Origin: Candidatus Eiseniibacteriota bacterium
GTDB lineage: Bacteria > Orphanbacterota > Orphanbacteria > Orphanbacterales > Orphanbacteraceae
Direction of reading: 5' to 3'
Assembly (NCBI GenBank): GCA_024276995.1
Contig: JAJRWB010000001.1
Location: forward strand, 62,001 to 126,000
Length of the DNA stretch: 64,000 nucleotides
Shown here: in pieces, positions 1 through 64,000 of the stretch
How positions within the stretch are numbered: the first letter of the stretch is position 1
How the letters are laid out: every line of letters begins with the position of its first letter
The notes under the pieces: model-generated
What the model was told of the DNA's origin: nothing
Database searches by the model: none
Seen by the model: the letters and a program-made list of their open reading frames with translations, nothing else
Program-made: the position numbers and the translations under genes

Positions 1-1679
1 AACCGGTAGAGATCTCCCTGGCGCGTTGGGGGGTCGTGATGCGCCGCCGGCGAGGCGACCACGAGGAACGCCGTGTCGGGAATCGACGTGCCGTCGTTCC
101 AGACGACCACCGGCGGATCGAAGCCGACCGGGAGGCGCAGGCGTACCTCGCCGGTGTATCCCCCTTCGGCCCACGAATCGGCGCGCGGCGGTTCGTGCAG
201 GACGATCGGCCTTGTCACCGCATCGAAGGCGTCGATCACCCCCCAGCCGATGAGCGTGTCGGGGTCGTCGGCGCGGCTCGCGCCCGCCTTGATCGCCGGG
301 AAGAGGTCGTGCACCGTCATCCACGGGTGCGCTTCGAGGAGGAGGGCGCATACCCCCGCCGTGAGAGGCGCCGAGAAGGAGGTGCCGCTCCATGTTCCGT
401 AAACGTTGCCCGTCGTGTCCTTCGGCGTGCGGACAGCATTGACCGACGTGCCGAGGGCGGAGACATCAGGCTTGATCCTCCCGTCGAATGTCGGGCCGAA
501 CGAGGAGAACGACGCTCGGTTCCCGTTGATCGTCACCGCGCCGACCGAAAGGACCGAGTCGCCGTCCGCCGGGGCGATCAGGTGGCGCCATGCTTTATCC
601 GCCTCGTTCCCCTGGGAGTTGACGATGATCACCCCCCGGCGGATCGCCTCGCGCGCCCCGAGGGTGGTCACCGCCGTCTCGCCGTCCATGTCCTCATACG
701 TGTACCAGTCGATGTAGCCGAGGGAAGAACTCACTAGGTCGACGCCGAGGCTTTCGCCCCACTCGAGGCCCTCCACCCAGAAGTCCTCCTCCTGCTCGTA
801 CTCTCCTGCGCTGTCCTCCGTCTTGGCGAGTTCGTAGGTCGCACCGAACGCCGGGCCGATCAGCATGCCCGGATCGAAGGCGCCGATCGTCGAGAGGGTG
901 CCGGAGCCGTGATCCCCGGCGCCCTCCTCCCCCACCTCGTCGGACACCGTGCTGTCGTCGTGCACGAAATCCCACCGGTTCCGGATATCCATCGAATCGT
1001 ACGCCGCCGCGGCGGTGTAAAAGCCGCTGTCGAGCATCAGAATATGGACGCCCTTTCCGGAAAGCCCGGCGTTGTGGAGAGGGGGCACGTTGATCTGGTG
1101 CAGCTGGTCGTAGGCGAGACCGTACGAAAGCGAGTCGGTCGCCGGCTTTTCCGCGGCCTCGTTCCGGGGAACCGGTTCGCCCGTTGGTGGTTCGACGCGC
1201 GTCGCCCTGCGCGCCACGGCGCGGATCTCCCGCACGAAGGGGAGCGCGGCGAGTCGATCGATGTCGTTCTCGTCGACTTCCACGGAGACGCCGTTCAGCC
1301 ACTTCGTCCGCGCGCGCACCGGTCCGGCGATCCGCTCGACGGCGCGGATATAGGCGGCGTCGAGCGGAAGATCTCCGTCGCCGGAAACGTAGCCCGCCCG
1401 CCGTCTGCGCGTCTCGGCGCGGCCGGTCACCTTCGCGTGCTCCATCTCGCCGCTTCGCTCCCCCTTGTCGGTGAAAAAGACCCATACAGCGCCATGGCCT
1501 CCCATCTCCTCGAGAGTCACGCGAACCGCGTGGTCGATGTGCCCCCCCGCCTGGGCCCCCACCCCGGAAGGGATGGTCGCCAGCGCGAGGAGAACCGCCG
1601 GAAGGAGAGCCGAGCGCCGCCACGCATTCGTGCGGATCGCCCTTTCGGTTGCGCCGTTTCCCACCACCGCGACTTTCAT
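1..1679 (-). CDS. Secreted subtilisin-like serine protease (S8), 3' end outside window
   Basis: Partial gene; the C-terminal part lies beyond the window. The frame starts with the ATG at 1679, which overlaps the ExbD stop (ATGA). The product begins with a basic stretch and a hydrophobic segment (LLPAVLLALATIPSG) typical of an export signal. The three catalytic blocks of subtilases are all visible in order: Asp in HILMLDSGFY, His in GAGDHGSGT, and Ser in GTWSGTSFSAP. An inhibitor-like propeptide region probably precedes the Asp block. It follows TonB, ExbB and ExbD with overlapping codons, so it is presumably co-transcribed with them; whether it acts on TonB-imported or surface substrates is inference. 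The catalytic triad makes the family secure. Confidence 0.88.
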   Translation of the reverse strand, partial: MKVAVVGNGATERAIRTNAWRRSALLPAVLLALATIPSGVGAQAGGHIDHAVRVTLEEMGGHGAVWVFFTDKGERSGEMEHAKVTGRAETRRRRAGYVSGDGDLPLDAAYIRAVERIAGPVRARTKWLNGVSVEVDENDIDRLAALPFVREIRAVARRATRVEPPTGEPVPRNEAAEKPATDSLSYGLAYDQLHQINVPPLHNAGLSGKGVHILMLDSGFYTAAAAYDSMDIRNRWDFVHDDSTVSDEVGEEGAGDHGSGTLSTIGAFDPGMLIGPAFGATYELAKTEDSAGEYEQEEDFWVEGLEWGESLGVDLVSSSLGYIDWYTYEDMDGETAVTTLGAREAIRRGVIIVNSQGNEADKAWRHLIAPADGDSVLSVGAVTINGNRASFSSFGPTFDGRIKPDVSALGTSVNAVRTPKDTTGNVYGTWSGTSFSAPLTAGVCALLLEAHPWMTVHDLFPAIKAGASRADDPDTLIGWGVIDAFDAVTRPIVLHEPPRADSWAEGGYTGEVRLRLPVGFDPPVVVWNDGTSIPDTAFLVVASPAAHHDPPTRQGDLYR

Positions 1680-2101
1680 TTTTCACCCCTTCCGGCCTGC
1701 GGAGGCGGATTCTCCGTGGCGACGATTAGCCGCCCCACCTTGGCGGAGCGCGCCGCGTCCATCACCTCCACCACCTTGCCGTACGATACTCCCTTGTCGG
1801 CGCGAAGGAGGAGATCCCTCGTGTCGCTCTCGTCGAGCGCCTCGGCGAGTCGCTTCTCGAGAAGGCCTTCGCCGACGATTTTCCCCTCGAGGCGAATGAT
1901 CCCCTGCATGTCGATACGGATCTCCACGCCGGTGGCGCGGTTCGACTCCCCCGTCTTCGCCTGCGGCAGGTCGAGGGGGATGCCGGGGAGATCGCGAAAG
2001 CTCGACGAGACCATGAAGAAGATGAGAAGGAGAAAGAGCGCGTCGATCAGCGGAGTCAGGTTCACCAGGGGGGAGCGTTTCCTTTCGCCGCCGAAGTTCA
2101 T
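1676..2101 (-). CDS. exbD: ExbD/TolR-family biopolymer transport protein
   Basis: 141 aa, normal length for ExbD. A short cytoplasmic N-terminus is followed by one membrane helix (LIDALFLLLIFFMV, about residues 18-32) carrying the conserved Asp (PLIDALF), which in this family takes part in proton flow. The rest is a periplasmic domain. It overlaps ExbB upstream and the subtilase downstream by 4 bases each, so translation is coupled. With ExbB it should power the TonB protein encoded just upstream, transducing proton-motive force to outer-membrane receptors such as the one at the right edge of the window. Confidence 0.9.
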   Translation of the reverse strand: MNFGGERKRSPLVNLTPLIDALFLLLIFFMVSSSFRDLPGIPLDLPQAKTGESNRATGVEIRIDMQGIIRLEGKIVGEGLLEKRLAEALDESDTRDLLLRADKGVSYGKVVEVMDAARSAKVGRLIVATENPPPQAGRGEK

Positions 2102-2724
2102 CGACTCTCCTCCGGGAAGGCGCGGAGCTTCGCGAGGAGAAGCGAGGCGATCCGTTCCATATCGAGGACGATCTCCGATATTTTATTCGAGAAATAGTGG
2201 AACGCCGCCAGTGCCGGGATCGCCACGGAAAGACCGACCGCCGTGGTGATGAGCGCCTGCGAGATCCCTCCCGAAAGGGCGTTCGCGTTCCCCACGCCGA
2301 CGAGGGCGATCACCCGGAAAACGCGGATCATGCCGAGCACCGTGCCGAGAAGACCGAGGAGAGGGGCGATCCCCGCCACCGCTTCGAGAACGACCTGCCC
2401 TTTTTCGATTCGTTTCGCCTCGCCCCGGCCGACGTCGAGCACGATATTGCGGACCTCCTCGCGCGAGAGATCGCGGTTCTCGATGGCGGCGCGCACCACG
2501 TTCGAAAGGCCGCCCGGGTGGCGGTCGAGAATGGCGAGAGCCATGTCGATGTCGGCGGGTCCGCGGATCGTCTCGACGAGGTGGACCACCTCGGGAACGA
2601 GCACCTTCTTCGTGCGAAGGTTGATCAGTCGTTCGAGAATCACCGCGAAGGCGAGCACCGAGCAGAGGGCGAGGGGCGCCATCAGCGGCCCGCCCGTTAC
2701 GAAGAGCTGGACGAGGGCTTTCAT
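2098..2724 (-). CDS. exbB: MotA/TolQ/ExbB proton-channel protein
   Basis: 208 aa. It shows an N-terminal membrane helix (LMAPLALCSVLAFAVILERL) and two further helices. The family block around EAVAGIAPLLGLLGTVLGMI and the later ISQALITTAVGLSVAIPALAAF segment are hallmarks of the MotA/TolQ/ExbB family. It is the proton-channel partner of ExbD in the inner membrane and lies between tonB and exbD with almost no spacing. ExbB and TolQ cannot be told apart by sequence alone; the adjoining TonB favours ExbB. Confidence 0.9.
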   Translation of the reverse strand: MKALVQLFVTGGPLMAPLALCSVLAFAVILERLINLRTKKVLVPEVVHLVETIRGPADIDMALAILDRHPGGLSNVVRAAIENRDLSREEVRNIVLDVGRGEAKRIEKGQVVLEAVAGIAPLLGLLGTVLGMIRVFRVIALVGVGNANALSGGISQALITTAVGLSVAIPALAAFHYFSNKISEIVLDMERIASLLLAKLRAFPEESR

Positions 2725-2734
2725 CGTTTCAGAC

Positions 2735-3550
2735 TCACCTGTAGTAGAACGTGCATGTAATCACCCATCGCTCTTCCGGAAAATCCTCCGGAAGGGGTGG
2801 AAAGGGCGCTCCATATCGAACCGCGTTCATCGCCGCCGTGTCGAGGGAAGTGTGGTCCGCGCCGCTGAGCAGCTCGAGGAGATCGAGTTCCCCTCCTTTC
2901 GCCACGGCGAAACGGACCACGCTTTCCCCTTTGAACCCGCGACCGTACGACGCCACGGGAGGATACCACTTTTCCTCGATTCTTTTCTTCAGTTCAAAAA
3001 GGTAGGGAGCGAACTCGAAGTCGACCGTGTTGAACGAGAGATCCCCCGGGAGCGATTGCGTTCCCCTCGGGTTCTGGAAGCGCCGTCCCTCGAGCGAGCG
3101 GCTCACTTCGTTGCGGATATTCGACGGCGACAGGAGCGATTTCGGCGAATCCTCCCCTTCCGACCGGCTCTCGTCGGGCCGTTCCTCTTCGGCGGGGCGG
3201 ACCGGTTCATCTCTTTCCGCAGCCTCTCCGGCGTGGCGGTTTTCCTTAAGCGGCGATTCGCCGGCCGAGGCGGGCAGATTGTTCGCCGCCTGTGCGACCG
3301 CCGCCTCGTCGCTATGGGCGAGACTCTTCTTCGTCGACACCAAGTTCGTTTCCGGCACTTCATCCGGTTCGGCGCCGGGCGATGGATCGACCAGCTCGAA
3401 GACGATCGGCTCGTTCTTTTCGGGAGGCTGAAGATCGGCCGGTTCGATCCACCCGACCACCTGGTCGCACCGGGTGAGGAACAGGGGAATGAGAAGATGG
3501 AGGCCGAACGAGACGACGACGGCGCTTCGGATGTTCAAGCGGTTCCGCAT
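2735..3550 (-). CDS. tonB: TonB energy-transducing protein
   Basis: 271 aa from the ATG at 3550; a GTG four codons upstream (3562) is an alternative. A single N-terminal membrane anchor (SAVVVSFGLHLLIPLFL) is followed by a charged periplasmic linker of about 140 residues rich in Glu, Pro and Ala. The C-terminal TonB domain carries the strand pattern WYPPVASYGRGFKGESVVRFAV and ends TCTFYYR. It would span the periplasm and contact TonB boxes of outer-membrane receptors. It is the first gene of a tonB-exbB-exbD-subtilase run; 80 bases separate this ATG from the small COX24-like gene upstream. Confidence 0.85.
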   Translation of the reverse strand: MRNRLNIRSAVVVSFGLHLLIPLFLTRCDQVVGWIEPADLQPPEKNEPIVFELVDPSPGAEPDEVPETNLVSTKKSLAHSDEAAVAQAANNLPASAGESPLKENRHAGEAAERDEPVRPAEEERPDESRSEGEDSPKSLLSPSNIRNEVSRSLEGRRFQNPRGTQSLPGDLSFNTVDFEFAPYLFELKKRIEEKWYPPVASYGRGFKGESVVRFAVAKGGELDLLELLSGADHTSLDTAAMNAVRYGAPFPPLPEDFPEERWVITCTFYYR

Positions 3551-3630
3551 GAGAACCTGCACCTGGGAGGGGACCGGATTCGGCCGCGCCGCGCGCCCGG
3601 CGCTCGTCGAAGCACCGGGCGGACGAAAGT

Positions 3631-3726
3631 CTAATGCGGTTTCTTCTTATGCCTGTTCTTCCTCAGGCGCTTCTTACGCTTGTGTGTCGCGATCTTCGCG
3701 CGCTTTCTCTTCTTACCACTGGGCAT
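3631..3726 (-). CDS. 31-residue basic protein, COX24/AURKAIP1 (mS38)-like
   Basis: A very short gene: 31 codons, ATG at 3726, TAG at 3631-3633, with an AGGAGG ribosome-binding site 7 bases upstream. The product begins MPSGKKRKR and is almost entirely Lys/Arg/His, with a THKRKKRLRKNRHKKK core. This matches the C-terminal domain of the mitochondrial small-subunit protein mS38 (AURKAIP1/COX24). Many FCB-group bacteria carry such stand-alone mini-proteins, and a ribosomal role is likely by analogy. It sits 18 bases after the HU gene and is probably co-transcribed with it from the promoter at 4185-4213. Confidence 0.8.
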   Translation of the reverse strand: MPSGKKRKRAKIATHKRKKRLRKNRHKKKPH

Positions 3727-3744
3727 CGATATCCTCCTGCTCGA

Positions 3745-4110
3745 CTATTCGTGGTCGGGGAACGATGGGGGACCGGCCGAGGGCGGCGGCGAGCCGACGA
3801 TCTCGGCCTCGGGACCGGCTTTCCGGGCGGCGTGAGCGGTTTCCACGAGATTCTTCAGCTCCCGGGAGACCTTGAAATACGGTACCAGCTTCGAGGGAAC
3901 GTGAACGGTTTCGCCCGAACGGGGATTCCGCGCGATGCGGGCCTTGGCGAACTTGATTTTGAAGCTGCCGAACCCGCGGATCTCGACGTGGCCGTTGCTG
4001 ATGAGTGTCTGGCTGATCGATTCGAGAAACCCGTCGACAATGAGAGCCACATCTTTCTTGGGCAGTCTGGTGGCGGCCACGACTTCGTCGACAAGATCGG
4101 CTTTCGTCAT
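3745..4110 (-). CDS. HU/IHF-family DNA-binding protein
   Basis: 121 aa from the ATG at 4110, chosen because an AGGAGG site precedes it and the protein then begins MTKADLVDE as HU proteins do. It has the HU/IHF fold: helices 1-2, then the GFGSFKIKFAKARIARNPRSGE arm with the family's RNP motif that inserts into the DNA minor groove. The roughly 30-residue C-terminal extension rich in Pro and Glu is longer than in E. coli HU. It probably acts as a nucleoid-structuring dimer. It has its own promoter and continues into the COX24-like gene. Confidence 0.93.
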   Translation of the reverse strand: MTKADLVDEVVAATRLPKKDVALIVDGFLESISQTLISNGHVEIRGFGSFKIKFAKARIARNPRSGETVHVPSKLVPYFKVSRELKNLVETAHAARKAGPEAEIVGSPPPSAGPPSFPDHE

Positions 4111-4184
4111 CGGTACCTCCTGCGGGACACGGACAGAACGCAACGTCGGGGACGTTCCCGGCGGTCGAACACTGATAGAGGCAG

Positions 4185-4213
4185 AAAATATCATGGCCGT
4201 CGGGGCAAGTCAA
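4185..4213 (-). promoter_or_regulatory. Sigma-70-type promoter for the HU gene
   Basis: On the minus strand TTGACT (4208-4213) and TATTTT (4185-4190) are separated by 17 bases. The start point would be near 4178, giving a leader of about 70 bases. It lies right after the stop codon of the upstream lipoprotein gene, so HU transcription appears separate from that operon. Confidence 0.65.
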
Positions 4214-4220
4214 CTCTTTT

Positions 4221-5330
4221 TTATTCGGTAACTTGGCCGTTCTCACCCCTCTTGATTTCTTGCAAAAGGGCGACGCCGGTCGCCTCTTCCCCTGGGCGGA
4301 GGAGCACCTTCCCGGCGGCGATATCCTCCTCGCCCGCGTCCGGTCCCTCCCTCTCGATCTCTTCCCGGTCTCCCAGGACGGCGCGGATCACATACTCTCC
4401 CGCGTCGAGCCGGGAGAACGACCATGCCCCCGCCGAATCGAGTCGACTCGTGGCGAGAAACGTGCTGTCCGACGGCGATTCGAGGCAAACCACGACCGAA
4501 TCAGCGGAAAAAGGGACGGTGATCGTTCCGGCGAGGCTCGCCGGGGTGTCGGCGTTGACCATCTTCACCTCGATCGAGTCGATGACGGGCGTCTCGGCCG
4601 TGAGGCGGAGCGTGTCGGACCAGCCGTAATACTCGAAGTCGTAATCGACTTCGCCGTCCTCGTCGTCGTCCCTGTGCGCGAAGAGGACGAGGGGCGCGCC
4701 TGTCGTGGGGAGGTGAGCGAGGCGAAACCGCCCATCCTTCCCCGCCTGCCCCCTGCGCACCGTTTCGCCTCGTTCGTCCCCCTCCCCGGTGGGGAGGGTC
4801 GCGCAGACGGTGACGGGCGGCGCACGCCGGTCGGCCTTCGCGCCGGTCACTACCCCCGACACTGACCCCGCGTCGAGCGAGTCGGCGGAGGTCCAGGTGA
4901 ACGAGTACGGCGCTTCGGCGAAGAGGTTCCCGTGCCGGTCTTCCGAGAAGCCCGAGAGGGCGACCGTCACGTCCCCCTCCCGAGGGGGCGCGCCGTCGCC
5001 GCCGCTGTTCACGTCCGACTCGATCACCAGTGTCGACACCTCCGTTTCGACGCTGTCGAGAAGGATCACGTTCTTTTCCCACGAGAAGCGGACCCACTCC
5101 GGCTCGGGATCGATGCTCAATCGTCGCTCCACTGTGCGGTGGTTCATCTTCTCGCTGAAATGGATCGCCAGTCGGACGGGAGGCCGGACGCCCGTGGCGC
5201 CGTCCGCCGGCTCGGTGAGCACCACCCGCGGCGCCGTGTCGTCCACCGGCCCTCCGGGCGGCGCGCCCATCTTCGCGCAGCCCGCCGCGGCAACGAAAAG
5301 GGCAGCCGCCATCGTCGGGCGAACGTTCAC
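4221..5330 (-). CDS. Lipoprotein with bacterial Ig-like (Big_5/SbsA-type) domain
   Basis: 369 aa starting at a GTG (5330) that overlaps the argF stop (GTGA). The N-terminus is a lipoprotein signal with lipobox AAAGC, giving a lipidated Cys near residue 17. Next comes a Big_5-type Ig-like domain (PRVVLTEPADGATGVRPPVRLAIHFSEKMN), followed by beta-rich, carboxypeptidase-regulatory-like segments (SGVVTGAKADRRAPPVTVCATLP, then a DDDEDGEVDYDFEYYGW stretch). Similar proteins are common in FCB-related genomes as outer-membrane-anchored proteins of unknown role. It is the last gene of the topA-to-argF run. Confidence 0.8.
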   Translation of the reverse strand: MNVRPTMAAALFVAAAGCAKMGAPPGGPVDDTAPRVVLTEPADGATGVRPPVRLAIHFSEKMNHRTVERRLSIDPEPEWVRFSWEKNVILLDSVETEVSTLVIESDVNSGGDGAPPREGDVTVALSGFSEDRHGNLFAEAPYSFTWTSADSLDAGSVSGVVTGAKADRRAPPVTVCATLPTGEGDERGETVRRGQAGKDGRFRLAHLPTTGAPLVLFAHRDDDEDGEVDYDFEYYGWSDTLRLTAETPVIDSIEVKMVNADTPASLAGTITVPFSADSVVVCLESPSDSTFLATSRLDSAGAWSFSRLDAGEYVIRAVLGDREEIEREGPDAGEEDIAAGKVLLRPGEEATGVALLQEIKRGENGQVTE

Positions 5331-6238
5331 GGGAGAAGCATTTCCATAATCGCCTTCTGGGCGTGAAGGCGGTTTTCCGCCTCGTCGTACACCACCGAGT
5401 GAGGCCCGTCGATCACGCCGGCGGTGATCTCCTCTCCCCGGTGCGCGGGGAGGCAGTGGAGCACCAGGGCGTCCTTTTTCGCCGCCGCGAGGAGACGCTC
5501 GTTCACCTGGAACGGCATCATGATGGCGGTGCGCGCCTCCTTCTCCTCCTCCTGTCCCATGCTCGCCCATACGTCGGTGTACAAGACGTCCGCGCCGGCG
5601 GCCGCCTCGATAGCATCGTGAGTCACCACGACGGTCCCTCCCCTCTTTCGCGCCGCCTCGACGATCGATCGGTCCGGTTCGTACCCTTCCGGAACGGCGA
5701 TACGCAGCTCGAAGGGGAGGCTCGCCGCGGCGTTGATCCACGAGTGCGCGACGTTGTTCCCATCGCCAAAGAAGGCGACCACCTTGCCCTCCACCGTGCT
5801 TCGGTGCTCGAGGATCGTCTGGAGATCGGCGACGATCTGGCACGGGTGAAGCAGGTCGGTCAGCCCGTTGATCACCGGAACTTTCGCATGGGCCGCCAGG
5901 TCGACGGCGATTTGATGGTCGAAGGTGCGGATCATGATGATGTCGACGTATCGGCTGAGCACCTCCCCGATGTCTTCCACCGCTTCGCGCGATCCCACGC
6001 CGATTTCCCGGTCGCTCAGATAGATCGCGCTCCCGCCGAGCTGCGTGGCCCCCACCTCGAAGCTCACCCGCGTTCGGAGGGACGGCTTGTGGAAAATCAG
6101 GCCGAGCACTTTTCTCTTGAGGGGCGTTTTCCCCCGCCCGTCGTTCCACTCTCTCTTCCCTTCCATCGCCCGAGCGAGGAGCGCGTCGAGCCGGTCTCGG
6201 TCCAACTCCGCGAGGGAAAGAAAATCCTTGCCCGCCAT
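5327..6238 (-). CDS. argF: Ornithine carbamoyltransferase
   Basis: 303 aa, the usual length. It carries the carbamoyl-phosphate-binding motif SLRTRVSFE, the HPCQ motif and the ornithine-loop HCLP motif near the C-terminus. The enzyme makes citrulline from ornithine and carbamoyl phosphate in arginine synthesis. No other arginine gene is nearby. It starts 19 bases after hslU and overlaps the following lipoprotein start. The three motifs distinguish it from aspartate carbamoyltransferase, although succinylornithine-specific Bacteroidota-type relatives cannot be fully excluded. Confidence 0.93.
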   Translation of the reverse strand: MAGKDFLSLAELDRDRLDALLARAMEGKREWNDGRGKTPLKRKVLGLIFHKPSLRTRVSFEVGATQLGGSAIYLSDREIGVGSREAVEDIGEVLSRYVDIIMIRTFDHQIAVDLAAHAKVPVINGLTDLLHPCQIVADLQTILEHRSTVEGKVVAFFGDGNNVAHSWINAAASLPFELRIAVPEGYEPDRSIVEAARKRGGTVVVTHDAIEAAAGADVLYTDVWASMGQEEEKEARTAIMMPFQVNERLLAAAKKDALVLHCLPAHRGEEITAGVIDGPHSVVYDEAENRLHAQKAIMEMLLP

Positions 6239-6257
6239 TCGTTTTACCTCCGTATCG

Positions 6258-7646
6258 TTAAAGAATATATCGACTCATGTCGACGTCGCCGGCGATCGTC
6301 TCGAGACGCCGGTTCACCATGGCGCCGTCCACGGTGTAGCTCTTCTTCCCGCCGAGGGGGACCTCGTAGAGGATATCCTCCAACAGCGTGGTGAGGAGCG
6401 TGTGAAGGCGCCGCGCGCCGATGTTCTCCGTCCGGTCGTTCACCTTCTCGGCGAGGGAGGCGATCCGTTCGATGGCGTCCTTCTCGAACACGAGGTCGAC
6501 CCCTTCCGCTTCGAGAAGCGCCGTGTATTGGCGGACGAGAGAGTTCTCCGGTTCATCGAGAATGCGGACGAAATCACCCGCCGTCAGCGAGTCGAGTTCC
6601 ACGCGGATCGGGAAGCGCCCCTGGAGTTCGGGCATCAGGTCGGACGGCTTCGCGTGATGGAACGCGCCGGCGGCGATGAAGAGGATATGGTCGGTGGAGA
6701 CGAGGCCGTGCTTCGTCGGCACCCGCGAACCTTCCACGATGGGAAGGAGGTCGCGCTGCACCCCTTCCCGGGAAACGTCGGGTCCGCCTCGGGCCTGGTT
6801 GCCGGCGATCTTGTCGATCTCGTCGAGGAAGACGATGCCCGACTGTTCGGCGCGGCGCTTTCCCTCCTCCACGGCGCTCTCCCGATCGACGAGGCGGTCG
6901 AGTTCCTGGTCGATGAGCACTTTCCGGGCGTCGGCGACGCGCATCCTCTTCCGGCTGCTCTTGCGGGGCATCATCTTCTCGATCGAGCTGCCGAGCGTCG
7001 GATCGACGCTGTTCATCCCGCTCGCCGCGAAGAGATCGAAGAAGACGCCCCCCTTGTCGCTCACCTCGATGCTCACCCAGCGGCGATCGAGTTTCCCGGC
7101 CCGCAGGTCGGCGGCGACCGAGGGTGCCTCCGCGGGCACTTTCTCGGCGACCCCGGAGCCATCCACGGCAATCACCGCCGGACCGCTTTCGGGCGCCTCG
7201 GTCCGTGCCGCGGGCGTGAGGAGGGCGACGAGTTTCTCTTCCGCGCTCTTCTCCGCCCGCGCGCGCGCTTCGGCGCGCATCTCGTCGAGCACCTGGTTGA
7301 TGCCCAGTTCGACCAGATCGCGCACCATCGATTCGACATCCCTTCCGACGTACCCGACTTCGGTGAACTTCGAAGCTTCCACCTTGATAAAAGGGGCGCG
7401 GGCGATCCGCGCGAGGCGGCGCGCGATCTCCGTCTTCCCCACCCCGGTGGGACCGATCATGAGGATGTTGTTCGGCAGAATCTCGTCGCGGATCTCGCGG
7501 GGCGCCTCGCGGCGGCGCCACCGGTTCCGCAGGGCGATGGCCACCGCCTTCTTCGCCTTCTCCTGGCCGATGACGTAGCGGTCGAGCTCCCGCACCACCT
7601 CGGGGGGCGTGAGTCTGTCGTCGAGCCGCCGTTCGACCGCCGTCAC
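6258..7646 (-). CDS. hslU: ATP-dependent protease ATPase subunit HslU
   Basis: 462 aa from a GTG at 7646 that overlaps the hslV stop. The N-terminal helix is followed by the Walker A block ([17 protein letters not shown]), the [14 protein letters not shown] pore-loop region, an acidic, poorly conserved I domain (about residues 120-220), Walker B ([12 protein letters not shown]) and the C-terminal sensor domain ending in DMSRYIL, which inserts into HslV pockets. It unfolds substrates for the HslV peptidase. Order and overlap with hslV are canonical. Confidence 0.96.
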
Positions 7647-8185
7647 GGGAGTGTCTCCACGATCACATTCGAATTGGTATAGATGCAAAGATTCGAGGCG
7701 ATGTGCAGCGACCTTTCGGCGATCTCTTCGGCCGAAAGGTCGGTGTTCTCCACGAGCGCGCGCGCCGCCGCCAGCGCGTAACCGCCGCCCGAGCCGATGC
7801 CGATCATCCCGTCGTCCGGTTCGATCACCTCGCCCGCGCCGGAGATGAGAAAGGCGCGATCCGAGTCCATCGCCACGAGGAGCGCTTCGAGGCGGCGGAG
7901 CACCTTGTCGCCGCGCCAGTCCCGGGCGAGTTCCACCGCCGCGCGGGAGAGGTTTCCCCCGTGGGCCTCCAATTTTCCCTCGAGCCTTTCGTAGAGCGTG
8001 AGGGCGTCCGCCGAAGAGCCGGCGAAACCGACGAGAATTCTCTCCCTGTAGATGCGGCGCACCTTGCGGGCGCCCCCCTTCATGATCTGGCTTCCCAGCG
8101 TGACCTGTCCGTCGCCCGCCATGGCGACTTCCCCGCCGCGGCGAATGCCGAGGATCGTGGTGCTCCGTATCGGTATGGGCGTCAT
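7643..8185 (-). CDS. hslV: ATP-dependent protease peptidase subunit HslV
   Basis: 180 aa. It aligns with the HslV family from TTILGIRR onward ([42 protein letters not shown]). The expected catalytic N-terminal Thr is residue 9, so the encoded protein has an 8-residue propeptide (MTPIPIRS) to be removed, unlike the E. coli protein where only Met is lost. It forms a double-ring threonine protease with HslU. The start overlaps the xerC stop (ATGA). Confidence 0.96.
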
Positions 8186-9078
8186 TTTTTCCGCTCCGCC
8201 CGCGGGTGGGCCTGCCGGTAGATTCTCGACAGCCGCTTCGCGGTGACATGGGTGTATCTCTGCGTGCTCGACAAATGGCGGTGCCCCAGCAGTTCCTGGA
8301 CCACCCTCAGATCGGCGCCTCCCTCGAGCAGGTGCGTGGCGAAGGAGTGGCGCAGCGAATGGACGGTCAGCCCCGTCCCGAGCCGCTTCAGGTGGACGCC
8401 GACCCGCCGCTCGATCCCCCGGCGCGAAAGTCTCTCACCCGACCGGTTGAGGAATAGGGGAAGGTCGTTTTCGCCGGCGACCGTCCTCGGCGGCCGTCTC
8501 GTTTCGAGGTAGGCCGTGAGCGCCCTGCGCGCCTGTCGTCCGAGAGGAACGATCCTCTCCCGGTTCCCCTTGCCGAGCACTTTCACTTCGTCGCGATGAA
8601 AATCGACGCTCCCTACGTTCAGGAGGTGCGCCTCCGAGAGGCGGAGTCCGGAACCGTAGATCAGCTCGATGAGGGCGAGATCGCGCGCCGCGTTCTCTCC
8701 GTCGGGCATGGCGACGAGAAGCCCGATCTCCCGGTTCGTCAGGAAATGAGGGAGACGCCTTTGAGCCTTGGGGAAGGATACGGTCGCCGCGGGATTCGCG
8801 TCGATCCGCTCATCCCGGTGGATCTCCTTGAAGAACGATTTGAGCGTGGCGAGCGCCCGGGCGCGGCTCGCCCTGGCGTAGCCGTCGTCGTACAGCTCGG
8901 CCATATACTCCCGGATGAGCCGGGATGTCACTTCCCCCGCGGCGATCTCCTCCTTCTCGAACGCATCCTGCAGGAAGTGGAGGAAGTGATCGAGCTGTCT
9001 CGAGTAGGTCGAAATCGTGCGGGGAGAATACCTCCGGTTGGCGAGGCGCTTCAGATAGATCGAAATCGACGGTTTCAT
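8182..9078 (-). CDS. xerC: Tyrosine recombinase XerC/XerD
   Basis: 298 aa from the ATG at 9078, preceded by a GGGGG-type ribosome-binding site. The N-terminal SAM-like domain is followed by a catalytic domain with all expected residues: Arg in SGLRLSE, HxxR in [10 protein letters not shown], His in GHRHLS, and the Tyr nucleophile in STQRYTHV. The 298-residue length and its place between trmFO and hslV fit a chromosome-dimer-resolving Xer protein rather than a phage integrase. XerC versus XerD is assigned by context only. Confidence 0.88.
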
Positions 9079-9218
9079 CGCATTTCCCCCGACACCATGG
9101 TAGCGCAACCTGATGGAGGGCGCCACGTCGAAGGCGGGGGACTACGCGTCGCCCACGCGGGACCCGGAGGGGGTGGGCGTCGTGAGAGTCGTCCGGCCGG
9201 CGGACCGGTCGCTCCGGT

Positions 9219-10613
9219 TCATCGACGCGCCGCGGTTTCGGAGAGAAACGATTCGAGGCGCGCCGCGGCGCGGGCGTGGATCGCCTCGTTCCGCTCCCGC
9301 TTCCTCCTCTTCTTTCCGGAGAGCCGGGGGAAGAGGCCGAAGTGGATATTCGTCGGTTGAAACGTGGCGGCGTCGCTTTCGCGCAGATGCCGGAGGAGCG
9401 CCCCGACCGCCGTCTCATCGGGCCACCGGAGGGGGGGCAGTCCCGCCAGGCGGCGCGACGCGGCGATGCCCGCCACGAGGCCGACGGTGGTCGACTCGAG
9501 GTACCCTTCCACCCCGGTGATCTGCCCCGCGATCCGTATATGGGGCGCTTGCTTCAGCGTGAGGTCGTCTTCGAGGAGCGCGGGGGAGCAGAGATATGTG
9601 TTCCTATGCAAACTGCCGTAGCGGAGGAACTCCGCCTTCTCCAACCCGGGCAGGGTACGGAAAATCCTCTCTTGCTCCCCCCGGCGCATGCGACTCTGGC
9701 AACCGACGAGATTCCACGCGGTTCCTTCTCGGTTCTCGCGCCGGAGCTGGATCACGGCGTGCGGCATCTTCCCCGTCCGCGGATCGATCAGGCCGACCGG
9801 TTTCATCGGCCCGAAGGCGAGGGTGTTTCTTCCCCTCCGGGCGATCTCCTCGATGGGGAGACACCCATCGAAGAAGAGAGACTCCTCGAACTCGTGAACC
9901 GGGTAGAGTTCGGCGGCGAGAATCGAATCGACGAAACGGAGATAGGTTTTCTCGTCGAGCGGGACGTTGAGATAATCACCGGCGCCCCCTTTCCCGTAGC
10001 GGGAGGCGGCGAAGAGGGGGGGCGACGAGATCGAGTCGTCGCTCACCACCGGGGAGATCGCGTCGTAGAAATAGAGGCGGCCGGCGCCGGTGATCGAACC
10101 GAGCGTTTCCGCGAGAGGTGCCGAGGTAAGGGGGCCGGTGGCGACAATCGTCTCCCCCGAATCGGGAAGGCGGCTCGCCTCGTCGCGGACGACCTCGATG
10201 AGCGGCTCCTTCTCGATGCGCGCCGTGATCCCCCGTGCGAAGAGATCGCGATCGACCGCGAGCGCCGAGCCGGCCGGCACGGCGGAGCGGTCCCCGACGT
10301 CGAGCACGAGCGAACCGAACCGCCGCAGCTCGGCCTTGAGGATGGCGGGGGCCGACGGGAGTCGGTCCGACTTGAACGAGTTCGAGCAGACGAGTTCGGC
10401 GAGCCGCCCGGTGGAGTGCGCTTCGGTCGAACGGCGGGGGCGCATCTCGACGAGACGGACGGTGAAGCCTTTCCGGGCGAGCTGCCACGCCGCCTCGCAG
10501 CCGGCGAGGCCGCCGCCGATAACGAGGACGTCCCTCCCCTGGGGATCAGACCGTTTCGCCGGAAAGCTCCTTCTTCGCCCTGCATTTCGAATCGGCGCAT
10601 TCGAGGAAGGCAC
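9219..10613 (-). CDS. trmFO: Methylenetetrahydrofolate-tRNA (uracil-54-C5) methyltransferase TrmFO
   Basis: 464 aa, as usual for TrmFO/Gid. The FAD-binding GxGxxG motif (DVLVIGGGLAGCEAAWQLA) and the GID-family blocks LVCSNSFKSD, YFYDAISPV and the C-terminal TNIHFGLFP segment are present. It methylates U54 in the tRNA T-loop using folate and FADH2. No start codon lies between the topA stop and the FAD motif, so the ATG at 10613 inside topA (68-base overlap) is taken. The topA-trmFO-xerC-hslVU order is the same as in Firmicutes. Confidence 0.94.
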   Translation of the reverse strand: MPSSNAPIRNAGRRRSFPAKRSDPQGRDVLVIGGGLAGCEAAWQLARKGFTVRLVEMRPRRSTEAHSTGRLAELVCSNSFKSDRLPSAPAILKAELRRFGSLVLDVGDRSAVPAGSALAVDRDLFARGITARIEKEPLIEVVRDEASRLPDSGETIVATGPLTSAPLAETLGSITGAGRLYFYDAISPVVSDDSISSPPLFAASRYGKGGAGDYLNVPLDEKTYLRFVDSILAAELYPVHEFEESLFFDGCLPIEEIARRGRNTLAFGPMKPVGLIDPRTGKMPHAVIQLRRENREGTAWNLVGCQSRMRRGEQERIFRTLPGLEKAEFLRYGSLHRNTYLCSPALLEDDLTLKQAPHIRIAGQITGVEGYLESTTVGLVAGIAASRRLAGLPPLRWPDETAVGALLRHLRESDAATFQPTNIHFGLFPRLSGKKRRKRERNEAIHARAAARLESFLSETAARR

Positions 10614-12789
10614 CCCGCGCCTTCGTCTGCTTCTCCACCATCACGGGGAATCCGCACGCGGGGCACTTCTCGTTGACGGGACGGTTCCAGAGGGCGAACT
10701 TGCAATCGGGATAGCCCGAGCATCCGTAGAATGTCTTTCCCCCGCGCGTGCGTTTCTCTGTCAGCTCGCCGTCGCACTCTTCCCTCGGGCATTTGACCCC
10801 CACCGGGATCGATCGTGTGCTGCGACACTCCGGGTAGCGCGAGCAGGCGAGGAACCTGCCGAACCGGCCCGACTTGATCACCATGTCGCCGCCGCACTCG
10901 GAGCATTTCTCTCCGGTCGGTTCCGGCTCCTCCCCTTCGAGCGGGCGGGTGTGCTTGCATTCGGGGTACGATGTGCAGGCGAGGAATTTCCCGTTCCTCC
11001 CCCATCGCTCCTTCATCGGGTTGCCGCACTTCTCGCACAGGATGTCGGTGGTTTTCTGCAGCTCCGCCTTCACTTCCGCCGCCTTCTCGTCGATCGTGTC
11101 GAGATCCTCCCGGAAGCGGTTGTAGAACTGCTCGACCACGTCGCGCCAGTTATCCCTTCCATCCTCGATCTTGTCGAGTTCCGCTTCCATCCTCGCGGTG
11201 AACGAGACGTTGAACACATTCTGGAACCCCACGAGAAGAAACTTGAGAACATCCCTCCCGAGGCGGGTGGGATGGAAACGCTGCTTCTCCCGTTCGATGT
11301 ACTTTCTCTGGATCAGTGTCGTGGTGATCGACGCGTACGTGCTCGGCCGCCCGATGCCGTTCGCCTCGAGTTCCTTCACGAGGCTCGCGTCGGTGTAGCG
11401 CGACGGCGGCTGGGTGAAGTGCTGGTCCTTTCGAACCTCGTCGAGACGCGCCGCCTCCCCCTTTTCGATCACCGGGAGAAGCCGGTCCTTACCGTCACCC
11501 CCCTTGCGGGCGTCGGGCGCTTCCTGAAACGCCTTCAGATACCCGAGGCTCCGCATGACCGACCCATTGGCCCTGAATAGGTATTTCCCTCCCGTGATGT
11601 CGACCGCGGTCTGGTCGTACACGGCGGGATTCATCTGGCTCGCCACGAAACGGCTCCAGATCAGCTCGTAGACCCGGCTTTGGTCCCGGGTGAGTTTCCC
11701 CTTCAGCTCTCCGGGCGTGCGGAGCACCGATGTGGGACGGATCGCCTCGTGGGCGTCCTGGGCGCCTTTCTTTTTCTTATAGAGATTCGGTTTCGCCGGC
11801 AGATCGCCGGCACCGAAGGCGGTTTGGATGTAGGCACGCACCTCCTCGATCGCCTCGTCGGCGATGCGGGTCGAGTCGGTTCTCATGTAGGTGATCAGCC
11901 CGACGGGATCGCCGTCGATCTCCACGCCCTCATAGAGGCCCTGGGCGATCTGCATCGTCTTGCGCGCCGAAAACATGAAGCGCTTCGCCGCTTCCTGCTG
12001 CAGCGTGGATGTGATGAAGGGGGGCGAGGGCTTCCGGCGGCGGACCTTCTTCTCCACGCGTGTCACGGTGAAGTCGAGCTCGGCGAGCTCGCCGGCGATC
12101 GCCGCCGCACTCTCGCCGTCGGTGACCTTCGCCTTCTCTCCGTCGATTTCGAACAGCGACGCCTCGAAGGGCTGCTTCGCCGCCCCGGTGAACGTGCCGT
12201 CGATGCTCCAGAACTCCTCGGGAATGAACTTCTCGATCTCCTCTTCCCTCTCGCAGATGATCCTCAGGGCGACCGATTGCACGCGCCCGGCGCTCGTTCC
12301 CCGGTAGATCGCTTTCCATAGAAGAGGGCTGATCAGGTAGCCGACGAGGCGGTCGAGAATCCTGCGCGCCTGCTGGGCGTCGACCTTCTGCCGGTCGATA
12401 CCCACCGGGTTCTCGATCGCCTCGCGGATCGCCTTCTCGGTGATCTCGTTGAAGAGGATTCTCCGGATCTCCGCCCCGTTGCCGTTGCTCTGGGAGAGGT
12501 ACTTCTCCAGGTGGTAGGCGATCGCCTCCCCCTCGCGGTCGTGGTCGGGGGCGAGGAATATCTTCTCCGCGCGGGCCGCGGCCTTCTTGATCTCCTGGAG
12601 GATCTTTCCCTTCCCCCGGATAATGATGTACTTCGGTTCGAACCGATGCTCGATGTCGACGCCGAGTTCCCTTTTCGGCAGGTCGCGCACGTGTCCCATG
12701 GAGGCCTTCACCACGAAGTCCTTGCCGAGAAACTTGTTGATCGTTCGAGCTTTCGCGGGGGATTCGACGATCACCAATGATTTCGCCAT
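10546..12789 (-). CDS. topA: DNA topoisomerase I
   Basis: 747 aa. The Toprim domain (SLVIVESPAKARTI, acidic triad in APDHDREGEA) is followed by the type IA core with the catalytic Tyr in GLITYMRTDSTR. Four C-terminal zinc ribbons of the CxxC...C(x)nC type are present from about residue 580 to 740, each with a C-(S)-YPEC-like half. It relaxes negatively supercoiled DNA. It heads the topA-trmFO-xerC-hslV-hslU-argF run. Confidence 0.96.
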   Translation of the reverse strand: MAKSLVIVESPAKARTINKFLGKDFVVKASMGHVRDLPKRELGVDIEHRFEPKYIIIRGKGKILQEIKKAAARAEKIFLAPDHDREGEAIAYHLEKYLSQSNGNGAEIRRILFNEITEKAIREAIENPVGIDRQKVDAQQARRILDRLVGYLISPLLWKAIYRGTSAGRVQSVALRIICEREEEIEKFIPEEFWSIDGTFTGAAKQPFEASLFEIDGEKAKVTDGESAAAIAGELAELDFTVTRVEKKVRRRKPSPPFITSTLQQEAAKRFMFSARKTMQIAQGLYEGVEIDGDPVGLITYMRTDSTRIADEAIEEVRAYIQTAFGAGDLPAKPNLYKKKKGAQDAHEAIRPTSVLRTPGELKGKLTRDQSRVYELIWSRFVASQMNPAVYDQTAVDITGGKYLFRANGSVMRSLGYLKAFQEAPDARKGGDGKDRLLPVIEKGEAARLDEVRKDQHFTQPPSRYTDASLVKELEANGIGRPSTYASITTTLIQRKYIEREKQRFHPTRLGRDVLKFLLVGFQNVFNVSFTARMEAELDKIEDGRDNWRDVVEQFYNRFREDLDTIDEKAAEVKAELQKTTDILCEKCGNPMKERWGRNGKFLACTSYPECKHTRPLEGEEPEPTGEKCSECGGDMVIKSGRFGRFLACSRYPECRSTRSIPVGVKCPREECDGELTEKRTRGGKTFYGCSGYPDCKFALWNRPVNEKCPACGFPVMVEKQTKARGAFLECADSKCRAKKELSGETV

Positions 12790-12872
12790 GATCGATCCTC
12801 GTTGTCTTCCGATGGCGGAGATTCGCGACGCTTCATCCTTTTCGGTCGCTTCGCCGGTCTCCTTTAGCGTTG

Positions 12873-13289
12873 TCAGTGGGCGGTCATCTCACCGCCGAAT
12901 CCCTCGAGCACCACGGTGCCCCCCGAAGGCCGCTCGGCGCCTTCGGCGCGGAGGAGGGCGGAAACAAGGCGGATCGCGTCGGTGGAATCGAAAGAGCCGC
13001 AATCGTTTTCGCGGATTTTCTCCAGAAATTTCTCCGCCCTTTCCGGGGGGAGGAGGCGCATCTCCTGCAGCTCGATGAAAAGCGCCTCCACATCGGCGCC
13101 CACATCGAACCGTTCGTTCTCGCGGAGAATCCTTCTCGCCGCCCCGGCGGGGCGCTTCTCGAAGGGAAGTTCGGCTTCCCCTCCGCCCGAGCCGGTGGAG
13201 AGAAGGTTCTCGAGAATCTCGCCTCCCTCTTCCGCCGTCAGGCGCATCAGGAGGTCGAGCAGGTATCGCTCGATCTGTTCGTTCGGCAT
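12873..13289 (-). CDS. DUF494/Smg-like protein (tentative)
   Basis: 138 aa from the ATG at 13289, which has an AGGAGG site 4 bases upstream. The C-terminal half has a pattern like the DUF494/Smg family: a short hydrophobic helix (EALFIELQEMRLLPPERAEKFLEKI) and a final helix (STDAIRLVSALL). Smg is encoded next to topA in many bacteria, which supports the call, but similarity is weak and no function is known. It has its own probable promoter, and 83 bases separate it from topA. Confidence 0.5.
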   Translation of the reverse strand: MPNEQIERYLLDLLMRLTAEEGGEILENLLSTGSGGGEAELPFEKRPAGAARRILRENERFDVGADVEALFIELQEMRLLPPERAEKFLEKIRENDCGSFDSTDAIRLVSALLRAEGAERPSGGTVVLEGFGGEMTAH

Positions 13290-13331
13290 CGTTCCTCCTG
13301 TGTTTCCCGTTCCTTCCGTTCCCAGAGCGGG

Positions 13332-13360
13332 AATGTAGGAACTCCCTGCCTTGGGCGCAA
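13332..13360 (-). promoter_or_regulatory. Possible promoter for the DUF494-like gene
   Basis: Minus-strand TTGCGC (13355-13360) and TACATT (13332-13337) with a 17-base spacer, about 45 bases before the start codon. Each box matches consensus at four of six positions. It lies between the secA stop and the DUF494-like start. Confidence 0.45.
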
Positions 13361-13362
13361 GA

Positions 13363-16326
13363 CTATTTTCCGCAACACGCCTTGTATTTCTTGCCGCTTC
13401 CGCACGGGCACGGCTCGTTCCGCCCCACCTTGCGCTCCCGGCGCTGGACGGTGGCCGTCTTCGCCGGCACCGGCCCACCACCGGCCGCTCTTCTTCCAGG
13501 CGCCCCGCCGGACGCGGACATGGCGCTCACCGAATCATGGGATTCCCTGAGCCGGAGCGGTCTCGCGGGAGCGCGCCTCGGCGGCGCCTTCAGGTTGATC
13601 GGCATATATAGATGACGGATCGTTTCTCTGTCGATCCGGAGGATTAACTCCCGGAAGAGCTCGAACGCTTCGCTCTTGTATTCGAGGAGGGGATCCTTCT
13701 GGCCGTACGCCCTCAGGCCGATGCCCGATTTCAGCCCGTCGAGTTCATAGAGATGGTCTTTCCACTGGTCGTCCAGCTTGGAGAGCATCACCCCCCGTTC
13801 GAACTCGACGATCAGCTCGGGAGGCATGTTTTGCTCTTCCAGGAACGCGACCCTCGCTTCGCGGCGACTCGTGTAGAGTTCCTTCGCATGGCGGAGGATT
13901 TCCGCCTTCACCTCTTCCTTCTCCGGTTTCGGCTCTTCGAGGATCGCCAGGTCGAAAGGATCGAGGAAGATCTCCCCCAAAGCCGCTTTCATCTCGGGCA
14001 CATCCCACTCCTCGCTGAACTCGCCCCTGTCGAGAAAGTCCGCGGTGAGCGTATCGATCACGTCCTCGAGGGTGATCTCGAATTCCTCGCGAAGATCGTC
14101 GGCCTTCAGGATGCTGTCCCGACGGTTGTAGATCACCTCCCGCTGCTGGTTCATCACGTCGTCGTACTTGAGGAGGTGTTTCCGGATCTCGAAATTGTGG
14201 GCCTCCACCTTCTTCTGCGCCCTTTCGATCGCCCTCGAGACGAGGGGATGCTCGATCACCTCCCCTTCCTGGAGGCCGATCCGGTCCATCACCCCCGCGA
14301 TCCTTTCGGGGGCGAACAACCGCATCAGGTCGTCTTCCAGGGAGAGATAGAAACGGCTCGAGCCGGGATCGCCCTGGCGTCCCGCGCGTCCCCGGAGCTG
14401 GCGGTCGATCCGGCGGCTTTCGTGGCGCTCGGTGCCGACGATATGGAGTCCTCCGACTTCGACCACCCCCGGCCCGAGCTTGATATCGGTGCCGCGGCCC
14501 GCCATGTTCGTCGCGATCGTCACCGAATGGAGTTCCCCGGCGCGGGCGACGATCTCCGCCTCCCCCTGGTGGTTCTTCGCGTTCAGCACGTTGTGGGGAA
14601 TCTTCATCCGTTTGAGGATGCGGGAGATCGTCTCCGATACTTCCACCGAAACGGTGCCCACGAGCACCGGCTGGCCCCGCTTGTAGGCGTCGGCGATCTC
14701 CTGTACGAGGGCGTTGTATTTCTCCCGCCTCGTCTTGAGGATCACGTCTTGGTCGTCGATGCGGATCACCGGGACGTGCGTGGGAATCACAACGACGTCG
14801 AGTTTATAGATTTCAAAGAACTCCGATGCTTCCGTTTCCGCCGTGCCGGTCATCCCGGAGAGCTTGTCGTACATGCGGAAGAAGTTCTGGAGCGTGATGG
14901 TGGCGAAAGTCTGCGTCTCCTTCTCGATGACCACGCCCTCTTTCGCCTCGAGCGCCTGGTGGAGTCCCTCGGAGAATCGCCTTCCCGGCATGAGACGGCC
15001 GGTGAACTCATCGACGATCATCACCTTGCCGTCCTGCACCACGTAGTCGACATCCTTCTCGAAGAGGGAGTACGCCTTGAGAAGCTGGCGGATATTGTGG
15101 ATCACCTCGTTCCTATCGATATAAAGCTTTTGGAGCTTTTCCCGTTCCGCCACGCGGTCCGATTCGGAGAGACCTTCCGTATGGTCGATGCGGTGCAGCT
15201 CCTCCGGCAGGTCGGGAATGGTGAACAGGTCGGGGTCGTCGGGGGAAAGGAAGGTGCGGCCCTTCTCGGTGAGATCGATGGAGTGCGCCTTTTCATCCAT
15301 GGAATAGAAGAGATCTTCGTCCACCTCGGAGAGTTTCTTTTCGCGCATGAAATCCGCTTCCACCGAATTGATCAGCTTGCGGATACCCGGTTCCTGGACG
15401 ATCTTGGTGAATTTCCGGCTCTTCGGCTGACCCCGGCGCACCTGGAGGAGCTGGATTCCCGCGGCGTAGCGGTCGTCCTCGTCCCCCGTGGCGAGAAGCT
15501 TCTGAGCCTCGCGGACGAGATCGTTCACCCATTCGGTCTGGTGCCGCACGAGGGCGCGCACCGGGTCGCGCACCTTGTCGAACTGGTGACTCGACTGCGC
15601 CACCGGCCCGGAAATGATCAGCGGTGTTCGCGCCTCGTCGATCAGCACCGAATCGACCTCGTCGACAATGGCGTAATAGAAGCCCCGCTGAACCTGGTTC
15701 TCCCTGTGGGTGGCCATGTTGTCCCGCAGGTAGTCGAAGCCGAACTCGTTGTTTGTTCCGTAGGTAATGTCGCACCGGTACTGTTCCCGCCTCGTGGCCG
15801 GGTCCATGTCGTGCTGGATGCAGCCGACGGTCAGACCGAGGTACTCGAAGATCGCCCCCATCCATTCCTTGTCGCGCCGTGCGAGATAATCGTTCACCGT
15901 GACGAGATGCGCGCCCTTGCCGGGGAGGGCGTTCAAGTAGAGGGGCATGGTGGCCACCAACGTCTTCCCTTCGCCGGTGGCCATCTCGGCGATCTTCCCC
16001 TGGTGGAGCACGATCCCGCCGATGAGCTGGACATCGTAGGGAACCATGTTCCATTCCATCTGCATGCCGCTCACGTACCACGTCCGGCCGCAAAGTCGCC
16101 GGCACGCTTCCTTCACGACGGCGAACGCCTCGGGAAGGAGATCGTCGAGCGTCTCCCCCGCTTCGAGTCTTTCCCGGAAACGGCCGGTCATCCCCTTCAG
16201 TTCCTCTTCCGAAAGAGAGGCGTACGATTCGAAGTGGCCGTTGATCTCGTCGACCAGGGGGCGGAGGCGTTTCACCTCCCGCTCATTCTTCGTCCCGATG
16301 AATTTCGTGATCAGCTTGCCGATCAT
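13363..16326 (-). CDS. secA: Preprotein translocase ATPase SecA
   Basis: 987 aa from the ATG at 16326 (GGAG site upstream; the protein then begins MIGKLITKFIG like other SecA). It has Walker A (ATGEGKTLVA), the DEVDSVLIDEARTPLIISGP block, the second NBD with GRAGRQGDPGSS, and a C-terminal zinc-binding tail (CPCGSGKKYKACCGK) that contacts SecB or ribosomes. A roughly 80-residue insertion before the helicase region (VNDLVREAQKLLATGDEDDRYAAG...) is also seen in Bacteroidota-type SecA. It drives Sec export of the many signal-peptide proteins in this window. Confidence 0.97.
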   Translation of the reverse strand: MIGKLITKFIGTKNEREVKRLRPLVDEINGHFESYASLSEEELKGMTGRFRERLEAGETLDDLLPEAFAVVKEACRRLCGRTWYVSGMQMEWNMVPYDVQLIGGIVLHQGKIAEMATGEGKTLVATMPLYLNALPGKGAHLVTVNDYLARRDKEWMGAIFEYLGLTVGCIQHDMDPATRREQYRCDITYGTNNEFGFDYLRDNMATHRENQVQRGFYYAIVDEVDSVLIDEARTPLIISGPVAQSSHQFDKVRDPVRALVRHQTEWVNDLVREAQKLLATGDEDDRYAAGIQLLQVRRGQPKSRKFTKIVQEPGIRKLINSVEADFMREKKLSEVDEDLFYSMDEKAHSIDLTEKGRTFLSPDDPDLFTIPDLPEELHRIDHTEGLSESDRVAEREKLQKLYIDRNEVIHNIRQLLKAYSLFEKDVDYVVQDGKVMIVDEFTGRLMPGRRFSEGLHQALEAKEGVVIEKETQTFATITLQNFFRMYDKLSGMTGTAETEASEFFEIYKLDVVVIPTHVPVIRIDDQDVILKTRREKYNALVQEIADAYKRGQPVLVGTVSVEVSETISRILKRMKIPHNVLNAKNHQGEAEIVARAGELHSVTIATNMAGRGTDIKLGPGVVEVGGLHIVGTERHESRRIDRQLRGRAGRQGDPGSSRFYLSLEDDLMRLFAPERIAGVMDRIGLQEGEVIEHPLVSRAIERAQKKVEAHNFEIRKHLLKYDDVMNQQREVIYNRRDSILKADDLREEFEITLEDVIDTLTADFLDRGEFSEEWDVPEMKAALGEIFLDPFDLAILEEPKPEKEEVKAEILRHAKELYTSRREARVAFLEEQNMPPELIVEFERGVMLSKLDDQWKDHLYELDGLKSGIGLRAYGQKDPLLEYKSEAFELFRELILRIDRETIRHLYMPINLKAPPRRAPARPLRLRESHDSVSAMSASGGAPGRRAAGGGPVPAKTATVQRRERKVGRNEPCPCGSGKKYKACCGK

Positions 16327-16396
16327 AACGTTCTCCACCGCGCGGCGGGCGCTCATGCGAATCGGGCCTCGCCGCCGGACATTCTTCTACACACGC

Positions 16397-16425
16397 GACC
16401 CCGGGGGGAAGACCCCGGGGCGAGG
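16397..16425 (-). other. GC-rich inverted repeat in the secA leader
   Basis: Two copies of the self-complementary octamer CCCCGGGG, separated by a short linker, lie about 75-95 bases before the secA start. They can pair with one another into a very stable hairpin. No T-run follows on the minus strand, so it is more likely a leader structure or partial attenuator than a full terminator for the upstream gene. Confidence 0.35.
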
Positions 16426-16494
16426 AAACGAACGGAGGCGAAGCCTATAAGCCGTTACGGGCTCGACGGTTCGTCAACCGCAGCCTTTGTTGTA

Positions 16495-16523
16495 GTAGTA
16501 CAATGCCTCCCGCGGTCTGTCAA
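16495..16523 (-). promoter_or_regulatory. Possible promoter for secA
   Basis: Minus-strand TTGACA (16518-16523) and TACTAC (16495-16500) with a 17-base spacer, overlapping the stop of the upstream PQQ-propeller gene. The -35 box is perfect and the -10 box weak. It predicts a leader of about 160 bases that contains the GC-rich inverted repeat. Confidence 0.45.
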
Positions 16524-18403
16524 GGCGATTCGGAGTCGCCGAGAGAGAGGGCGAGGAAGCGGCCCTGGTTCGTTCCGACGAAAAGGGCGTTCCCCGCGAT
16601 GGCGGGACTCGAGTAAACGGCACCCCCCAGATCGCTTCGCCAAAGAGGGTGGCCCGACTCGATATCGAGGGCGTAGAGATACCGGTCGTACGAGGCGACG
16701 TACGCCACGCCGTCGCGGACCACGGGGGACGAGGGGACCCGCTCCCCGGTGGGATAGCTCCATAGGATCTCTCCCGTCGCCTTCGACAGGCAAAGCACGG
16801 TGCCGTCTTCCGTGCCGATCACGATGCGGTCCTCGGCGATCGCCGCCGTGGAGTGGACCGGCCGGCCGACATCGGCCGACCAGACCTGCTCCCCGGTGGC
16901 GGCGCGGAGACGGTAGACTGTTCCGCCGCGGGAGCCGATGAACAGGTCGTCTCCCGCGATGGCGGGCGAAGCGTAGAGGGGGCCGCCTGTGCGAAGGCGC
17001 CAGAGGAGACTGCCGTCGCTCCGCCTGAGGCCGTAAACGTGCCTGTCGAGCGAGCCGATCACGACGACGTCGCCCGTCACGGCTGGGGAGGACCAGATGG
17101 CGTCCCCCGTCCTGTAGCTCCAGATCTCATCGCCGGTGGCGGCGTCGACGGCATGGAGGTTCTTGTCGTACGAACCGATGAACACGACACCGCCGCGCAC
17201 CGCCGGCGATGAGACGATCTTTCCCCCCGTGGGGAAACGCCACATTTCCTCCCCCGTGTTCCGGTCGACGGCGACCACCGCACCGCCGTACTCGCCGAAG
17301 AAAAGGAGCGTCCCGGCGACGGCGGGAGAGGAGCCGACTCCTCCCGGCCCCGGCGCTTTCCAGAGAGGTTCGCCCGACAATGTGAAGGCGTACACCATGC
17401 CGTCGCGGCAGCCGACCGCCACCGTGCCGTCGAAGATCACAGGTGACGATGTGACGGCGCCTCCGGCGGTGAAACTCCACAGCCGCTCTCCGGCGGGGAT
17501 CGCCGGCGGCGCGACGGGGGCTTTCGCGCCTTGCGTGAGGGCGGGCGCCGACGGCTCGTCCACCGGAACGGACGGTTCCGCCCGGAGCGATTCCTCCGGC
17601 ATCGACGCGGTCCGATCCCGTTGGTTCACACGGTAACGGAAGAAGAGCGCGCTCGCCGCGAAAAGGAGAATCGCCGCCACCAGGAGGGGGTTGCGCATCT
17701 GCCTCGGCCGCCTTCGCTCCTCGGGCGCTTCCGGTTCGACCGCGGCGGGACGATGAGCCGGCGCGCCGGGATCGTCCTTCGTCTCGCCGAGCACCGCCCG
17801 GCCGAGAATCTCCACCGTCTCTTCGCCGCCGGGCACCGGAGACTCCCCCTCTTCCCATGGGTCGTCGAGGCGGATCGAAATGCCGGCGGTGCTTCCCGCG
17901 ACGATCACTCGGCCGTGTTCGGCCTCCGCCGGACCGCCTCCGGGAAAGTTGTCTTCGAAAGCTCCGTCGAGAAGGGCGATCGAACCGCCACGGCCAAGCC
18001 GCACCGTCTCGAACCCGTTCCCCTTCGCCGGGCGGTCCGTCCCGGGCGGCGGGTGGAGCCGCATTGGCCCTTTCCGGTAGAGATGGAGTTCTCCCTCCGC
18101 CCTGTCGAGGATCGCCACAGCGGCGTGAATCTTCTCGAGGGCACCGGCGCTGCCGTGGCGACTCGACTCGTCGAGGGCGTAGGCGACCGTGTCGCGCAGT
18201 TTTTCCCTCGGCTCGAGGAACGGAGGTCCGGAGTAGAAGCGGGAGACGAGATCCTGGAAAAGTCTCCTCGCGGTGCCCGGCGTCTCCCCCGACCGCTCGG
18301 CGGGCCGGAGATAGATGTGCAGCGAGGGGATCTCCCTTCCGGGGGCGCTTCCGTCGTAGGTCAGTGCATCCCATCGGGCGATGACGGTGTTTCGTTCGGG
18401 CAA
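16520..18403 (-). CDS. Membrane protein with PQQ-type beta-propeller and PP2C-like N-terminus
   Basis: About 627 aa from the TTG at 18403, which has a GAGGG site; a TTG six codons upstream is possible. Residues up to about 235 resemble a PP2C/SpoIIE-type phosphatase fold (AVAILDRAEGELHLYRKGPM, then RLGRGGSIALLDGAF), but key metal residues are not clear. One membrane helix follows (NPLLVAAILLFAASALFF). The C-terminal 330 residues are PQQ-like propeller repeats with the recurring pattern G-x-x-x-(S/A)SPA...G-x-x-(Y/V)A-(L/V)D-x-x-(T/S)G-x-x-x-W. It could be a sensor tied to an envelope propeller. It lies at the end of the guaA-lytic transglycosylase-NHL run. Confidence 0.7.
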   Translation of the reverse strand: MPERNTVIARWDALTYDGSAPGREIPSLHIYLRPAERSGETPGTARRLFQDLVSRFYSGPPFLEPREKLRDTVAYALDESSRHGSAGALEKIHAAVAILDRAEGELHLYRKGPMRLHPPPGTDRPAKGNGFETVRLGRGGSIALLDGAFEDNFPGGGPAEAEHGRVIVAGSTAGISIRLDDPWEEGESPVPGGEETVEILGRAVLGETKDDPGAPAHRPAAVEPEAPEERRRPRQMRNPLLVAAILLFAASALFFRYRVNQRDRTASMPEESLRAEPSVPVDEPSAPALTQGAKAPVAPPAIPAGERLWSFTAGGAVTSSPVIFDGTVAVGCRDGMVYAFTLSGEPLWKAPGPGGVGSSPAVAGTLLFFGEYGGAVVAVDRNTGEEMWRFPTGGKIVSSPAVRGGVVFIGSYDKNLHAVDAATGDEIWSYRTGDAIWSSPAVTGDVVVIGSLDRHVYGLRRSDGSLLWRLRTGGPLYASPAIAGDDLFIGSRGGTVYRLRAATGEQVWSADVGRPVHSTAAIAEDRIVIGTEDGTVLCLSKATGEILWSYPTGERVPSSPVVRDGVAYVASYDRYLYALDIESGHPLWRSDLGGAVYSSPAIAGNALFVGTNQGRFLALSLGDSESP

Positions 18404-18441
18404 AGTGCACCCTCGTTCCAAGGGAAACGACTCTTCCCAAA

Positions 18442-19779
18442 CTATCCTACGCGGACGGGGAATTCAACTTCCTTCTCGAAGTATTCACTTGACGAATAGG
18501 TGGCCCGGGCGCGGATCCGCACGATGTAGTCGCCCGGAGGAAAGGGCGTGCCCTCGTCGTCCGCTCCGTTCCAGCGGAAGCGGTGCCCTCCCGCCGGGAC
18601 GACCCGGTCGGCGAGGATCGTCCGGAACGGTTTTCCTTTCCGTCCCTCCACCGTGAGGGTGATCCTCGCCCTTTCGGTGTTCGTGAAGTGGATCATTCCT
18701 CCGCCGGTCATCAGCGGCGGCGCGGCGTAGTAGTCGGTCAGGTCGACGCCGATCCAGTAATACTGCGCTCCCGTGCTCTCGGATATGAAGACCTGCCCGA
18801 AGCGCCGCCAGATCGTGATCCCCTGGGGTGCGCGGAATTCGCAGTCTCCTCACCCCTCCCTTCCGAAAGAGGTGATCAACGCCAGGCGCGAATCGAGCTT
18901 GTGGATCTGGTGGTTCGCCTCATCGGTCAGATAGACCTGGTGGTAGTAGTCGATGGCGGCGCCGCGGAAACGCGCGCCGGGAACGCCGATTTCGCCGGCC
19001 GTCTTTTCGACGAGCACTTTTCCCGAAAGATCGAGTTTCCGCACCCTCGAACCGTTCTGGTCGACGACGATGAGAAAGCTCGCGGGCCGGAACGACCAGC
19101 GCTCTCCCTTGTCGATCACGGCGATCGCCCCGGGTCCGCGGAAAAGGCTTTCGCCGAGTATCGATCGGACGCGGCCGTTCTTTTCGAGGACCACCACCCT
19201 GTTGTTTCCGGTGTCGGTGACGTAGATCGCCCCGTCGGCGGCGAGCGCGACGCCCCGGGGGGATCGGAATCGCACAGGTGCGCCGCCGCCGAATGTTCTC
19301 AGTTCGTTCAGCTTTCCCCGCGTGTAGCGCAGATGCACGATCCGGTCGTTTCCCGTGTCGGCCACATAGACGTTCCCTTCCGGATCGGCGGCGATGCCCC
19401 ATGGATGGAGGAACTCCCCGCGGCCGCTTCCTTTCGATCCGTAGACGTCGATGGCGAACATCGACGTGTTGTAGATGATCGAGTTCTCCCCCGAGTTGAC
19501 GCCGAAGATCGTCAGTTCGTCGTCGTCTCCCCTCTTCGCCGGGTCATCCCGTTCGATCAGTTTCACCGCGGCCAACCCGCGCGGACGGATGAAGCGGTGC
19601 GTGTTTCCTGTATAAAGTCTCAGGTGGAAGTTTCCCACATGGTGCATCCCCAGGTCGTGCCGGTACGTGGGGTAGACGAGGGTGGTGGGGTGATAACGTC
19701 CGGCGGCGGCGGAAAGGCCGGCGAGGACGGAAAAGGAGACGAGGGCGATTTCTGCGACGACGGTTCGACGGACGGCCAC
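18442..19779 (-). pseudogene. NHL-repeat secreted protein with FlgD-like tail, interrupted by in-frame TGA
   Basis: From the ATG at 19779 the frame encodes an export signal and NHL repeats (FLHPWGIAADPEGNVYVADTGNDRIVHL and similar) up to codon 309. A TGA follows at 18850-18852, and the same frame then continues without another stop for 135 codons. The downstream part (FRAPQGITIWRRFGQVFISE, then a FlgD-like Ig domain with GHRFRWNGADDEG and PPGDYIVRIRA) is exactly what should follow the last blade. The break sits in the usual EG-x-GDGEF turn, and the next variable codon is TGC where Gly is usual. The upstream piece alone would be a truncated 309-aa protein. A nonsense mutation or sequence error is likelier than recoding. 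Confidence 0.75.
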
Positions 19780-19795
19780 GCCGTTTCCTCACCGG

Positions 19796-22168
19796 TCAGA
19801 GCGCCAGCAGGCGGGTTGCGAGGTCGCGGTAGAGGGATCTGTAGATCCAGTACCCCGAAAGAGTCCGCTTCACGTATGTTCTCGTTTCGGAGTAGTTGAT
19901 TCCCTCGACGAACTCTTCCGCCGGGAAGCGATCATTCCTTTCGGTCCAAAGGTCCGCGTTCGTCTCGCCCGCGTTGTAGGCGCTCGCCACCACGGGGAGC
20001 CTTCCGCCGTAGCGTCTCTGGAGAGAGCGGACATACCAGACGCCGTAGCGGATGTTCTTCTCCGGATCGAGCAGCATGTCGACCCGGAATGAATCGCCGT
20101 CGCCCATCTCCCGTGCGATGTGCTTCCCCGTCGGGGGGATGATCTGCAGCAGTCCGCGCGCGCCGGCGGAGGACCGGGCATCGGCGCGGAACCAGCTTTC
20201 CTGTCGCATGAGCCCGAGAATGAAGAAGGGATCGACGTCGTCGTAGCGCCTCGTCTCCGCCACGACGAGATCGAGGTAGCCGGCCGGGTAGATCAGCATG
20301 AGAAGGAACGGGTCGACATCGTCGGCGCCTGCGCCCGCGGCGAGGTCCTGGAGCGCCCTGCCGCACCGGATCGTGTAGTCCGCCAGGCCGAGTCGGCGGC
20401 AGAGCCGGGCGAGCTCGACGAGGCCTTCCGCGTCCTTCCGGTGGGCCTTGACGAGCCGGGCGGCTTCGCGTCGCGCCGCGGTTCCCTCGCCGATGTCGAC
20501 ATAGTACCGGAGAAGGTCCCACGAGCGCGGAACCGCCGTGCGACCGGAGGCGGGCCACCGGCGGACGAGCCGCAGAAGAGGATCGTAGTCGCGATCGGCG
20601 ACGTTGGCGTCGCCGGGGGAACGGATGACGGTGACACCGATCCGTCCGGCGGCGCGCAGGCCGTAATACGTTTCGGGATACTCCTCGGTCAACTCCCGGT
20701 ATGCCGACATCATCCTCTCTTCCCTGCCGAGTCGCTCGCTCATGTCCCCGAGCCAGAAGAGGGCGTCGTCGCGGTCCCGGCCTCCTCCCCCCACGCGAAG
20801 CATCTTCTCGAGGATGGCGGCGGCCTTTGCCGTGTCGCCGGCGAGATCGAGGCACAACGCTTCCTGGAGAACGGCACGACCGCCGTAGCTGCTCGACGGG
20901 AAGGCACGTTTCAATTCGCCGAACGATTCCGCCGCACGACGGTACTCGCCCAGGATCTTCCACCGCCACGAGATCTCCCATTGCACTTCGGGGGCGATGT
21001 CGCTTCCGGGGAACCGCTCGACATAGCGGCTGTACGCATCGATCGCCTTCCTCCACTCCCCCATCTTCCTGTACGACCGGGCGGTATAGAGGAGCGCCGA
21101 TCTCGCGAGGGCACTCCCCGCATCGGTAAGGCGGCCGAAATAGCCGAGCGCCGACGTGAACCGGTCTGCGCCGTACGAGACACGGCCCATTTCGAGAACC
21201 GCTTCGGCGTAGAGCGGGTCGCCCGTCGACCGGTCGAGGTATGGCTTCAGCAGTTGGATCGCCTCCTCGGTTCTCCCGTTCTGCCGCGCCGCCCGCGCGC
21301 CCGCCAGGGCGAGCCGGTCGTCGCGCGGTATGCGACCGCTCTCTTCCAGCCGGCGGAGCGCCCGGAACGAGTCGAGGGCACGGCGATCGGCGGGCCACCG
21401 GTGGAGGATCCTCCCGTAGAGCTTGGCGGCACTCTTCGAATCCCCTTTTTCGGCGGCGTACACCGCGAGGGAGTAGAGGAGTCCCCTATGGGAGAGTTTC
21501 TCGTACTCGGTTCCGTATGCGCGACTCAGGAGCGCCTCGCCCCTCTCCTTCTCCCCTTCCCGGAAGAGGATCTCCGCCGCGGCGTGGAGTGAAGCGGTGG
21601 CGTACCGGCTCTTCCCCGCGGCGAGGTCGAGGAGGCCAAGGATCGCCGCGTCGCCCCTCTTTTCGGAACTGACGGCGACCGCCACGCGGTAACGAAGAAG
21701 ATCGGCGTCGGGGGCGCCTTCATCGATCGCCCGGCGGAGGAGGCGAACCCCCTCTTCTTTTCGCCCCGCCCTGAGAAGAGCGTTCCCCCGCTCCGCGAGG
21801 CGCTCCGCCGAGACGGTGGTGACGTCGTCGTAGTAGCGGGCCGCGTCCGCCGTCTTTCCCGTTCTCACGGCGAGCCGGGCGAGGCGGAGAACTTCATCGG
21901 TCCCCTTCCCGTACGAGGGGGCTCCGCCGCGGGCGGCGTAACGCGCGCTTCTGAGAGCGTACTCCCTTTCGCTCCATCCCATGTCGGCGCAAAGCGCCAG
22001 CGCGCTCTCCCACTCCCCTGCCGGCCTGTCGAGAAGGAGCGCCGGGTCGGAGAGAAGGAAATCGGCGACCGAACGATCGATGTCGAGCAGAGGTTCAGGT
22101 GATGAAAAAGCGCGGGGCGCGGCGAGGGAGGCGAGCATGAGGAGCGCGGCTGTCTTTGTTCGGATCAT
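19796..22168 (-). CDS. Soluble lytic murein transglycosylase with TPR-like superhelix
   Basis: About 790 aa from the ATG at 22168, overlapping the guaA stop by one base (TGATG). A signal peptide (ALLMLASLAAPRAFSS) is followed by some 550 residues of TPR-like helical repeats and a C-terminal SLT domain: catalytic Glu in RQESWFRADARSSAGARGLLQI, then YGVWYVRSL and ASAYNAGE. This is the architecture of Slt70-type enzymes, which cleave the MurNAc-GlcNAc bond to form 1,6-anhydro products in the periplasm. It lies between guaA and the NHL gene. Confidence 0.9.
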   Translation of the reverse strand: MIRTKTAALLMLASLAAPRAFSSPEPLLDIDRSVADFLLSDPALLLDRPAGEWESALALCADMGWSEREYALRSARYAARGGAPSYGKGTDEVLRLARLAVRTGKTADAARYYDDVTTVSAERLAERGNALLRAGRKEEGVRLLRRAIDEGAPDADLLRYRVAVAVSSEKRGDAAILGLLDLAAGKSRYATASLHAAAEILFREGEKERGEALLSRAYGTEYEKLSHRGLLYSLAVYAAEKGDSKSAAKLYGRILHRWPADRRALDSFRALRRLEESGRIPRDDRLALAGARAARQNGRTEEAIQLLKPYLDRSTGDPLYAEAVLEMGRVSYGADRFTSALGYFGRLTDAGSALARSALLYTARSYRKMGEWRKAIDAYSRYVERFPGSDIAPEVQWEISWRWKILGEYRRAAESFGELKRAFPSSSYGGRAVLQEALCLDLAGDTAKAAAILEKMLRVGGGGRDRDDALFWLGDMSERLGREERMMSAYRELTEEYPETYYGLRAAGRIGVTVIRSPGDANVADRDYDPLLRLVRRWPASGRTAVPRSWDLLRYYVDIGEGTAARREAARLVKAHRKDAEGLVELARLCRRLGLADYTIRCGRALQDLAAGAGADDVDPFLLMLIYPAGYLDLVVAETRRYDDVDPFFILGLMRQESWFRADARSSAGARGLLQIIPPTGKHIAREMGDGDSFRVDMLLDPEKNIRYGVWYVRSLQRRYGGRLPVVASAYNAGETNADLWTERNDRFPAEEFVEGINYSETRTYVKRTLSGYWIYRSLYRDLATRLLAL

Positions 22169-23715
22169 CACTCCCACTCGATGGTGGACGGCGGTTTCGA
22201 ACTGATGTCGTAGACCACCCGATTCACCCCCGGCACTTCATTCAGGATGCGCGTCGACACGCGGGAGAGGAGATCATCCGGCAGGCGGGACCAGTCGGCG
22301 GTCATTCCGTCCACCGATGACACCGCCCTCAAGGCGACCACCTTCTCGTACGAGCGCCGGTCTCCACGGACGCCGACCGAGTCGACCGGGAGGAGCACGG
22401 CGAACGCCTGCCACACTTTCCGGTACCAGCCGGAATCTCGCAGCTCCCTGATAAAGAGATCGTCACAAACGCGCAGAATCTCAAGACTTTCTCTGGAAAC
22501 GGCGCCGATGACTCTCACCGCGAGACCGGGCCCGGGGAAGGGATGCCTGTCGAGAAGTCGCCCGGGGATCCCGAGCATGCGCCCGAGGGCGCGCACTTCA
22601 TCCTTGAACAGATCCCTCAACGGTTCCACCAGTTCCAGGCGGAGCGTGTCGGGGAGTCCCCCCACATTGTGATGGGTTTTGATCGTCGCCGACGGCCCCC
22701 CGGCGGAGACCGACTCGATCACGTCGGGATAGAGTGTGCCCTGGGCGAGATACGAGATGTTCCCTTTCTCCCGGGCCCATTCCTGGAAAAGCTCGACGAA
22801 GGCGCACCCGATGATGCGCCGCTTTTCCTCGGGATCGACGATCCCCTCGAGGCGGCGGAGGAAGAGATCGGTCCCGTCGATCAGTTCGAGGTCGATACCC
22901 ATCGCTTCGCGGAACGTCTCGAGAACCCAGCGCCGCTCGCCGAGACGAAGCAGACCGTTGTCGACGAACACCGCGTGCAGCCTCTTTCCCACCGCCTCGT
23001 GAACGAGGCGCGCGGTGACCGACGAATCGACGCCGCCGCTCACACCGCAGAGCACGTCACCCGCGACGACCTTCTCGCGGACGGCGGCGATCTTCATTTC
23101 CGCCACGTGCTCGCTCGTCCAGTCGCCGGCGCAGCCGCACACGGCGAAGAGGAAATTGCGAAGCACCGTCTCCCCCTTCGGAGTGTGGGCCACCTCGGGA
23201 TGAAACTGGACGCCGTACCGTTTTGCGAGGGTATCGGCGAAGGCGGCGATCTCGAGATCGTCGGTCGACGCGGCGACCCGGAACCGGTCGGGAAGGCGGA
23301 CCACCCGGTCGCCGTGGCTCATCCAAACGGTCATTTCGCCGGGAAGACTTTCGAATAGGGGAATGTCCGGCCGAAGGCGAAGACGGGCCGGACCGTATTC
23401 CATCTCCCGTCCGGCCTTCACTTCACCGCCGCCATGGAGGGCGAGGAGCTGCATGCCGTAACAGATACCGAGAACCGGGCCGTCGTACGAGGAGAACCAG
23501 GCGGGAAGGTTCGGCGCGTGCGGGACGAACACGGAGGAAGGTCCCCCGGAGAGGATCACTCCCATGAGGCCGTCGCGGCCGATCGTTTCGCCTGCGGCGC
23601 ACGTGGAAGGGAGGATCCGGCAGAAGACCCGCGCTTCCCTCAAGCGCCGGGCGATAAGCTGCGTGTACTGTCCGCCGTAGTCGACGATCAGGATCCATTC
23701 CGTTTCGGCGGCCAT
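22168..23715 (-). CDS. guaA: GMP synthase (glutamine-hydrolysing)
   Basis: 515 aa. The N-terminal class I amidotransferase has the Cys nucleophile in VLGICYGMQLLA. The ATP-pyrophosphatase P-loop is CGVSGGVDSSVTARL, and the GMP synthase dimerisation domain lies at the C-terminus (KPPSTIEWE end). It converts XMP to GMP. It follows purH by 44 bases behind a GGAGG site and belongs to the purN-purC-purH-guaA group. Confidence 0.96.
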   Translation of the reverse strand: MAAETEWILIVDYGGQYTQLIARRLREARVFCRILPSTCAAGETIGRDGLMGVILSGGPSSVFVPHAPNLPAWFSSYDGPVLGICYGMQLLALHGGGEVKAGREMEYGPARLRLRPDIPLFESLPGEMTVWMSHGDRVVRLPDRFRVAASTDDLEIAAFADTLAKRYGVQFHPEVAHTPKGETVLRNFLFAVCGCAGDWTSEHVAEMKIAAVREKVVAGDVLCGVSGGVDSSVTARLVHEAVGKRLHAVFVDNGLLRLGERRWVLETFREAMGIDLELIDGTDLFLRRLEGIVDPEEKRRIIGCAFVELFQEWAREKGNISYLAQGTLYPDVIESVSAGGPSATIKTHHNVGGLPDTLRLELVEPLRDLFKDEVRALGRMLGIPGRLLDRHPFPGPGLAVRVIGAVSRESLEILRVCDDLFIRELRDSGWYRKVWQAFAVLLPVDSVGVRGDRRSYEKVVALRAVSSVDGMTADWSRLPDDLLSRVSTRILNEVPGVNRVVYDISSKPPSTIEWE

Positions 23716-23759
23716 GGGAGTCCTCCGGTCGGTCCGCCCGCCGGGGCGGTGTTTATCGG

Positions 23760-25307
23760 TTAATGTCTAAAATGACGCGTCCCGGTGAACACCATGGCGA
23801 CGCCGAGGGTGTCGGCGGCGGCGATCACCTCGCCGTCGCGGATCGATCCCCCCGGCTGGATCACCGCGCGGATCCCCGCCTGCGCCGCTCTTTCGACACC
23901 GTCGGGGAAGGGAAAGAATCCATCGGAAGCCATAACGGCCCCGTCGAGGAGGAGTCGGGCGTCCGCCGCCTTCTCGACGGCGAGACGGACCGAGTCGACA
24001 CGACTCATCTGACCGGCGCCGATCCCCACGGTGGTCGTCGACGCGGCCAGCACCGCGGCGTTCGAACGAACGTGCTTCGCCACTTTCCACGCGAAGCGAA
24101 GATCGTCGATCTCCGCCGCCGCGGGCTTTCTCCGGGTGGGCACGGTCCACGCCGCCTCGTCGTCGCCGGGGAGATCGGGCTCCTGAACAAGCATGCCGGC
24201 GGAGATGGAGCGCACCTCCCGGGCATCTTTCGTGGATGCCGCGACGGTCGCTTCCACCAGGCGGAGCCTCTTCTTTCTCGCCAGTCGTTCGAGCGCGTCG
24301 CCTTCGAAGCGGGGCGCGAGGATCACCTCGAGGAAGAGCCCGGCGAGTTCTTTGGCGAGTCGTTCGTCCACCGGGCGGTTGAGCGCCACGATGCCGCCGA
24401 AAGCGGAAACGGGATCGCACGCGAGGGCTCCGCGGAAGAGATCGACGAGGGCGCCTCCCGCCGCGACGCCGCACGGGTTTCCGTGCTTGATGATCGCCGC
24501 CGCCGGCTCGTCGAATTCGCTGATCAGCCGCCACGCACCGTCGGCGTCGAGGAGGTTGTTGTACGAAAGCTCCTTCCCCCGAAGAGGAGTGAGGTGGAGC
24601 GACTGGTCGGGAGTGGAATACCACCACGCCTTCTGGTGAGGGTTTTCTCCGTACCGGAGTGCTCGGGCAGGCTCGACCGTCTCGCCGGCGGGACGTGCGA
24701 CCGTCTCGCCGGGCGAGGCGCGGTCGAACCAGTCGGCGATGGCCCCGTCGTATCGCGCCACGCGGAGGAACGCCTCCGCCGCGAAGCGGCGCCTCATCTC
24801 CGGCGTGACGCCTTCATCCGAGCGGAGGGCGTCGAGGAAGGGGCCGTACTGCGACGGACGGCAGAGCACCACCACGTCGGCGTGCGATTTCGCCGCCGCA
24901 CGGACGAGGGAGGGACCGCCGATATCGATCTGCTCGATCGCCTCTTCCGGTGTGATCCCTTTCCGCGCCGCGGCGGACTCGAAAGGATAGAAGTTCACCA
25001 CCACCAGATCGATCGGGGTGATGCCGTGTTCTTCCATTTCCAGCGCATCCGAATCGAGAGAGCGCCTCCCGAGAATGCCGCCGAAGACCTTTGGATGGAG
25101 CGTTCTCACCCTCCCGCAGAGCATCTCCGGGAAGCCTGTGATCTCCCCGACGGGCGTGACCGGCACGCCCGCCTCGGAGAGCACGGCGGCGGTGCCCCCC
25201 GTGGAAACGATCCGTGTTCCCTGCTCGGCGAGCGATTTCGCGAGATCGACGATCCCCTCCTTGTCCGACACCGAGATCATCGCCCGACGCACCGTCTTCA
25301 TTTTCAA
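23760..25307 (-). CDS. purH: Bifunctional AICAR formyltransferase/IMP cyclohydrolase
   Basis: 515 aa. The N-terminal cyclohydrolase domain ([31 protein letters not shown]) is followed by the formyltransferase domain ([29 protein letters not shown]). It catalyses the last two steps to IMP. Two starts are possible: TTG at 25307, which has the better-spaced GGAGG site, and ATG at 25301. It overlaps the purC stop. Confidence 0.96.
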
Positions 25308-26197
25308 TCGGAACCCTCCTTCGTAAGGATATCAAGGATTTCGCGGTAACGCGCGGCCGTGTCCCGTACGATATCGGACGGGAGGTGTGGAGGAGGAGAA
25401 TCGCCTCTCCATCCGAGGCCGAGGAGATACTCGCGCACGAACTGCTTGTCGAAGGAATCCTGGCTCTTCCCCGGTTCGTACCGATCCTCCTTCCAGAACC
25501 GCGAGGAATCGGGAGTGAGCACCTCGTCGACGAGGTGGATCGCGCCGTCGAGTCGTCCAAATTCGAACTTCGTGTCGGCGATCAGGATCCCCCGCCGGCC
25601 GGCGTGTTCCGCCGCGACCCTGTACAGATCGAGCGCAAGGCCGCGAAGCCTCTCGGCCGTTTCGCCTCCCAGGTCGATGACCATCCTGTCGAAAGTGACC
25701 GGCATGTCGTGCCCCTCGGCCGCCTTCGTGGTGGGTGTGAAGAGGGGCGACTTCAGGCGTTCCGATTCTTTCATGCCCGAAGGGATCGGGATGGAGCAGA
25801 TTTCGCCCGTTTCCTTGTACGATTTCCACCCGGAGCCGGAGAGATAACCGCGCACCACGCATTCGAAGGGGAACACGTCCGCCCTTCTTGTCAGGACGCT
25901 CCTGTCGGCGAGGAGTTCCTTCGCGTCGTTGAAGGGAGGCGGAAAGTCGGCGACATCATAGCTGATCACCGGGTTCGGTGCGATGTCCGACAACCGGTCG
26001 AGCCAGAATCGCGTGAGGTGGTGGAGCACCTTTCCCTTGCCCGGGATCGTGTCGGGAAGGATCACGTCGAACGCAGAGAGCCGGTCGGTGGCGACGATGA
26101 TCAACGAGTCGCCCAGGTCGAAAATGTCTCTCACCTTGCCCGACCGGTCGGGACGGCGGTTGGAGACCACCACGGTCGGGCAAGATTGTTCATTCAT
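25304..26197 (-). CDS. purC: Phosphoribosylaminoimidazole-succinocarboxamide synthase
   Basis: 297 aa from the ATG at 26197 (GGAGGG site); a TTG one codon upstream is also possible. Family blocks: SGKVRDIFDLGDSLIIVATDRLSAFDV, PGKGKVLHHLTRFW, SGSGWKSYKETG and LIADTKFEFG, then DEVLTPDSSRFW. The 297-residue form with these insertions is the plant/yeast-like PurC type. It makes SAICAR from CAIR and Asp, and overlaps the purN end by 8 bases. Confidence 0.95.
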   Translation of the reverse strand: MNEQSCPTVVVSNRRPDRSGKVRDIFDLGDSLIIVATDRLSAFDVILPDTIPGKGKVLHHLTRFWLDRLSDIAPNPVISYDVADFPPPFNDAKELLADRSVLTRRADVFPFECVVRGYLSGSGWKSYKETGEICSIPIPSGMKESERLKSPLFTPTTKAAEGHDMPVTFDRMVIDLGGETAERLRGLALDLYRVAAEHAGRRGILIADTKFEFGRLDGAIHLVDEVLTPDSSRFWKEDRYEPGKSQDSFDKQFVREYLLGLGWRGDSPPPHLPSDIVRDTAARYREILDILTKEGSD

Positions 26198-26813
26198 CAA
26201 TGGAGCCCTCCCTTCGCGTATCCGCGACGGAGGCGCTCAGTACGGCTCGGATCGCCTCCGGATAGATCGCGTGTTCCTTCGCCAAGATCCGTTTCGCCAG
26301 CGTCGCTTCGTCGTCCCCTTCGATCACCGGCACCGCCGCCTGGGCGATGATCGGCCCGGTGTCGATGCCGCGGTCGACGTGATGCACGGTGCAGCCGGCG
26401 ATCTTCACACCGTGGTCGAGCGCCCGGCGCTGTGCGTGAAGCCCGGGAAACGCCGGGAGGAGAGAAGGATGGATATTCAGCACGGGGCCGGGAAAAGCGT
26501 CGAGGAAACGGGGGGAGAGGATCCTCATGAAGCCGGCGAGCGCCAGGAGGTGGACGCGGCGTCGCTCGAGTTCGGCGAGAATGCGCTCTTCCGCGGTGGG
26601 GGCGAGACGGGCGCCCTTCCGGAGCGGGTCGACGTGGATCGCGTCGACCCCGGCCCGGCGGGCCCGATCGAGGGCGGGCGCGTCTTCCCGGTCGGAAAGG
26701 ACGACGGCGACGTCGCCGGGAAAGCCATTCTCGGCGGCGGCGTCGAGAATCGCCTGGACGTTGCTTCCTCTTCCCGAGGCAAGCATTCCGATCGGAACGC
26801 GCCCTTGCCGCAA
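26190..26813 (-). CDS. purN: Phosphoribosylglycinamide formyltransferase
   Basis: 207 aa from a TTG at 26813, chosen because GGAGG lies 9 bases upstream and the protein then reads MRQGRVPIGMLASGRGSN, as PurN should begin. The catalytic Asn-His-Asp set is visible: NIHPSLLPAFPG with the Asn and His, and Asp in DRGIDTGPIIAQ. It formylates GAR with 10-formyl-THF. It starts 4 bases after the stop of the outer-membrane protein gene upstream. Confidence 0.93.
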   Translation of the reverse strand: MRQGRVPIGMLASGRGSNVQAILDAAAENGFPGDVAVVLSDREDAPALDRARRAGVDAIHVDPLRKGARLAPTAEERILAELERRRVHLLALAGFMRILSPRFLDAFPGPVLNIHPSLLPAFPGLHAQRRALDHGVKIAGCTVHHVDRGIDTGPIIAQAAVPVIEGDDEATLAKRILAKEHAIYPEAIRAVLSASVADTRREGSIDE

Positions 26814-26817
26814 CGGG

Positions 26818-28080
26818 CTATTCCTCCAGGTCTTCGGCAATGAGCCGGAAGGCGATGCGCGCCGAAAACTGTCCGCTCTGGGACGATGTGAGGTGACTAT
26901 CCTCGATGCTCGCGTCGAGGGCGAGATAGCTCTCGACCTCGTAGCCGACGCCGAAGGTGAGGAAGAAGTCGTCCCTTCCGTCGAGGTTTCCGCTCCACTG
27001 CACGTCGCGAAGCCTTTCGGCCCGCGCCTCGTCGCTTCCAAGAGAGACCGGGTCGAAGGCTGTGTAGAACCCGGCCCGGAGGTCGACATGTTCCGCGGCG
27101 GTCCACTCCGTGCCGAGGCGGATCTGCGTCACGTCGTCGTGATCGGCGAGAACGCCCCACTTCTCGTAGACGAGATCTCCGGCGAACAAAAGATTCTCCG
27201 ATTTCCGAAAGACGCATCCGGCCTGCACGGTGGTCGGCGTCTGCTCTTCCACCACCGCGGTGAGTTCCTGGTCGGGAGTGCACGTACTCCACCGGTCCAC
27301 GTTGAGGGTGCTTTGCAGGTTCGACGAGCTTTGCACCGCCAAGCCCAGATCGAACCGGGGCGTGACACTCAGGAAACCGCCCGCGCTGAAACGGACGGTG
27401 ATGTCGTTCGTCGACGCCTCCTTGTCGAGAAAATCGTGGGCGATGGCGCCGTCGCTCGGCGCGCAGTCGGTGATGTAGTCGATATCCTTGAAGACCTTCT
27501 TCCTATCGAACCAGATACCGAGACCCACGGAGTGATTCTCCCCCGACCGGTAGCCGGTGAGAAGTCCGAAGGAACGGATCGTGGTCCTGTCGGTGTAGTC
27601 GATGATCGCCTTTCCACCGTCGGGATTCGCCTCGGTGTTCAGACCACGATTGCGTTCGGAGTCGAAGAGGAAGCCGCTCATGTCGTGCTCGTAGCGGGTG
27701 ACCTCGATGAATCCGTAGTCGAATCCTCTCTCGCCCGGAAAGAGGGCGCCTACGGCGCCGAAAGTCGCCTGGTTACGCACACGGAGCGAGTTGATACCTT
27801 CCATGGTGGTCCGGCTCGGCCCGGACGTGAAGCTCCCTTCCATGAGCGCCTCGAAATGATGGGACCGGGAGAGGAGCGCCGGGTTCCAGTATCCCCCCGC
27901 GAGCCCTCCCGGGAGGGCGACGTGTCCTCCGCCCATGGCGGCGTACCGGGCGCCCACCTGGGGAAATTGTGCCTGCAGAAAACGGCTGGAAACCGCGTCG
28001 CACGGCGCGGCGGCCACGAGAATCGATATCGACGTCACGAGCGGAGCCAGGGCCGCCGCCATTCGGGTAGTTTCGCGCAC
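26818..28080 (-). CDS. Outer-membrane beta-barrel protein (FadL/PorV-like)
   Basis: 420 aa with an N-terminal export signal (LAPLVTSISILVAAAPCDA). The N-terminal block GARYAAMGGGHVALPGGLAGGYWNPALL is the FadL/UPF0164-PorV pattern, in which an asparagine-proline (WNPA) follows a glycine-rich hatch. The rest alternates as beta strands and ends in a barrel-like strand (FSARIAFRLIA). No specific ligand can be assigned. It has its own promoter and is the first gene before purN, an unusual partner for purine genes. Confidence 0.75.
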   Translation of the reverse strand: MRETTRMAAALAPLVTSISILVAAAPCDAVSSRFLQAQFPQVGARYAAMGGGHVALPGGLAGGYWNPALLSRSHHFEALMEGSFTSGPSRTTMEGINSLRVRNQATFGAVGALFPGERGFDYGFIEVTRYEHDMSGFLFDSERNRGLNTEANPDGGKAIIDYTDRTTIRSFGLLTGYRSGENHSVGLGIWFDRKKVFKDIDYITDCAPSDGAIAHDFLDKEASTNDITVRFSAGGFLSVTPRFDLGLAVQSSSNLQSTLNVDRWSTCTPDQELTAVVEEQTPTTVQAGCVFRKSENLLFAGDLVYEKWGVLADHDDVTQIRLGTEWTAAEHVDLRAGFYTAFDPVSLGSDEARAERLRDVQWSGNLDGRDDFFLTFGVGYEVESYLALDASIEDSHLTSSQSGQFSARIAFRLIAEDLEE

Positions 28081-28162
28081 AAAACCTCCAGCGTCAGGGT
28101 CCTGGTCGTGCCCGGCGACATTCGGGCGGATGAGACGACACGGTGATCACCATCCCCAAGCC

Positions 28163-28192
28163 ACTATAAAAACAGCTCTTGCGACGTGTCAA
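28163..28192 (-). promoter_or_regulatory. Sigma-70-type promoter for the outer-membrane protein/pur operon
   Basis: Minus-strand TTGACA (28187-28192) and TATAGT (28163-28168) with an 18-base spacer. The leader would be about 75 bases. It is divergent from the rpsT promoter, with 58 bases between the two -35 boxes. Confidence 0.7.
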
Positions 28193-28250
28193 GGCCGGGG
28201 CGGCCGTCGCCGGAGCGCGCCGATAACGCGCGGTCCACGTAATTCTTTGC

Positions 28251-28280
28251 TTGACGGCACATCCGTCGGCCGGGTAACAT
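28251..28280 (+). promoter_or_regulatory. Sigma-70-type promoter for rpsT
   Basis: TTGACG (28251-28256) and TAACAT (28275-28280) with an 18-base spacer. The rpsT start follows about 45 bases after the expected start point, with a GGGGGAGG site before the ATG. Confidence 0.65.
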
Positions 28281-28329
28281 GAATCTCTTGTTTATGGAAT
28301 AGTCCGCTCAAGGGGGAGGAACCGCCGCG

Positions 28330-28587
28330 ATGCCGCAGCACAAGTCTTGTGAAAAGAGGGTCCGCACCAACGAAAAGCGCGCCCTGGCGAACCGCCGGGC
28401 GATGTCGGAGATTAGAACGCTCACGAGGAAGATGCAGGGCGTCACCGGCGCGGACGAGGGAAAGAAGATCTTCCACGATCTCTCGTCGAAGCTCGACAAG
28501 GCGGCCCGGAAGAACCGTCTTCACGCGAATCAGGTGGCGCGGCGCAAGTCGCGGGCGCAGAAGATTCTCAACAAATTGGAAGGGTGA
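28330..28587 (+). CDS. rpsT: Small-subunit ribosomal protein bS20
   Basis: 85 aa. It begins MPQHKSCEKRVRTNEKRALANRR and ends HANQVARRKSRAQKILNKLEG, the typical Lys/Arg-rich helical bS20 pattern that binds 16S rRNA helices 9 and 44. It is a single-gene unit with its own promoter and terminator, flanked by minus-strand operons. Confidence 0.95.
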   Translation: MPQHKSCEKRVRTNEKRALANRRAMSEIRTLTRKMQGVTGADEGKKIFHDLSSKLDKAARKNRLHANQVARRKSRAQKILNKLEG

Positions 28588-28613
28588 GCCCTTCCCCCGC
28601 CCCGGGCGGATCA

Positions 28614-28652
28614 CCCCGTCTCTCGCCGTCATGCGGGAAACGGGGTTTTTTT
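28614..28652 (+). terminator. Intrinsic terminator of rpsT
   Basis: The hairpin CCCCGT...ACGGGG has an inner TCTCGC/GCGGGA stem and is followed by seven T on the plus strand (28646-28652). It overlaps the last codons of the convergent aldolase gene, so the same bases encode the aldolase C-terminus. Confidence 0.75.
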
Positions 28653-29357
28653 CCGTCCGCCGCCGTTGCATTTCGTGCACGTCTCGCACGGCCCGCATCC
28701 CGACCGGGGTGGTGACGGATCCTCTTTCAGGCTGAGGAGCTTGCGCACATCTTCCGGGGAGAGGGGATCGACCCGCCCGAGCATCCGGGCGGTGAAAAGG
28801 ATCTTCGCGAAGCTTTCGATCATCTCCATGACATGAAACGCCTTCAGAACGTTCGCGCCGAGCGCCACGGCGCCGTGATTCTTCAGGAGAAAAGCGTCGT
28901 GGATCCTCGCCGTGGGGATTACTCTTTCGGGCAGCTCTCCCGTGGCCGGCGTGCCGTACGGCGTGATCGGAATCGTTCCCACGGTGAGGAGCACCTCGGG
29001 AAGAACGCATTGGGCGAGGGGAACGCCCGCCACGGCGAAGCCGGTCGCCGTCGGCGGATGGGCATGAACCACGGCGCCGACGTCGGGCCGTGCCGCGTAG
29101 ATCGCCAAGTGAAGGGGCAGTTCCGTCGACGGCGTTCCCCTTCCCCCCCGCTTCACGCCGGCTCCGTCCACGGTGACGAGATCCCAGTCGCGCAACGTCC
29201 CCTTGCACACTCCGGCCGGCGTGGTGAGGAAGCGGTTGGGACCGATCCGGATGGAGAGGTTTCCCTCGGTGGAGACGACGAGACCCTTGTCGTAGAGCCG
29301 GCGCCCCGCGTCGACGACGGCGGCGGCGCCCTCGACGGGCGACGGGAAACGGTTCAT
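28629..29357 (-). CDS. Class II aldolase (fuculose-phosphate-type), microcompartment-associated
   Basis: 242 aa. It has the class II aldolase/adducin fold with the expected metal and catalytic residues: Glu79 (STEL), His98 and His100 (VVHAHPP), and His161 (KNHGAVALG). Enzymes of this family cleave fuculose-1-P or rhamnulose-1-P to DHAP and lactaldehyde, and microcompartments of the PVM type use them upstream of an acylating aldehyde dehydrogenase. The C-terminal 35 residues are unusual: Cys221, 224, 227 and 230 form CxxCxxCxxC, a possible Fe-S or metal site or cargo tag. The start overlaps the BMC-P gene (ATGA). Confidence 0.85.
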   Translation of the reverse strand: MNRFPSPVEGAAAVVDAGRRLYDKGLVVSTEGNLSIRIGPNRFLTTPAGVCKGTLRDWDLVTVDGAGVKRGGRGTPSTELPLHLAIYAARPDVGAVVHAHPPTATGFAVAGVPLAQCVLPEVLLTVGTIPITPYGTPATGELPERVIPTARIHDAFLLKNHGAVALGANVLKAFHVMEMIESFAKILFTARMLGRVDPLSPEDVRKLLSLKEDPSPPRSGCGPCETCTKCNGGGRKKTPFPA

Positions 29358-29656
29358 GGCGCGTCGTTTTTCCTGTAGGCGATTTCGCCGCCCACTTCCA
29401 CCGTGTCCACCACCGATACGATGAGGCTCCGGATCGGCGGATCGTCGAGGCCGAGCAGTTCGATCGCGGCATGGCCTTCGTGATTGACGAGCACCCTGTC
29501 GCCGACGCCGGCGTCCACCGTATCGATGGCGAGAAACGTATCGCCCGCCGGTTCGCCGCGCGCATCGACCGGGCGCACCACGAGGATCCTCTTCCCCCTC
29601 AAGGAGGGGTGCTTCTCGGTGGATACCATCTCGCCGGTCGTCTCGCAGAGAATCAT
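29354..29656 (-). CDS. Microcompartment vertex protein BMC-P (EutN/CcmL family), copy 3
   Basis: 100 aa from the ATG at 29656. The EutN/CcmL pattern is clear: GEMVSTEKHPSLRGKRILVVRPVD near the N-terminus, FLAIDTVDAGVGDRVLV in the middle, and SVVDTVEVGGEI at the end. Such proteins form pentamers that cap shell vertices. It overlaps both neighbours by 4 bases, so it is translationally coupled. It is one of three paralogues in the operon. Confidence 0.92.
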   Translation of the reverse strand: MILCETTGEMVSTEKHPSLRGKRILVVRPVDARGEPAGDTFLAIDTVDAGVGDRVLVNHEGHAAIELLGLDDPPIRSLIVSVVDTVEVGGEIAYRKNDAP

Positions 29657-29922
29657 GACACCGAACCGATCTGATCGACGATGCCCAGAATCGTCACGTC
29701 GCTCGGAAGCTGTTCGGCGCCGAACGCTTTCGCCGCCTCCCTCTTCTCGACGATGAACACCGTCTGGCCCGGCGCGGCGCTGATCGTGTCGATCGCCACG
29801 ACGGGCGCGCCGGTCTCGCGTCCCCGGCAGTCGGTCGGCTGCACCAGGAGGAAACGCCTTCCTTTCAAACATTCGACCTTTTCGGTCATTACCACCGTGC
29901 CGATCACCTTCGCCACTCTCAC
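29653..29922 (-). CDS. Microcompartment vertex protein BMC-P (EutN/CcmL family), copy 2
   Basis: 89 aa from a GTG at 29922 overlapping the BMC-T stop (GTGA). EutN/CcmL blocks: RVAKVIGTVVMTEKVECLKGRRFLLVQ, VVAIDTISAAPGQTVFIV, and VTILGIVDQIGSV. It is shorter than its two paralogues. It is predicted to form a pentameric vertex cap; why three different BMC-P genes are kept is unknown, though PVM-type loci often have three. Confidence 0.9.
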   Translation of the reverse strand: MRVAKVIGTVVMTEKVECLKGRRFLLVQPTDCRGRETGAPVVAIDTISAAPGQTVFIVEKREAAKAFGAEQLPSDVTILGIVDQIGSVS

Positions 29923-30482
29923 GACGGCAGGTACTCCTTCACGATTTCGGCGGTGATCTCCGCCGAGGGGGCGGCGATCACCACCTCGTCGAAGAGATCG
30001 GTATCGCGCCCGGCGGCATCTCCCCCGGCGCGGACCGACGCCTCGACGTCGGCGAGCGTTCCGGTGAGGATAACGAAGCCCCTCCCGCCGATCCGCCGTG
30101 CGAGATCGATTCGAAGGAGCGTGACGGCGGTCGCCTTCGCCGCGGCGTCGGCTGCACGGATCGTGGCGGCGACGGTGCACGTTTCGATGACGCCGATCGA
30201 ATCGACGGTGCGTTCGATCGATGCGCCCTCGAGGATCGGCACGATCGAACCGTCCGGCGCCGGAAGAAAAACGCGGTCCACCAGGCGGCCGCCCGCCGCT
30301 TCGACGCCCCGCTCGAAGGAGGAGCGCACCGATTCGACGTCCCCCCGGAAGAGGATCATGTACTTCCCCGGATCGATCGGGTGCGACGCGATCAATTCGA
30401 CGCGCGCTCTTTTCGTCAGGCTGTCGGCGGCGCGGATTCCGGCGGCGATCGAGTCGAGTTCGAGAAGGGCGAGTGCTTCCAT
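29919..30482 (-). CDS. Tandem-domain microcompartment shell protein BMC-T
   Basis: 187 aa made of two BMC (Pfam00936-type) domains. The first is about residues 2-88 (LALLELDSIAAGIRAADSLTKRARVEL...YMILFRGDVESVRSSFERGVEAAG). The second is about 94-182 (SIGVIETCTVAATIRAADAAAKATAVTL...GFVILTGTLADVEASVRAG). Tandem proteins form trimers that look like hexamers and can carry a larger, gated pore. It starts 1 base after the aldehyde dehydrogenase stop. It is the only BMC-T in the locus. Confidence 0.93.
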   Translation of the reverse strand: MEALALLELDSIAAGIRAADSLTKRARVELIASHPIDPGKYMILFRGDVESVRSSFERGVEAAGGRLVDRVFLPAPDGSIVPILEGASIERTVDSIGVIETCTVAATIRAADAAAKATAVTLLRIDLARRIGGRGFVILTGTLADVEASVRAGGDAAGRDTDLFDEVVIAAPSAEITAEIVKEYLPS

Positions 30483-30483
30483 G

Positions 30484-31929
30484 TCAGACGATCCTGAAAC
30501 GGTCCACGAGGACGCAGCGCCGCGGACGGGAAAAAGTGAGAGCGTTCGTCAGGCCGTCCCCGGTGGGACTGGCGATGGTGAAACTGGTGCTCCCTTCGCC
30601 GCCGAAGCCGAGCCCTGCATAGTGAGGTCCGTTCTTGACGAAAATCGAGACATCCATCACCCGGGCCATCCGGCTGAGCTTGTCGATATTCCGCGAGTGC
30701 ATGCTCGCCGTGTGGCGGAAGCCGTGTTCCGCCCGGACGGCGAGATCGATCCCCGCGTCGGCGTTCTCGACGGCGGTGATCCCCATGACCGGCATCATCA
30801 GTTCCGACCAGATGAAGGGGTGGTTGTTCGGCACTTCCGCGATGATCATCCGGCAATCGGCCGGACCGGAGATGCCGATGGCGTCGAGGATGACGTTCGC
30901 GTCCCTGCCGATAAAATCTTTCCGCGGCGGCGACGGCGCGCCGGGACCGTTGTCCTCGTGAAGCACCTGTTTTCTCAGGCGATCGAGTTCGGCGCCCGCC
31001 ACCTCGTAGGCCCCATGGCGGATCATCGACTCCTTCAATCGGGCGATCACCGCCGCGACGCAGATCACTTCCTTTTCGTCGACACACACGATATTGTTGT
31101 CTAAAGAACCTCCGGCGACGATGTCCCGGCCCGCCTGGTCGAGATCGGCTGTTTCGTCCACCACCGACGGGGGGTTTCCCGGGCCGGCGGCGATCACCCG
31201 TTTCCCCGACGCCATCGCCGCTCGCACCACGGCGCTTCCGCCGGTGACGACGAGAAGACGGATCGACGGGTGACCCATGATCTCCCGGGCCGTGTCGATA
31301 GTCGGCTCCTCGACGGCGGTAAAGAGCGCCTCGGGCGCGCCGGCGGCGTGCATCGCTTAATTCAGCAGCGCGACACACCGGTTCGTCGACCTCTTCGCCC
31401 CGGGGTGGGCGTTGAATACCACCGTGTTTCCCGCGGCGATCATGCCGATGCCGTTGTTGATCACCGTCTCGGTGGGATTCGTGGAAGGGACGATCGAACC
31501 GATCACCCCGAAGGGCGCGTGGTCGGTGAGGGTGAGGCCGTGGTCGCCGGTCACCGCGTCGGGAACGAGGATCTCGGTGCCCGGTGTCCGAGTCGCCACG
31601 AGGATGTTTTTCCGGATCTTATCCTCCACGCGACCCATGCCGGTTTCGGCCACCGCGTCTTCCGACAGAGAAGGCGCGGCGTCGACCGCCGCCCGCCGGG
31701 CGGCCTCGACGATCTGGTTCCTCTTTTCGAGGGAGACTTCGCGGAACTCGAGGAACGCCTTCTGCGCCCCCTGCACCGCACCGTCGACGGTGGAGTAGAT
31801 CCCGCTCGACGACGTTGGAGCGGCGGAGACGGACGGCCGGAGGGAAAGGTCTCCTCCGCCGAGCCGCTGAAGCACGCGATCCACGATCGTGTCGATGTCG
31901 AGCTCGGTGAATGCCCCGCGACCGCCCAA
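30484..31929 (-). pseudogene. CoA-acylating aldehyde dehydrogenase (PduP-like), interrupted by in-frame TAA
   Basis: The frame runs 482 codons from a TTG at 31929 but holds a TAA at 31357-31359 (codon 191). The N-terminus (TELDIDTIVDRVLQRL) looks like an amphipathic encapsulation helix, followed by a variable linker. The enzyme body is PduP/EutE-like: PFGVIGSIVPSTNPTETVINN before the break, and GAPEALFTAVEEPTIDTA, GPGNPPSVVDETA and catalytic Cys282 (NNIVCVDEKE) after it. The stop replaces a position where Glu is expected (LLN-E-AMHAAG), a GAA to TAA change. An ATG lies two codons after the stop but has no ribosome-binding site, so a split two-part product is possible but doubtful. The reaction would be aldehyde + CoA + NAD+ to acyl-CoA. 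Confidence 0.85.
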
Positions 31930-31932
31930 CGG

Positions 31933-32226
31933 TCAGTTCCCTTTCCGGTAGGTGAGTTTCCCTCCCGATTCGACGGCGTCGACGATACCGATGATGACGG
32001 CATCGACCGGGCGGTTTTCCGTCATCGGTGTGAGGCGGGACGAGCTTCCCTGGGCGCAAAGGACGATTTCGCCCACTCCCGCGCCCGCCGCGTCGACGGC
32101 GACGAACGAACCGCCCGTCGCCTTGCCGGCCGAATCGACCACGCCGATGAGAAGGAGTTTCAGCCCTTCGAGGCGATCCGCCTTCCGCGTGGCGACGACG
32201 GTGCCCTCCACCCTTCCGAGTACCAT
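31933..32226 (-). CDS. Microcompartment vertex protein BMC-P (EutN/CcmL family), copy 1
   Basis: 97 aa. EutN/CcmL pattern: [52 protein letters not shown], and [18 protein letters not shown]. This is the most canonical of the three copies, with the GSSSRL loop found in standard pentamers. It lies between BMC-H and the aldehyde dehydrogenase; the latter starts 3 bases after its stop. Confidence 0.94.
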
Positions 32227-32278
32227 TTACGCTCCTCGCCTCCGGGAGGATTCCCCCGGGCTCTCTCGAACAGCGCTC

Positions 32279-32575
32279 CTAATTCGAGCTCTTTTGCGCC
32301 GTCTTTCCGATGGGGAGGATCGATTCGAGATTCTCGTGGGGCCGCGGAATCACGTGGACCGATACGAGTTCTCCCACGCGGCTCGCCGCGGCGCTCCCCG
32401 CCTCGGTGGCGGCGCGCACGGCGGCCACGTCGCCCCGGACGATGGCGGTGACATATCCGCCGCCGATTCTTTCGTAGTGAACCAGTTGCACCTTCGCCGC
32501 CTTCACCATGGCGTCCGAGGCTTCCACCATTCCGACGAAGCCCCTCGTCTCAATGAGGCCTAGAGCTTCCCCCAT
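32279..32575 (-). CDS. Hexameric microcompartment shell protein BMC-H
   Basis: 98 aa single BMC domain: [27 protein letters not shown], pore loop [13 protein letters not shown], then [29 protein letters not shown]. It would form hexamers that tile the shell facets. It is the first gene of the operon, with an AGGAGG site and a promoter at 32643-32671. It is the only BMC-H copy here, fewer than usual for loci that also keep three BMC-P genes. The C-terminal tail (about 12 residues) is short. Confidence 0.95.
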
Positions 32576-32642
32576 AATATCCTCCTTCGTGAACGAACGG
32601 GTTCAGACGTTCCCAGTCGCGATGCCGTGGAAATGTGAAGAA

Positions 32643-32671
32643 AACGTAGCAGGGGCAAATCGGTGTGTCAA
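32643..32671 (-). promoter_or_regulatory. Sigma-70-type promoter of the microcompartment operon
   Basis: Minus-strand TTGACA (32666-32671) and TACGTT (32643-32648) with a 17-base spacer. The -35 box contains the TGA stop of the upstream membrane-protein gene. No operator or regulator gene is evident next to it. Confidence 0.65.
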
Positions 32672-33588
32672 CGCTCTTTCCCCCGTGTCACCGCGGCCGG
32701 GACGAGGTGGATCAGGCCGAGTGCCGCGATCTCGGCGAGACTCGTGAAGAGCCTTACGCCGAGGGCGAGAAGGACCGCATCGACCGGCGGGACGTACCGG
32801 GCGAGGGCGGCGGCGAAAACCGCCTCGCGGACGCCGACGCCGCCGGGGGCGAAGAAGGCGGCGAAGCCGGCCACCACCGACAGGGCATACCCCCCGGAGA
32901 GGGCGGGAAGGGCGGTGAGGGGGATCGGACCGCCGATCGATCGGACCAGGAACCATACCGCCGAACCGAGGAGTATCCAAGTGAGGAGGAACGCCGCCGC
33001 GAAAAGCGCCGAGCGCCTCCTTTGGATCGTCTCTTCGAGGGGATGGCGGCCGAGACGGCGGTAGAGGGCGTTCGCCGCCGCGACGACCGGTCCCGGTGCG
33101 AAGACGAGGGCGCCGAGCATCAGCACGCCGCCGGCGCGGCAGAGCGTCGCCGTCCCTCCTTCTCCGGGGGGTGAGGCGAGAAGATAGAGGGCCAGCGCCG
33201 TGACGATGACGAAAAGATGTTCCATCCCGGCGGCGGTGACCACCGTACGGACCGACACGTTCCGTTCGGCGAAGAAGCCGGCGCGCATGGTGAAGATCCA
33301 GATCTTTCCGGGCACATACTTTCCGAGAAGGGAGAGGAGCACGATGCGCACCGTTTCGACGAGTTTCACCCGCCCGCCGAAGGAGCGCAGGAGGCTCGCG
33401 ATCACTCCGGCCTGGACGAACTGGTAGACCGTGAGTGCCGTGAACGCCCCGGAGAGGAGAACGCCGTCCGCCCTCGAGGCGATCCGTCCGATTTCCCCCC
33501 TTTGTGCGATGAGGTATCCGAGGAAGAAAACGAGCGCCGCGGCGAGAAAGACGCCGTTGACGAGTCGGATGAGCCGTTTCTTGTCCAT
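32668..33588 (-). CDS. UPF0104/LPG-synthase-TM-like integral membrane protein
   Basis: 306 aa with about eight predicted membrane segments. Family features: GKYVPGKIW in the first third and the GGYALSVVAGFAAFFAPGGVGVREAVFA block near the end (the P-G-G-x-G-x-R-E motif). Relatives include the membrane domain of lysylphosphatidylglycerol synthases (MprF) and dolichol-type flippase-like proteins, but the substrate cannot be told. It lies between the metalloprotease gene and the microcompartment operon. Confidence 0.82.
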   Translation of the reverse strand: MDKKRLIRLVNGVFLAAALVFFLGYLIAQRGEIGRIASRADGVLLSGAFTALTVYQFVQAGVIASLLRSFGGRVKLVETVRIVLLSLLGKYVPGKIWIFTMRAGFFAERNVSVRTVVTAAGMEHLFVIVTALALYLLASPPGEGGTATLCRAGGVLMLGALVFAPGPVVAAANALYRRLGRHPLEETIQRRRSALFAAAFLLTWILLGSAVWFLVRSIGGPIPLTALPALSGGYALSVVAGFAAFFAPGGVGVREAVFAAALARYVPPVDAVLLALGVRLFTSLAEIAALGLIHLVPAAVTRGKER

Positions 33589-33631
33589 GGCGGCATGGTA
33601 ACGGTCCGGCGCGACAAAAGCCCGGCGAAAA

Positions 33632-36600
33632 TCACCGGATCAGAATCATGCGCGCCGTATCGCTCCAACGAGGGGTGTCGATGCGGTAGAAATAGACGCC
33701 GCTTCCCGCCGCGCCGCCGGTGTCGCTTTGCCCGTTCCACACCGCCTCGTGCCAGCCGGCCGCGCGGTCGGCGTCGACGAGGGTGGCGACGCGCCGCCCG
33801 GTGATGTCGAAGATGTCGAGCCTCACGTGGGTGTTCGATGCGAGTCCGTACGAAATGACCGTCACCGGGTTGAACGGGTTGGGCGTGTTTCCGGCGAGCC
33901 GGTCGACAATGGGAAGCGCCTTTCCGCCGCCCTCCACGCCGGTGGCCGATTCGACGAGGAACGTGTAAGGCGCTGCGATGGCATCCGCGGCGACGAGACT
34001 CGTGTTCGACGTGCTGTCGGTGCCGAAGAGGAACGTCGTATCGAAATCGGCGCCCCCCCAGACGCGTCCGTAGTACTCCACCGTCGATCCGAAGAGGAAC
34101 GTCGAGCCGATGAGCGCCGAGTAGTAGTCGATCCCGGCGGTGAGGGTGTCGAAGAGGAGCGGCACGCTGGCGTACACCGGGTCCCCCGCGACATGGTAGA
34201 CCACTTCCCCGCCAGTAATCGAGCCGGCGGGGCTCGTACCGATTCGCATCGTCACCGAGGGCTGAGTGTCGAGCACGTGGAGAGGATCGCGCATGGTGGC
34301 GGCCGGTTCCACCGTGAGGGGGACGTGATACGAAGCGAGAGGGTTCCACGCGGAGCTGAAATCGTAATAGAGCCCGCCCTTGTCCGCCACGATCGCCATG
34401 CCGTTCGGGTCGTTCCCCGAAATGTAGAACTGCACGTTCGCCCCGCGACCGAACCCCGTTCCGTAGGGAACCGCCGCGCGCCACCAGGAATACCCGCCTT
34501 CGTTCCTGTCGAATACGAGCGCGGTCGAGTCCCACGCAGTCGAATTCCAGTGAAGCCACCCGGAGTGTCCCCCGACGCCGAGACTATCCGCCGGGGTAAA
34601 GCGCACTTCCACCAGGGCGTCGAGAAGGGGATCGAGTGTATCGCCGCTCATGAAATTGGAGTACGCCGAGGCGGTGGAATCGACGTATTCCACGGTGAGG
34701 AGAGGGAGTTCGGTGGTGAATTTCGATCCGCTTCCCCAGTAGCCGTACGTGCCCGACAGGAGATCTTTCCCGCGGATCCTCCACCACAGGGGCGTTCCCG
34801 GCGGAAGGGAGTCGGACATCCAGAATGTGTCGGCCGGTGATCCGGTCGCCCCGTCGATGTTGACGAGCAAAGAGGTAAAGAGAGAGTCGGATGCAATCTG
34901 AATCGTATAGGCCTTGAGCGTATCCAGGGGGTCGGAAAGAACGATCGGCTGCCAGCGGAACGTCGGCGTGAGGGTGACGTAGAGCGAACCGGCGCCCGGC
35001 GTATACAGCGCGGCCGGCGGCGGAGGATAAAGGGGCGTCGCAGCCACCTGGGCGGCCGGCGACGGGTTGGGAACTTCGTCGAGCGAGAAGAGGGAGTAGT
35101 AATACACGACGTCCGGAAGAAGCCCGGTCACCGCGAGGGTGTCGGCCGCGAGAGGGAGAGCCGGCCGGCGCTCGACGAGCACGCCCTGCAGCGTATCGGC
35201 CGGGTAGGCGGAGGTGCTCACGCGGATCATCACCGCGGCGAGATCGGCGTTGGGCGGGTTCAGCCAGTGGAGCACGGCGCTCGAGTCGAACGATTCCACC
35301 GCGAGGGATGTCACCGGCGCGGGGGGAACGCCGTCGTAGATGAGCACCGTGTCGGCGGCGAAGGTGGTTCCCGCGTTCGCCACCGAATTGATCGCCCGGC
35401 ACTCGATGACATGCAGCGTCTCGGAGAGCGCCGGCGGGATGAAGGTGTACGCCTCGCCCGCGGAATCGAAGAGGCCGTCCGCCGCGGAAGCGGCCGCCCA
35501 CGCGCCGCCGTCGATCCTCACCTCCACCGAGGCGATCGTGTTCAGCGTGATGTTGTTTCCCGTTCCCCGCCAGTTCAGATTGACCAGGGGATTGACGTAC
35601 GCCGACCCGGTAATCGCCGGTGTGTAGACACCGAGGGAATCGGCGATCGGATCGAGCAGCGCCGTCGGGTACGTATCGAGTATGTTCGCGATGTTGTCGG
35701 CATCGTCGTCCCCGTCGCCCACCTGCCCCGTCGTCCAGGGGCAGAGGGAATCGGCCGAAAGCGCGTTGACCCATCGCTTCATGATGCAACCCACGTCGGT
35801 GGCACACCCGTCCCCTTCCTTGTTCTGGGTTTCCATCTGTTCGTACCCGGCTGTAGTGGTGCATCCGGCGCCGGCGCCGGTGTACTCGTCGAGAGCGTAG
35901 AAGCTGTGGCCCATCTCGTGGGCCGCCAAGGCGTCAAGGTTGTCGATGCCGTCCGATCCGGCGTCGGACGTGACCACCAGGTAGGGTCCGCCGAAGTAGG
36001 AGAAACCGTACTTCGCGGCGGGCACGGCGAAACGCCCGTCGGGATCGTTCTTTGAATTCGCCACGATCGCCGCCACCGCCCAGTCGCTGCCGAGGGTGTC
36101 TCTCACGGCGTTCAGGTAGGAGCGCCCCTTGTAATACGTGTCGCCGGTGTGGAATCCGAGAGTGTCGAAGAGCCCTCGTGTCCAGAGTGTTTCGTACAGG
36201 GCCAAGGTGAAGGCCGGATGGGCGATCGGCTCGTACGGCGTCGGTACCGGGGAGGGAATTTCATATACGAACGAAAGGGCGCCGCCCGGGGCGTTCCGCG
36301 CCCAGAAATCGAGTCCTGCCTGTATCTCAGCCACCACCGTGTCGATCTCGCCGGTGGTCCAGTTTTCCGTCGATGGATCGATCGCGCCGTTGCTCTCGGG
36401 AAGGAGAATCGCCACCGCCACCTCGCCGAGCATGAACTCGCTCGTGTCGTAGAAATCGCCCCCCGTGGGCGCCTTCATCGCGCCCGCGGTCTTCCGCGGC
36501 GCGTCGGCCGCCCCTTCGCCGTCCCCGTCCTGCGGCGTTGTGTCCGGTCGCGGCGCGACCCGTTTCGCCCTCGATTTTTCGAAGGTGCGGTTCCACGCGG

Positions 36601-36922
36601 CCAGTGCGAATCGTCCGGCGCGCGTTGCCGGAGGGGGATCGACCGAGCGAACCGCCCCGGCGTGAACGTATTTCTCTCCTCCGGCGTTGCGGATCAGCGC
36701 GGGCCAGTCCGAGGGGGCCGCGTCGACGATGGCGCCCCCGCCGGGAAAGCCGTGGATCACCCTCCCGCCGTGGCGCGCGATGGCATCGCGCGTTTCACTC
36801 CAAGGCTCGTCGGCATCGCGAAAGAGGATGAGCCGCTCTTCGGCCGATGCCGGACCGCCCATAAGGGCGATCAACAGAAACGCTTTCATCGATGTACGAA
36901 GGGTGGTAGCCGTTCGGTTCAT
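33632..36922 (-). CDS. Secreted zinc metalloprotease (M64-like) with FlgD-like sorting tail
   Basis: 1096 aa from the ATG at 36922. A signal peptide is followed by a prodomain and a zinc-protease domain with H335-E336-xx-H339 in LAAHEMGHSFYALDEYTG. The HExGHSxxxLxDEY pattern is that of the M64 (IgA peptidase) family, with the Asp as third ligand. Fibronectin-type and Ig-like modules follow. The final 85 residues are the FlgD-like/type-A sorting-like module (NTPNPFNPVTVISY, RLDIFDITGRRVATL, SGVYFYRID, MILIR end). It is expected at the cell surface or outside. It is preceded by a long leader with a transcription attenuator, so conditional expression is likely. Confidence 0.85.
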   Translation of the reverse strand: MNRTATTLRTSMKAFLLIALMGGPASAEERLILFRDADEPWSETRDAIARHGGRVIHGFPGGGAIVDAAPSDWPALIRNAGGEKYVHAGAVRSVDPPPATRAGRFALAAWNRTFEKSRAKRVAPRPDTTPQDGDGEGAADAPRKTAGAMKAPTGGDFYDTSEFMLGEVAVAILLPESNGAIDPSTENWTTGEIDTVVAEIQAGLDFWARNAPGGALSFVYEIPSPVPTPYEPIAHPAFTLALYETLWTRGLFDTLGFHTGDTYYKGRSYLNAVRDTLGSDWAVAAIVANSKNDPDGRFAVPAAKYGFSYFGGPYLVVTSDAGSDGIDNLDALAAHEMGHSFYALDEYTGAGAGCTTTAGYEQMETQNKEGDGCATDVGCIMKRWVNALSADSLCPWTTGQVGDGDDDADNIANILDTYPTALLDPIADSLGVYTPAITGSAYVNPLVNLNWRGTGNNITLNTIASVEVRIDGGAWAAASAADGLFDSAGEAYTFIPPALSETLHVIECRAINSVANAGTTFAADTVLIYDGVPPAPVTSLAVESFDSSAVLHWLNPPNADLAAVMIRVSTSAYPADTLQGVLVERRPALPLAADTLAVTGLLPDVVYYYSLFSLDEVPNPSPAAQVAATPLYPPPPAALYTPGAGSLYVTLTPTFRWQPIVLSDPLDTLKAYTIQIASDSLFTSLLVNIDGATGSPADTFWMSDSLPPGTPLWWRIRGKDLLSGTYGYWGSGSKFTTELPLLTVEYVDSTASAYSNFMSGDTLDPLLDALVEVRFTPADSLGVGGHSGWLHWNSTAWDSTALVFDRNEGGYSWWRAAVPYGTGFGRGANVQFYISGNDPNGMAIVADKGGLYYDFSSAWNPLASYHVPLTVEPAATMRDPLHVLDTQPSVTMRIGTSPAGSITGGEVVYHVAGDPVYASVPLLFDTLTAGIDYYSALIGSTFLFGSTVEYYGRVWGGADFDTTFLFGTDSTSNTSLVAADAIAAPYTFLVESATGVEGGGKALPIVDRLAGNTPNPFNPVTVISYGLASNTHVRLDIFDITGRRVATLVDADRAAGWHEAVWNGQSDTGGAAGSGVYFYRIDTPRWSDTARMILIR

Positions 36923-37436
36923 ACGCCCTCGTGATTCGATAGAAGAAGAGAATCCCCGCGCATTCGTGCTGCGCGGGGATCCGATGAAGCGTTCCCCGCG
37001 TGTACCGTGTGCCTGGGAATCCGTGTAACTCGTATCCAAGTCATCTGAGATCAGCCCACGACCCGGCAAATCACGGGTACGGCAGGGAACGATGTCCCGT
37101 CGACCAGTGTTCTGCCCGGAAGGAGCAGCAATGACGATGCCACCCGGCCCGACCGGGACGCCCACCCCCGGCACCGGCACCGATCCCGGTCCGTTCGAAC
37201 GGTGGAACCGGTTGAAAAGAAAGGTGATGTGCATCGTCGCTCCGCCTGAAGATTCTCCCGTTTCCCTCGATCTCCCTGTGGGGCGGTCCGCTGGAAACGG
37301 GGCAAATCGCCCCGCAATCGGAAGGGTGCGGCGGGAGACAGCCCTCCAGATCGTGGTCTCCGCTGCGGTTGCAGGCTGGGGAATCTTTCCCACTGCTCGG
37401 TGGAATTCCTGCAGGCAGCATCTAACCTATTAGCTT
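36923..37436 (-). ncRNA. Long 5' leader (or attenuated small RNA) of the metalloprotease gene
   Basis: This stretch of more than 500 bases has no convincing gene. It lies between a strong minus-strand promoter (37443-37471) and the protease ATG. It holds several GC-rich inverted repeats: CGGGGC/GCCCCG at 37298-37314, and ACCGGGA/TCCCGGT flanking roughly 37150-37190. It ends in an antiterminator/terminator pair. It does not show tmRNA, RNase P or 6S signatures that I can recognise. It may be a riboswitch-like leader or a stand-alone RNA of about 490 nt with occasional readthrough. Confidence 0.5.
36941..37000 (-). promoter_or_regulatory. Transcription attenuator: mutually exclusive antiterminator and terminator hairpins
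   Basis: Minus-strand segments in order: CGCGGGGA (37000-36993), ATCCCCGCGC (36980-36971), GCGCGGGGAT (36961-36952), then the T-rich TCTCTTCTTCT (36951-36941). Segment 2 can pair with segment 1 (8 bp, antiterminator) or with segment 3 (10 bp, terminator). The terminator ends 19 bases before the protease start codon. Confidence 0.7.
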
Positions 37437-37442
37437 ACTTAT

Positions 37443-37471
37443 ATTTTACCGCACAATCCCCTGCCGGTCAA
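37443..37471 (-). promoter_or_regulatory. Strong sigma-70-type promoter for the leader/metalloprotease
   Basis: Minus-strand TTGACC (37466-37471) and TAAAAT (37443-37448) with a 17-base spacer, in an AT-rich patch unusual for this window. It is divergent from the lipoprotein promoter at 37529-37558. Confidence 0.7.
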
Positions 37472-37528
37472 GCTCTTCGCCCGGCGAGAGCGGTTCGAAT
37501 TGCGAACCACGACAGGCATTGTGCAATG

Positions 37529-37558
37529 TTGACACCCCCCCCGGGGAGGGAGTACGGT
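37529..37558 (+). promoter_or_regulatory. Sigma-70-type promoter for the lipoprotein gene
   Basis: TTGACA (37529-37534) and TACGGT (37553-37558) with an 18-base spacer made of a C-run and a G-run. The start codon (TTG, 37582) lies about 17 bases after the expected start point. Confidence 0.6.
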
Positions 37559-37581
37559 CGAGTCTCTTCCGGGAGGGATCG

Positions 37582-38187
37582 TTGAACCGTATCCGCCGCT
37601 CCATCGGTGTTCTCCTTCTTCCGACTCTCGCGTGTGCCCCCGCCGGATTTCTGATCCAGTCGGTCTACCCGTCGAAGGGACACACCGTCGATCCCGCCTA
37701 CCGTTCTCTTCCGCCGCGGGAAGTGGAATCGCTCTTCGTCCGCCCGTTCACCGACAGGCCTCTCCTCGAAACATCCGGCGTGAGCAGCGCGCTCCTCCTC
37801 GACTACGCCTACCTCTCCAGGGTGAACGAGGGGAAGGCGGGAGCCGAGGAGGCGCTCGAAGGGATGGCCGAGCGATACGTGGACGGCGGGATCAGTTTTC
37901 GCGTGGTGATCTGGGGGAAGAGGATGGGCGACGTCGATCTCACCCGGTTCCGTTTTCGTCTTGATCTGGGCAAGGGGCGCGTGCTCGATCCGATCCGTCT
38001 CGAACCGGTGGGGAGTCCCGTGGCGGAGATGCGCCCCAACGACGAGAATCGCATCCCGATCTGGCACTCCTTGGCGGATCTGACGTTTCCGGTGAAACTC
38101 GAGCCGCCCTTGGGAAAGGCGGTTCTTCTCGTGGAGAAAGGGGGCCTCGAATACGATCGTCACACGTGGAGATTCGACTGGCGATGA
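37582..38187 (+). CDS. Predicted lipoprotein of unknown function
   Basis: 201 aa from a TTG at 37582 with GGGAGG 5 bases upstream. The N-terminus is a lipoprotein signal ending LLPTLAC, so Cys18 is the likely lipidation site. The mature part is a compact mixed alpha/beta domain (ESLFVRPFTDRPLLETSG...FRVVIWGKRMGDVDLTRFRFRLDLGKGRVLDPIRLEP...LADLTFPVKLE) that I do not recognise. It may be co-transcribed with nfeD downstream, reading across the antisense tRNA-Ala. Confidence 0.7.
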   Translation: MNRIRRSIGVLLLPTLACAPAGFLIQSVYPSKGHTVDPAYRSLPPREVESLFVRPFTDRPLLETSGVSSALLLDYAYLSRVNEGKAGAEEALEGMAERYVDGGISFRVVIWGKRMGDVDLTRFRFRLDLGKGRVLDPIRLEPVGSPVAEMRPNDENRIPIWHSLADLTFPVKLEPPLGKAVLLVEKGGLEYDRHTWRFDWR

Positions 38188-38197
38188 CAAGGGAAAG

Positions 38198-38270
38198 TGG
38201 AGCTGAGGGGGATCGAACCCCTGACCCCATGACTGCCAGTCATGTGCTCTCCCATCTGAGCTACAGCCCC
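38198..38270 (-). tRNA. tRNA-Ala (GGC anticodon)
   Basis: A 73-nt cloverleaf on the minus strand: acceptor GGGGCTG/CAGCTCC, D arm GCTC...GAGC, anticodon loop CTGGCAG with anticodon GGC, and T arm with GGTTCGATC. The G3:U70 pair, the main alanine identity element, is present. The 3' CCA is not encoded. Confidence 0.96.
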
Positions 38271-38304
38271 ATGATCGCTTCGGCGGTATGTCCGTCGGCC
38301 TCGG

Positions 38305-38333
38305 ATCGTAACCGCTCGCACGGAGGGAGTCAA
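38305..38333 (-). promoter_or_regulatory. Promoter of tRNA-Ala
   Basis: Minus-strand TTGACT (38328-38333) and TACGAT (38305-38310) with a 17-base spacer, about 28 bases before the mature 5' end. The -35 box directly abuts the GTG start codon of the divergent nfeD gene and overlaps its ribosome-binding region. Confidence 0.7.
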
Positions 38334-39680
38334 GTGGTCTCGCGATGCGTGTCCCTTTTCCTTCTCCTCTTCGCCCTTCTTCCCGGGGCGTCGATGGTGG
38401 AGTCCGCCCCGGTCCGGGTGGTGCACATCGTGGTCGACGGGACGATCGATCTCGGCCTCCCCCCTTTCGTGGAGCGGGCGATCCGCACCGCACAGGAGGA
38501 AGGGGCGATTGCCCTCATCTTGGAGGTGAACACCCTCGGCGGCCGGGTCGACGCGGCGAGCCGGATCCGCGACGTTCTTCTCGACTGCCCGCTCACAACG
38601 GTGGCGTTCGTCAACAAGCGCGCCATCTCGGCGGGCGCCCTCATCTCCTTGGCGTGCGACACGATCGTCATGGCGCCCGGCTCGACGATCGGTGCCGCGA
38701 CGCCGGTGACGCTCGGTTCGGGGGGTGGTGAAAAGGCGAGCGAAAAGGTGGTCTCCTACTGGCGGAGCGAAATGCGTGCCACCGCCGAAAAGACGAATCG
38801 GCCTCCCGAGATCGCCGAGGCGATGGTCGACGAGTCGGTGGAGATCCCGGATATCTCGCCCGCGGGAAAACTGCTTACCCTCACGTCGGCCGAGGCGGTG
38901 GAGAACGGAATCGCGGACGCCGAGATCGCCACCCTCGAGGGCGCGCTCGATTTCGCCGGCCTTTCCGGCGCGGACGTGATCCGGCTCGACGTGAACTGGG
39001 CGGAGAATGTCGTCCGGTTCTTCACGAACCCGGTGCTCTCCGGTTTTCTCCTTTCCATCGGCTTCCTCGGGATCATTGTCGAGCTGAGGAGTCCCGGTTT
39101 CGGCTTTCCCGGCATCGCGGGCGTCACGGCGCTCGCTCTTTTCTTCGGCGTCCACTACGTGGTACACCTCGCCGGACAGGGGGAACTGATCGCCTTGATC
39201 GCGGGACTTCTCCTCCTTGCACTCGAATTCTTCGTCATCCCCGGTTTCGGTATCGCCGGAATCGCGGGGATCGCGCTCGTGCTCGGCACGGTCTTCTTTT
39301 CGATGATCGGGTCGCTTCCCGGGGGAGCGGACATTTCGAGGGCCCTCGTCTCTTTCGCCGTCTCCCTCGTCCTCACCGTGGGAGGTACGATCCTCCTTTT
39401 TCGCTACATGCCGAAGAGTCGCTCCCTCTCCCGGTTGATTCTCGCGGCGCGCCAGGAGCGAGCCGACGGGTTCGAAGTGACCGCCGCCGCGGACCGCGAT
39501 CTCCTCGGCGCCGTCGGCACGGCTCGTTCCAAGCTGCGCCCGGCGGGGGTCGCCGACATCGGCGGCCGGAGGGTGGATGTGGTGACCGAAGGCGATTTCA
39601 TCGACGCCGGCAGAGCGGTGGAAGTGGTCGCGGTGGACGGAAACCGAGTCGTCGTCCGGGAGGCGTGCCGTGACGGGTGA
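38334..39680 (+). CDS. NfeD-type membrane-bound serine protease (ClpP-class, long form)
   Basis: 448 aa from the GTG at 38334, with GGAGG 8 bases upstream. A signal peptide is followed by a ClpP/SppA-like Ser-Lys protease domain (VVHIVVDGTIDLGLPPFVERAI, LEVNTLGGRVDAA, catalytic Ser in KRAISAGALISLACD), then four or more membrane segments and a C-terminal NfeD OB-fold domain (GAVGTARSKLRPAGVADIGGRRVDVVTEG). Long NfeD proteins pair with a flotillin or stomatin partner; floA lies two genes downstream. They are probably involved in membrane protein quality control. Confidence 0.9.
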   Translation: MVSRCVSLFLLLFALLPGASMVESAPVRVVHIVVDGTIDLGLPPFVERAIRTAQEEGAIALILEVNTLGGRVDAASRIRDVLLDCPLTTVAFVNKRAISAGALISLACDTIVMAPGSTIGAATPVTLGSGGGEKASEKVVSYWRSEMRATAEKTNRPPEIAEAMVDESVEIPDISPAGKLLTLTSAEAVENGIADAEIATLEGALDFAGLSGADVIRLDVNWAENVVRFFTNPVLSGFLLSIGFLGIIVELRSPGFGFPGIAGVTALALFFGVHYVVHLAGQGELIALIAGLLLLALEFFVIPGFGIAGIAGIALVLGTVFFSMIGSLPGGADISRALVSFAVSLVLTVGGTILLFRYMPKSRSLSRLILAARQERADGFEVTAAADRDLLGAVGTARSKLRPAGVADIGGRRVDVVTEGDFIDAGRAVEVVAVDGNRVVVREACRDG

Positions 39681-40164
39681 CCCCCTCCTCGTCCTCTTCC
39701 TCCTTCTCGTCGGGTTGATCCTCATCGCGGTGGAACTCGTTTTCATCCCCGGTGTGGGGTTCTTGGGTGTGGCCGGTCTCGGTGTTCTCGGTGCCGGGTT
39801 CATGATCTCGTGGGTGAAGCTCGGCACAGCCCATACGATCCAGCTCTTTTTCGTCGCGGCGGCAATCGGTGCGTTTCTCGCGTGGAGGGCGGCGAAGGGG
39901 GGTGCGTGGAACCGCCTGGTGAACCGGAACTCCGAGCGGGGAAACACTTCCCAGCAGCCCGGCCTGGAACGATTGATCGGTAGAAAAGGAACGGTGTGCT
40001 CGAAGTTGAGACCGGCGGGGCTGGCGAGGATCGACGGCAGACGGACCGACGTGATCGCCGAGGGAGGGTTCATCGAAGAAGGTGAAGAGATTGAAGTGAT
40101 CCGCGTGGATGCCAATCGTGTCGTTGTGAAAAGACTCGATCCGGAAGGCGCCGACGGCGGGTAG
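39670..40164 (+). CDS. NfeD family protein (short form)
   Basis: 164 aa from a GTG at 39670 overlapping the long nfeD gene by 11 bases. Two or three membrane helices ([23 protein letters not shown]) are followed by an NfeD OB-fold domain ([46 protein letters not shown]) closely similar to that of its neighbour. The tandem long/short arrangement before floA is common. It probably acts with FloA in membrane microdomains. Confidence 0.88.
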
Positions 40165-40205
40165 TCGTTTCCTGTAGACAGGGTGTACGCAGCCAGGAGT
40201 TTGCC

Positions 40206-41201
40206 ATGGACAGCCAGACGTTATCGATGATCGTGATTGTCGGCGGCATCGTATTTCTCTCGATGTTCTTCTATTTTGTTCCGATCGGCCTTTGGGTGAC
40301 GGCATACTTCGCCGGCGTGAAAGTCCGGATCTTCGGCGACCTCGTCGGCATGAGACTGAGAAAGGTGCCGCCCGGACGGATCGTGAACCCGCTGATCAGC
40401 GCGACGAAGGCGGGACTCGATCTTCCCATCGAGAAGCTCGAAGCCCACTATCTCGCCGGGGGGAACGTGAACGCCGTGGTGATCGCCCTCATTTCGGCGG
40501 ACAAGGCGAACATCCCCCTCTCCTTCGAGCGTGCCACGGCGATCGACCTCGCCGGGCGGGACGTTCTCGAGGCGGTGAAGATGAGCGTCATACCGAAGGT
40601 GATCGAAACGCCCCTCGTGGCGGCGGTCGCCATGGACGGGATCCAGGTGAAGGCGATCTCCCGGGTCACCGTGCGGGCGAACATCGAGCGGCTCGTCGGC
40701 GGTGCGGGGGAAGAGACGGTGATCGCGCGCGTCGGGGAAGGGATCGTCACGAGTATCGGATCGTCGAAGACGCACAAGGAGGTGCTCGAGAACCCGGACC
40801 GGATCTCGAAGCTCGTTCTTGCCAAGGGGCTCGACGCGGGAACGGCGTTTGAAATCCTGTCTATCGACATCGCGGACGTCGATGTGGGAGAGAATATCGG
40901 CGCCAAGCTGCAGACCGACCAGGCGGAGGCGGACAAGAAGATCGCCCAGGCAAAGGCGGAGGAACGTCGCGCCATGGCGGTGGCCGTCGAGCAGGAGATG
41001 AAGGCACGCACCCAGGAGATGCGGGCGAAGGTAGTGGAGGCGGAGGCGCAGATCCCGATCGCCATGGCGGAGGCTTTCCGAAGCGGCCATCTCGGGGTGA
41101 TGGACTACTACCAGATCCGGAACGTGCAGGCCGACACGGCGATGCGTGATTCGATCGGGAAGGACGACTCGAGAGAGCGCGGACCGGAAGGGGTGGAGTA
41201 G
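40206..41201 (+). CDS. floA: Flotillin-like protein FloA
   Basis: 331 aa, the family length. An N-terminal membrane hairpin ([23 protein letters not shown]) is followed by the conserved FloA/UPF0365 core ([74 protein letters not shown]) and an Ala/Glu-rich helical segment near the C-terminus ([27 protein letters not shown]). It scaffolds ordered membrane domains. It lies 41 bases after the second nfeD. Confidence 0.95.
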
Positions 41202-41740
41202 TGGACGATTTCCGCGGGCTCTTCCAACTCGTTTTCTATTTTCTCATCTACTGGTTCCTCTTCCGGAGGCGGAAGAAGAAGAGTGCCCCTCCCGGGGGTG
41301 TCCCCGGAAGGAAGAAGGAGGTTCTTCCTGTCGCCCCCCTTCCCCCCGTCGGGCCCGGCGATCGGGGACAGGGCGGCCGATCGCCGGCCGACGTCCCCCC
41401 GTCGACGTGGGAACAGTTGAGGAAGATGGTGGAGAACATCGGGGATGCGCCGGGAGGAAGCCGTCCGGACGAGGGGGGTGGAGCAGTAACGGAAGCGGAC
41501 CGTGCCCGGCCGGCGGAGGCGGAAACAGCCGTGCGCGCCGGTGCAGAGGCCGCCGCCGCGCCCGTGACGTCCCTTCCCTCGCCGGGGAAGAAGCTCGTCT
41601 CCGGCGCGAGGGGGCCGCGATGGACGCGTTTTCCCGAGCTTGAGAGCGCTGCTTCCCTCCGCAGGGCGTTCGTTGTCGCCGAGATGATCGGGCCCCCCGT
41701 CTCTCTTCGCAGGCGCCGGGGGATCCGCCGGCTCGTCTGA
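41201..41740 (+). CDS. Small membrane-anchored hypothetical protein
   Basis: 179 aa from a GTG at 41201 that shares one base with the floA stop. One N-terminal membrane helix (LFQLVFYFLIYWFLF) is followed by RRRKKK and a low-complexity Pro/Gly/Ala-rich region. The last 40 residues (WTRFPELESAASLRRAFVVAEMIGPPVSLRR) are more ordered and resemble the short motif at the end of many small proteins of this kind (LRxAfvlsEIlgpP). No function can be assigned; translational coupling suggests a role with FloA. Confidence 0.7.
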   Translation: MDDFRGLFQLVFYFLIYWFLFRRRKKKSAPPGGVPGRKKEVLPVAPLPPVGPGDRGQGGRSPADVPPSTWEQLRKMVENIGDAPGGSRPDEGGGAVTEADRARPAEAETAVRAGAEAAAAPVTSLPSPGKKLVSGARGPRWTRFPELESAASLRRAFVVAEMIGPPVSLRRRRGIRRLV

Positions 41741-41784
41741 CGACCTGCACGCTCGAGTGGCGGGCGACCAAGACACCGCGCCGA

Positions 41785-41814
41785 TTGACTTCACACCGCT
41801 CGAGCCGGTACGAT
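41785..41814 (+). promoter_or_regulatory. Promoter of tRNA-Leu
   Basis: TTGACT (41785-41790) and TACGAT (41809-41814) with an 18-base spacer, about 20 bases before the mature tRNA. It has the same boxes as the tRNA-Ala promoter, with a spacer one base longer. Confidence 0.65.
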
Positions 41815-41833
41815 CGGCTCCGTTCGCCAAGGA

Positions 41834-41920
41834 GCCGGAGTGGTGAAACTGGTAGACGCAGGGGACTCAAAATCCCCCGATCCTCGGATCGTGTGGGTTC
41901 GATTCCCACCTCCGGCACCA
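41834..41920 (+). tRNA. tRNA-Leu (CAA anticodon)
   Basis: 87 nt including the encoded CCA. Acceptor GCCGGAG/CTCCGGC, anticodon stem GGGGA/TCCCC with loop CTCAAAA giving anticodon CAA, a long class II variable arm (CGATCCTCGGATCG), T arm GTGGG/CCCAC with TTCGATT, and A73. The long variable arm and A73 fit leucine. Confidence 0.96.
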
Positions 41921-41990
41921 CGCTTCGCCGCGCCCTTCGTCTTGCAGGGCCGCGGACGAAATCTTCCGGTCGCCGCTTCCTTGCTGCTAC

Positions 41991-43418
41991 CTACCCGACG
42001 GCGGCGCTTTTGACCGCCTCCATTCCCTTGTGCAGCGCCTTTTCGTTCAGCGGAAGGAGGTCCTTCTTCCGGATATGGATGGCGATCGACTTCATCACCG
42101 CGTCGCGCCCCATCGACCGGTTGATCGCCATATACGCACCGAGCATCACCACGTTCGCCACGCGGGTATTGCCGAGGTCGGCGGCGATCTGTGTCGCCGG
42201 GATGGCGAATTCACTCACGGCGGCGGGAGCGGACACATCCTGGATGAGCGACGAATCGTAGAGGATCGCGCCCCCATCGGTGACGTCACCGGCGAACTTC
42301 TCGAAGGAAGGCCTATTCATCGCCACGAGAACATTCGGTCTCGAAACGAGGGGCGTGCCGATCCGCCCGGAGGAGAGAACGACCTGGCAGTTCGCCGTGC
42401 CGCCGCGCATCTCGGGACCGTACGATGGAAGCCAGGTGACCTGCCTTCCGGAGATCATCCCCGCCTCGGCGATGATCTCCCCGAGGAGAAGGATTCCCTG
42501 TCCGCCGAAGCCGGCGATCTTGAGCGCCTCGTGCACTTCCTCCCCTTCGCCGGATCGGTCCGGAGAGACATCGCCCGTGTCGTCGTCCAGGCCGAGCACG
42601 GCGGCCACATCCTCGATCGGGTATTCCTCCTCCGCCGGCCTCTCCTCCTTAGTCTTGTCTCTGTAGACACCGAGGGGGAAGTATTCGAGCATGTTCTCTT
42701 CGATCCACCGGCGCGCCTCGGGGGGCGGCAGCTTCCACCCGGTGGGACAGGCGGAGAGGATTTCCACCAGGGAGAAACCGAGCCCGTCCTTCTGGATCTG
42801 AAGCGCCTTCTTGATCGCCCTTCGCGTCTTGCCGATCGTCTTCGGGTCGATGATCGCCGTCCGCTCGAGATAGACGGGAGTGTCGAGGGCGGCGAGGAGT
42901 TCGCATACCCGGATCGGTGGGCCTTCGTTCCGGACACTGCGGCCTCTCGGTGTCGTGGAGGTGTGCTGGCCCGGGAGGGTGGTGGGCGCCATCTGTCCTC
43001 CCGTCATGCCGTAGATCGCGTTGTTTACGAAGATCACGGTGATATTCTCGCCCCGGTTCGCCGCCTGGATGATGTTGTTCCCCCCGATCGCCGCGAGATC
43101 GCCGTCTCCCTGGTAGCTGATCACGAGCGAATGGGGCTGCGCGCGCTTCGCCCCGGTGGCCACCGCCGGCGCCCTGCCGTGGGCCGCCTGGATGTTGCCG
43201 ACATCGAAGTAATAGTAGGCGAACACGCTGCATCCCACCGGGCTGATCAGGATTGTATTCTCCCGGACGCCGAGTTCGTCGAGTGTCTCGCCGATGATCT
43301 TGTGGAGATTCCCATGACCGCAGCCGGGACAGTAATGGGTGCTCTGCTGGTCGGTGCCCGGTTTGTGGGTGAACACGTCGGGCATGGAGATCGGTTTTTC
43401 CCTTACCTTGTATTTCAT
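41991..43418 (-). CDS. 2-oxoacid:ferredoxin oxidoreductase, fused beta and gamma subunits
   Basis: 475 aa from the ATG at 43418 (GGAGG site). Residues up to about 285 are the TPP-binding beta subunit: [13 protein letters not shown], then the TPP motif [32 protein letters not shown]. After an acidic linker ([17 protein letters not shown]) comes the gamma subunit: [38 protein letters not shown]. The two are usually separate genes, so this is a fusion. With the alpha and delta subunits it would oxidise 2-oxoacids to acyl-CoA with reduction of ferredoxin. Branched-chain ketoacids or 2-oxoglutarate are the likely substrates. Confidence 0.9.
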
Positions 43419-44476
43419 GAAAGAACCTCCTCTTTGCCGTCGAGGATCGCCCTGTGGATCTCCTCCGTCGACGGCACGACTCCGCCGCTGCGGGAGTAGA
43501 AGTTCACCGGTTTCTCCTCCGCCACCGCGAGCCGGACATCTTCGATCAGCTGGCCGTGAGAAAGTTCGCACACGAAGAAAGAATCGACCTGGTGAATGTA
43601 CTTGCGGATCGCATCGGTGGGGAACGGCCACAAGGAGATCGGCCGCAGGAGCCCGTAGCGCTTCCCCGCGCGCCGCGCTTCGTCCACCACGGATATCAAA
43701 AGCCGGGAGACCACTCCGTAACCGATGAGCAGGACGTTGGCGTCCTCGGTACGGTACTCCTCGAAGCGGATCTCCGTCTCGCTGATACGGCGGTATTTCT
43801 CGCGGAGCACCGTGTTGTGCGCCTCGAGGTCCTCGGGGGCGAGGAAGATCGAGCAGATCAGGTTGTCCGTCGTATCGCCCGTGCCGTCCACCGCCCATCC
43901 CTTCTTGTCCACCGGCTCGATCTCCACCGGCTTGAGGTCGACGGGCTCCATCATCTGGCCGATGAAGCCGTCGGTGAGAATCACCGCGGGGTTCCGGTAG
44001 CGGTCGGCAAGCTCGAAGGCGAGGATGGTGAAATCGCACATCTCCTGGGCGCAGTTCGGCGCGAGCACGATGTTCCGGTAATTTCCGTGGCCCCCGCCCT
44101 TGGTCATCTGAAAGTAGTCCGATTGTTCGGGACCGATATTGCCGAGGCCGGGCCCGCCGCGCATCACGTCGACCACCACGATGGGCAGCTGGGAACCGGC
44201 GGCGTACGAGATCCCCTCCTGCTTCAGGCTGATCCCGGGGGAGGAGGACGCCGTCATGGCGCGCACGCCGGTGGAGGCGGCGCCGTACACCATGTTGATC
44301 GCCGCCACCTCACTCTCCGCCTGGAGGAACGACCTGCCGAGGCGGGGAAAGAGGTTTGCCGCCGTTTCGGTGATCTCGCTCGCCGGCGTGATCGGGTAGC
44401 CGTAGAACGAGCGGCAGTCGGCGAGCACGGCGCCCATCACCACCGCCACGTTTCCCTTCATCAATTTACGTGCCAT
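43415..44476 (-). CDS. 2-oxoacid:ferredoxin oxidoreductase, alpha subunit
   Basis: 353 aa. The alpha-subunit pyrimidine-domain signature is [16 protein letters not shown]. Other blocks are [51 protein letters not shown] and the C-terminal domain with [10 protein letters not shown]. It resembles VorB/KorA (vor = 2-oxoisovalerate, kor = 2-oxoglutarate). It overlaps the fused beta-gamma gene (ATGA) and follows the ferredoxin-like subunit by 3 bases. Confidence 0.92.
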
Positions 44477-44479
44477 CGT

Positions 44480-44719
44480 TTAAGCCCTCTTCCTTTCCAC
44501 CACGGTCTTGAACACCTTGATTCCCCGCGGTTCGGGACAGGAATAGAAGCAGATCCCGCAACCGGTACACTTCTCGTTCCTCGGGAGCGCGGGGCGGAAT
44601 CCCTTCCGGTTCAGGTAGGGCGCGACCTCGATATCGTTCTGCGGACAGTCCTCCACGCACAAGAGGCATCCCTTGCAGAAATCCTCCATGATCTCGATCC
44701 AGCCTCTCGGACCTTTCAT
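44480..44719 (-). CDS. 2-oxoacid:ferredoxin oxidoreductase, delta (ferredoxin-like) subunit
   Basis: 79 aa from the ATG at 44719, preferred over the GTG at 44725 because AGGAGG then lies at proper spacing. Two 4Fe-4S motifs are visible: CKGCLLCVEDCP and CTGCGICFYSCPEP. It would pass electrons from the TPP site to external ferredoxin. It is the first gene of the delta-alpha-betagamma operon, with a sigma-54-like site about 37 bases before the start. Confidence 0.92.
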   Translation of the reverse strand: MKGPRGWIEIMEDFCKGCLLCVEDCPQNDIEVAPYLNRKGFRPALPRNEKCTGCGICFYSCPEPRGIKVFKTVVERKRA

Positions 44720-44754
44720 CCTCACACCTCCTTCGATTCCACAACCTTGGTAAA

Positions 44755-44770
44755 GGCATGGATCATGCCA
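44755..44770 (-). promoter_or_regulatory. Sigma-54-like -24/-12 promoter of the oxidoreductase operon
   Basis: The minus strand reads TGGCATGATCCATGCC. The GG (-24) and GC (-12) doublets are separated by exactly 10 bases, as sigma-54 requires; the -12 box is ATGC instead of TTGC. Transcription would start near 44744. The site is also a near-perfect inverted repeat (GGCAT/ATGCC), so a dimeric repressor site is an alternative. Confidence 0.5.
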
Positions 44771-44922
44771 GTTCCTGTGCAGGTCGCCGAATCGCTATCT
44801 ATTGAAATAACAATCTGTTGGGCGATTCCTCGCCGGGCCGGGGCGAAGCGGACCCTGACACGCTGACCCGGCCGGCGCCTGAGAACCGGGACATTGTGAC
44901 AATCGACTTCCCCCGTGCCCGT

Positions 44923-46302
44923 TCAGGGGGGGCTCTCCTTTCCCCTGGGGCCTTCGAGCTTCCTGTAGATCGTGCGCGCGGCGATGCCGAGAAGGCGGGC
45001 GGCCATCTCCTTGTTTCCCTGGGTTCGGCGGAGCGTTTCGGTGATGATCCTATGCTCCGCCTCGTGCATGGTGATGCCGAAGGGGATACGGATCACGCTC
45101 TCGGCGCCCCCCTCCTCGTTCAGCGTAGGCGGCAGATCCTCCACGCCGATCCGCCTCTTCCTGCCGAGGACGACGGAGCGTTCGATCACGTTCTCCAGTT
45201 CCCGCACGTTGCCGGGCCATGAATAGGTGAGAAAGCGGTCGAGCGCCCCTTTCGTCAGCCCGTCGATCTCCTTGTTATTGATCTGTCCGTAAATGCGGAT
45301 AAAGTGCTCCGCCAGGAGGGGAATGTCCTCCGGCCTGTCCCGGAGAGGAGGAATGTGAATGGTGATCACGTTCAACCGGTAGTAGAGGTCCTTCCGAAAG
45401 TCGCCCGCCTCGATGGCGTCCTCGAGTTTCACGTTCGTTGCCGCCACGATCCGGACATCGGCGCGAATCGTCTCCGTGCCGCCCACCCGCTCGAACTCTC
45501 CCTCCTGCAGCACCCGCAGCAGTTTCACCTGCGTGGCGGGCGGGATCTCGCTGATCTCGTCGAGGAGGAGCGTTCCTCCGTCGGCCAACTCGAACCTTCC
45601 CTTCCGCTGGGAGATCGCCCCGGTGAATGCCCCCTTCTCGTGTCCGAACAGCTCCGCCTCGAGAAGAGTTTCCGGTATGGCCGCGCAGTTCACCTTGATG
45701 AACGCCGCGGAGCGCCGCCGGCTCGCGTGGTGAACGATGTTGGCGATCACCTCTTTGCCGGTGCCGCTCTCCCCGGTGATCAGAACCGACGCGCTGCTCG
45801 GCGCCACCTGTTCCGCCACCTCGATCGTCTTTTTCATCGCCGGGGAGACGCCGATCGGCTTCGGCACCTTCTCCATCCGCCGCAGCCGCTCTTTCAGCTC
45901 CCGGTTCTCGCTCGCCAGGGTCTGCTTCTCCAGCGCTTTCTCGACCACTTTCAATATGAGGTGTTTCTTGATCGGCTTCTGTATGAAATCGTACGCACCC
46001 TCCTTGATGGCGCTCACCGCGTCATCGATGGTGCCGTAGCCGGTGATCATCACCACTTCCGTTTCGGGGGAGGCGATTTTCAGCATCTTGAGGAGATCGA
46101 CACCGTCCACGTCGGGGAGGCGGAGGTCGGAGATGGCCACTCGGAACCGGTGCTCCCGTACGAGGGCGATCGCCTCCTTCCCGTCGGCCGCCGTCTCGAC
46201 GGCGTAACCCTGGGCGGTGAGAAGGCGGTGGAACGATTCGCGGATCGCCGCCTCGTCGTCGATGACGAGAAGAGACGTTCCGTGCACTTCCGGACCGGTC
46301 AT
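44923..46302 (-). CDS. NtrC-family sigma-54 response regulator
   Basis: 459 aa from the ATG at 46302, overlapping the biotin-carrier gene stop. The receiver domain has phospho-acceptor Asp59 (VAISDLRLPD), then comes an AAA+ domain with Walker A GESGTGKE, the GAFTGA loop (EKGAFTGAIS) needed to contact sigma-54, Walker B LLLDEISE and the GNVRELEN box. A C-terminal Fis-type helix-turn-helix (GNKEMAARLLGIAARTIYRKL) completes it. The likely partner is the histidine kinase at the other end of this operon. The sigma-54-like site next door suggests that it activates the oxidoreductase operon. Confidence 0.94.
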   Translation of the reverse strand: MTGPEVHGTSLLVIDDEAAIRESFHRLLTAQGYAVETAADGKEAIALVREHRFRVAISDLRLPDVDGVDLLKMLKIASPETEVVMITGYGTIDDAVSAIKEGAYDFIQKPIKKHLILKVVEKALEKQTLASENRELKERLRRMEKVPKPIGVSPAMKKTIEVAEQVAPSSASVLITGESGTGKEVIANIVHHASRRRSAAFIKVNCAAIPETLLEAELFGHEKGAFTGAISQRKGRFELADGGTLLLDEISEIPPATQVKLLRVLQEGEFERVGGTETIRADVRIVAATNVKLEDAIEAGDFRKDLYYRLNVITIHIPPLRDRPEDIPLLAEHFIRIYGQINNKEIDGLTKGALDRFLTYSWPGNVRELENVIERSVVLGRKRRIGVEDLPPTLNEEGGAESVIRIPFGITMHEAEHRIITETLRRTQGNKEMAARLLGIAARTIYRKLEGPRGKESPP

Positions 46303-46829
46303 TCCCCCTCCTCCACCGGCTCGATCGTGGCGATGGGCGAGCGTGTCTCGAGCGCCTCCCCGACGGTCACGACGATCGACGCGACGCGCCCGCTCCTCGG
46401 CGCGCCCAGCTCGTTCTGCATCTTCATCGCCTCCACCACCGCCACCGTCTCCCCCTCCTCCACGAGATCCCCCTCGCTCACGCTCAGCTTCACCACGACG
46501 CCCGGCATGGGCGACATGAGAACCGCCGGGCCGCCCGCCACCTCCTCCTCCCGCCTCGCCGCGGCCCTCTCTTCGAGGTCGTCCCGCACGGTGACGTCGA
46601 GATAGTCGCCGCCGAAGCGGGTCACCCAGACGCCGGGACGTTTCGCGCGTCTCGTCTCGACGGTGTACGACGCGGAGTCGATGAGAAGCGAGAGGTAAAG
46701 GCCGTCGGATAGGAAGCGGCAATCGACGTCGAAGCTCCTCTCGTCGATGCGCATGCGGTAACGGCCCACCCCGGCGTTTTCGATTTCCACCTTCTTCTTC
46801 TCGCCGTTCAACGTGGTGTGGTAGAGCAT
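46299..46829 (-). CDS. Biotin carboxyl carrier protein of acyl-CoA carboxylase
   Basis: 176 aa. The C-terminal 75 residues form a biotinyl domain with the biotin-accepting Lys in VVEAMKMQNEL and the preceding SPMPGVVVKLSVSEGDLVEEGE. The N-terminal 100 residues (LNGEKKKVEIENAGVGRYRMRID...) look like the BT-type domain that docks carrier and transferase in propionyl-CoA carboxylases. It lies between the biotin carboxylase and the response regulator with overlapping or 1-base spacing. Confidence 0.9.
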   Translation of the reverse strand: MLYHTTLNGEKKKVEIENAGVGRYRMRIDERSFDVDCRFLSDGLYLSLLIDSASYTVETRRAKRPGVWVTRFGGDYLDVTVRDDLEERAAARREEEVAGGPAVLMSPMPGVVVKLSVSEGDLVEEGETVAVVEAMKMQNELGAPRSGRVASIVVTVGEALETRSPIATIEPVEEGE

Positions 46830-46830
46830 G

Positions 46831-48327
46831 TCACTTCCCCCCGATTCCTTCCCGGCGGGCGACCCATCTCCATGGTCCGCGTGCCGGTCCGTCGGTGATT
46901 TCCATCCGGTCCCGGTCGAGCCACGCGCGGATCACCGCCGCGATCCGTGCGAGATCCTCCTCCGTGCCGGCCGGTTTCAGCATTTCAGGCCGAAATGAAT
47001 CGTCGATGAAGTGGGTGTCGTATTCGCCGCGGATGAACGCCTCCTGGCGGAGAGTCCACGTGTGAAACGCGAGGTTGTGGCGGAGCCCCTTGATGCTGTA
47101 CTCGTGGAGCGCCCGGCGCGAGCGGGCGATGCACAGGTCGCGGTTTTCCGCCCACACGATCAGCTTCGCCAGGAGGGGATCGTAGATGGTGGGCACGTCG
47201 TAGCCGGCGTAGAAGCCGGCGTCGTTCCTCACGCCCGGTCCTTGGGGGAGGTGCATGTTGCTCACCCGCCCGGCGGATGGGAGAAAACCGCTCGATGGAT
47301 CCTCGGCGTTGATGCGGAACTCCATGGCGTGTCCCCTCAGATGGATCTCTTCTTGCTTTCTTCCGATCTTCTCTCCGGACGCCACGAGAATCTGCTCCCG
47401 CACGAGGTCGATCCCCGTGGTCAACTCGGTCACCGGGTGTTCCACCTGGAGACGGGTGTTCATCTCGAGGAAGTAGAATTTCCGGTCCTTCCCCATGACG
47501 AATTCCACGGTGCCCGCCCCCTCGTAGCTCACGGCACGCGCCGCCTCGACGGCGGTCTCGCCGAGCCGGCGGCGGAGAGATTCATCCACCGCGGCGCTCG
47601 GACACTCCTCGATCAGTTTCTGGAAGCGGCGCTGCACGGAGCATTCCCGCTCGCCGAGATAGATCACGTTGCCGTGACCGTCGCCGAGGATCTGCACCTC
47701 GATATGGCGGGGGTTTTCGATGTACTTCTCCAGGAAGATCGTGTCGTCGCCGAACGCCTTGGCGGCCTCCGACCGTGTCCGCTCGAGGGCGGAAGAGAGT
47801 TCCTCCTTCTCGTGGATCACCCGGATTCCCTTCCCGCCGCCGCCGGCCGCCGCCTTCAACATCACCGGGTAACCGACCGCCTCCGCTTGGCGCGCCGCTT
47901 CTTCGGCCGACTCGACCGGCTCGCCCGTGCCGGGAATCACGGGGACGTCCCGTTCGACCATGCACCTGCGGGCCGCCACCTTGTTCCCCATCATGTCCAT
48001 CGCCTCGGGTGACGGGCCGATGAAGGTGATCCCGGCGTCGGCCGCCGCCCGGGCGAAGTCGGAGTTCTCCGCGAGGAAACCGTAGCCGGGGTGGATCGCG
48101 TCGGCGCCGGCGCGCTTCGCCGTATCGATCACCCGGTCGATCCTCAGGTAACTCTCCGCCGACGGCCCGGGACCGATCCGGTACGCTTCGTCGGCGCGCG
48201 CCACGTGGAGCGACGGCCGGTCGATATCGGAGTAAACCGTGGCGGAGCGGATGTTCAATTCCCTCAATGTCCGGATGATTCGGACGGCGATCTCTCCACG
48301 GTTCGCCACGAGGATTTTCTGGAACAC
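46831..48327 (-). CDS. Biotin carboxylase subunit of acyl-CoA carboxylase
   Basis: 498 aa from a GTG at 48327. Typical blocks are ILVANRGEIAVRIIRT, the ATP-grasp region with GGGGKGIRVIHE, EKYIENPRHIEVQILGD, and MNTRLQVEHPVTE (catalytic and ATP-binding region). It carboxylates biotin using ATP and bicarbonate. Pairing with the carboxyltransferase below points to propionyl-CoA carboxylase rather than the fatty-acid-synthesis AccC. Confidence 0.94.
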   Translation of the reverse strand: MFQKILVANRGEIAVRIIRTLRELNIRSATVYSDIDRPSLHVARADEAYRIGPGPSAESYLRIDRVIDTAKRAGADAIHPGYGFLAENSDFARAAADAGITFIGPSPEAMDMMGNKVAARRCMVERDVPVIPGTGEPVESAEEAARQAEAVGYPVMLKAAAGGGGKGIRVIHEKEELSSALERTRSEAAKAFGDDTIFLEKYIENPRHIEVQILGDGHGNVIYLGERECSVQRRFQKLIEECPSAAVDESLRRRLGETAVEAARAVSYEGAGTVEFVMGKDRKFYFLEMNTRLQVEHPVTELTTGIDLVREQILVASGEKIGRKQEEIHLRGHAMEFRINAEDPSSGFLPSAGRVSNMHLPQGPGVRNDAGFYAGYDVPTIYDPLLAKLIVWAENRDLCIARSRRALHEYSIKGLRHNLAFHTWTLRQEAFIRGEYDTHFIDDSFRPEMLKPAGTEEDLARIAAVIRAWLDRDRMEITDGPARGPWRWVARREGIGGK

Positions 48328-48347
48328 GGCTTTTCTCTCCCTCCCGA

Positions 48348-49916
48348 TCAGAGCGGAATATTCCCGTGCTTCTTCGCGGGAAGCGACTGTCTCTTGTTCT
48401 GAAGACTTTCGAGGGCGCGGATGATCCGGGGCCTCGTCTCATTCGGTTCGATCACGTCATCGAGGTAGCCGAGGCCGGCGGCGATATACGGGTTCATGAA
48501 CTTCTCGTTGTACTCCGCCACGTACTTCCGCCTCGTCTCGTCCTGCTTCGATTCTTCGGACGCGCCGATTTCCCGTCGGTAAAGGACGTTCACCGCCCCT
48601 TCGGCGCCCATGACGGCGAGTTGCGCGGTCGGCCAGGCGACGTTGTAATCACCCCGGATATGCTTCGACGACATCACATCGTACGCGCCGCCGTAGGCCT
48701 TCCGTGTGATCACCGTGATCTTCGGCACCGTCGCCTCGCAGTAGGCGAACAGGAGCTTCGCGCCGTGCTTGATGATCCCGCCGTGTTCCTGGTCGATGCC
48801 GGGGAGAAAACCGGGAACGTCCTCGAAGGTGACGAGGGGGATGTTGAAGGCGTCGCAAAACCGGATGAAACGCGCCCCTTTGATCGACGTGTCGATGTCG
48901 AGCACGCCGGCGAGCACCTTCGGCTGGTTCGCGACGATCCCCACGGGACGACCGTTCAGCCGGGCGAAGCCGACAACGAGATTTTTCGCATAGTGGCGGT
49001 GGATTTCGAAGAAATCGCCGTCGTCCACAATCGGGCGAATCGCGTCGAGAATGTCGTACGGCTCTTTCGGGTTTTCGGGCACCACGCCGTCGAGTCCCTC
49101 CTCCCGCCGCGTCGGCTCATCGTGACACTCCTTGCGGGGGGGGTCTTCGAGATTGTTCTGCGGGAGGAATGAGAGGAGTTCGCGGATCATCACCACGCAC
49201 TCCTGGTCGTTCGCGGCGAGCAGGTTCGCGACGCCGCTCTTTTCATTATGCGTATATCCGCCGCCCAGTTCTTCAAAGGTCACATCTTCGCCGGTCACCA
49301 TTTTGATCACATTCGGGCCGGTGACTAACATGTGGCTCGTCCTATCCACCATGATGACGAAATCGGTGATCGCCGGGGAGTAGACGGCGCCGCCGGCGCA
49401 CGGTCCCATGATGGCGGAGATCTGGGGAATCACGCCCGAGGCGAGGGTGTTCCGGAGGAAGATGTCCGCGTAGCCGCCGAGAGAGGCGACTCCTTCTTGG
49501 ATCCGGGCGCCGCCCGAGTCGTTCAACCCCACCACGGGAGCGCCGTTCTCCACGGCGAGATCCATGATACGGCAGATCTTCTGCGCGTTGCTCTCCGAGA
49601 GCGTTCCGCCGAACACGGTGAAATCCTGGGCGAAGGCATACACCGCCCTGTCGTCGACCTTTCCGTAGCCGCACACCACGCCGTCCCCCGGCGGGCGTTT
49701 CGCGTGAAGGCCGAAATCGTCGCAACGGTGGGTGACGAAAACCCCCGTCTCCTGGAAGGTGCCCGGGTCGAAGAACATCTGTATCCGTTCGCGGGCGGTG
49801 AGTCTCCCCTTCTCGTGGATCCGCGCGATCCTCTCTTCGCCTCCACCGCGGAGAACCTCTTCCTTGCGCTCCCGCAGTTCCCGGATCGGGCGGCTCACTT
49901 CCTTTTCGTGGTCCAT
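48348..49916 (-). CDS. Acyl-CoA (propionyl-CoA-type) carboxylase, carboxyltransferase subunit
   Basis: 522 aa from the ATG at 49916, sharing one base with the kinase stop. It has two crotonase-like halves: N-terminal [51 protein letters not shown] and [14 protein letters not shown]-terminal [14 protein letters not shown]-like region ([24 protein letters not shown]) and [17 protein letters not shown]. This is the PccB/MmdA family. It forms methylmalonyl-CoA from propionyl-CoA, or could be the transferase of a decarboxylase, but no membrane subunit is present here. Confidence 0.93.
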
Positions 49917-51478
49917 CAATCCCCCTCCCACAGCGTCCGCCGGCTCTGTGCGGCGGGAAAGCAGAGGCTGAAAACGGTCCCTTCCCCTTCCTCGCTGAAG
50001 CAGGTCACCCTGCCTCCATGTTCTCTCATCACCTGCTGGACGAAGGGAAGACCGAGGCCGGTGCCGAAATCCTTCGTCGTGTACATCGGATCGAAAATGC
50101 TCCGGATCTTCTCCTTTTCGATACCCACGCCCGTGTCACGCACGTCGATCATCACGTTGTCGTCCCTCGTGCCCGCCGTGATCGTGACGAGTCCCCCGCC
50201 GGGCATGGCGTCGAGGGCGTTGCGAAGGAGGTTGAGCATCACCTGCTTCGCCTGGTTCGGGTCGGCGTAGAACGGCGTCGTCGCCGGCCGCACGTCGATG
50301 GCGAGACGACAGTTGTGGTCTTCGAAGTCCCTTCGGACGAAGTCGGCGAGACTGCGGAGGAATACGCCGGTATCGACCGGTTCCACCGACGGTTTCGGTA
50401 GACGGCCGAAAGTGAGGTACTCCTCGATCAGCGTGGAGAGACGGTCCACCTCGTAAAGGATCGAGGTGACGAGTGACGCCGTGTTCGGCCGGTTCGTCCC
50501 GGGGCACGCGCGGATCTCATCCTGGAGAAGCTCCACGTTGAGGGAGATCGACGAGAGGGGGTTGCGGATCTCGTGGGCCACCTTCGCCGCCATGCTTCCC
50601 ACCGCCACGAGTCGCTCCCATTTGATCATCTCCGCCTCGAACCGTTTCCGGTCGGTCAGGTCCCGCAGGAAGCTTCGCGCCCAAAGGAAGCTGCCGTCGC
50701 CGTCGCAAAGCGCCGTGCTGATCATCTCGGCGTGACGGGTCTCCCCGCCGGGAAGATCGAGTACCGTCTCGATCCTGTCGTGCCCCTGCTCGATGACACG
50801 CTTCACGTGGGCGCGCACCCGCTCCGCCTCTCGCGATGAGACCAGATCGAAGAGGTTTTCGATCCCCTCGCCGTTCTCCCCGTTAACGAGGTATTCCGTC
50901 GACTTCCCGTTCCGATCGACGATCTTCCCTTCCCGGTCGAACACGATGATCATCTCCGGGTAGTTGTCGATGAGCACCCTGTACTTCGCTTCCGAGATCC
51001 TCAGCTGCTCCGTCCGGTCGTCGACGATCTCCTTCAGGTCGTCCCTCTGGCGGGCGACGTGGTGTACCGATTGGCCGGCGCAATCGAGGCAGGCGATATC
51101 GAGGTTGAGGATCAGCGCCCGTGTCACCGCGGAGAGGAGCGAGGCGGTCTCCCCGGGATCGCCGGTGAACTCCCGCACGATCAGCTTCGGAATCCGCTCG
51201 AGGTAAAGGTCGTAACCACCCGGGAGTGAATGGGATGTGATCGGTTGGGCGCCGCCGATTTCATCGAGGGCGCGCCGCCTTTCGGGAAAGGTCTCGTCGA
51301 ACGGCCCGTAGAAGAAGAGATCGAGGAAGGCGAGTTCATTCTTGCCGGGCGGTTCCGGGCCCGCCTCGAGGAGGGGGACGATCCTCTCGCCCGCCTTCCG
51401 GAGGAGCGCCTCCTCGCGCCTAGTCAAACCGGCGGCGCCGGCGAGGCGGCGGAACGTATCTTTGTCGGTGGTGGACAT
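49916..51478 (-). CDS. Histidine kinase with globin-like N-terminal sensor and PAS domain
   Basis: 520 aa from the ATG at 51478 (GGAGG site). Residues 1-150 match the protoglobin/globin-coupled-sensor pattern ([22 protein letters not shown]...[11 protein letters not shown]). The usual proximal His of IGxxH is Gln78 here. A PAS domain (about 162-280) follows, then HisKA with phospho-acceptor His302 ([12 protein letters not shown]), and an HATPase domain ([41 protein letters not shown]). No membrane segment is seen, so it should be cytoplasmic. It opens the carboxylase operon whose last gene is the sigma-54 response regulator. Confidence 0.85.
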
Positions 51479-51612
51479 GGGCGCCTCCGCCGTGAATCGC
51501 ATTCTACGCGCGTCTGCCTGGATTCAGAGAAACCATATCCATACAATACCGGACGACCATTCTTTGCGCCACCACAACGGCGGATTCGTCCGGCCGAACG
51601 GGTGGAGGAGAA

Positions 51613-52257
51613 TCAGCGGCTGAGGAAGATGCGGAGCGTCTCTTCGCTCGACGTGGAGCCGAGCCACTCCTCTTCGGGAGGATAGCCGTCGGCACGCACC
51701 CGGGTCCGCAATGTACCCCGCGGGCCGAGAGCGGGAACGAGGATTCGGAATCTCCCGCCGCCGTCGGTCACCACGTCTTCGGCGATCACGCGGATCCGCT
51801 TGAGCATCGACGGGTCGTGGCGGGCCACGGTGATCCGCGCCCCCTCGATCGGCTCGTTCGTCGCCTTGTCGAGGATCGTTCCCTCGAGAGGGGTCAGGGT
51901 GCGGAACTCACGTTCCTCCTCCACGGCGAGCCGAAGGGAATCATCCCTCGCGTCGAGGGTGCGGTACTTGAGGGCCCACTCCTGGTTCGCCTGCCTCATC
52001 CGCCTCGCGTCCGCTCCGTTCTTCGCGGCGGTGGCGGTCAGCTCCTCGATGACACGCCGGTAGGTGAGGTGGGAGCCGGCGAGAAGGAGAAGAAGGATCG
52101 CGAGAACGGCGATGGCGAACGGACCGTCTTGGTTCCGGGCGCGGAATCGCTCGAACCGGGAGATCCTCTCCCCTTTCCTGCCGAAGACGGCGGAGATGTA
52201 GAAGACGACGAGTACCGCCGCGAGGACCACCGGCCAGTAGAATCGAATCCAAGTCAT
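51613..52257 (-). CDS. Two-helix membrane protein with carboxypeptidase-regulatory-like domain
   Basis: 214 aa. Two membrane helices (WPVVLAAVLVVFYISAVF and FAIAVLAILLLLLAGSHLTY) are followed by a short coiled-coil-like stretch (AKNGADARRMRQANQEW) and a C-terminal CarboxypepD-regulatory-like fold (TPLEGTILDKATNEPIEGARITVARHD...GGGRFRILVPALGP). It is predicted to face the periplasm. It lies upstream of the kinase gene with 134 bases between, in which no clear promoter is seen. No function is assigned. Confidence 0.7.
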   Translation of the reverse strand: MTWIRFYWPVVLAAVLVVFYISAVFGRKGERISRFERFRARNQDGPFAIAVLAILLLLLAGSHLTYRRVIEELTATAAKNGADARRMRQANQEWALKYRTLDARDDSLRLAVEEEREFRTLTPLEGTILDKATNEPIEGARITVARHDPSMLKRIRVIAEDVVTDGGGRFRILVPALGPRGTLRTRVRADGYPPEEEWLGSTSSEETLRIFLSR

Positions 52258-52373
52258 GAAAAGCGCCTCCTTCCCTATCGTACCGGTGGGCGCCGGGAGG
52301 TCAACGAGAAAAAGGGACGGCCCGGCCGGGGGATCGTCTATGGCGGCGGGCGAGCTGGAGGAATCGAATTCAT

Positions 52374-52403
52374 TTGACGATAAGAGGAACGGTTCGATAC
52401 GCT
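52374..52403 (+). promoter_or_regulatory. Possible promoter for cytidine deaminase
   Basis: TTGACG (52374-52379) and TACGCT (52398-52403) with an 18-base spacer, about 30 bases before the ribosome-binding site. The -10 box is weak. Confidence 0.45.
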
Positions 52404-52439
52404 TGTCCGCCCGGGTCGCAAAGGCATGGAGGAATCGCC

Positions 52440-52838
52440 ATGACCGCGGAAGAACTCGCCCGGCTCGCCCGCACCGCGGGGGAGCGATCGTATTCTCCTT
52501 ACTCGAAGGTCAAGGTCGGTTGTGCGCTCGAGGCGACCGACGGAACGATCTTTCTCGGCTGCAACGTGGAGAACGCGTCGTTCAGCATGACGCTCTGCGC
52601 CGAAAGGACGGCGCTGTTCAAGGGGGTGAGCGAGGGGCTGCGGCGCGTGCGCCGCGTGGCGATCTGGAGCGACACGGGGATCTTCCTTTATCCGTGCGGT
52701 GCGTGTCTCCAGGTGCTCTCCGAGTGGATCGACGATGGCGACGTGATCCTCGTCCGCGACGACGGAGAATCGAAGACGGTTCGTTTCCACGAATTGATCC
52801 CCCATAGCCTCTCCGAGTTGAAAGACCGCCTGACGTAG
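52440..52838 (+). CDS. cdd: Cytidine deaminase
   Basis: 132 aa from the ATG at 52440 (GGAGG site), the length of homotetrameric enzymes. Zinc and catalytic motifs are present: CAE (LCAERTALF) and PCGAC (YPCGACLQVLSEW). The substrate-binding region is NVENASFSMTLCAERTA. It deaminates cytidine and deoxycytidine to uridine and deoxyuridine in pyrimidine salvage. It is a lone plus-strand gene between minus-strand operons. Confidence 0.95.
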   Translation: MTAEELARLARTAGERSYSPYSKVKVGCALEATDGTIFLGCNVENASFSMTLCAERTALFKGVSEGLRRVRRVAIWSDTGIFLYPCGACLQVLSEWIDDGDVILVRDDGESKTVRFHELIPHSLSELKDRLT

Positions 52839-52862
52839 GCCGAACGAGGAGGAGTGGGGAAG

Positions 52863-52896
52863 GAAAAAAGCCGGCCGGATCGTTCATCCGGCCGGC
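52863..52896 (-). terminator. Intrinsic terminator of the PHP-domain surface gene
   Basis: The minus-strand hairpin GCCGGCCGGAT/ATCCGGCCGGC (11-bp stem, 5-base loop, 52870-52896) is followed by TTTTTT. It lies 31 bases after the PHP gene stop. On the plus strand it may also help end cdd transcription, but there is no T-run in that direction. Confidence 0.85.
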
Positions 52897-52926
52897 CGAT
52901 CGATCGATTCGAATCGCTCTCCCCCG

Positions 52927-55272
52927 CTACCTGACGAGGATCATTTTCCGACTCTTCCTCTCGCCGTCGTGGCGGACGGTGTAGAAGTAGATGCCCGAAC
53001 CGACGGCGCGGCCGTCGTTGTCGCTCCCGTCCCACGTCACTTCATGAAGGCCGGCGTCGAGACTCTTCTGCACAAGGGATCTCACGAGCCGTCCCGAAAT
53101 GTCGTACACGTCGAGTGACGTTCTTCCTCTCGATGGGATCTCGAAGCGGATCACGGTCATCGGATTGAACGGATTCGGCGTATTCTGCTCCAGATCGAAC
53201 CGTCCCGGCACGGTGCCCGACACCACGCCGGTGGCGATCGTCGTGTCGACGGTGAGCCAGATCGGGCTCGACCAGGTGTAGTCGAGGTCCACCTGGCGAA
53301 GACGGATGAAGTACGAGTTCGTCTCACCCTGGGCCGCGGTGTCGCTGTGAGTCCACGTGAAGTTCGTTCCGGTGATCGCCTCGGAGTAGGCGAGAACGCC
53401 GTTCTTGTAGATCTGGATCAGCTGGAAGTTGGTTGCCGCGCTCGCCTCGACGTGGAGATTGATGATCGGCGAACTCACCGTGTCGATCTGGCCCATCCAG
53501 ATCGTCGGGCTGCCTCCCGCGTCCGCCTTGTAGATCATCGTCACCCGGTCGTTCACCGGGTTGATCTCGGTGGCGTAGGTGCGCCGGTTCCAGATCGCAT
53601 CGAGAACACCGTTCGTGCTCAGAGAGTCGACAAGCATGCCGGTGAGGTAGATATCGTCTCCGGAATTCGTGTTCGGCTGGTCGCCCCACATCCCGTTGTG
53701 ATTGTCCTGATTCGCCACCGCGCCGAGGTGCCACCCGTTCTGAAGCGCCTGGATGTAGCGGTTCTCATAATTCGTGCTTCGTTTCCCGTTGCGCACCTCG
53801 AGGGTGTTGATATTGTTGTCGTACTGGAAGACGTAGGCCAGGTTGTTGAAATTGCTGCCGCCGTTCATCGGCTCGGGATGGTTGAAGCCGCCGGGAACCC
53901 CCTCGGAGGCGAGGAAGGCGTACGCATTCGGCAGATCGGTGAAGGCGCTCGACGGCGCCACCTGGCTCGCATTCCACACCGACATGTGACCGTACCCGGA
54001 CGAATTCCCGATTCCCAGTTCCTGGCCGGCGAGAGCGACGAAAATGCCGCTTTGCGTGAACGCCAGCGCGTTGCTGAGCACCGAGTTATACTCCGCGATC
54101 GTCAGGTAATGGGAGTGATCGGTGATGGAGAGAACGTCGATATTCGCCGTGTCTCGGGCGTACGTCCACGCCTGGGTGAGCGTGCCGATACCGTCGGAAA
54201 GGTTCGTATGGGAATGGAGATTGCCGAAAACCACCTGGTACGAGAATTCCGGATTCGTCGATGCCGTTGCGGAGGGGCTGTTCGACACGTTCGAGAAGTT
54301 GCCGAACTCGTCCTGCGAGCGGATGGCGAAGTAGTAGAGCTGTCCCGGCACGAGATTCTTCACCACCATCGACTGGGCGGTGCCCGACGTATCGGGAAGA
54401 GGTTCACCCGCCACATCGGCGGCGGTCGCCCAGTTCGCGCCGGTAATCAGTGAAGAGGCGTAGCGGACGACATACGATGTCGCATACCCGGAAAGGCCGT
54501 CGTCGCCGGGGGCGGTCCACGTGAGGTCGATTTCACCGCCATATGTGCCTGTTGCCGCCGCGAGGTCCGAGATATCGGCCGGCGGAATATTGTCCGAAAC
54601 GAGAATATCGAGCGGGTCGCGCACCTCGAGCCGGAAGTCGGACGCGCTCGAATACATCAACCCGGTCAGCCAGACGACGGTGTCGCCCACCGCCGGCTCG
54701 CTCGGGTGCCCGAGGAGGGTATCCACCGTGAGCGTCTCGCCCGGGGCGTCCCCGTCGATCTCGACGGTCGACCAGAGGCCGGCGCCGAGAGAGACGGCCG
54801 AGGTGACCGAATCGAAGGTGACGAGGCATCCTTCCCACTCTTCGGCGGTGGCGCTTCCGGTGTTCACGTCGCCCACGGTGAGCACCGTGGCGGCGGGGAG
54901 GGCGTTCCCCGAGGAGGTGATCGTAACCGTCCCCCCGGCGGCGGCGGTCGCGTTGATCGCCGAGTTGCCCGAGTCCTCGAAGTACCAGCCGCTCACCGTG
55001 ACGAGATCGCCCCGTGTGACGATCGGCGTCGTGCCGACGTTCACCCACATCCCGTTGTACGGGCCTCCCCCCTGCTCGGCGATGAAGAAGCCGAGCGAGC
55101 CGACGCCCATGACGACAACGCTGTCGCACGTGACGAAAGTGAACTCGGCGTATACCCCCTGCTGAATCTCGTAGACCGTCGCATTGCCGGGATCGGCGGC
55201 CGACACGGCTTCGCCGTATGCGAAGATGAGCAGCAGGGGGAGCCAGCAAACCATCTTGCGCAATCGCTTCAT
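52927..55272 (-). CDS. Secreted PHP-domain protein with FlgD-like sorting tail
   Basis: 781 aa. A signal peptide is followed by an OB-fold-like region of about 200 residues, a fibronectin-type domain, a PHP-type metal-dependent phosphoesterase domain (HSHTNLSDGIGT; LSITDHSHYLT; later FNHPEP and NQDNH as further ligands) and the C-terminal module (NTPNPFNPMTVIRF, SLDVYDISGRLVRSL, SGIYFYTVR, MILVR end). Together it looks like an extracellular phosphoesterase. It lies downstream of a related secreted gene, with an intrinsic terminator-like hairpin in between. Confidence 0.85.
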   Translation of the reverse strand: MKRLRKMVCWLPLLLIFAYGEAVSAADPGNATVYEIQQGVYAEFTFVTCDSVVVMGVGSLGFFIAEQGGGPYNGMWVNVGTTPIVTRGDLVTVSGWYFEDSGNSAINATAAAGGTVTITSSGNALPAATVLTVGDVNTGSATAEEWEGCLVTFDSVTSAVSLGAGLWSTVEIDGDAPGETLTVDTLLGHPSEPAVGDTVVWLTGLMYSSASDFRLEVRDPLDILVSDNIPPADISDLAAATGTYGGEIDLTWTAPGDDGLSGYATSYVVRYASSLITGANWATAADVAGEPLPDTSGTAQSMVVKNLVPGQLYYFAIRSQDEFGNFSNVSNSPSATASTNPEFSYQVVFGNLHSHTNLSDGIGTLTQAWTYARDTANIDVLSITDHSHYLTIAEYNSVLSNALAFTQSGIFVALAGQELGIGNSSGYGHMSVWNASQVAPSSAFTDLPNAYAFLASEGVPGGFNHPEPMNGGSNFNNLAYVFQYDNNINTLEVRNGKRSTNYENRYIQALQNGWHLGAVANQDNHNGMWGDQPNTNSGDDIYLTGMLVDSLSTNGVLDAIWNRRTYATEINPVNDRVTMIYKADAGGSPTIWMGQIDTVSSPIINLHVEASAATNFQLIQIYKNGVLAYSEAITGTNFTWTHSDTAAQGETNSYFIRLRQVDLDYTWSSPIWLTVDTTIATGVVSGTVPGRFDLEQNTPNPFNPMTVIRFEIPSRGRTSLDVYDISGRLVRSLVQKSLDAGLHEVTWDGSDNDGRAVGSGIYFYTVRHDGERKSRKMILVR

Positions 55273-55300
55273 GACTGTCCGTTCCTCCGGTTCAATATGG

Positions 55301-55340
55301 AAAAGGCGGGAGAAGAGGCGCTTTCGCGCCTCTCTCCCGC
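55301..55340 (-). terminator. Intrinsic terminator-like hairpin between the two secreted-protein genes
   Basis: On the minus strand GCGGGAG-AGAGGCGC, loop GAAA, GCGCCTCT-TCTCCCGC is followed by TTTT. No promoter is visible in the 28 bases between it and the PHP gene start, so that gene may depend on partial readthrough. Confidence 0.75.
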
Positions 55341-55377
55341 TCCGACCGGCCCTTGCGCAAAGCGGAAGGGTCGGATC

Positions 55378-57354
55378 TTAACGAACGAGAACCATCTTTC
55401 TCGTGCTCTGGTACGCTTCCGTATCCAGGCGGTAGAAGTAGATTCCACTGGCCACTTCCTGGCCCGCGTCGTTCCGGCCGTCCCAGCGCGCGGTGTAGCC
55501 GCCGACTTCGAGCTGTTCATTCACGAGGCTCCGGATCTTTCGGCCCGAAACATCGAAGATATCGAGACGGGCGTGGCCCTTCGTGCCGACGGAGAACTCG
55601 ATGGTCGTCGTCGGGTTGAACGGGTTCGGCGTGTTCTCGCCGAGCTGCGTCACGACACCCGGCACGCCGGCCGCATCGTCGACACCGACGTAGCCGAGGA
55701 CCTCGACGTCGAGCGTATCCCGGGGCTCGAGCTTCCGGTTGCCGAAGGAGTAGTACATCGGCCCGGAGAGATAGGTGAGACCGTCACCCACGGTGTAGAC
55801 GGAGTATTCCGGATCGATGCCGGGACTGAACATGTCGTCCACGCGGAACGGCGTGCCGGTACCCGCCAGGTCGGTGACCTCGAACTCGCCGTAGTTGTTC
55901 GGCGCGTCGGGGTTGGCGTTGGAAACGCGCAGGTCGTTCACCCGGACGAGTTTCCCCTCGTACGCCTCCGTGAGTGCCGCGACGGCGCTCACCGTGACCG
56001 GCGTGGGAACGGGGTTGCCGCTCGAGACGACGGTGATGTTGTTCACGATGGACATCTGCGTGTTGCCGAAGAAGTCACGGCAAAGACCGCCGATGACGAC
56101 CGAGTCGCCGCGGGCGATCGCCGGAGGCACATAGTTGCCGAGATCGATATACAGCCCGTAGCCGAAGCCGGAGCCGAGGCCGGCCGCGTCCTGGATGAAC
56201 ATGTCGTCATTGCCCCACGCCTCGCTCGGCGCCGCGCTCACGATGCCGGCGACGGCGAGGTTGACGAAGCCGAACACGGTGCTGTCGGTGGCCGGTACGA
56301 CGTTCGTCTGGATGATCTCGCATGTCTTGACGCCCGGCGCGAACAGTTCGGTGGCCGGCACCGGCATGACGGTGCCGTACTCATTCGCGATGTTCGAAAT
56401 GGTCAGATCCCGCGTGGTCAACGTGTCCTGGAAACTCGACATATCGGACACCGTGAGGGTGACCTCCATCTTGTCGACCGGCTCGAGCGTCGCCGCCGAG
56501 ACGGTGATGTCGAACGTGGAATTCACGTAGTTAGCGGTGTTCGTCGCCGACGTCGCCTCGAGGGCGCGGTCGAACACCACCACGATATGCGTGTCATCGG
56601 TGGGATAGATGTACAACACGTTCGGCGCCGGCGGTGTGTTTTTGAAGACGATGTCGTTGTTGTCGCGCGGCTCGAGACGGTACATGTTCCAGCTGAAGCT
56701 CGAGACACCGGTGATCGAAAGGAGGGTGTCGCCCAGCGGCGGAACGCCGACGGTGGCAAGGGCGGCGTCATCGCATGTAAGCGTGTCGTAGGGGCCGCAC
56801 GGCACGGCCTTGAACGGCTTGCTCTCCCAGAAGCCGTGACCGAGGAGGGGATCGGTGTTCGTCACGATGAGCGATTCGGTCATCACGAGAACGCCTTCCC
56901 ACTGTTCGGCGACGGTGTTGCCGATCGAATCGTTCACCGAGCAGGTCGGGATCACCGCCGGAGCGGGGATCGTTCCCGTGCCGACGGGAACGACGCAGCC
57001 GCGGCCGCCGTCGATCCGGATCTCGGAGAGGGTGAAGTACTCCTGGTAGACGCCCATCACGTCGACCGAGTCGCCCGGGGAAAGGCCGGTGGGTGGTCCG
57101 TTCAGGTAGCAGAAGATCCCGCTCCAAGGGGTGCTGGTGGGGACGCCGCCGTCCTGCGCCCAGAAACCGTTGTAAGCGAGGCCCGTGATCACCAGACCCG
57201 GAAGAGAGACGGTGTCGTTGATCGCGGGCAGACCGGTGTTGAACTGCACCTGGCTTACCGTATAGACCCCGTACGTACCCGGGGGACACTGGGCGACGGC
57301 CTGGCTCGTCGCCATGAGGGTGATGAGGAACAGCAGTGCGAAAGCTTTCTTCAT
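55378..57354 (-). CDS. Secreted multidomain protein with FlgD-like sorting tail
   Basis: 658 aa from the ATG at 57354 (AGGAGG site). After a signal peptide come repeated OB-fold-like modules typical of secreted nucleases and adhesins of this group (LTCDDAALATVGVPPLGDTLLSITGV; RGDSVVIGGLCRDFFGNTQM; YSVYTVGDGLTYLSGPMYYSFGNRKLEPRD). A central Big_5-like Ig domain (NVLYIYPTDDTHIVVVFDRALEATSATNTANY) lies among them. The last 80 residues are the sorting-like module (NTPNPFNPTTTIEF, RLDIFDVSGRKIRSL, SGIYFYRLD, MVLVR end). No catalytic motif is seen. Confidence 0.8.
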   Translation of the reverse strand: MKKAFALLFLITLMATSQAVAQCPPGTYGVYTVSQVQFNTGLPAINDTVSLPGLVITGLAYNGFWAQDGGVPTSTPWSGIFCYLNGPPTGLSPGDSVDVMGVYQEYFTLSEIRIDGGRGCVVPVGTGTIPAPAVIPTCSVNDSIGNTVAEQWEGVLVMTESLIVTNTDPLLGHGFWESKPFKAVPCGPYDTLTCDDAALATVGVPPLGDTLLSITGVSSFSWNMYRLEPRDNNDIVFKNTPPAPNVLYIYPTDDTHIVVVFDRALEATSATNTANYVNSTFDITVSAATLEPVDKMEVTLTVSDMSSFQDTLTTRDLTISNIANEYGTVMPVPATELFAPGVKTCEIIQTNVVPATDSTVFGFVNLAVAGIVSAAPSEAWGNDDMFIQDAAGLGSGFGYGLYIDLGNYVPPAIARGDSVVIGGLCRDFFGNTQMSIVNNITVVSSGNPVPTPVTVSAVAALTEAYEGKLVRVNDLRVSNANPDAPNNYGEFEVTDLAGTGTPFRVDDMFSPGIDPEYSVYTVGDGLTYLSGPMYYSFGNRKLEPRDTLDVEVLGYVGVDDAAGVPGVVTQLGENTPNPFNPTTTIEFSVGTKGHARLDIFDVSGRKIRSLVNEQLEVGGYTARWDGRNDAGQEVASGIYFYRLDTEAYQSTRKMVLVR

Positions 57355-57545
57355 GGTCGTTCTTCTCCTCCTGAAGGAATGTGAGCCGGACATCGGAACC
57401 GCGAACTTCACTTAAGATCGGCGCAATCGGGGGAGCGCCCGGAATACGCCTCGGCGACCCTCATCGATCTTCCCCGGTCGGGAGGGTGACGGGGCGTTCC
57501 AAGGATGCCGTTCTACCTGATCTTCCGCATAAAACTACGAATATA

Positions 57546-57574
57546 CTGTACCAGATTGTGTAGCTTCAGTCAAG
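57546..57574 (-). promoter_or_regulatory. Sigma-70-type promoter for the secreted multidomain gene
   Basis: Minus-strand TTGACT (57569-57574) and TACAGT (57546-57551) with a 17-base spacer in an AT-rich patch. The leader is about 185 bases and contains a small ACCCTC/GAGGGT hairpin. Confidence 0.65.
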
Positions 57575-57611
57575 CACTTCGAGCGGGTGGAGCGGCGGAA
57601 ACGGCAGAAAC

Positions 57612-59177
57612 TCAACGTTTTCGCGATGGGCTATCGAACCAGTCGAGGAATTGCCCCAGCACCTCGTCGTTGTTGCCGGCGCCGTAGTAGAGGGAGAAGG
57701 GGAAACAGCAGACGATCGCCTTCCCGCCGCCGGAGAACTCCTTGCGAAAGGCGGGGTAGAAGCCGACGCCGACGGTGTCGTCCACCGCCACGAGCGTATC
57801 GAGGGCGACGAGGGAGTCGCCGACGAAGAACGAGTCGACGAGCACCGTGTCGGCGTTCTCATGGATGACGTACTGGTGCTTCATCACTCCCGCGGGGAGC
57901 CTGTAGAGAAGCTCCACGTCGAGACCGCTCGTCGTATCGGGGGAATCGATGCCGGGAAAGGTAATGGGGCACTGCAGTTCCAGGTCGGGAAGGCCGGTTC
58001 CCTCCATGGCGAAGAGCGTTCCCGTGTGGCACGCATCCTCGATGAATTCGAAGCTCGTCGAGCCGCTTACAATATCCCGGAAGAGTTTCGGCACGCCGAG
58101 GACCTGCTGGAGCCTCTCCTCGCCGAATCCGCCGAACGTGCCGATCCCGTTGAGCGACGAGAGGAAGAAGTGTCCCCCGTCGCGCTGGAGGTAAAGGCCC
58201 ATGACGCTGTCGACGAGGGACATCTGGCCGAACTCATCGGGATCTTCGATCCGGGAGCGCTGCCGAATCCCGGAGTACCAGATCACGTCGTCGAACTGGG
58301 AGAGGAACGCCTCGAAACGGACGTCGGTGTCGAAGGGGCGTTTATCGAGATCGAGAACGGTGTAGCCGTCCTCGCCGACACGATCGTTCAAGAAGTCCCT
58401 GTAGAAGGCGTCGGGATTGACGATGTGGCTCGGCGTCTTGTCGTAGTCGTCCACGAGGAGGATCGATCCCTTGACTTCATAAAGATAGATATCGAAACTG
58501 TCTAGGGGGCCCGCGGCGTAGCCCTGGTCGACCGTCTGGAAGTAGATCGTCACGTCGCCCGACGTATCGAGCTGAGCCGGTTTGAGAATGATCGAGTCGG
58601 CGTCGCCCGGAAGCTCGATCGGCCGGTCCTCCCTCCCCCCTACCCAGACGAGGTTCGCCGCGATGGTGCTGTCGCCGTCCGGGTCGGACGAGTTCCATCC
58701 GAAGGCGATCACCGGCCAGGAGGAATCGGGGAGGAGTTCCTTGAAGCGGATCTCGCCGAAGGGAGGATGATTGTAAAAAGGGTATTCCTGCTCGGCCGGC
58801 GTCGGATCGACGGCGCCCTGGTCGTCCACCGCGCGGATGCGGAATGTGTAGACCGCCGACGAATCGGTAACCGGCACGTGGAACGATTTCGCCGTGAAGC
58901 CGGTGAACGTCCACGCGGTGTCGAGATCGAAAACCTCGGCGCCCGCCGAAGTGCTCCAGCGGTACTCGTACCCCGAGACCTCGCCGTCCGGATCGCTCCC
59001 CCACCAGCGCATGTTCACCGTGTAGAACGTCGTGTCCACGTCGCCGGTGACGGCGAGTCCCGTTTCGGGCGGTTCGTTCGACACCGGCAGGAACTCGTTG
59101 TCCCCGCACCCGGCGACGGCGAGCAGCACGAGCCCGGCGGCGAGGAGAAGAGCCGTGATCTTGGTACAGGCGGTCAT
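57612..59177 (-). CDS. Lipoprotein with fibronectin-like and glutamine-amidotransferase-like regions
   Basis: 521 aa from the ATG at 59177, overlapping the previous stop (ATGA). The lipobox is LLAVAGC. Residues about 35-220 are fibronectin/Ig-like with repeated DPDG loops (WWGSDPDGEVSGYEYRWS; WNSSDPDGDSTI). From about 235 there is an alpha/beta region (GSILLVDDYDKTP...YTVLDLDKRP...FDDVIWYSGIRQRS) like the GATase1-type ThuA/DUF4350 folds, without a clear active Cys. It closes the surface operon that runs from the right edge of the window. Confidence 0.75.
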   Translation of the reverse strand: MTACTKITALLLAAGLVLLAVAGCGDNEFLPVSNEPPETGLAVTGDVDTTFYTVNMRWWGSDPDGEVSGYEYRWSTSAGAEVFDLDTAWTFTGFTAKSFHVPVTDSSAVYTFRIRAVDDQGAVDPTPAEQEYPFYNHPPFGEIRFKELLPDSSWPVIAFGWNSSDPDGDSTIAANLVWVGGREDRPIELPGDADSIILKPAQLDTSGDVTIYFQTVDQGYAAGPLDSFDIYLYEVKGSILLVDDYDKTPSHIVNPDAFYRDFLNDRVGEDGYTVLDLDKRPFDTDVRFEAFLSQFDDVIWYSGIRQRSRIEDPDEFGQMSLVDSVMGLYLQRDGGHFFLSSLNGIGTFGGFGEERLQQVLGVPKLFRDIVSGSTSFEFIEDACHTGTLFAMEGTGLPDLELQCPITFPGIDSPDTTSGLDVELLYRLPAGVMKHQYVIHENADTVLVDSFFVGDSLVALDTLVAVDDTVGVGFYPAFRKEFSGGGKAIVCCFPFSLYYGAGNNDEVLGQFLDWFDSPSRKR

Positions 59178-61036
59178 CGTATCACCAGGAACTTTCCGAC
59201 CTGAGAGTCTCCGGTGTCGTGGTTCTCCACGGAGAATACATAAAGTCCCGACGCGATCGACTGGTCTCTTTCGGAGAGAAGATCCCATGCCGCCATGCCG
59301 CCCGACAGCTCGGGAGGATCGAAGTCGGTGTCGAAGATCGCCGCCGCGTTCGAGCCGTCGTATTCGCGCGAGTCGAATTCGATCTCGTCGACCTTGTCTC
59401 CGGCGAGGGTGAAGATGCGGATGGTGCATCTCGGCGGGAGATTGGCGAAGTAGATCAATCGCTCCCGGGCGTACTGGCCGTCCCACACCGCCTCGCCGTG
59501 GTATGGATTGGGAAATACCGTGACCGCCGGTCCCCCCCCGTCCGCCGGCGCCGGATCGGATCCGGGAATGGCGATCTTCCGATTCTGGGAAATGCCGCTT
59601 TCGAGGGAGGGAACTCCCTGCGACTTCGCGCCCTTGTCGAAGGAGGTGACCGAAATGAAGTACTCGAAGCCGTCCTTCAGCGACGTGATCTCATCGGTGT
59701 AGTTGTAGATATGCCCGTCGATCACCGTGTCGATCTTCACGGCGTCGAAACCGGTGTTGAAACCGATGGTGTCCTCCACGTCGTACTCGGCAACCTGCAC
59801 GTAATCGATGTTATCCCTCGACATGTAGATACGGTATCCCTGGAAATCGAGGGAATCTTCGAGCACCGGGTCGGGAATCGTCTCGGGGAAGGCGTCCCAG
59901 AAGAGGCGGACGCTGTTCGGCCCCGGATCGACGTAAAGGCCCGGCGAAGGAGGAGGGAGCGGAATCTGGTAGTTCGACTCGTACGTCCGGATCGCCCAGT
60001 CCGCCCGGAAAAGAAGATCGTCCCAGTCCTTACCGCCCACGGCGGCCATCACCACCGTGATCGAACTGTCGGGATCGAGGAAGCGGTACGGTCCGACGGA
60101 GATGAGCGATACGGGATCGGTCGAGCTCGCCGTGCCGTCGTCGGATACGGGAGGATCGACGATGCCGTTCGACATATCGAGGTACCGGTCGGCGTCCCGT
60201 TTCCGGTCGGCCTCTTCCGGGTCCCATTTCCACCAGTTGTAGGTGAGGGTCTTTCCGGCGATCGAGTCGGGCGACGACCCGAGAATCTGGAGGGCCCCCC
60301 ACCCGGGAAGGAGCGAGTTGCTCTGGTCGTAATAACGGTTCGCCATGAGGCGCCGTTCCGTTTCGAACTCGAGATGTTTTGTGCTGAAACACTGCCCGGG
60401 GAAGGGATCGCTGAACGCCTTGGAGCACGAGATCAGCTCGGCGTACATCCCGACATACACGTTCTCCAGCCGATTGTTCCCGATATTGGTGATCTTGTAG
60501 CTGAGGATCACCATCTGGTCGACCGGCTGGAAGCTCCACGCGTACGTTTCGAGATCGACACGCACCGGGAGGGGATGGTGTTCGCTCACGCGGTTCGAAT
60601 CGGAGTCTTCGAAAAAGCAAACGAAATCCTGCTCGGAGATCGCGTTTTCGTCGAAGTACCGCGAGTTGGGCAGCGTGGAGCGCTCCACGATCAGCGGGCC
60701 GTCGATGTACTCCGTCACGATGGGGGCGGTGTAGCTCCCGTCCAAGGTGGCGGTGGAAACGAGGGTGTCGTTGTCCGCGTTGATCGCCCCGATCCAGATC
60801 CCGCCGCGGATCATCCGTTCGATGTCGGTGCCGAGGGGATACTCGAACGACGGGTCGGATTCGGCGTTCGGCAGGTTCGTGCCGAGAAAGCCGTTGTTGT
60901 TCACCGTCAGTCCGATCTGGTTGACGCTCGTGAACTTCGCGTCGGGCGCCGATATGAAATCATCGCCCGCCGAGGAGGCGGCCGCGGCCAGGATCAGCAC
61001 GATCGGGATTGTCGCTCTTTTCACGCCGTGACTCAT
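59174..61036 (-). CDS. Secreted surface protein with type-A sorting-like C-terminus
   Basis: 620 aa with an N-terminal export signal (IPIVLILAAAASSAG). A large beta-rich region (FTSVNQIGLTVNNNGFLGTNLPN; GGIWIGAINADNDT; VVMAAVGGKDW) is followed by a fibronectin-like domain (PGPNSVRLFWDAFPE). The C-terminal 110 residues are a divergent sorting-like module (VTVFPNPYHGEAVWDG, CTIRIFTLAGDKVDEIEF, SGLYVFSVE, GKFLVIR end). The overlapping ATGA junctions on both sides show that it is part of the TonB-receptor operon. Confidence 0.78.
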   Translation of the reverse strand: MSHGVKRATIPIVLILAAAASSAGDDFISAPDAKFTSVNQIGLTVNNNGFLGTNLPNAESDPSFEYPLGTDIERMIRGGIWIGAINADNDTLVSTATLDGSYTAPIVTEYIDGPLIVERSTLPNSRYFDENAISEQDFVCFFEDSDSNRVSEHHPLPVRVDLETYAWSFQPVDQMVILSYKITNIGNNRLENVYVGMYAELISCSKAFSDPFPGQCFSTKHLEFETERRLMANRYYDQSNSLLPGWGALQILGSSPDSIAGKTLTYNWWKWDPEEADRKRDADRYLDMSNGIVDPPVSDDGTASSTDPVSLISVGPYRFLDPDSSITVVMAAVGGKDWDDLLFRADWAIRTYESNYQIPLPPPSPGLYVDPGPNSVRLFWDAFPETIPDPVLEDSLDFQGYRIYMSRDNIDYVQVAEYDVEDTIGFNTGFDAVKIDTVIDGHIYNYTDEITSLKDGFEYFISVTSFDKGAKSQGVPSLESGISQNRKIAIPGSDPAPADGGGPAVTVFPNPYHGEAVWDGQYARERLIYFANLPPRCTIRIFTLAGDKVDEIEFDSREYDGSNAAAIFDTDFDPPELSGGMAAWDLLSERDQSIASGLYVFSVENHDTGDSQVGKFLVIR

Positions 61037-62193
61037 TCTTCCGCCTTGGGAAATTCGAAAAGTACTACTTTCGACGCCGCTTCGTCGAATACATAAACCA
61101 GCGAATCGGTCACCCCCACCACGGTGGGGACGGCGGCGATTCCCGGATCGTTCTGGTCGACCCGGCCTTCGTAGCGAAGGGCGGAGTCGTACTTCACGAT
61201 ACGGCTGCTCCCGGTGTCGGCAACGTAGATGAAGCCGCTCGGATCGCCGGCGAGACCGCCGGGATCGAGGAGGAACGGCACGATCTCGCCGGCATCATCC
61301 GCCTCCTCCCCGGTGATTGCCCCGATGCCGTCATAGGAGGACGTCGGGTCGTTCGCCTTTACCTGGTTTTTCGCGCCGTCGATGAACACGAGGAGATCAC
61401 CCGCGATGGCGATATCATGGATCTCGTCGCCGAAGCCGAGGCCGGTGCCGAGACCGACCGCCTCGTATTGGAATTCGCCGAAAGAATCGTACGCCCGGAC
61501 GAACCACTGGAGGAGCGTGTCCTCGTAGGTCACCTCGAACCCGGTGGAGTCGAGGTGGTCGATCTCGCCGGGGTAGGTCGGATTCTCCGCGAAAACGGTG
61601 TCGTACTGGATCACGCCGTGCACCCGGTAGGCGAGACTCTTCCCGGAAACATAGACATTGTCCGACCGATCCGCCGCGATCGACGTGAGATCGACGACGC
61701 GGATGTGGGTGAAGATATTCGCCGAGTCCCATCCCGCCGGTTGCCACGTCGTGTCGATGGCGCTCCAGATCGTATCGCTCCATGACGAGACGAGTCGGTC
61801 TTGGAAGAGATCGTAGTAGCGCACCACCGGCGTCGTGGCGGGATAATCGGCGGTGAGGTCGAGTACCCAGAGGTGGTCGTCCGTCCCCTCGTCGAGCTTC
61901 ACGGGCCTCTCGAAGCCTTCGAGGCGCCGTATCTCTTTCGGCACGATCGTCCCGTCGACGTTCGAACCCTTCCTCTTGTACCGCTTCACCGTCGCGCTGT
62001 CCTCGGCGAGAAACACCCACTGCGCCCGGGTGATGAGGATGTCCGTAACGTCACCGAAACCGCCCCACTCGGCGTAAACGAAGTAGTTCTTGAAGGGGAT
62101 CGAGCCGGTTTTCGTCTCCCTGGGAAGGTCGATCTTGTTGCCGCATCCGGAAAGGAGGGCGGCGCAAAGCGATAAGAGAAGGAACCGATTCAT
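61033..62193 (-). CDS. NHL/beta-propeller-type lipoprotein
   Basis: 386 aa from the ATG at 62193, sharing one base with the PorV-like stop. The lipobox is LLSGC (Cys17). The mature part has propeller-like repeats (LTSIAADRSDNVYVSGKSL; LAGDPSGFIYVADTGSSRIVKYDSALRYEG; VVGVTDSLVYVFDEAASKVVLFEFP). It is probably anchored to the outer membrane, next to the receptor and PorV-like barrel. Ligand and role are unknown. Confidence 0.78.
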   Translation of the reverse strand: MNRFLLLSLCAALLSGCGNKIDLPRETKTGSIPFKNYFVYAEWGGFGDVTDILITRAQWVFLAEDSATVKRYKRKGSNVDGTIVPKEIRRLEGFERPVKLDEGTDDHLWVLDLTADYPATTPVVRYYDLFQDRLVSSWSDTIWSAIDTTWQPAGWDSANIFTHIRVVDLTSIAADRSDNVYVSGKSLAYRVHGVIQYDTVFAENPTYPGEIDHLDSTGFEVTYEDTLLQWFVRAYDSFGEFQYEAVGLGTGLGFGDEIHDIAIAGDLLVFIDGAKNQVKANDPTSSYDGIGAITGEEADDAGEIVPFLLDPGGLAGDPSGFIYVADTGSSRIVKYDSALRYEGRVDQNDPGIAAVPTVVGVTDSLVYVFDEAASKVVLFEFPKAEE

Positions 62194-63197
62194 CAGAACT
62201 TCACCCCCGCGGAAATCCGGTCGACCCGCCCGAGATAGTCGGAGGCGGTGAAGGCGTAGTCGATTCGCTGGCCGATGCCGCCCGAGCGGAGCTGCAGCCC
62301 GATCCCGCCGCTCCATTTCAGCTCGTCGGCGTTCATGTTGTAGCCCCCCCGGAAGGAGAGGATCCGCCGGTAGACGATCTCGGTGGCGAGGAGGTACGTT
62401 TCGGCGTTGTCCGGCGGCCGGTTCATCTCGACCATTCCGGTCTGGCGGAAAGCGCTCCCCTCCCACAGAACCGACGAAAGGGCCGCCTTGAAACTGACCG
62501 GCGGGGCGAAACTCTCGTAGTCGCGCTCCTCGGAGAAATCGTCGCCGCCGAATCCCTCGTACGTACCCGAAGGCTGCCAATCGGGACCGAAGTTGAGAAG
62601 CGCCACCGAGAAAACGGCGTCGCGCACCCCGATCTCGTAGAACGACCCGAAGTCCATGGTCCACGTGTTCAGCGAGGGGGCGCCGATGGAGGATCCGAAA
62701 TTCTCGTGTATATACTTGAATCCAAAACCGATGGAGAGTTTGTCCGTGAACCGCTGCGACGCGGCGACGCCGATAAACAGGTCGGAGTACGTGAACTCCC
62801 TTCCCGTGCCGTGCGGCTGGTACTCGGTGGTCTCGTTCATGTCCGTTCGGAGCGAGCCGACGTGAAACCCGATCGTCCCGTCGGGAAGGAACGATGCCGG
62901 CTGCACATAGGCGAGGTACTCGTAATTGATGTCGGCGATCCACGATGTATGGGCGAAATAGACTTCACGGTCCCGCAGGTTCGTGAGGCCCGCCGGGTTC
63001 CAATAAAGCGCCGTCGGGTCGTCCGCCACCGCGGTGAATGCCCCGCCGAGACCGGATGCCTTTCCCCCGACGCCGATCTTGAGAAAGGTTCCCATGTTGG
63101 TGGCCACTCTTTCCCGCCCGAGGTTCGTCTGGCCGGACGCGGCGGAAAACACCGTCGCGAGAAGCGCGAGCGCGATCATCTGTGGGCGGAGGTTCAT
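62193..63197 (-). CDS. PorV/PorQ-like outer-membrane barrel protein
   Basis: 334 aa from the ATG at 63197, which follows the receptor stop by 1 base; an in-frame ATG at 63209 is possible. A signal peptide ends at SAASG. The family block FLKIGVGGKASGLGGAFTAVADDPTALYWNPAGL is characteristic of PorV/PorQ/UPF0164 proteins, relatives of FadL. In type IX secretion PorV carries sorted substrates to the attachment complex. The sorted-type tail of the neighbouring protein makes such a role plausible here, but no other type IX secretion gene is in view. Confidence 0.85.
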   Translation of the reverse strand: MNLRPQMIALALLATVFSAASGQTNLGRERVATNMGTFLKIGVGGKASGLGGAFTAVADDPTALYWNPAGLTNLRDREVYFAHTSWIADINYEYLAYVQPASFLPDGTIGFHVGSLRTDMNETTEYQPHGTGREFTYSDLFIGVAASQRFTDKLSIGFGFKYIHENFGSSIGAPSLNTWTMDFGSFYEIGVRDAVFSVALLNFGPDWQPSGTYEGFGGDDFSEERDYESFAPPVSFKAALSSVLWEGSAFRQTGMVEMNRPPDNAETYLLATEIVYRRILSFRGGYNMNADELKWSGGIGLQLRSGGIGQRIDYAFTASDYLGRVDRISAGVKF

Positions 63198-63198
63198 T

Positions 63199-64000
63199 CT
63201 AGAAATCACCCGATATGCCGAGCCGAACCTGGCGCGGCGAACTGAACAGGGATGGATCGTTGTACTGGATGATCTCCGCCTCGCTCAGCGGTCTGTCGAG
63301 GGTACCGACTCCGACAACGTACGCATCCCCCGTGATCGGATCGATTCGTCTCGGGTAGCGGTAGTTGAAAAGGTTCCGGACTTCGAGCACGAAGTCCATC
63401 TTCCGGTCCCACGTGTGGAATCCCTTGCTGAATCGCGTGTTCAGCGCGCTGTTCATCGGCGCGTTCGCCGAATAGCGTTTCGCCGTCTCCGAGCCGAGCA
63501 CGCTCGTCGGCGTGTAGGCCCGTCCCGACTGGAGCCAGAGGTAGAAATTGAGCGACCAGTCACGGGGAAGCTTTTTCCCGAAGACCGAGGGGGGCTCGGT
63601 CTTCTCTCCCACCTTGAAGGTCACATCGAACGTCAGTTTGTGGGGGCGGTTCCAGTAGAGGAATTCCTCGTCCCGACCGACCTGCGAGAAGGCGCCCACT
63701 TCCTCCTGGAGAAGGTTCGACTGGTTCGGATCGGACGCCTTCCCGGTGGCGATGGAATACGTGTACGAGGCGGTCGCCCAGAGATACTTCGAACGCTTCT
63801 GCCTCAGTTCGACCTCGATCCCCCTCGACCGGGCGAAGTCCTCGTTGATATAGATGAAGAAGTCGGGCCGTCCCCTCCGCTCGAAACGCACCGATCGCGG
63901 GTAGTCGTAGATATCGTTGAAGAAAACCGAGAAGTCGATCGCCATGTGGTCGGTGAACTGGTGGCGCGCGCCGAGTTCGTACTTTACTTCACGCTGCGGA
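63199..64000 (-). CDS. TonB-dependent outer-membrane receptor, 5' end outside window
   Basis: Partial: the visible 266 residues are the C-terminal barrel of a TonB-dependent receptor. The stretch KYELGARHQFTDHMAIDFSVFFNDIYDYPRS and the alternating strands that follow (YLWATASYTYSIATGKAS; FDVTFKV; LNFYLWLQSGRAYTP) are typical, as is the end (QVRLGISGDF) with a terminal Phe. The N-terminal plug and any TonB box lie beyond the window. It leads the operon with the PorV-like and surface proteins. Confidence 0.85.
   Translation of the reverse strand, partial: PQREVKYELGARHQFTDHMAIDFSVFFNDIYDYPRSVRFERRGRPDFFIYINEDFARSRGIEVELRQKRSKYLWATASYTYSIATGKASDPNQSNLLQEEVGAFSQVGRDEEFLYWNRPHKLTFDVTFKVGEKTEPPSVFGKKLPRDWSLNFYLWLQSGRAYTPTSVLGSETAKRYSANAPMNSALNTRFSKGFHTWDRKMDFVLEVRNLFNYRYPRRIDPITGDAYVVGVGTLDRPLSEAEIIQYNDPSLFSSPRQVRLGISGDF

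Follow-up and report, generated by a model that had tools for sequence, protein, structure and literature searches.

The question raised by this locus is what the long leader upstream of a secreted metalloprotease gene contains, in a stretch of 64,000 nucleotides (here called the window) from the genome of a Candidatus Eiseniibacteriota bacterium. An earlier note had proposed a new riboregulator of riboswitch or attenuator design. A riboregulator is indeed present, as a conserved and covarying RNA within the leader, and its relatives, promoters and neighboring genes point to a different kind of RNA from the one proposed. Coordinates of the relevant features are given in Table 1.

Identification of a short structured RNA in the leader

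Comparison of the leader DNA with the other six genomes of the same family by blastn revealed a single conserved block (about 37105-36972) in all six. This 3' portion of ~130 nt is the only part of the leader matched in relatives; the upstream ~300 nt are less conserved, which speaks against the upstream 400 bases being the sensing part, as the earlier note had it. Alignment of the seven family copies yielded a rod-shaped fold over ~104 positions. A covariation test of the kind that had been suggested for leaders of relatives did find covarying stems, and they lie in this 104-nt RNA: among 45 sequences, 21 of the 32 pairs were changed on both sides, 92.9% of the cells pair, and 149 pair cells were doubly changed, compared to 44.7 +/- 6.6 in shuffled and no more than 34 in slid controls. 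One hairpin of the initial fold (GACUUG/CGAGUU) was dropped, and GGCU/AGUY was adopted instead on the basis of distant homologs.

A protein-coding leader was also considered, with the frame upstream of the protease ATG being open to 37393. It was rejected because the RNA covaries and the length shifts are not multiples of three (96 vs 100 nt). In addition, a Pfam search with the leader ORFs gave no match. The view that no convincing gene lies between the upstream promoter and the ATG is therefore right for proteins, but it overlooked the 104-nt RNA and a sigma-54 promoter.

Table 1. Features around the short RNA in the window (positions in the window)
Feature	Position	Strand	Evidence or remark
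sigma-70-type promoter TTGACC-17-TAAAAT	37471-37443	-	only match in 1.1 kb (0.2 expected); family-conserved
sigma-54 (-24/-12) promoter TGGCATCGTCATTGCT	37142-37127	-	10/11 consensus; RNA start predicted near 37117
Predicted primary transcript of short RNA, ~165-175 nt	37117-36942	-	inferred from sigma-54 spacing and terminator
Short 6S-related RNA, 104 nt, structured and conserved	37092-36989	-	blastn, alignments, covariation, covariance-model matches, reciprocal matches with 6S
P1 of short RNA, 10-bp closing stem	37091-37082/36999-36990	-	comparative fold
P2 of short RNA	37080-37072/37009-37002	-	comparative fold
Near-invariant core GGCUGAUC of short RNA	37056-37049	-	alignment
Intrinsic-terminator-like hairpin, 13 pairs	36982-36950, tail to ~36940	-	T-rich but interrupted tail
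Secreted metalloprotease, HEMGHSFYALDEY motif, T9SS-type C-terminal domain	36922-33632	-	ortholog after short RNA in 7/7 family genomes
PF03706 (LPG synthase TM-type) membrane protein	33588-32668	-	domain match
BMC-H shell protein, first gene of microcompartment operon	32575-32279	-	PF00936, 105 bits
Rest of BMC operon: EutN/CcmL, aldehyde dehydrogenase (two frames), double-BMC shell protein, further EutN/CcmL, class II aldolase	32226-28629	-

Promoters and terminator of the short RNA

A TGGCAC-N5-TTGC element is located 47-53 nt before the short RNA in all seven family genomes. Across 57 loci, a sigma-54 element with at least 9 of the 11 consensus positions was found in 51. The reverse strand of the loci gave 1/57, and control windows gave 6/162. 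In the G331 group, the element is often more distant (-64 to -118). All of the 30 carriers tested encode RpoN.

The sigma-70-type promoter, which was the starting point of the earlier reading, held up in the comparison, being kept at -376 to -396 from the short RNA in 7/7 family genomes. No equivalent upstream promoter was detected at any of the other 50 loci, and no sigma-70-type promoter was found between the short RNA and the protease start. The ~300 nt separating the sigma-70 and sigma-54 promoters in the window (37443-37142, minus strand) have retained their length, not their sequence, within the family. A conserved 5' tail motif, ACAACTGAATA, occurs 14-29 nt before the short RNA at 23 of the 57 loci (L035, L038, L086, L088-L091, L099-L101 and others) and nowhere else in the flanks, and in the window's family a similar sequence (AACRGGTTAG) is located just after the sigma-70 promoter.

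The terminator hairpin claimed just before the protease ATG does exist, but its tail is interrupted, and comparable hairpins 3' of the short RNA are present in only four of the seven family genomes (the window's included) and missing in the other three. Terminators also follow the short RNA at many distant loci, and in the G140 group an extended closing stem with a U-run seems, by eye, to act as one. For the predicted transcript, the minimum free energy is -81.1 kcal/mol, with the RNA fold and the terminator both formed. The proposed 8-bp antiterminator can be drawn, but a fold forced to contain it is less stable by 12.6 kcal/mol (-68.5 vs -81.1 kcal/mol). The 5' arm of the antiterminator coincides with the 3' strand of P1, and this stem is already fully formed by the time the terminator is transcribed.

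Distribution across genomes

The sample consisted of genome sequences, mostly metagenome assemblies, and the E-values of the covariance models are rough. The short RNA is present in all seven family genomes, each time before the orthologous protease gene. The first covariance model, built on these seven copies, recovered all of them and eight genomes of other phyla, the last one weakly. With models R2 and R3, the RNA was detected in three more phylum-level groups (8/8, 17/20 and 32/47 of the genomes, respectively). A survey across the domain gave matches in 20 of 386 genomes, of which the weakest are doubtful. According to these matches, ~60 genomes outside the family, belonging to at least three further phylum-level groups, carry the short RNA; depositor names among the genomes include Candidatus Eisenbacteria and Gemmatimonadetes. 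Four weak matches (L042, L136, L138 and L140) were left without assignment. An apparent second copy in G004 (C2) proved to be a chance 13-mer, and pattern matches in an actinomycete, Nesterenkonia, Ktedonobacteraceae and Virgibacillus were also dismissed as chance. The short RNA was not found in the viral contigs searched.

Relation to 6S RNA

The leader matched no Rfam family at the gathering threshold and none credibly at E<=10, and no known riboswitch family was matched in the Rfam searches. To this extent the impression that it resembles no known class was correct, but the RNA is related to 6S RNA (RF00013). The window copy itself has no 6S match in Rfam even at E<=10. Four other elements (L038, L039, L100 and L106) are matched by the Rfam 6S model exactly end to end, with 29.2, 26.6, 30.1 and 24.9 bits, respectively; the best of these scores is under the gathering cut-off of 46.4 bits and hence below the threshold for membership. 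In the opposite direction, 106 kb of sequence surrounding 37 canonical 6S genes were searched with model R2, and each of the 13 matches falls exactly on a 6S gene (best E 1.1e-5). Model R3 gave five matches over the same 106 kb, again all exactly on 6S genes, and its genome-wide matches in G214 and G344 coincide with independently found full-length 6S genes. The alignment shows ends common to both RNAs (UUCCCUGC..UCGUGA / CACACGG..GCGGGGAA), and the reciprocal model matches and the covariation demonstrate that the 6S closing stem with its conserved 5' and 3' ends has been kept. Judged by this comparative evidence, the short RNA is a cut-down relative of 6S RNA and not an unknown aptamer.

Most of the carriers checked hold a separate full-length 6S gene elsewhere in the genome, such as that of G000 (C71:944-1127), which has a sigma-70 promoter. 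A search with strict filters gave no clear full-length 6S in G075, G216 and G345.

Another 6S-like RNA of ~117 nt, with the core UUUGGACCGAUCC, was noticed in seven of the eight genomes of the G140 group (L092-L098, e.g. L094:1501-1618); G140 has a third 6S-type RNA gene. The ~117-nt RNA has no sigma-54 site, and sigma-70-like promoters are present in several cases. Sub-threshold cspA-like cold-shock matches (26-42 bits) adjoin it at L092, L094, L095, L096 and L098.

Gene context and microcompartment operons

In the window, the protease and membrane-protein genes lie between the short RNA and the microcompartment (BMC) operon. BMC genes are present in all seven family genomes; where the contig allowed a check, in five genomes, they share the strand of the short RNA and are 3.6-5.5 kb downstream of it. 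At 36 of 49 loci outside the family, the 1.5 kb downstream of the short RNA contain PduL and/or BMC shell genes. The link is not universal, as G445 carries the short RNA and has no BMC gene. In other phyla, the genes downstream of the short RNA differ and are unrelated to the protease. About a dozen loci have a separate sigma-70 promoter for the downstream gene; in the G075 group, such a promoter stands between the short RNA and pduL at most loci with downstream sequence. The BMC aldehyde dehydrogenase of the window is split over 31884-31357 and 31353-30484 (minus strand), through either a frameshift or an assembly error.

Proposed role and alternative explanations

We consider it likely that 37117-36942 (minus strand) specifies a stand-alone, minimal 6S-type RNA of ~170 nt that is controlled by sigma-54, and we infer that this RNA probably binds RNA polymerase. 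The fallback suggestion of a stand-alone RNA of about 490 nt had thus come close, except for the length. Once an enhancer-binding activator is on, sigma-54 RNA polymerase would make the RNA from the -24/-12 promoter, and the hairpin terminator would end it. The predicted product is a rod in which the closing stem of 6S leads through an internal-loop region into an apical arm that is very short and bears the invariant GGCUGAUC. It probably binds the polymerase as a mimic of an open promoter, and short product RNAs (pRNAs) starting at GAU may be copied from it. The predicted pRNA would begin AUCAGCCC, its start being presumably the U of GGCUGAU, the position that aligns with the start in E. coli. 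Binding would turn down part of transcription during the sigma-54 programme, and the position of the RNA at the head of BMC operons suggests joint switching of RNA and operon. In the family of the window, transcription from the sigma-70 promoter ~380 nt upstream would also cross the RNA and continue to the protease and BMC genes, so that the terminator may limit this read-through as well.

The upstream sigma-70 promoter is also part of the original proposal of a cis-acting riboswitch or attenuator, in which the short RNA senses a ligand and toggles antiterminator and terminator for the protease operon. Such a switch agrees with the conservation of that promoter in 7/7 family genomes and with the terminator in 4/7, one arm of which could pair with P1 (3' strand). 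It also agrees with the lack of any sigma-70-type promoter found between RNA and protease. Nevertheless, we regard it as rather improbable: the short RNA has its own sigma-54 promoter and is related to 6S, other genes, often with their own sigma-70 promoter, follow it in other phyla, and three of the seven family genomes have no terminator. The energetics weaken the attenuator reading further, since the antiterminator is less stable and P1 forms first. In the four family genomes that have a terminator, it may still attenuate the protease operon.

Two other explanations were considered. Because the alignment with 6S shows the loss of the arm with which sigma-70 region 4 makes contact, a 6S-derived RNA might bind another form of polymerase, such as the core enzyme, as the 6S-related Ms1 does (PMC9130861), or the sigma-54 holoenzyme, and the tight linkage to sigma-54 promoters would fit this reading. 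This is unlikely in our view, because 6S-1 truncated of the same arm still binds the sigma-A holoenzyme (PMC8876501). An unrelated base-pairing sRNA, with 6S-like ends arisen by chance or convergence, is very improbable; sub-threshold Rfam scores and a near-invariant core that could serve as a pairing seed are consistent with it, whereas both the ends and the core are common with 6S, and the R2 matches fell on 6S genes without exception.

The usual view of 6S RNA is that of a single, general brake acting on the main polymerase. If the minimal 6S-type RNA proposed here acts as suggested, a second, cut-down 6S-type RNA that has a sigma-54 promoter and stands beside the full-length one, and before BMC operons in several phyla, would imply dedicated polymerase decoys for particular programmes. 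As a natural experiment, the short RNA would also show which 6S parts are indispensable. More tentatively, and with less than even confidence, these RNAs may form a separate conserved class of minimal, sigma-54-controlled 6S-type RNAs whose target, a form of polymerase or a set of promoters, differs from that of canonical 6S and which couple BMC metabolism to global transcription.

Comparison with known systems

No prior description of 6S RNA in connection with BMC, sigma-54, rpoN or candidate phyla was found in the literature, of which the coverage was partial, so that absence is not proof. For the E. coli ssrS gene, NtrC ChIP gave a weak signal that EMSA did not confirm (PMC4066584). The short RNA has in common with 6S RNA (SsrS) the closing-stem ends, an interrupted second helix, the rod fold and the base of the apical arm, where it has GUGGGCU/AGUC and 6S has UUUUGAGCC/GGUUCAAAA. 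The two differ in core length (104 nt vs ~185 in 6S), and ~85-97 nt of the distal part of the 6S apical arm, including the '-35'-like region, are absent from the short RNA. The region of the 6S central bubble is partly paired (P3) in the comparative fold, leaving only a small internal loop. Unlike 6S, moreover, the short RNA scores below the Rfam threshold, has a sigma-54 promoter and is linked to BMC operons.

More than one 6S-type RNA per genome is known from B. subtilis (6S-1/6S-2) and L. pneumophila (6S/6S2) (PMC4211561), as in carriers of the short RNA. However, the B. subtilis siblings are described as keeping the conserved 6S structure, whereas here one copy is cut down and has a sigma-54 promoter. 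Ms1 is likewise related to 6S and binds RNA polymerase, but it is actinobacterial and binds the core enzyme. The nearest experimental backing comes from artificial B. subtilis 6S-1 RNAs of 78-82 nt without the -35 arm (6S78/6S82cp), in which, as in the short RNA, a central region lies between short arms and no -35-like region is present; they bind the holoenzyme about tenfold more weakly, but they still template pRNA and are released (PMC8876501). Those are laboratory constructs, whereas the short RNA is natural and conserved across phyla.
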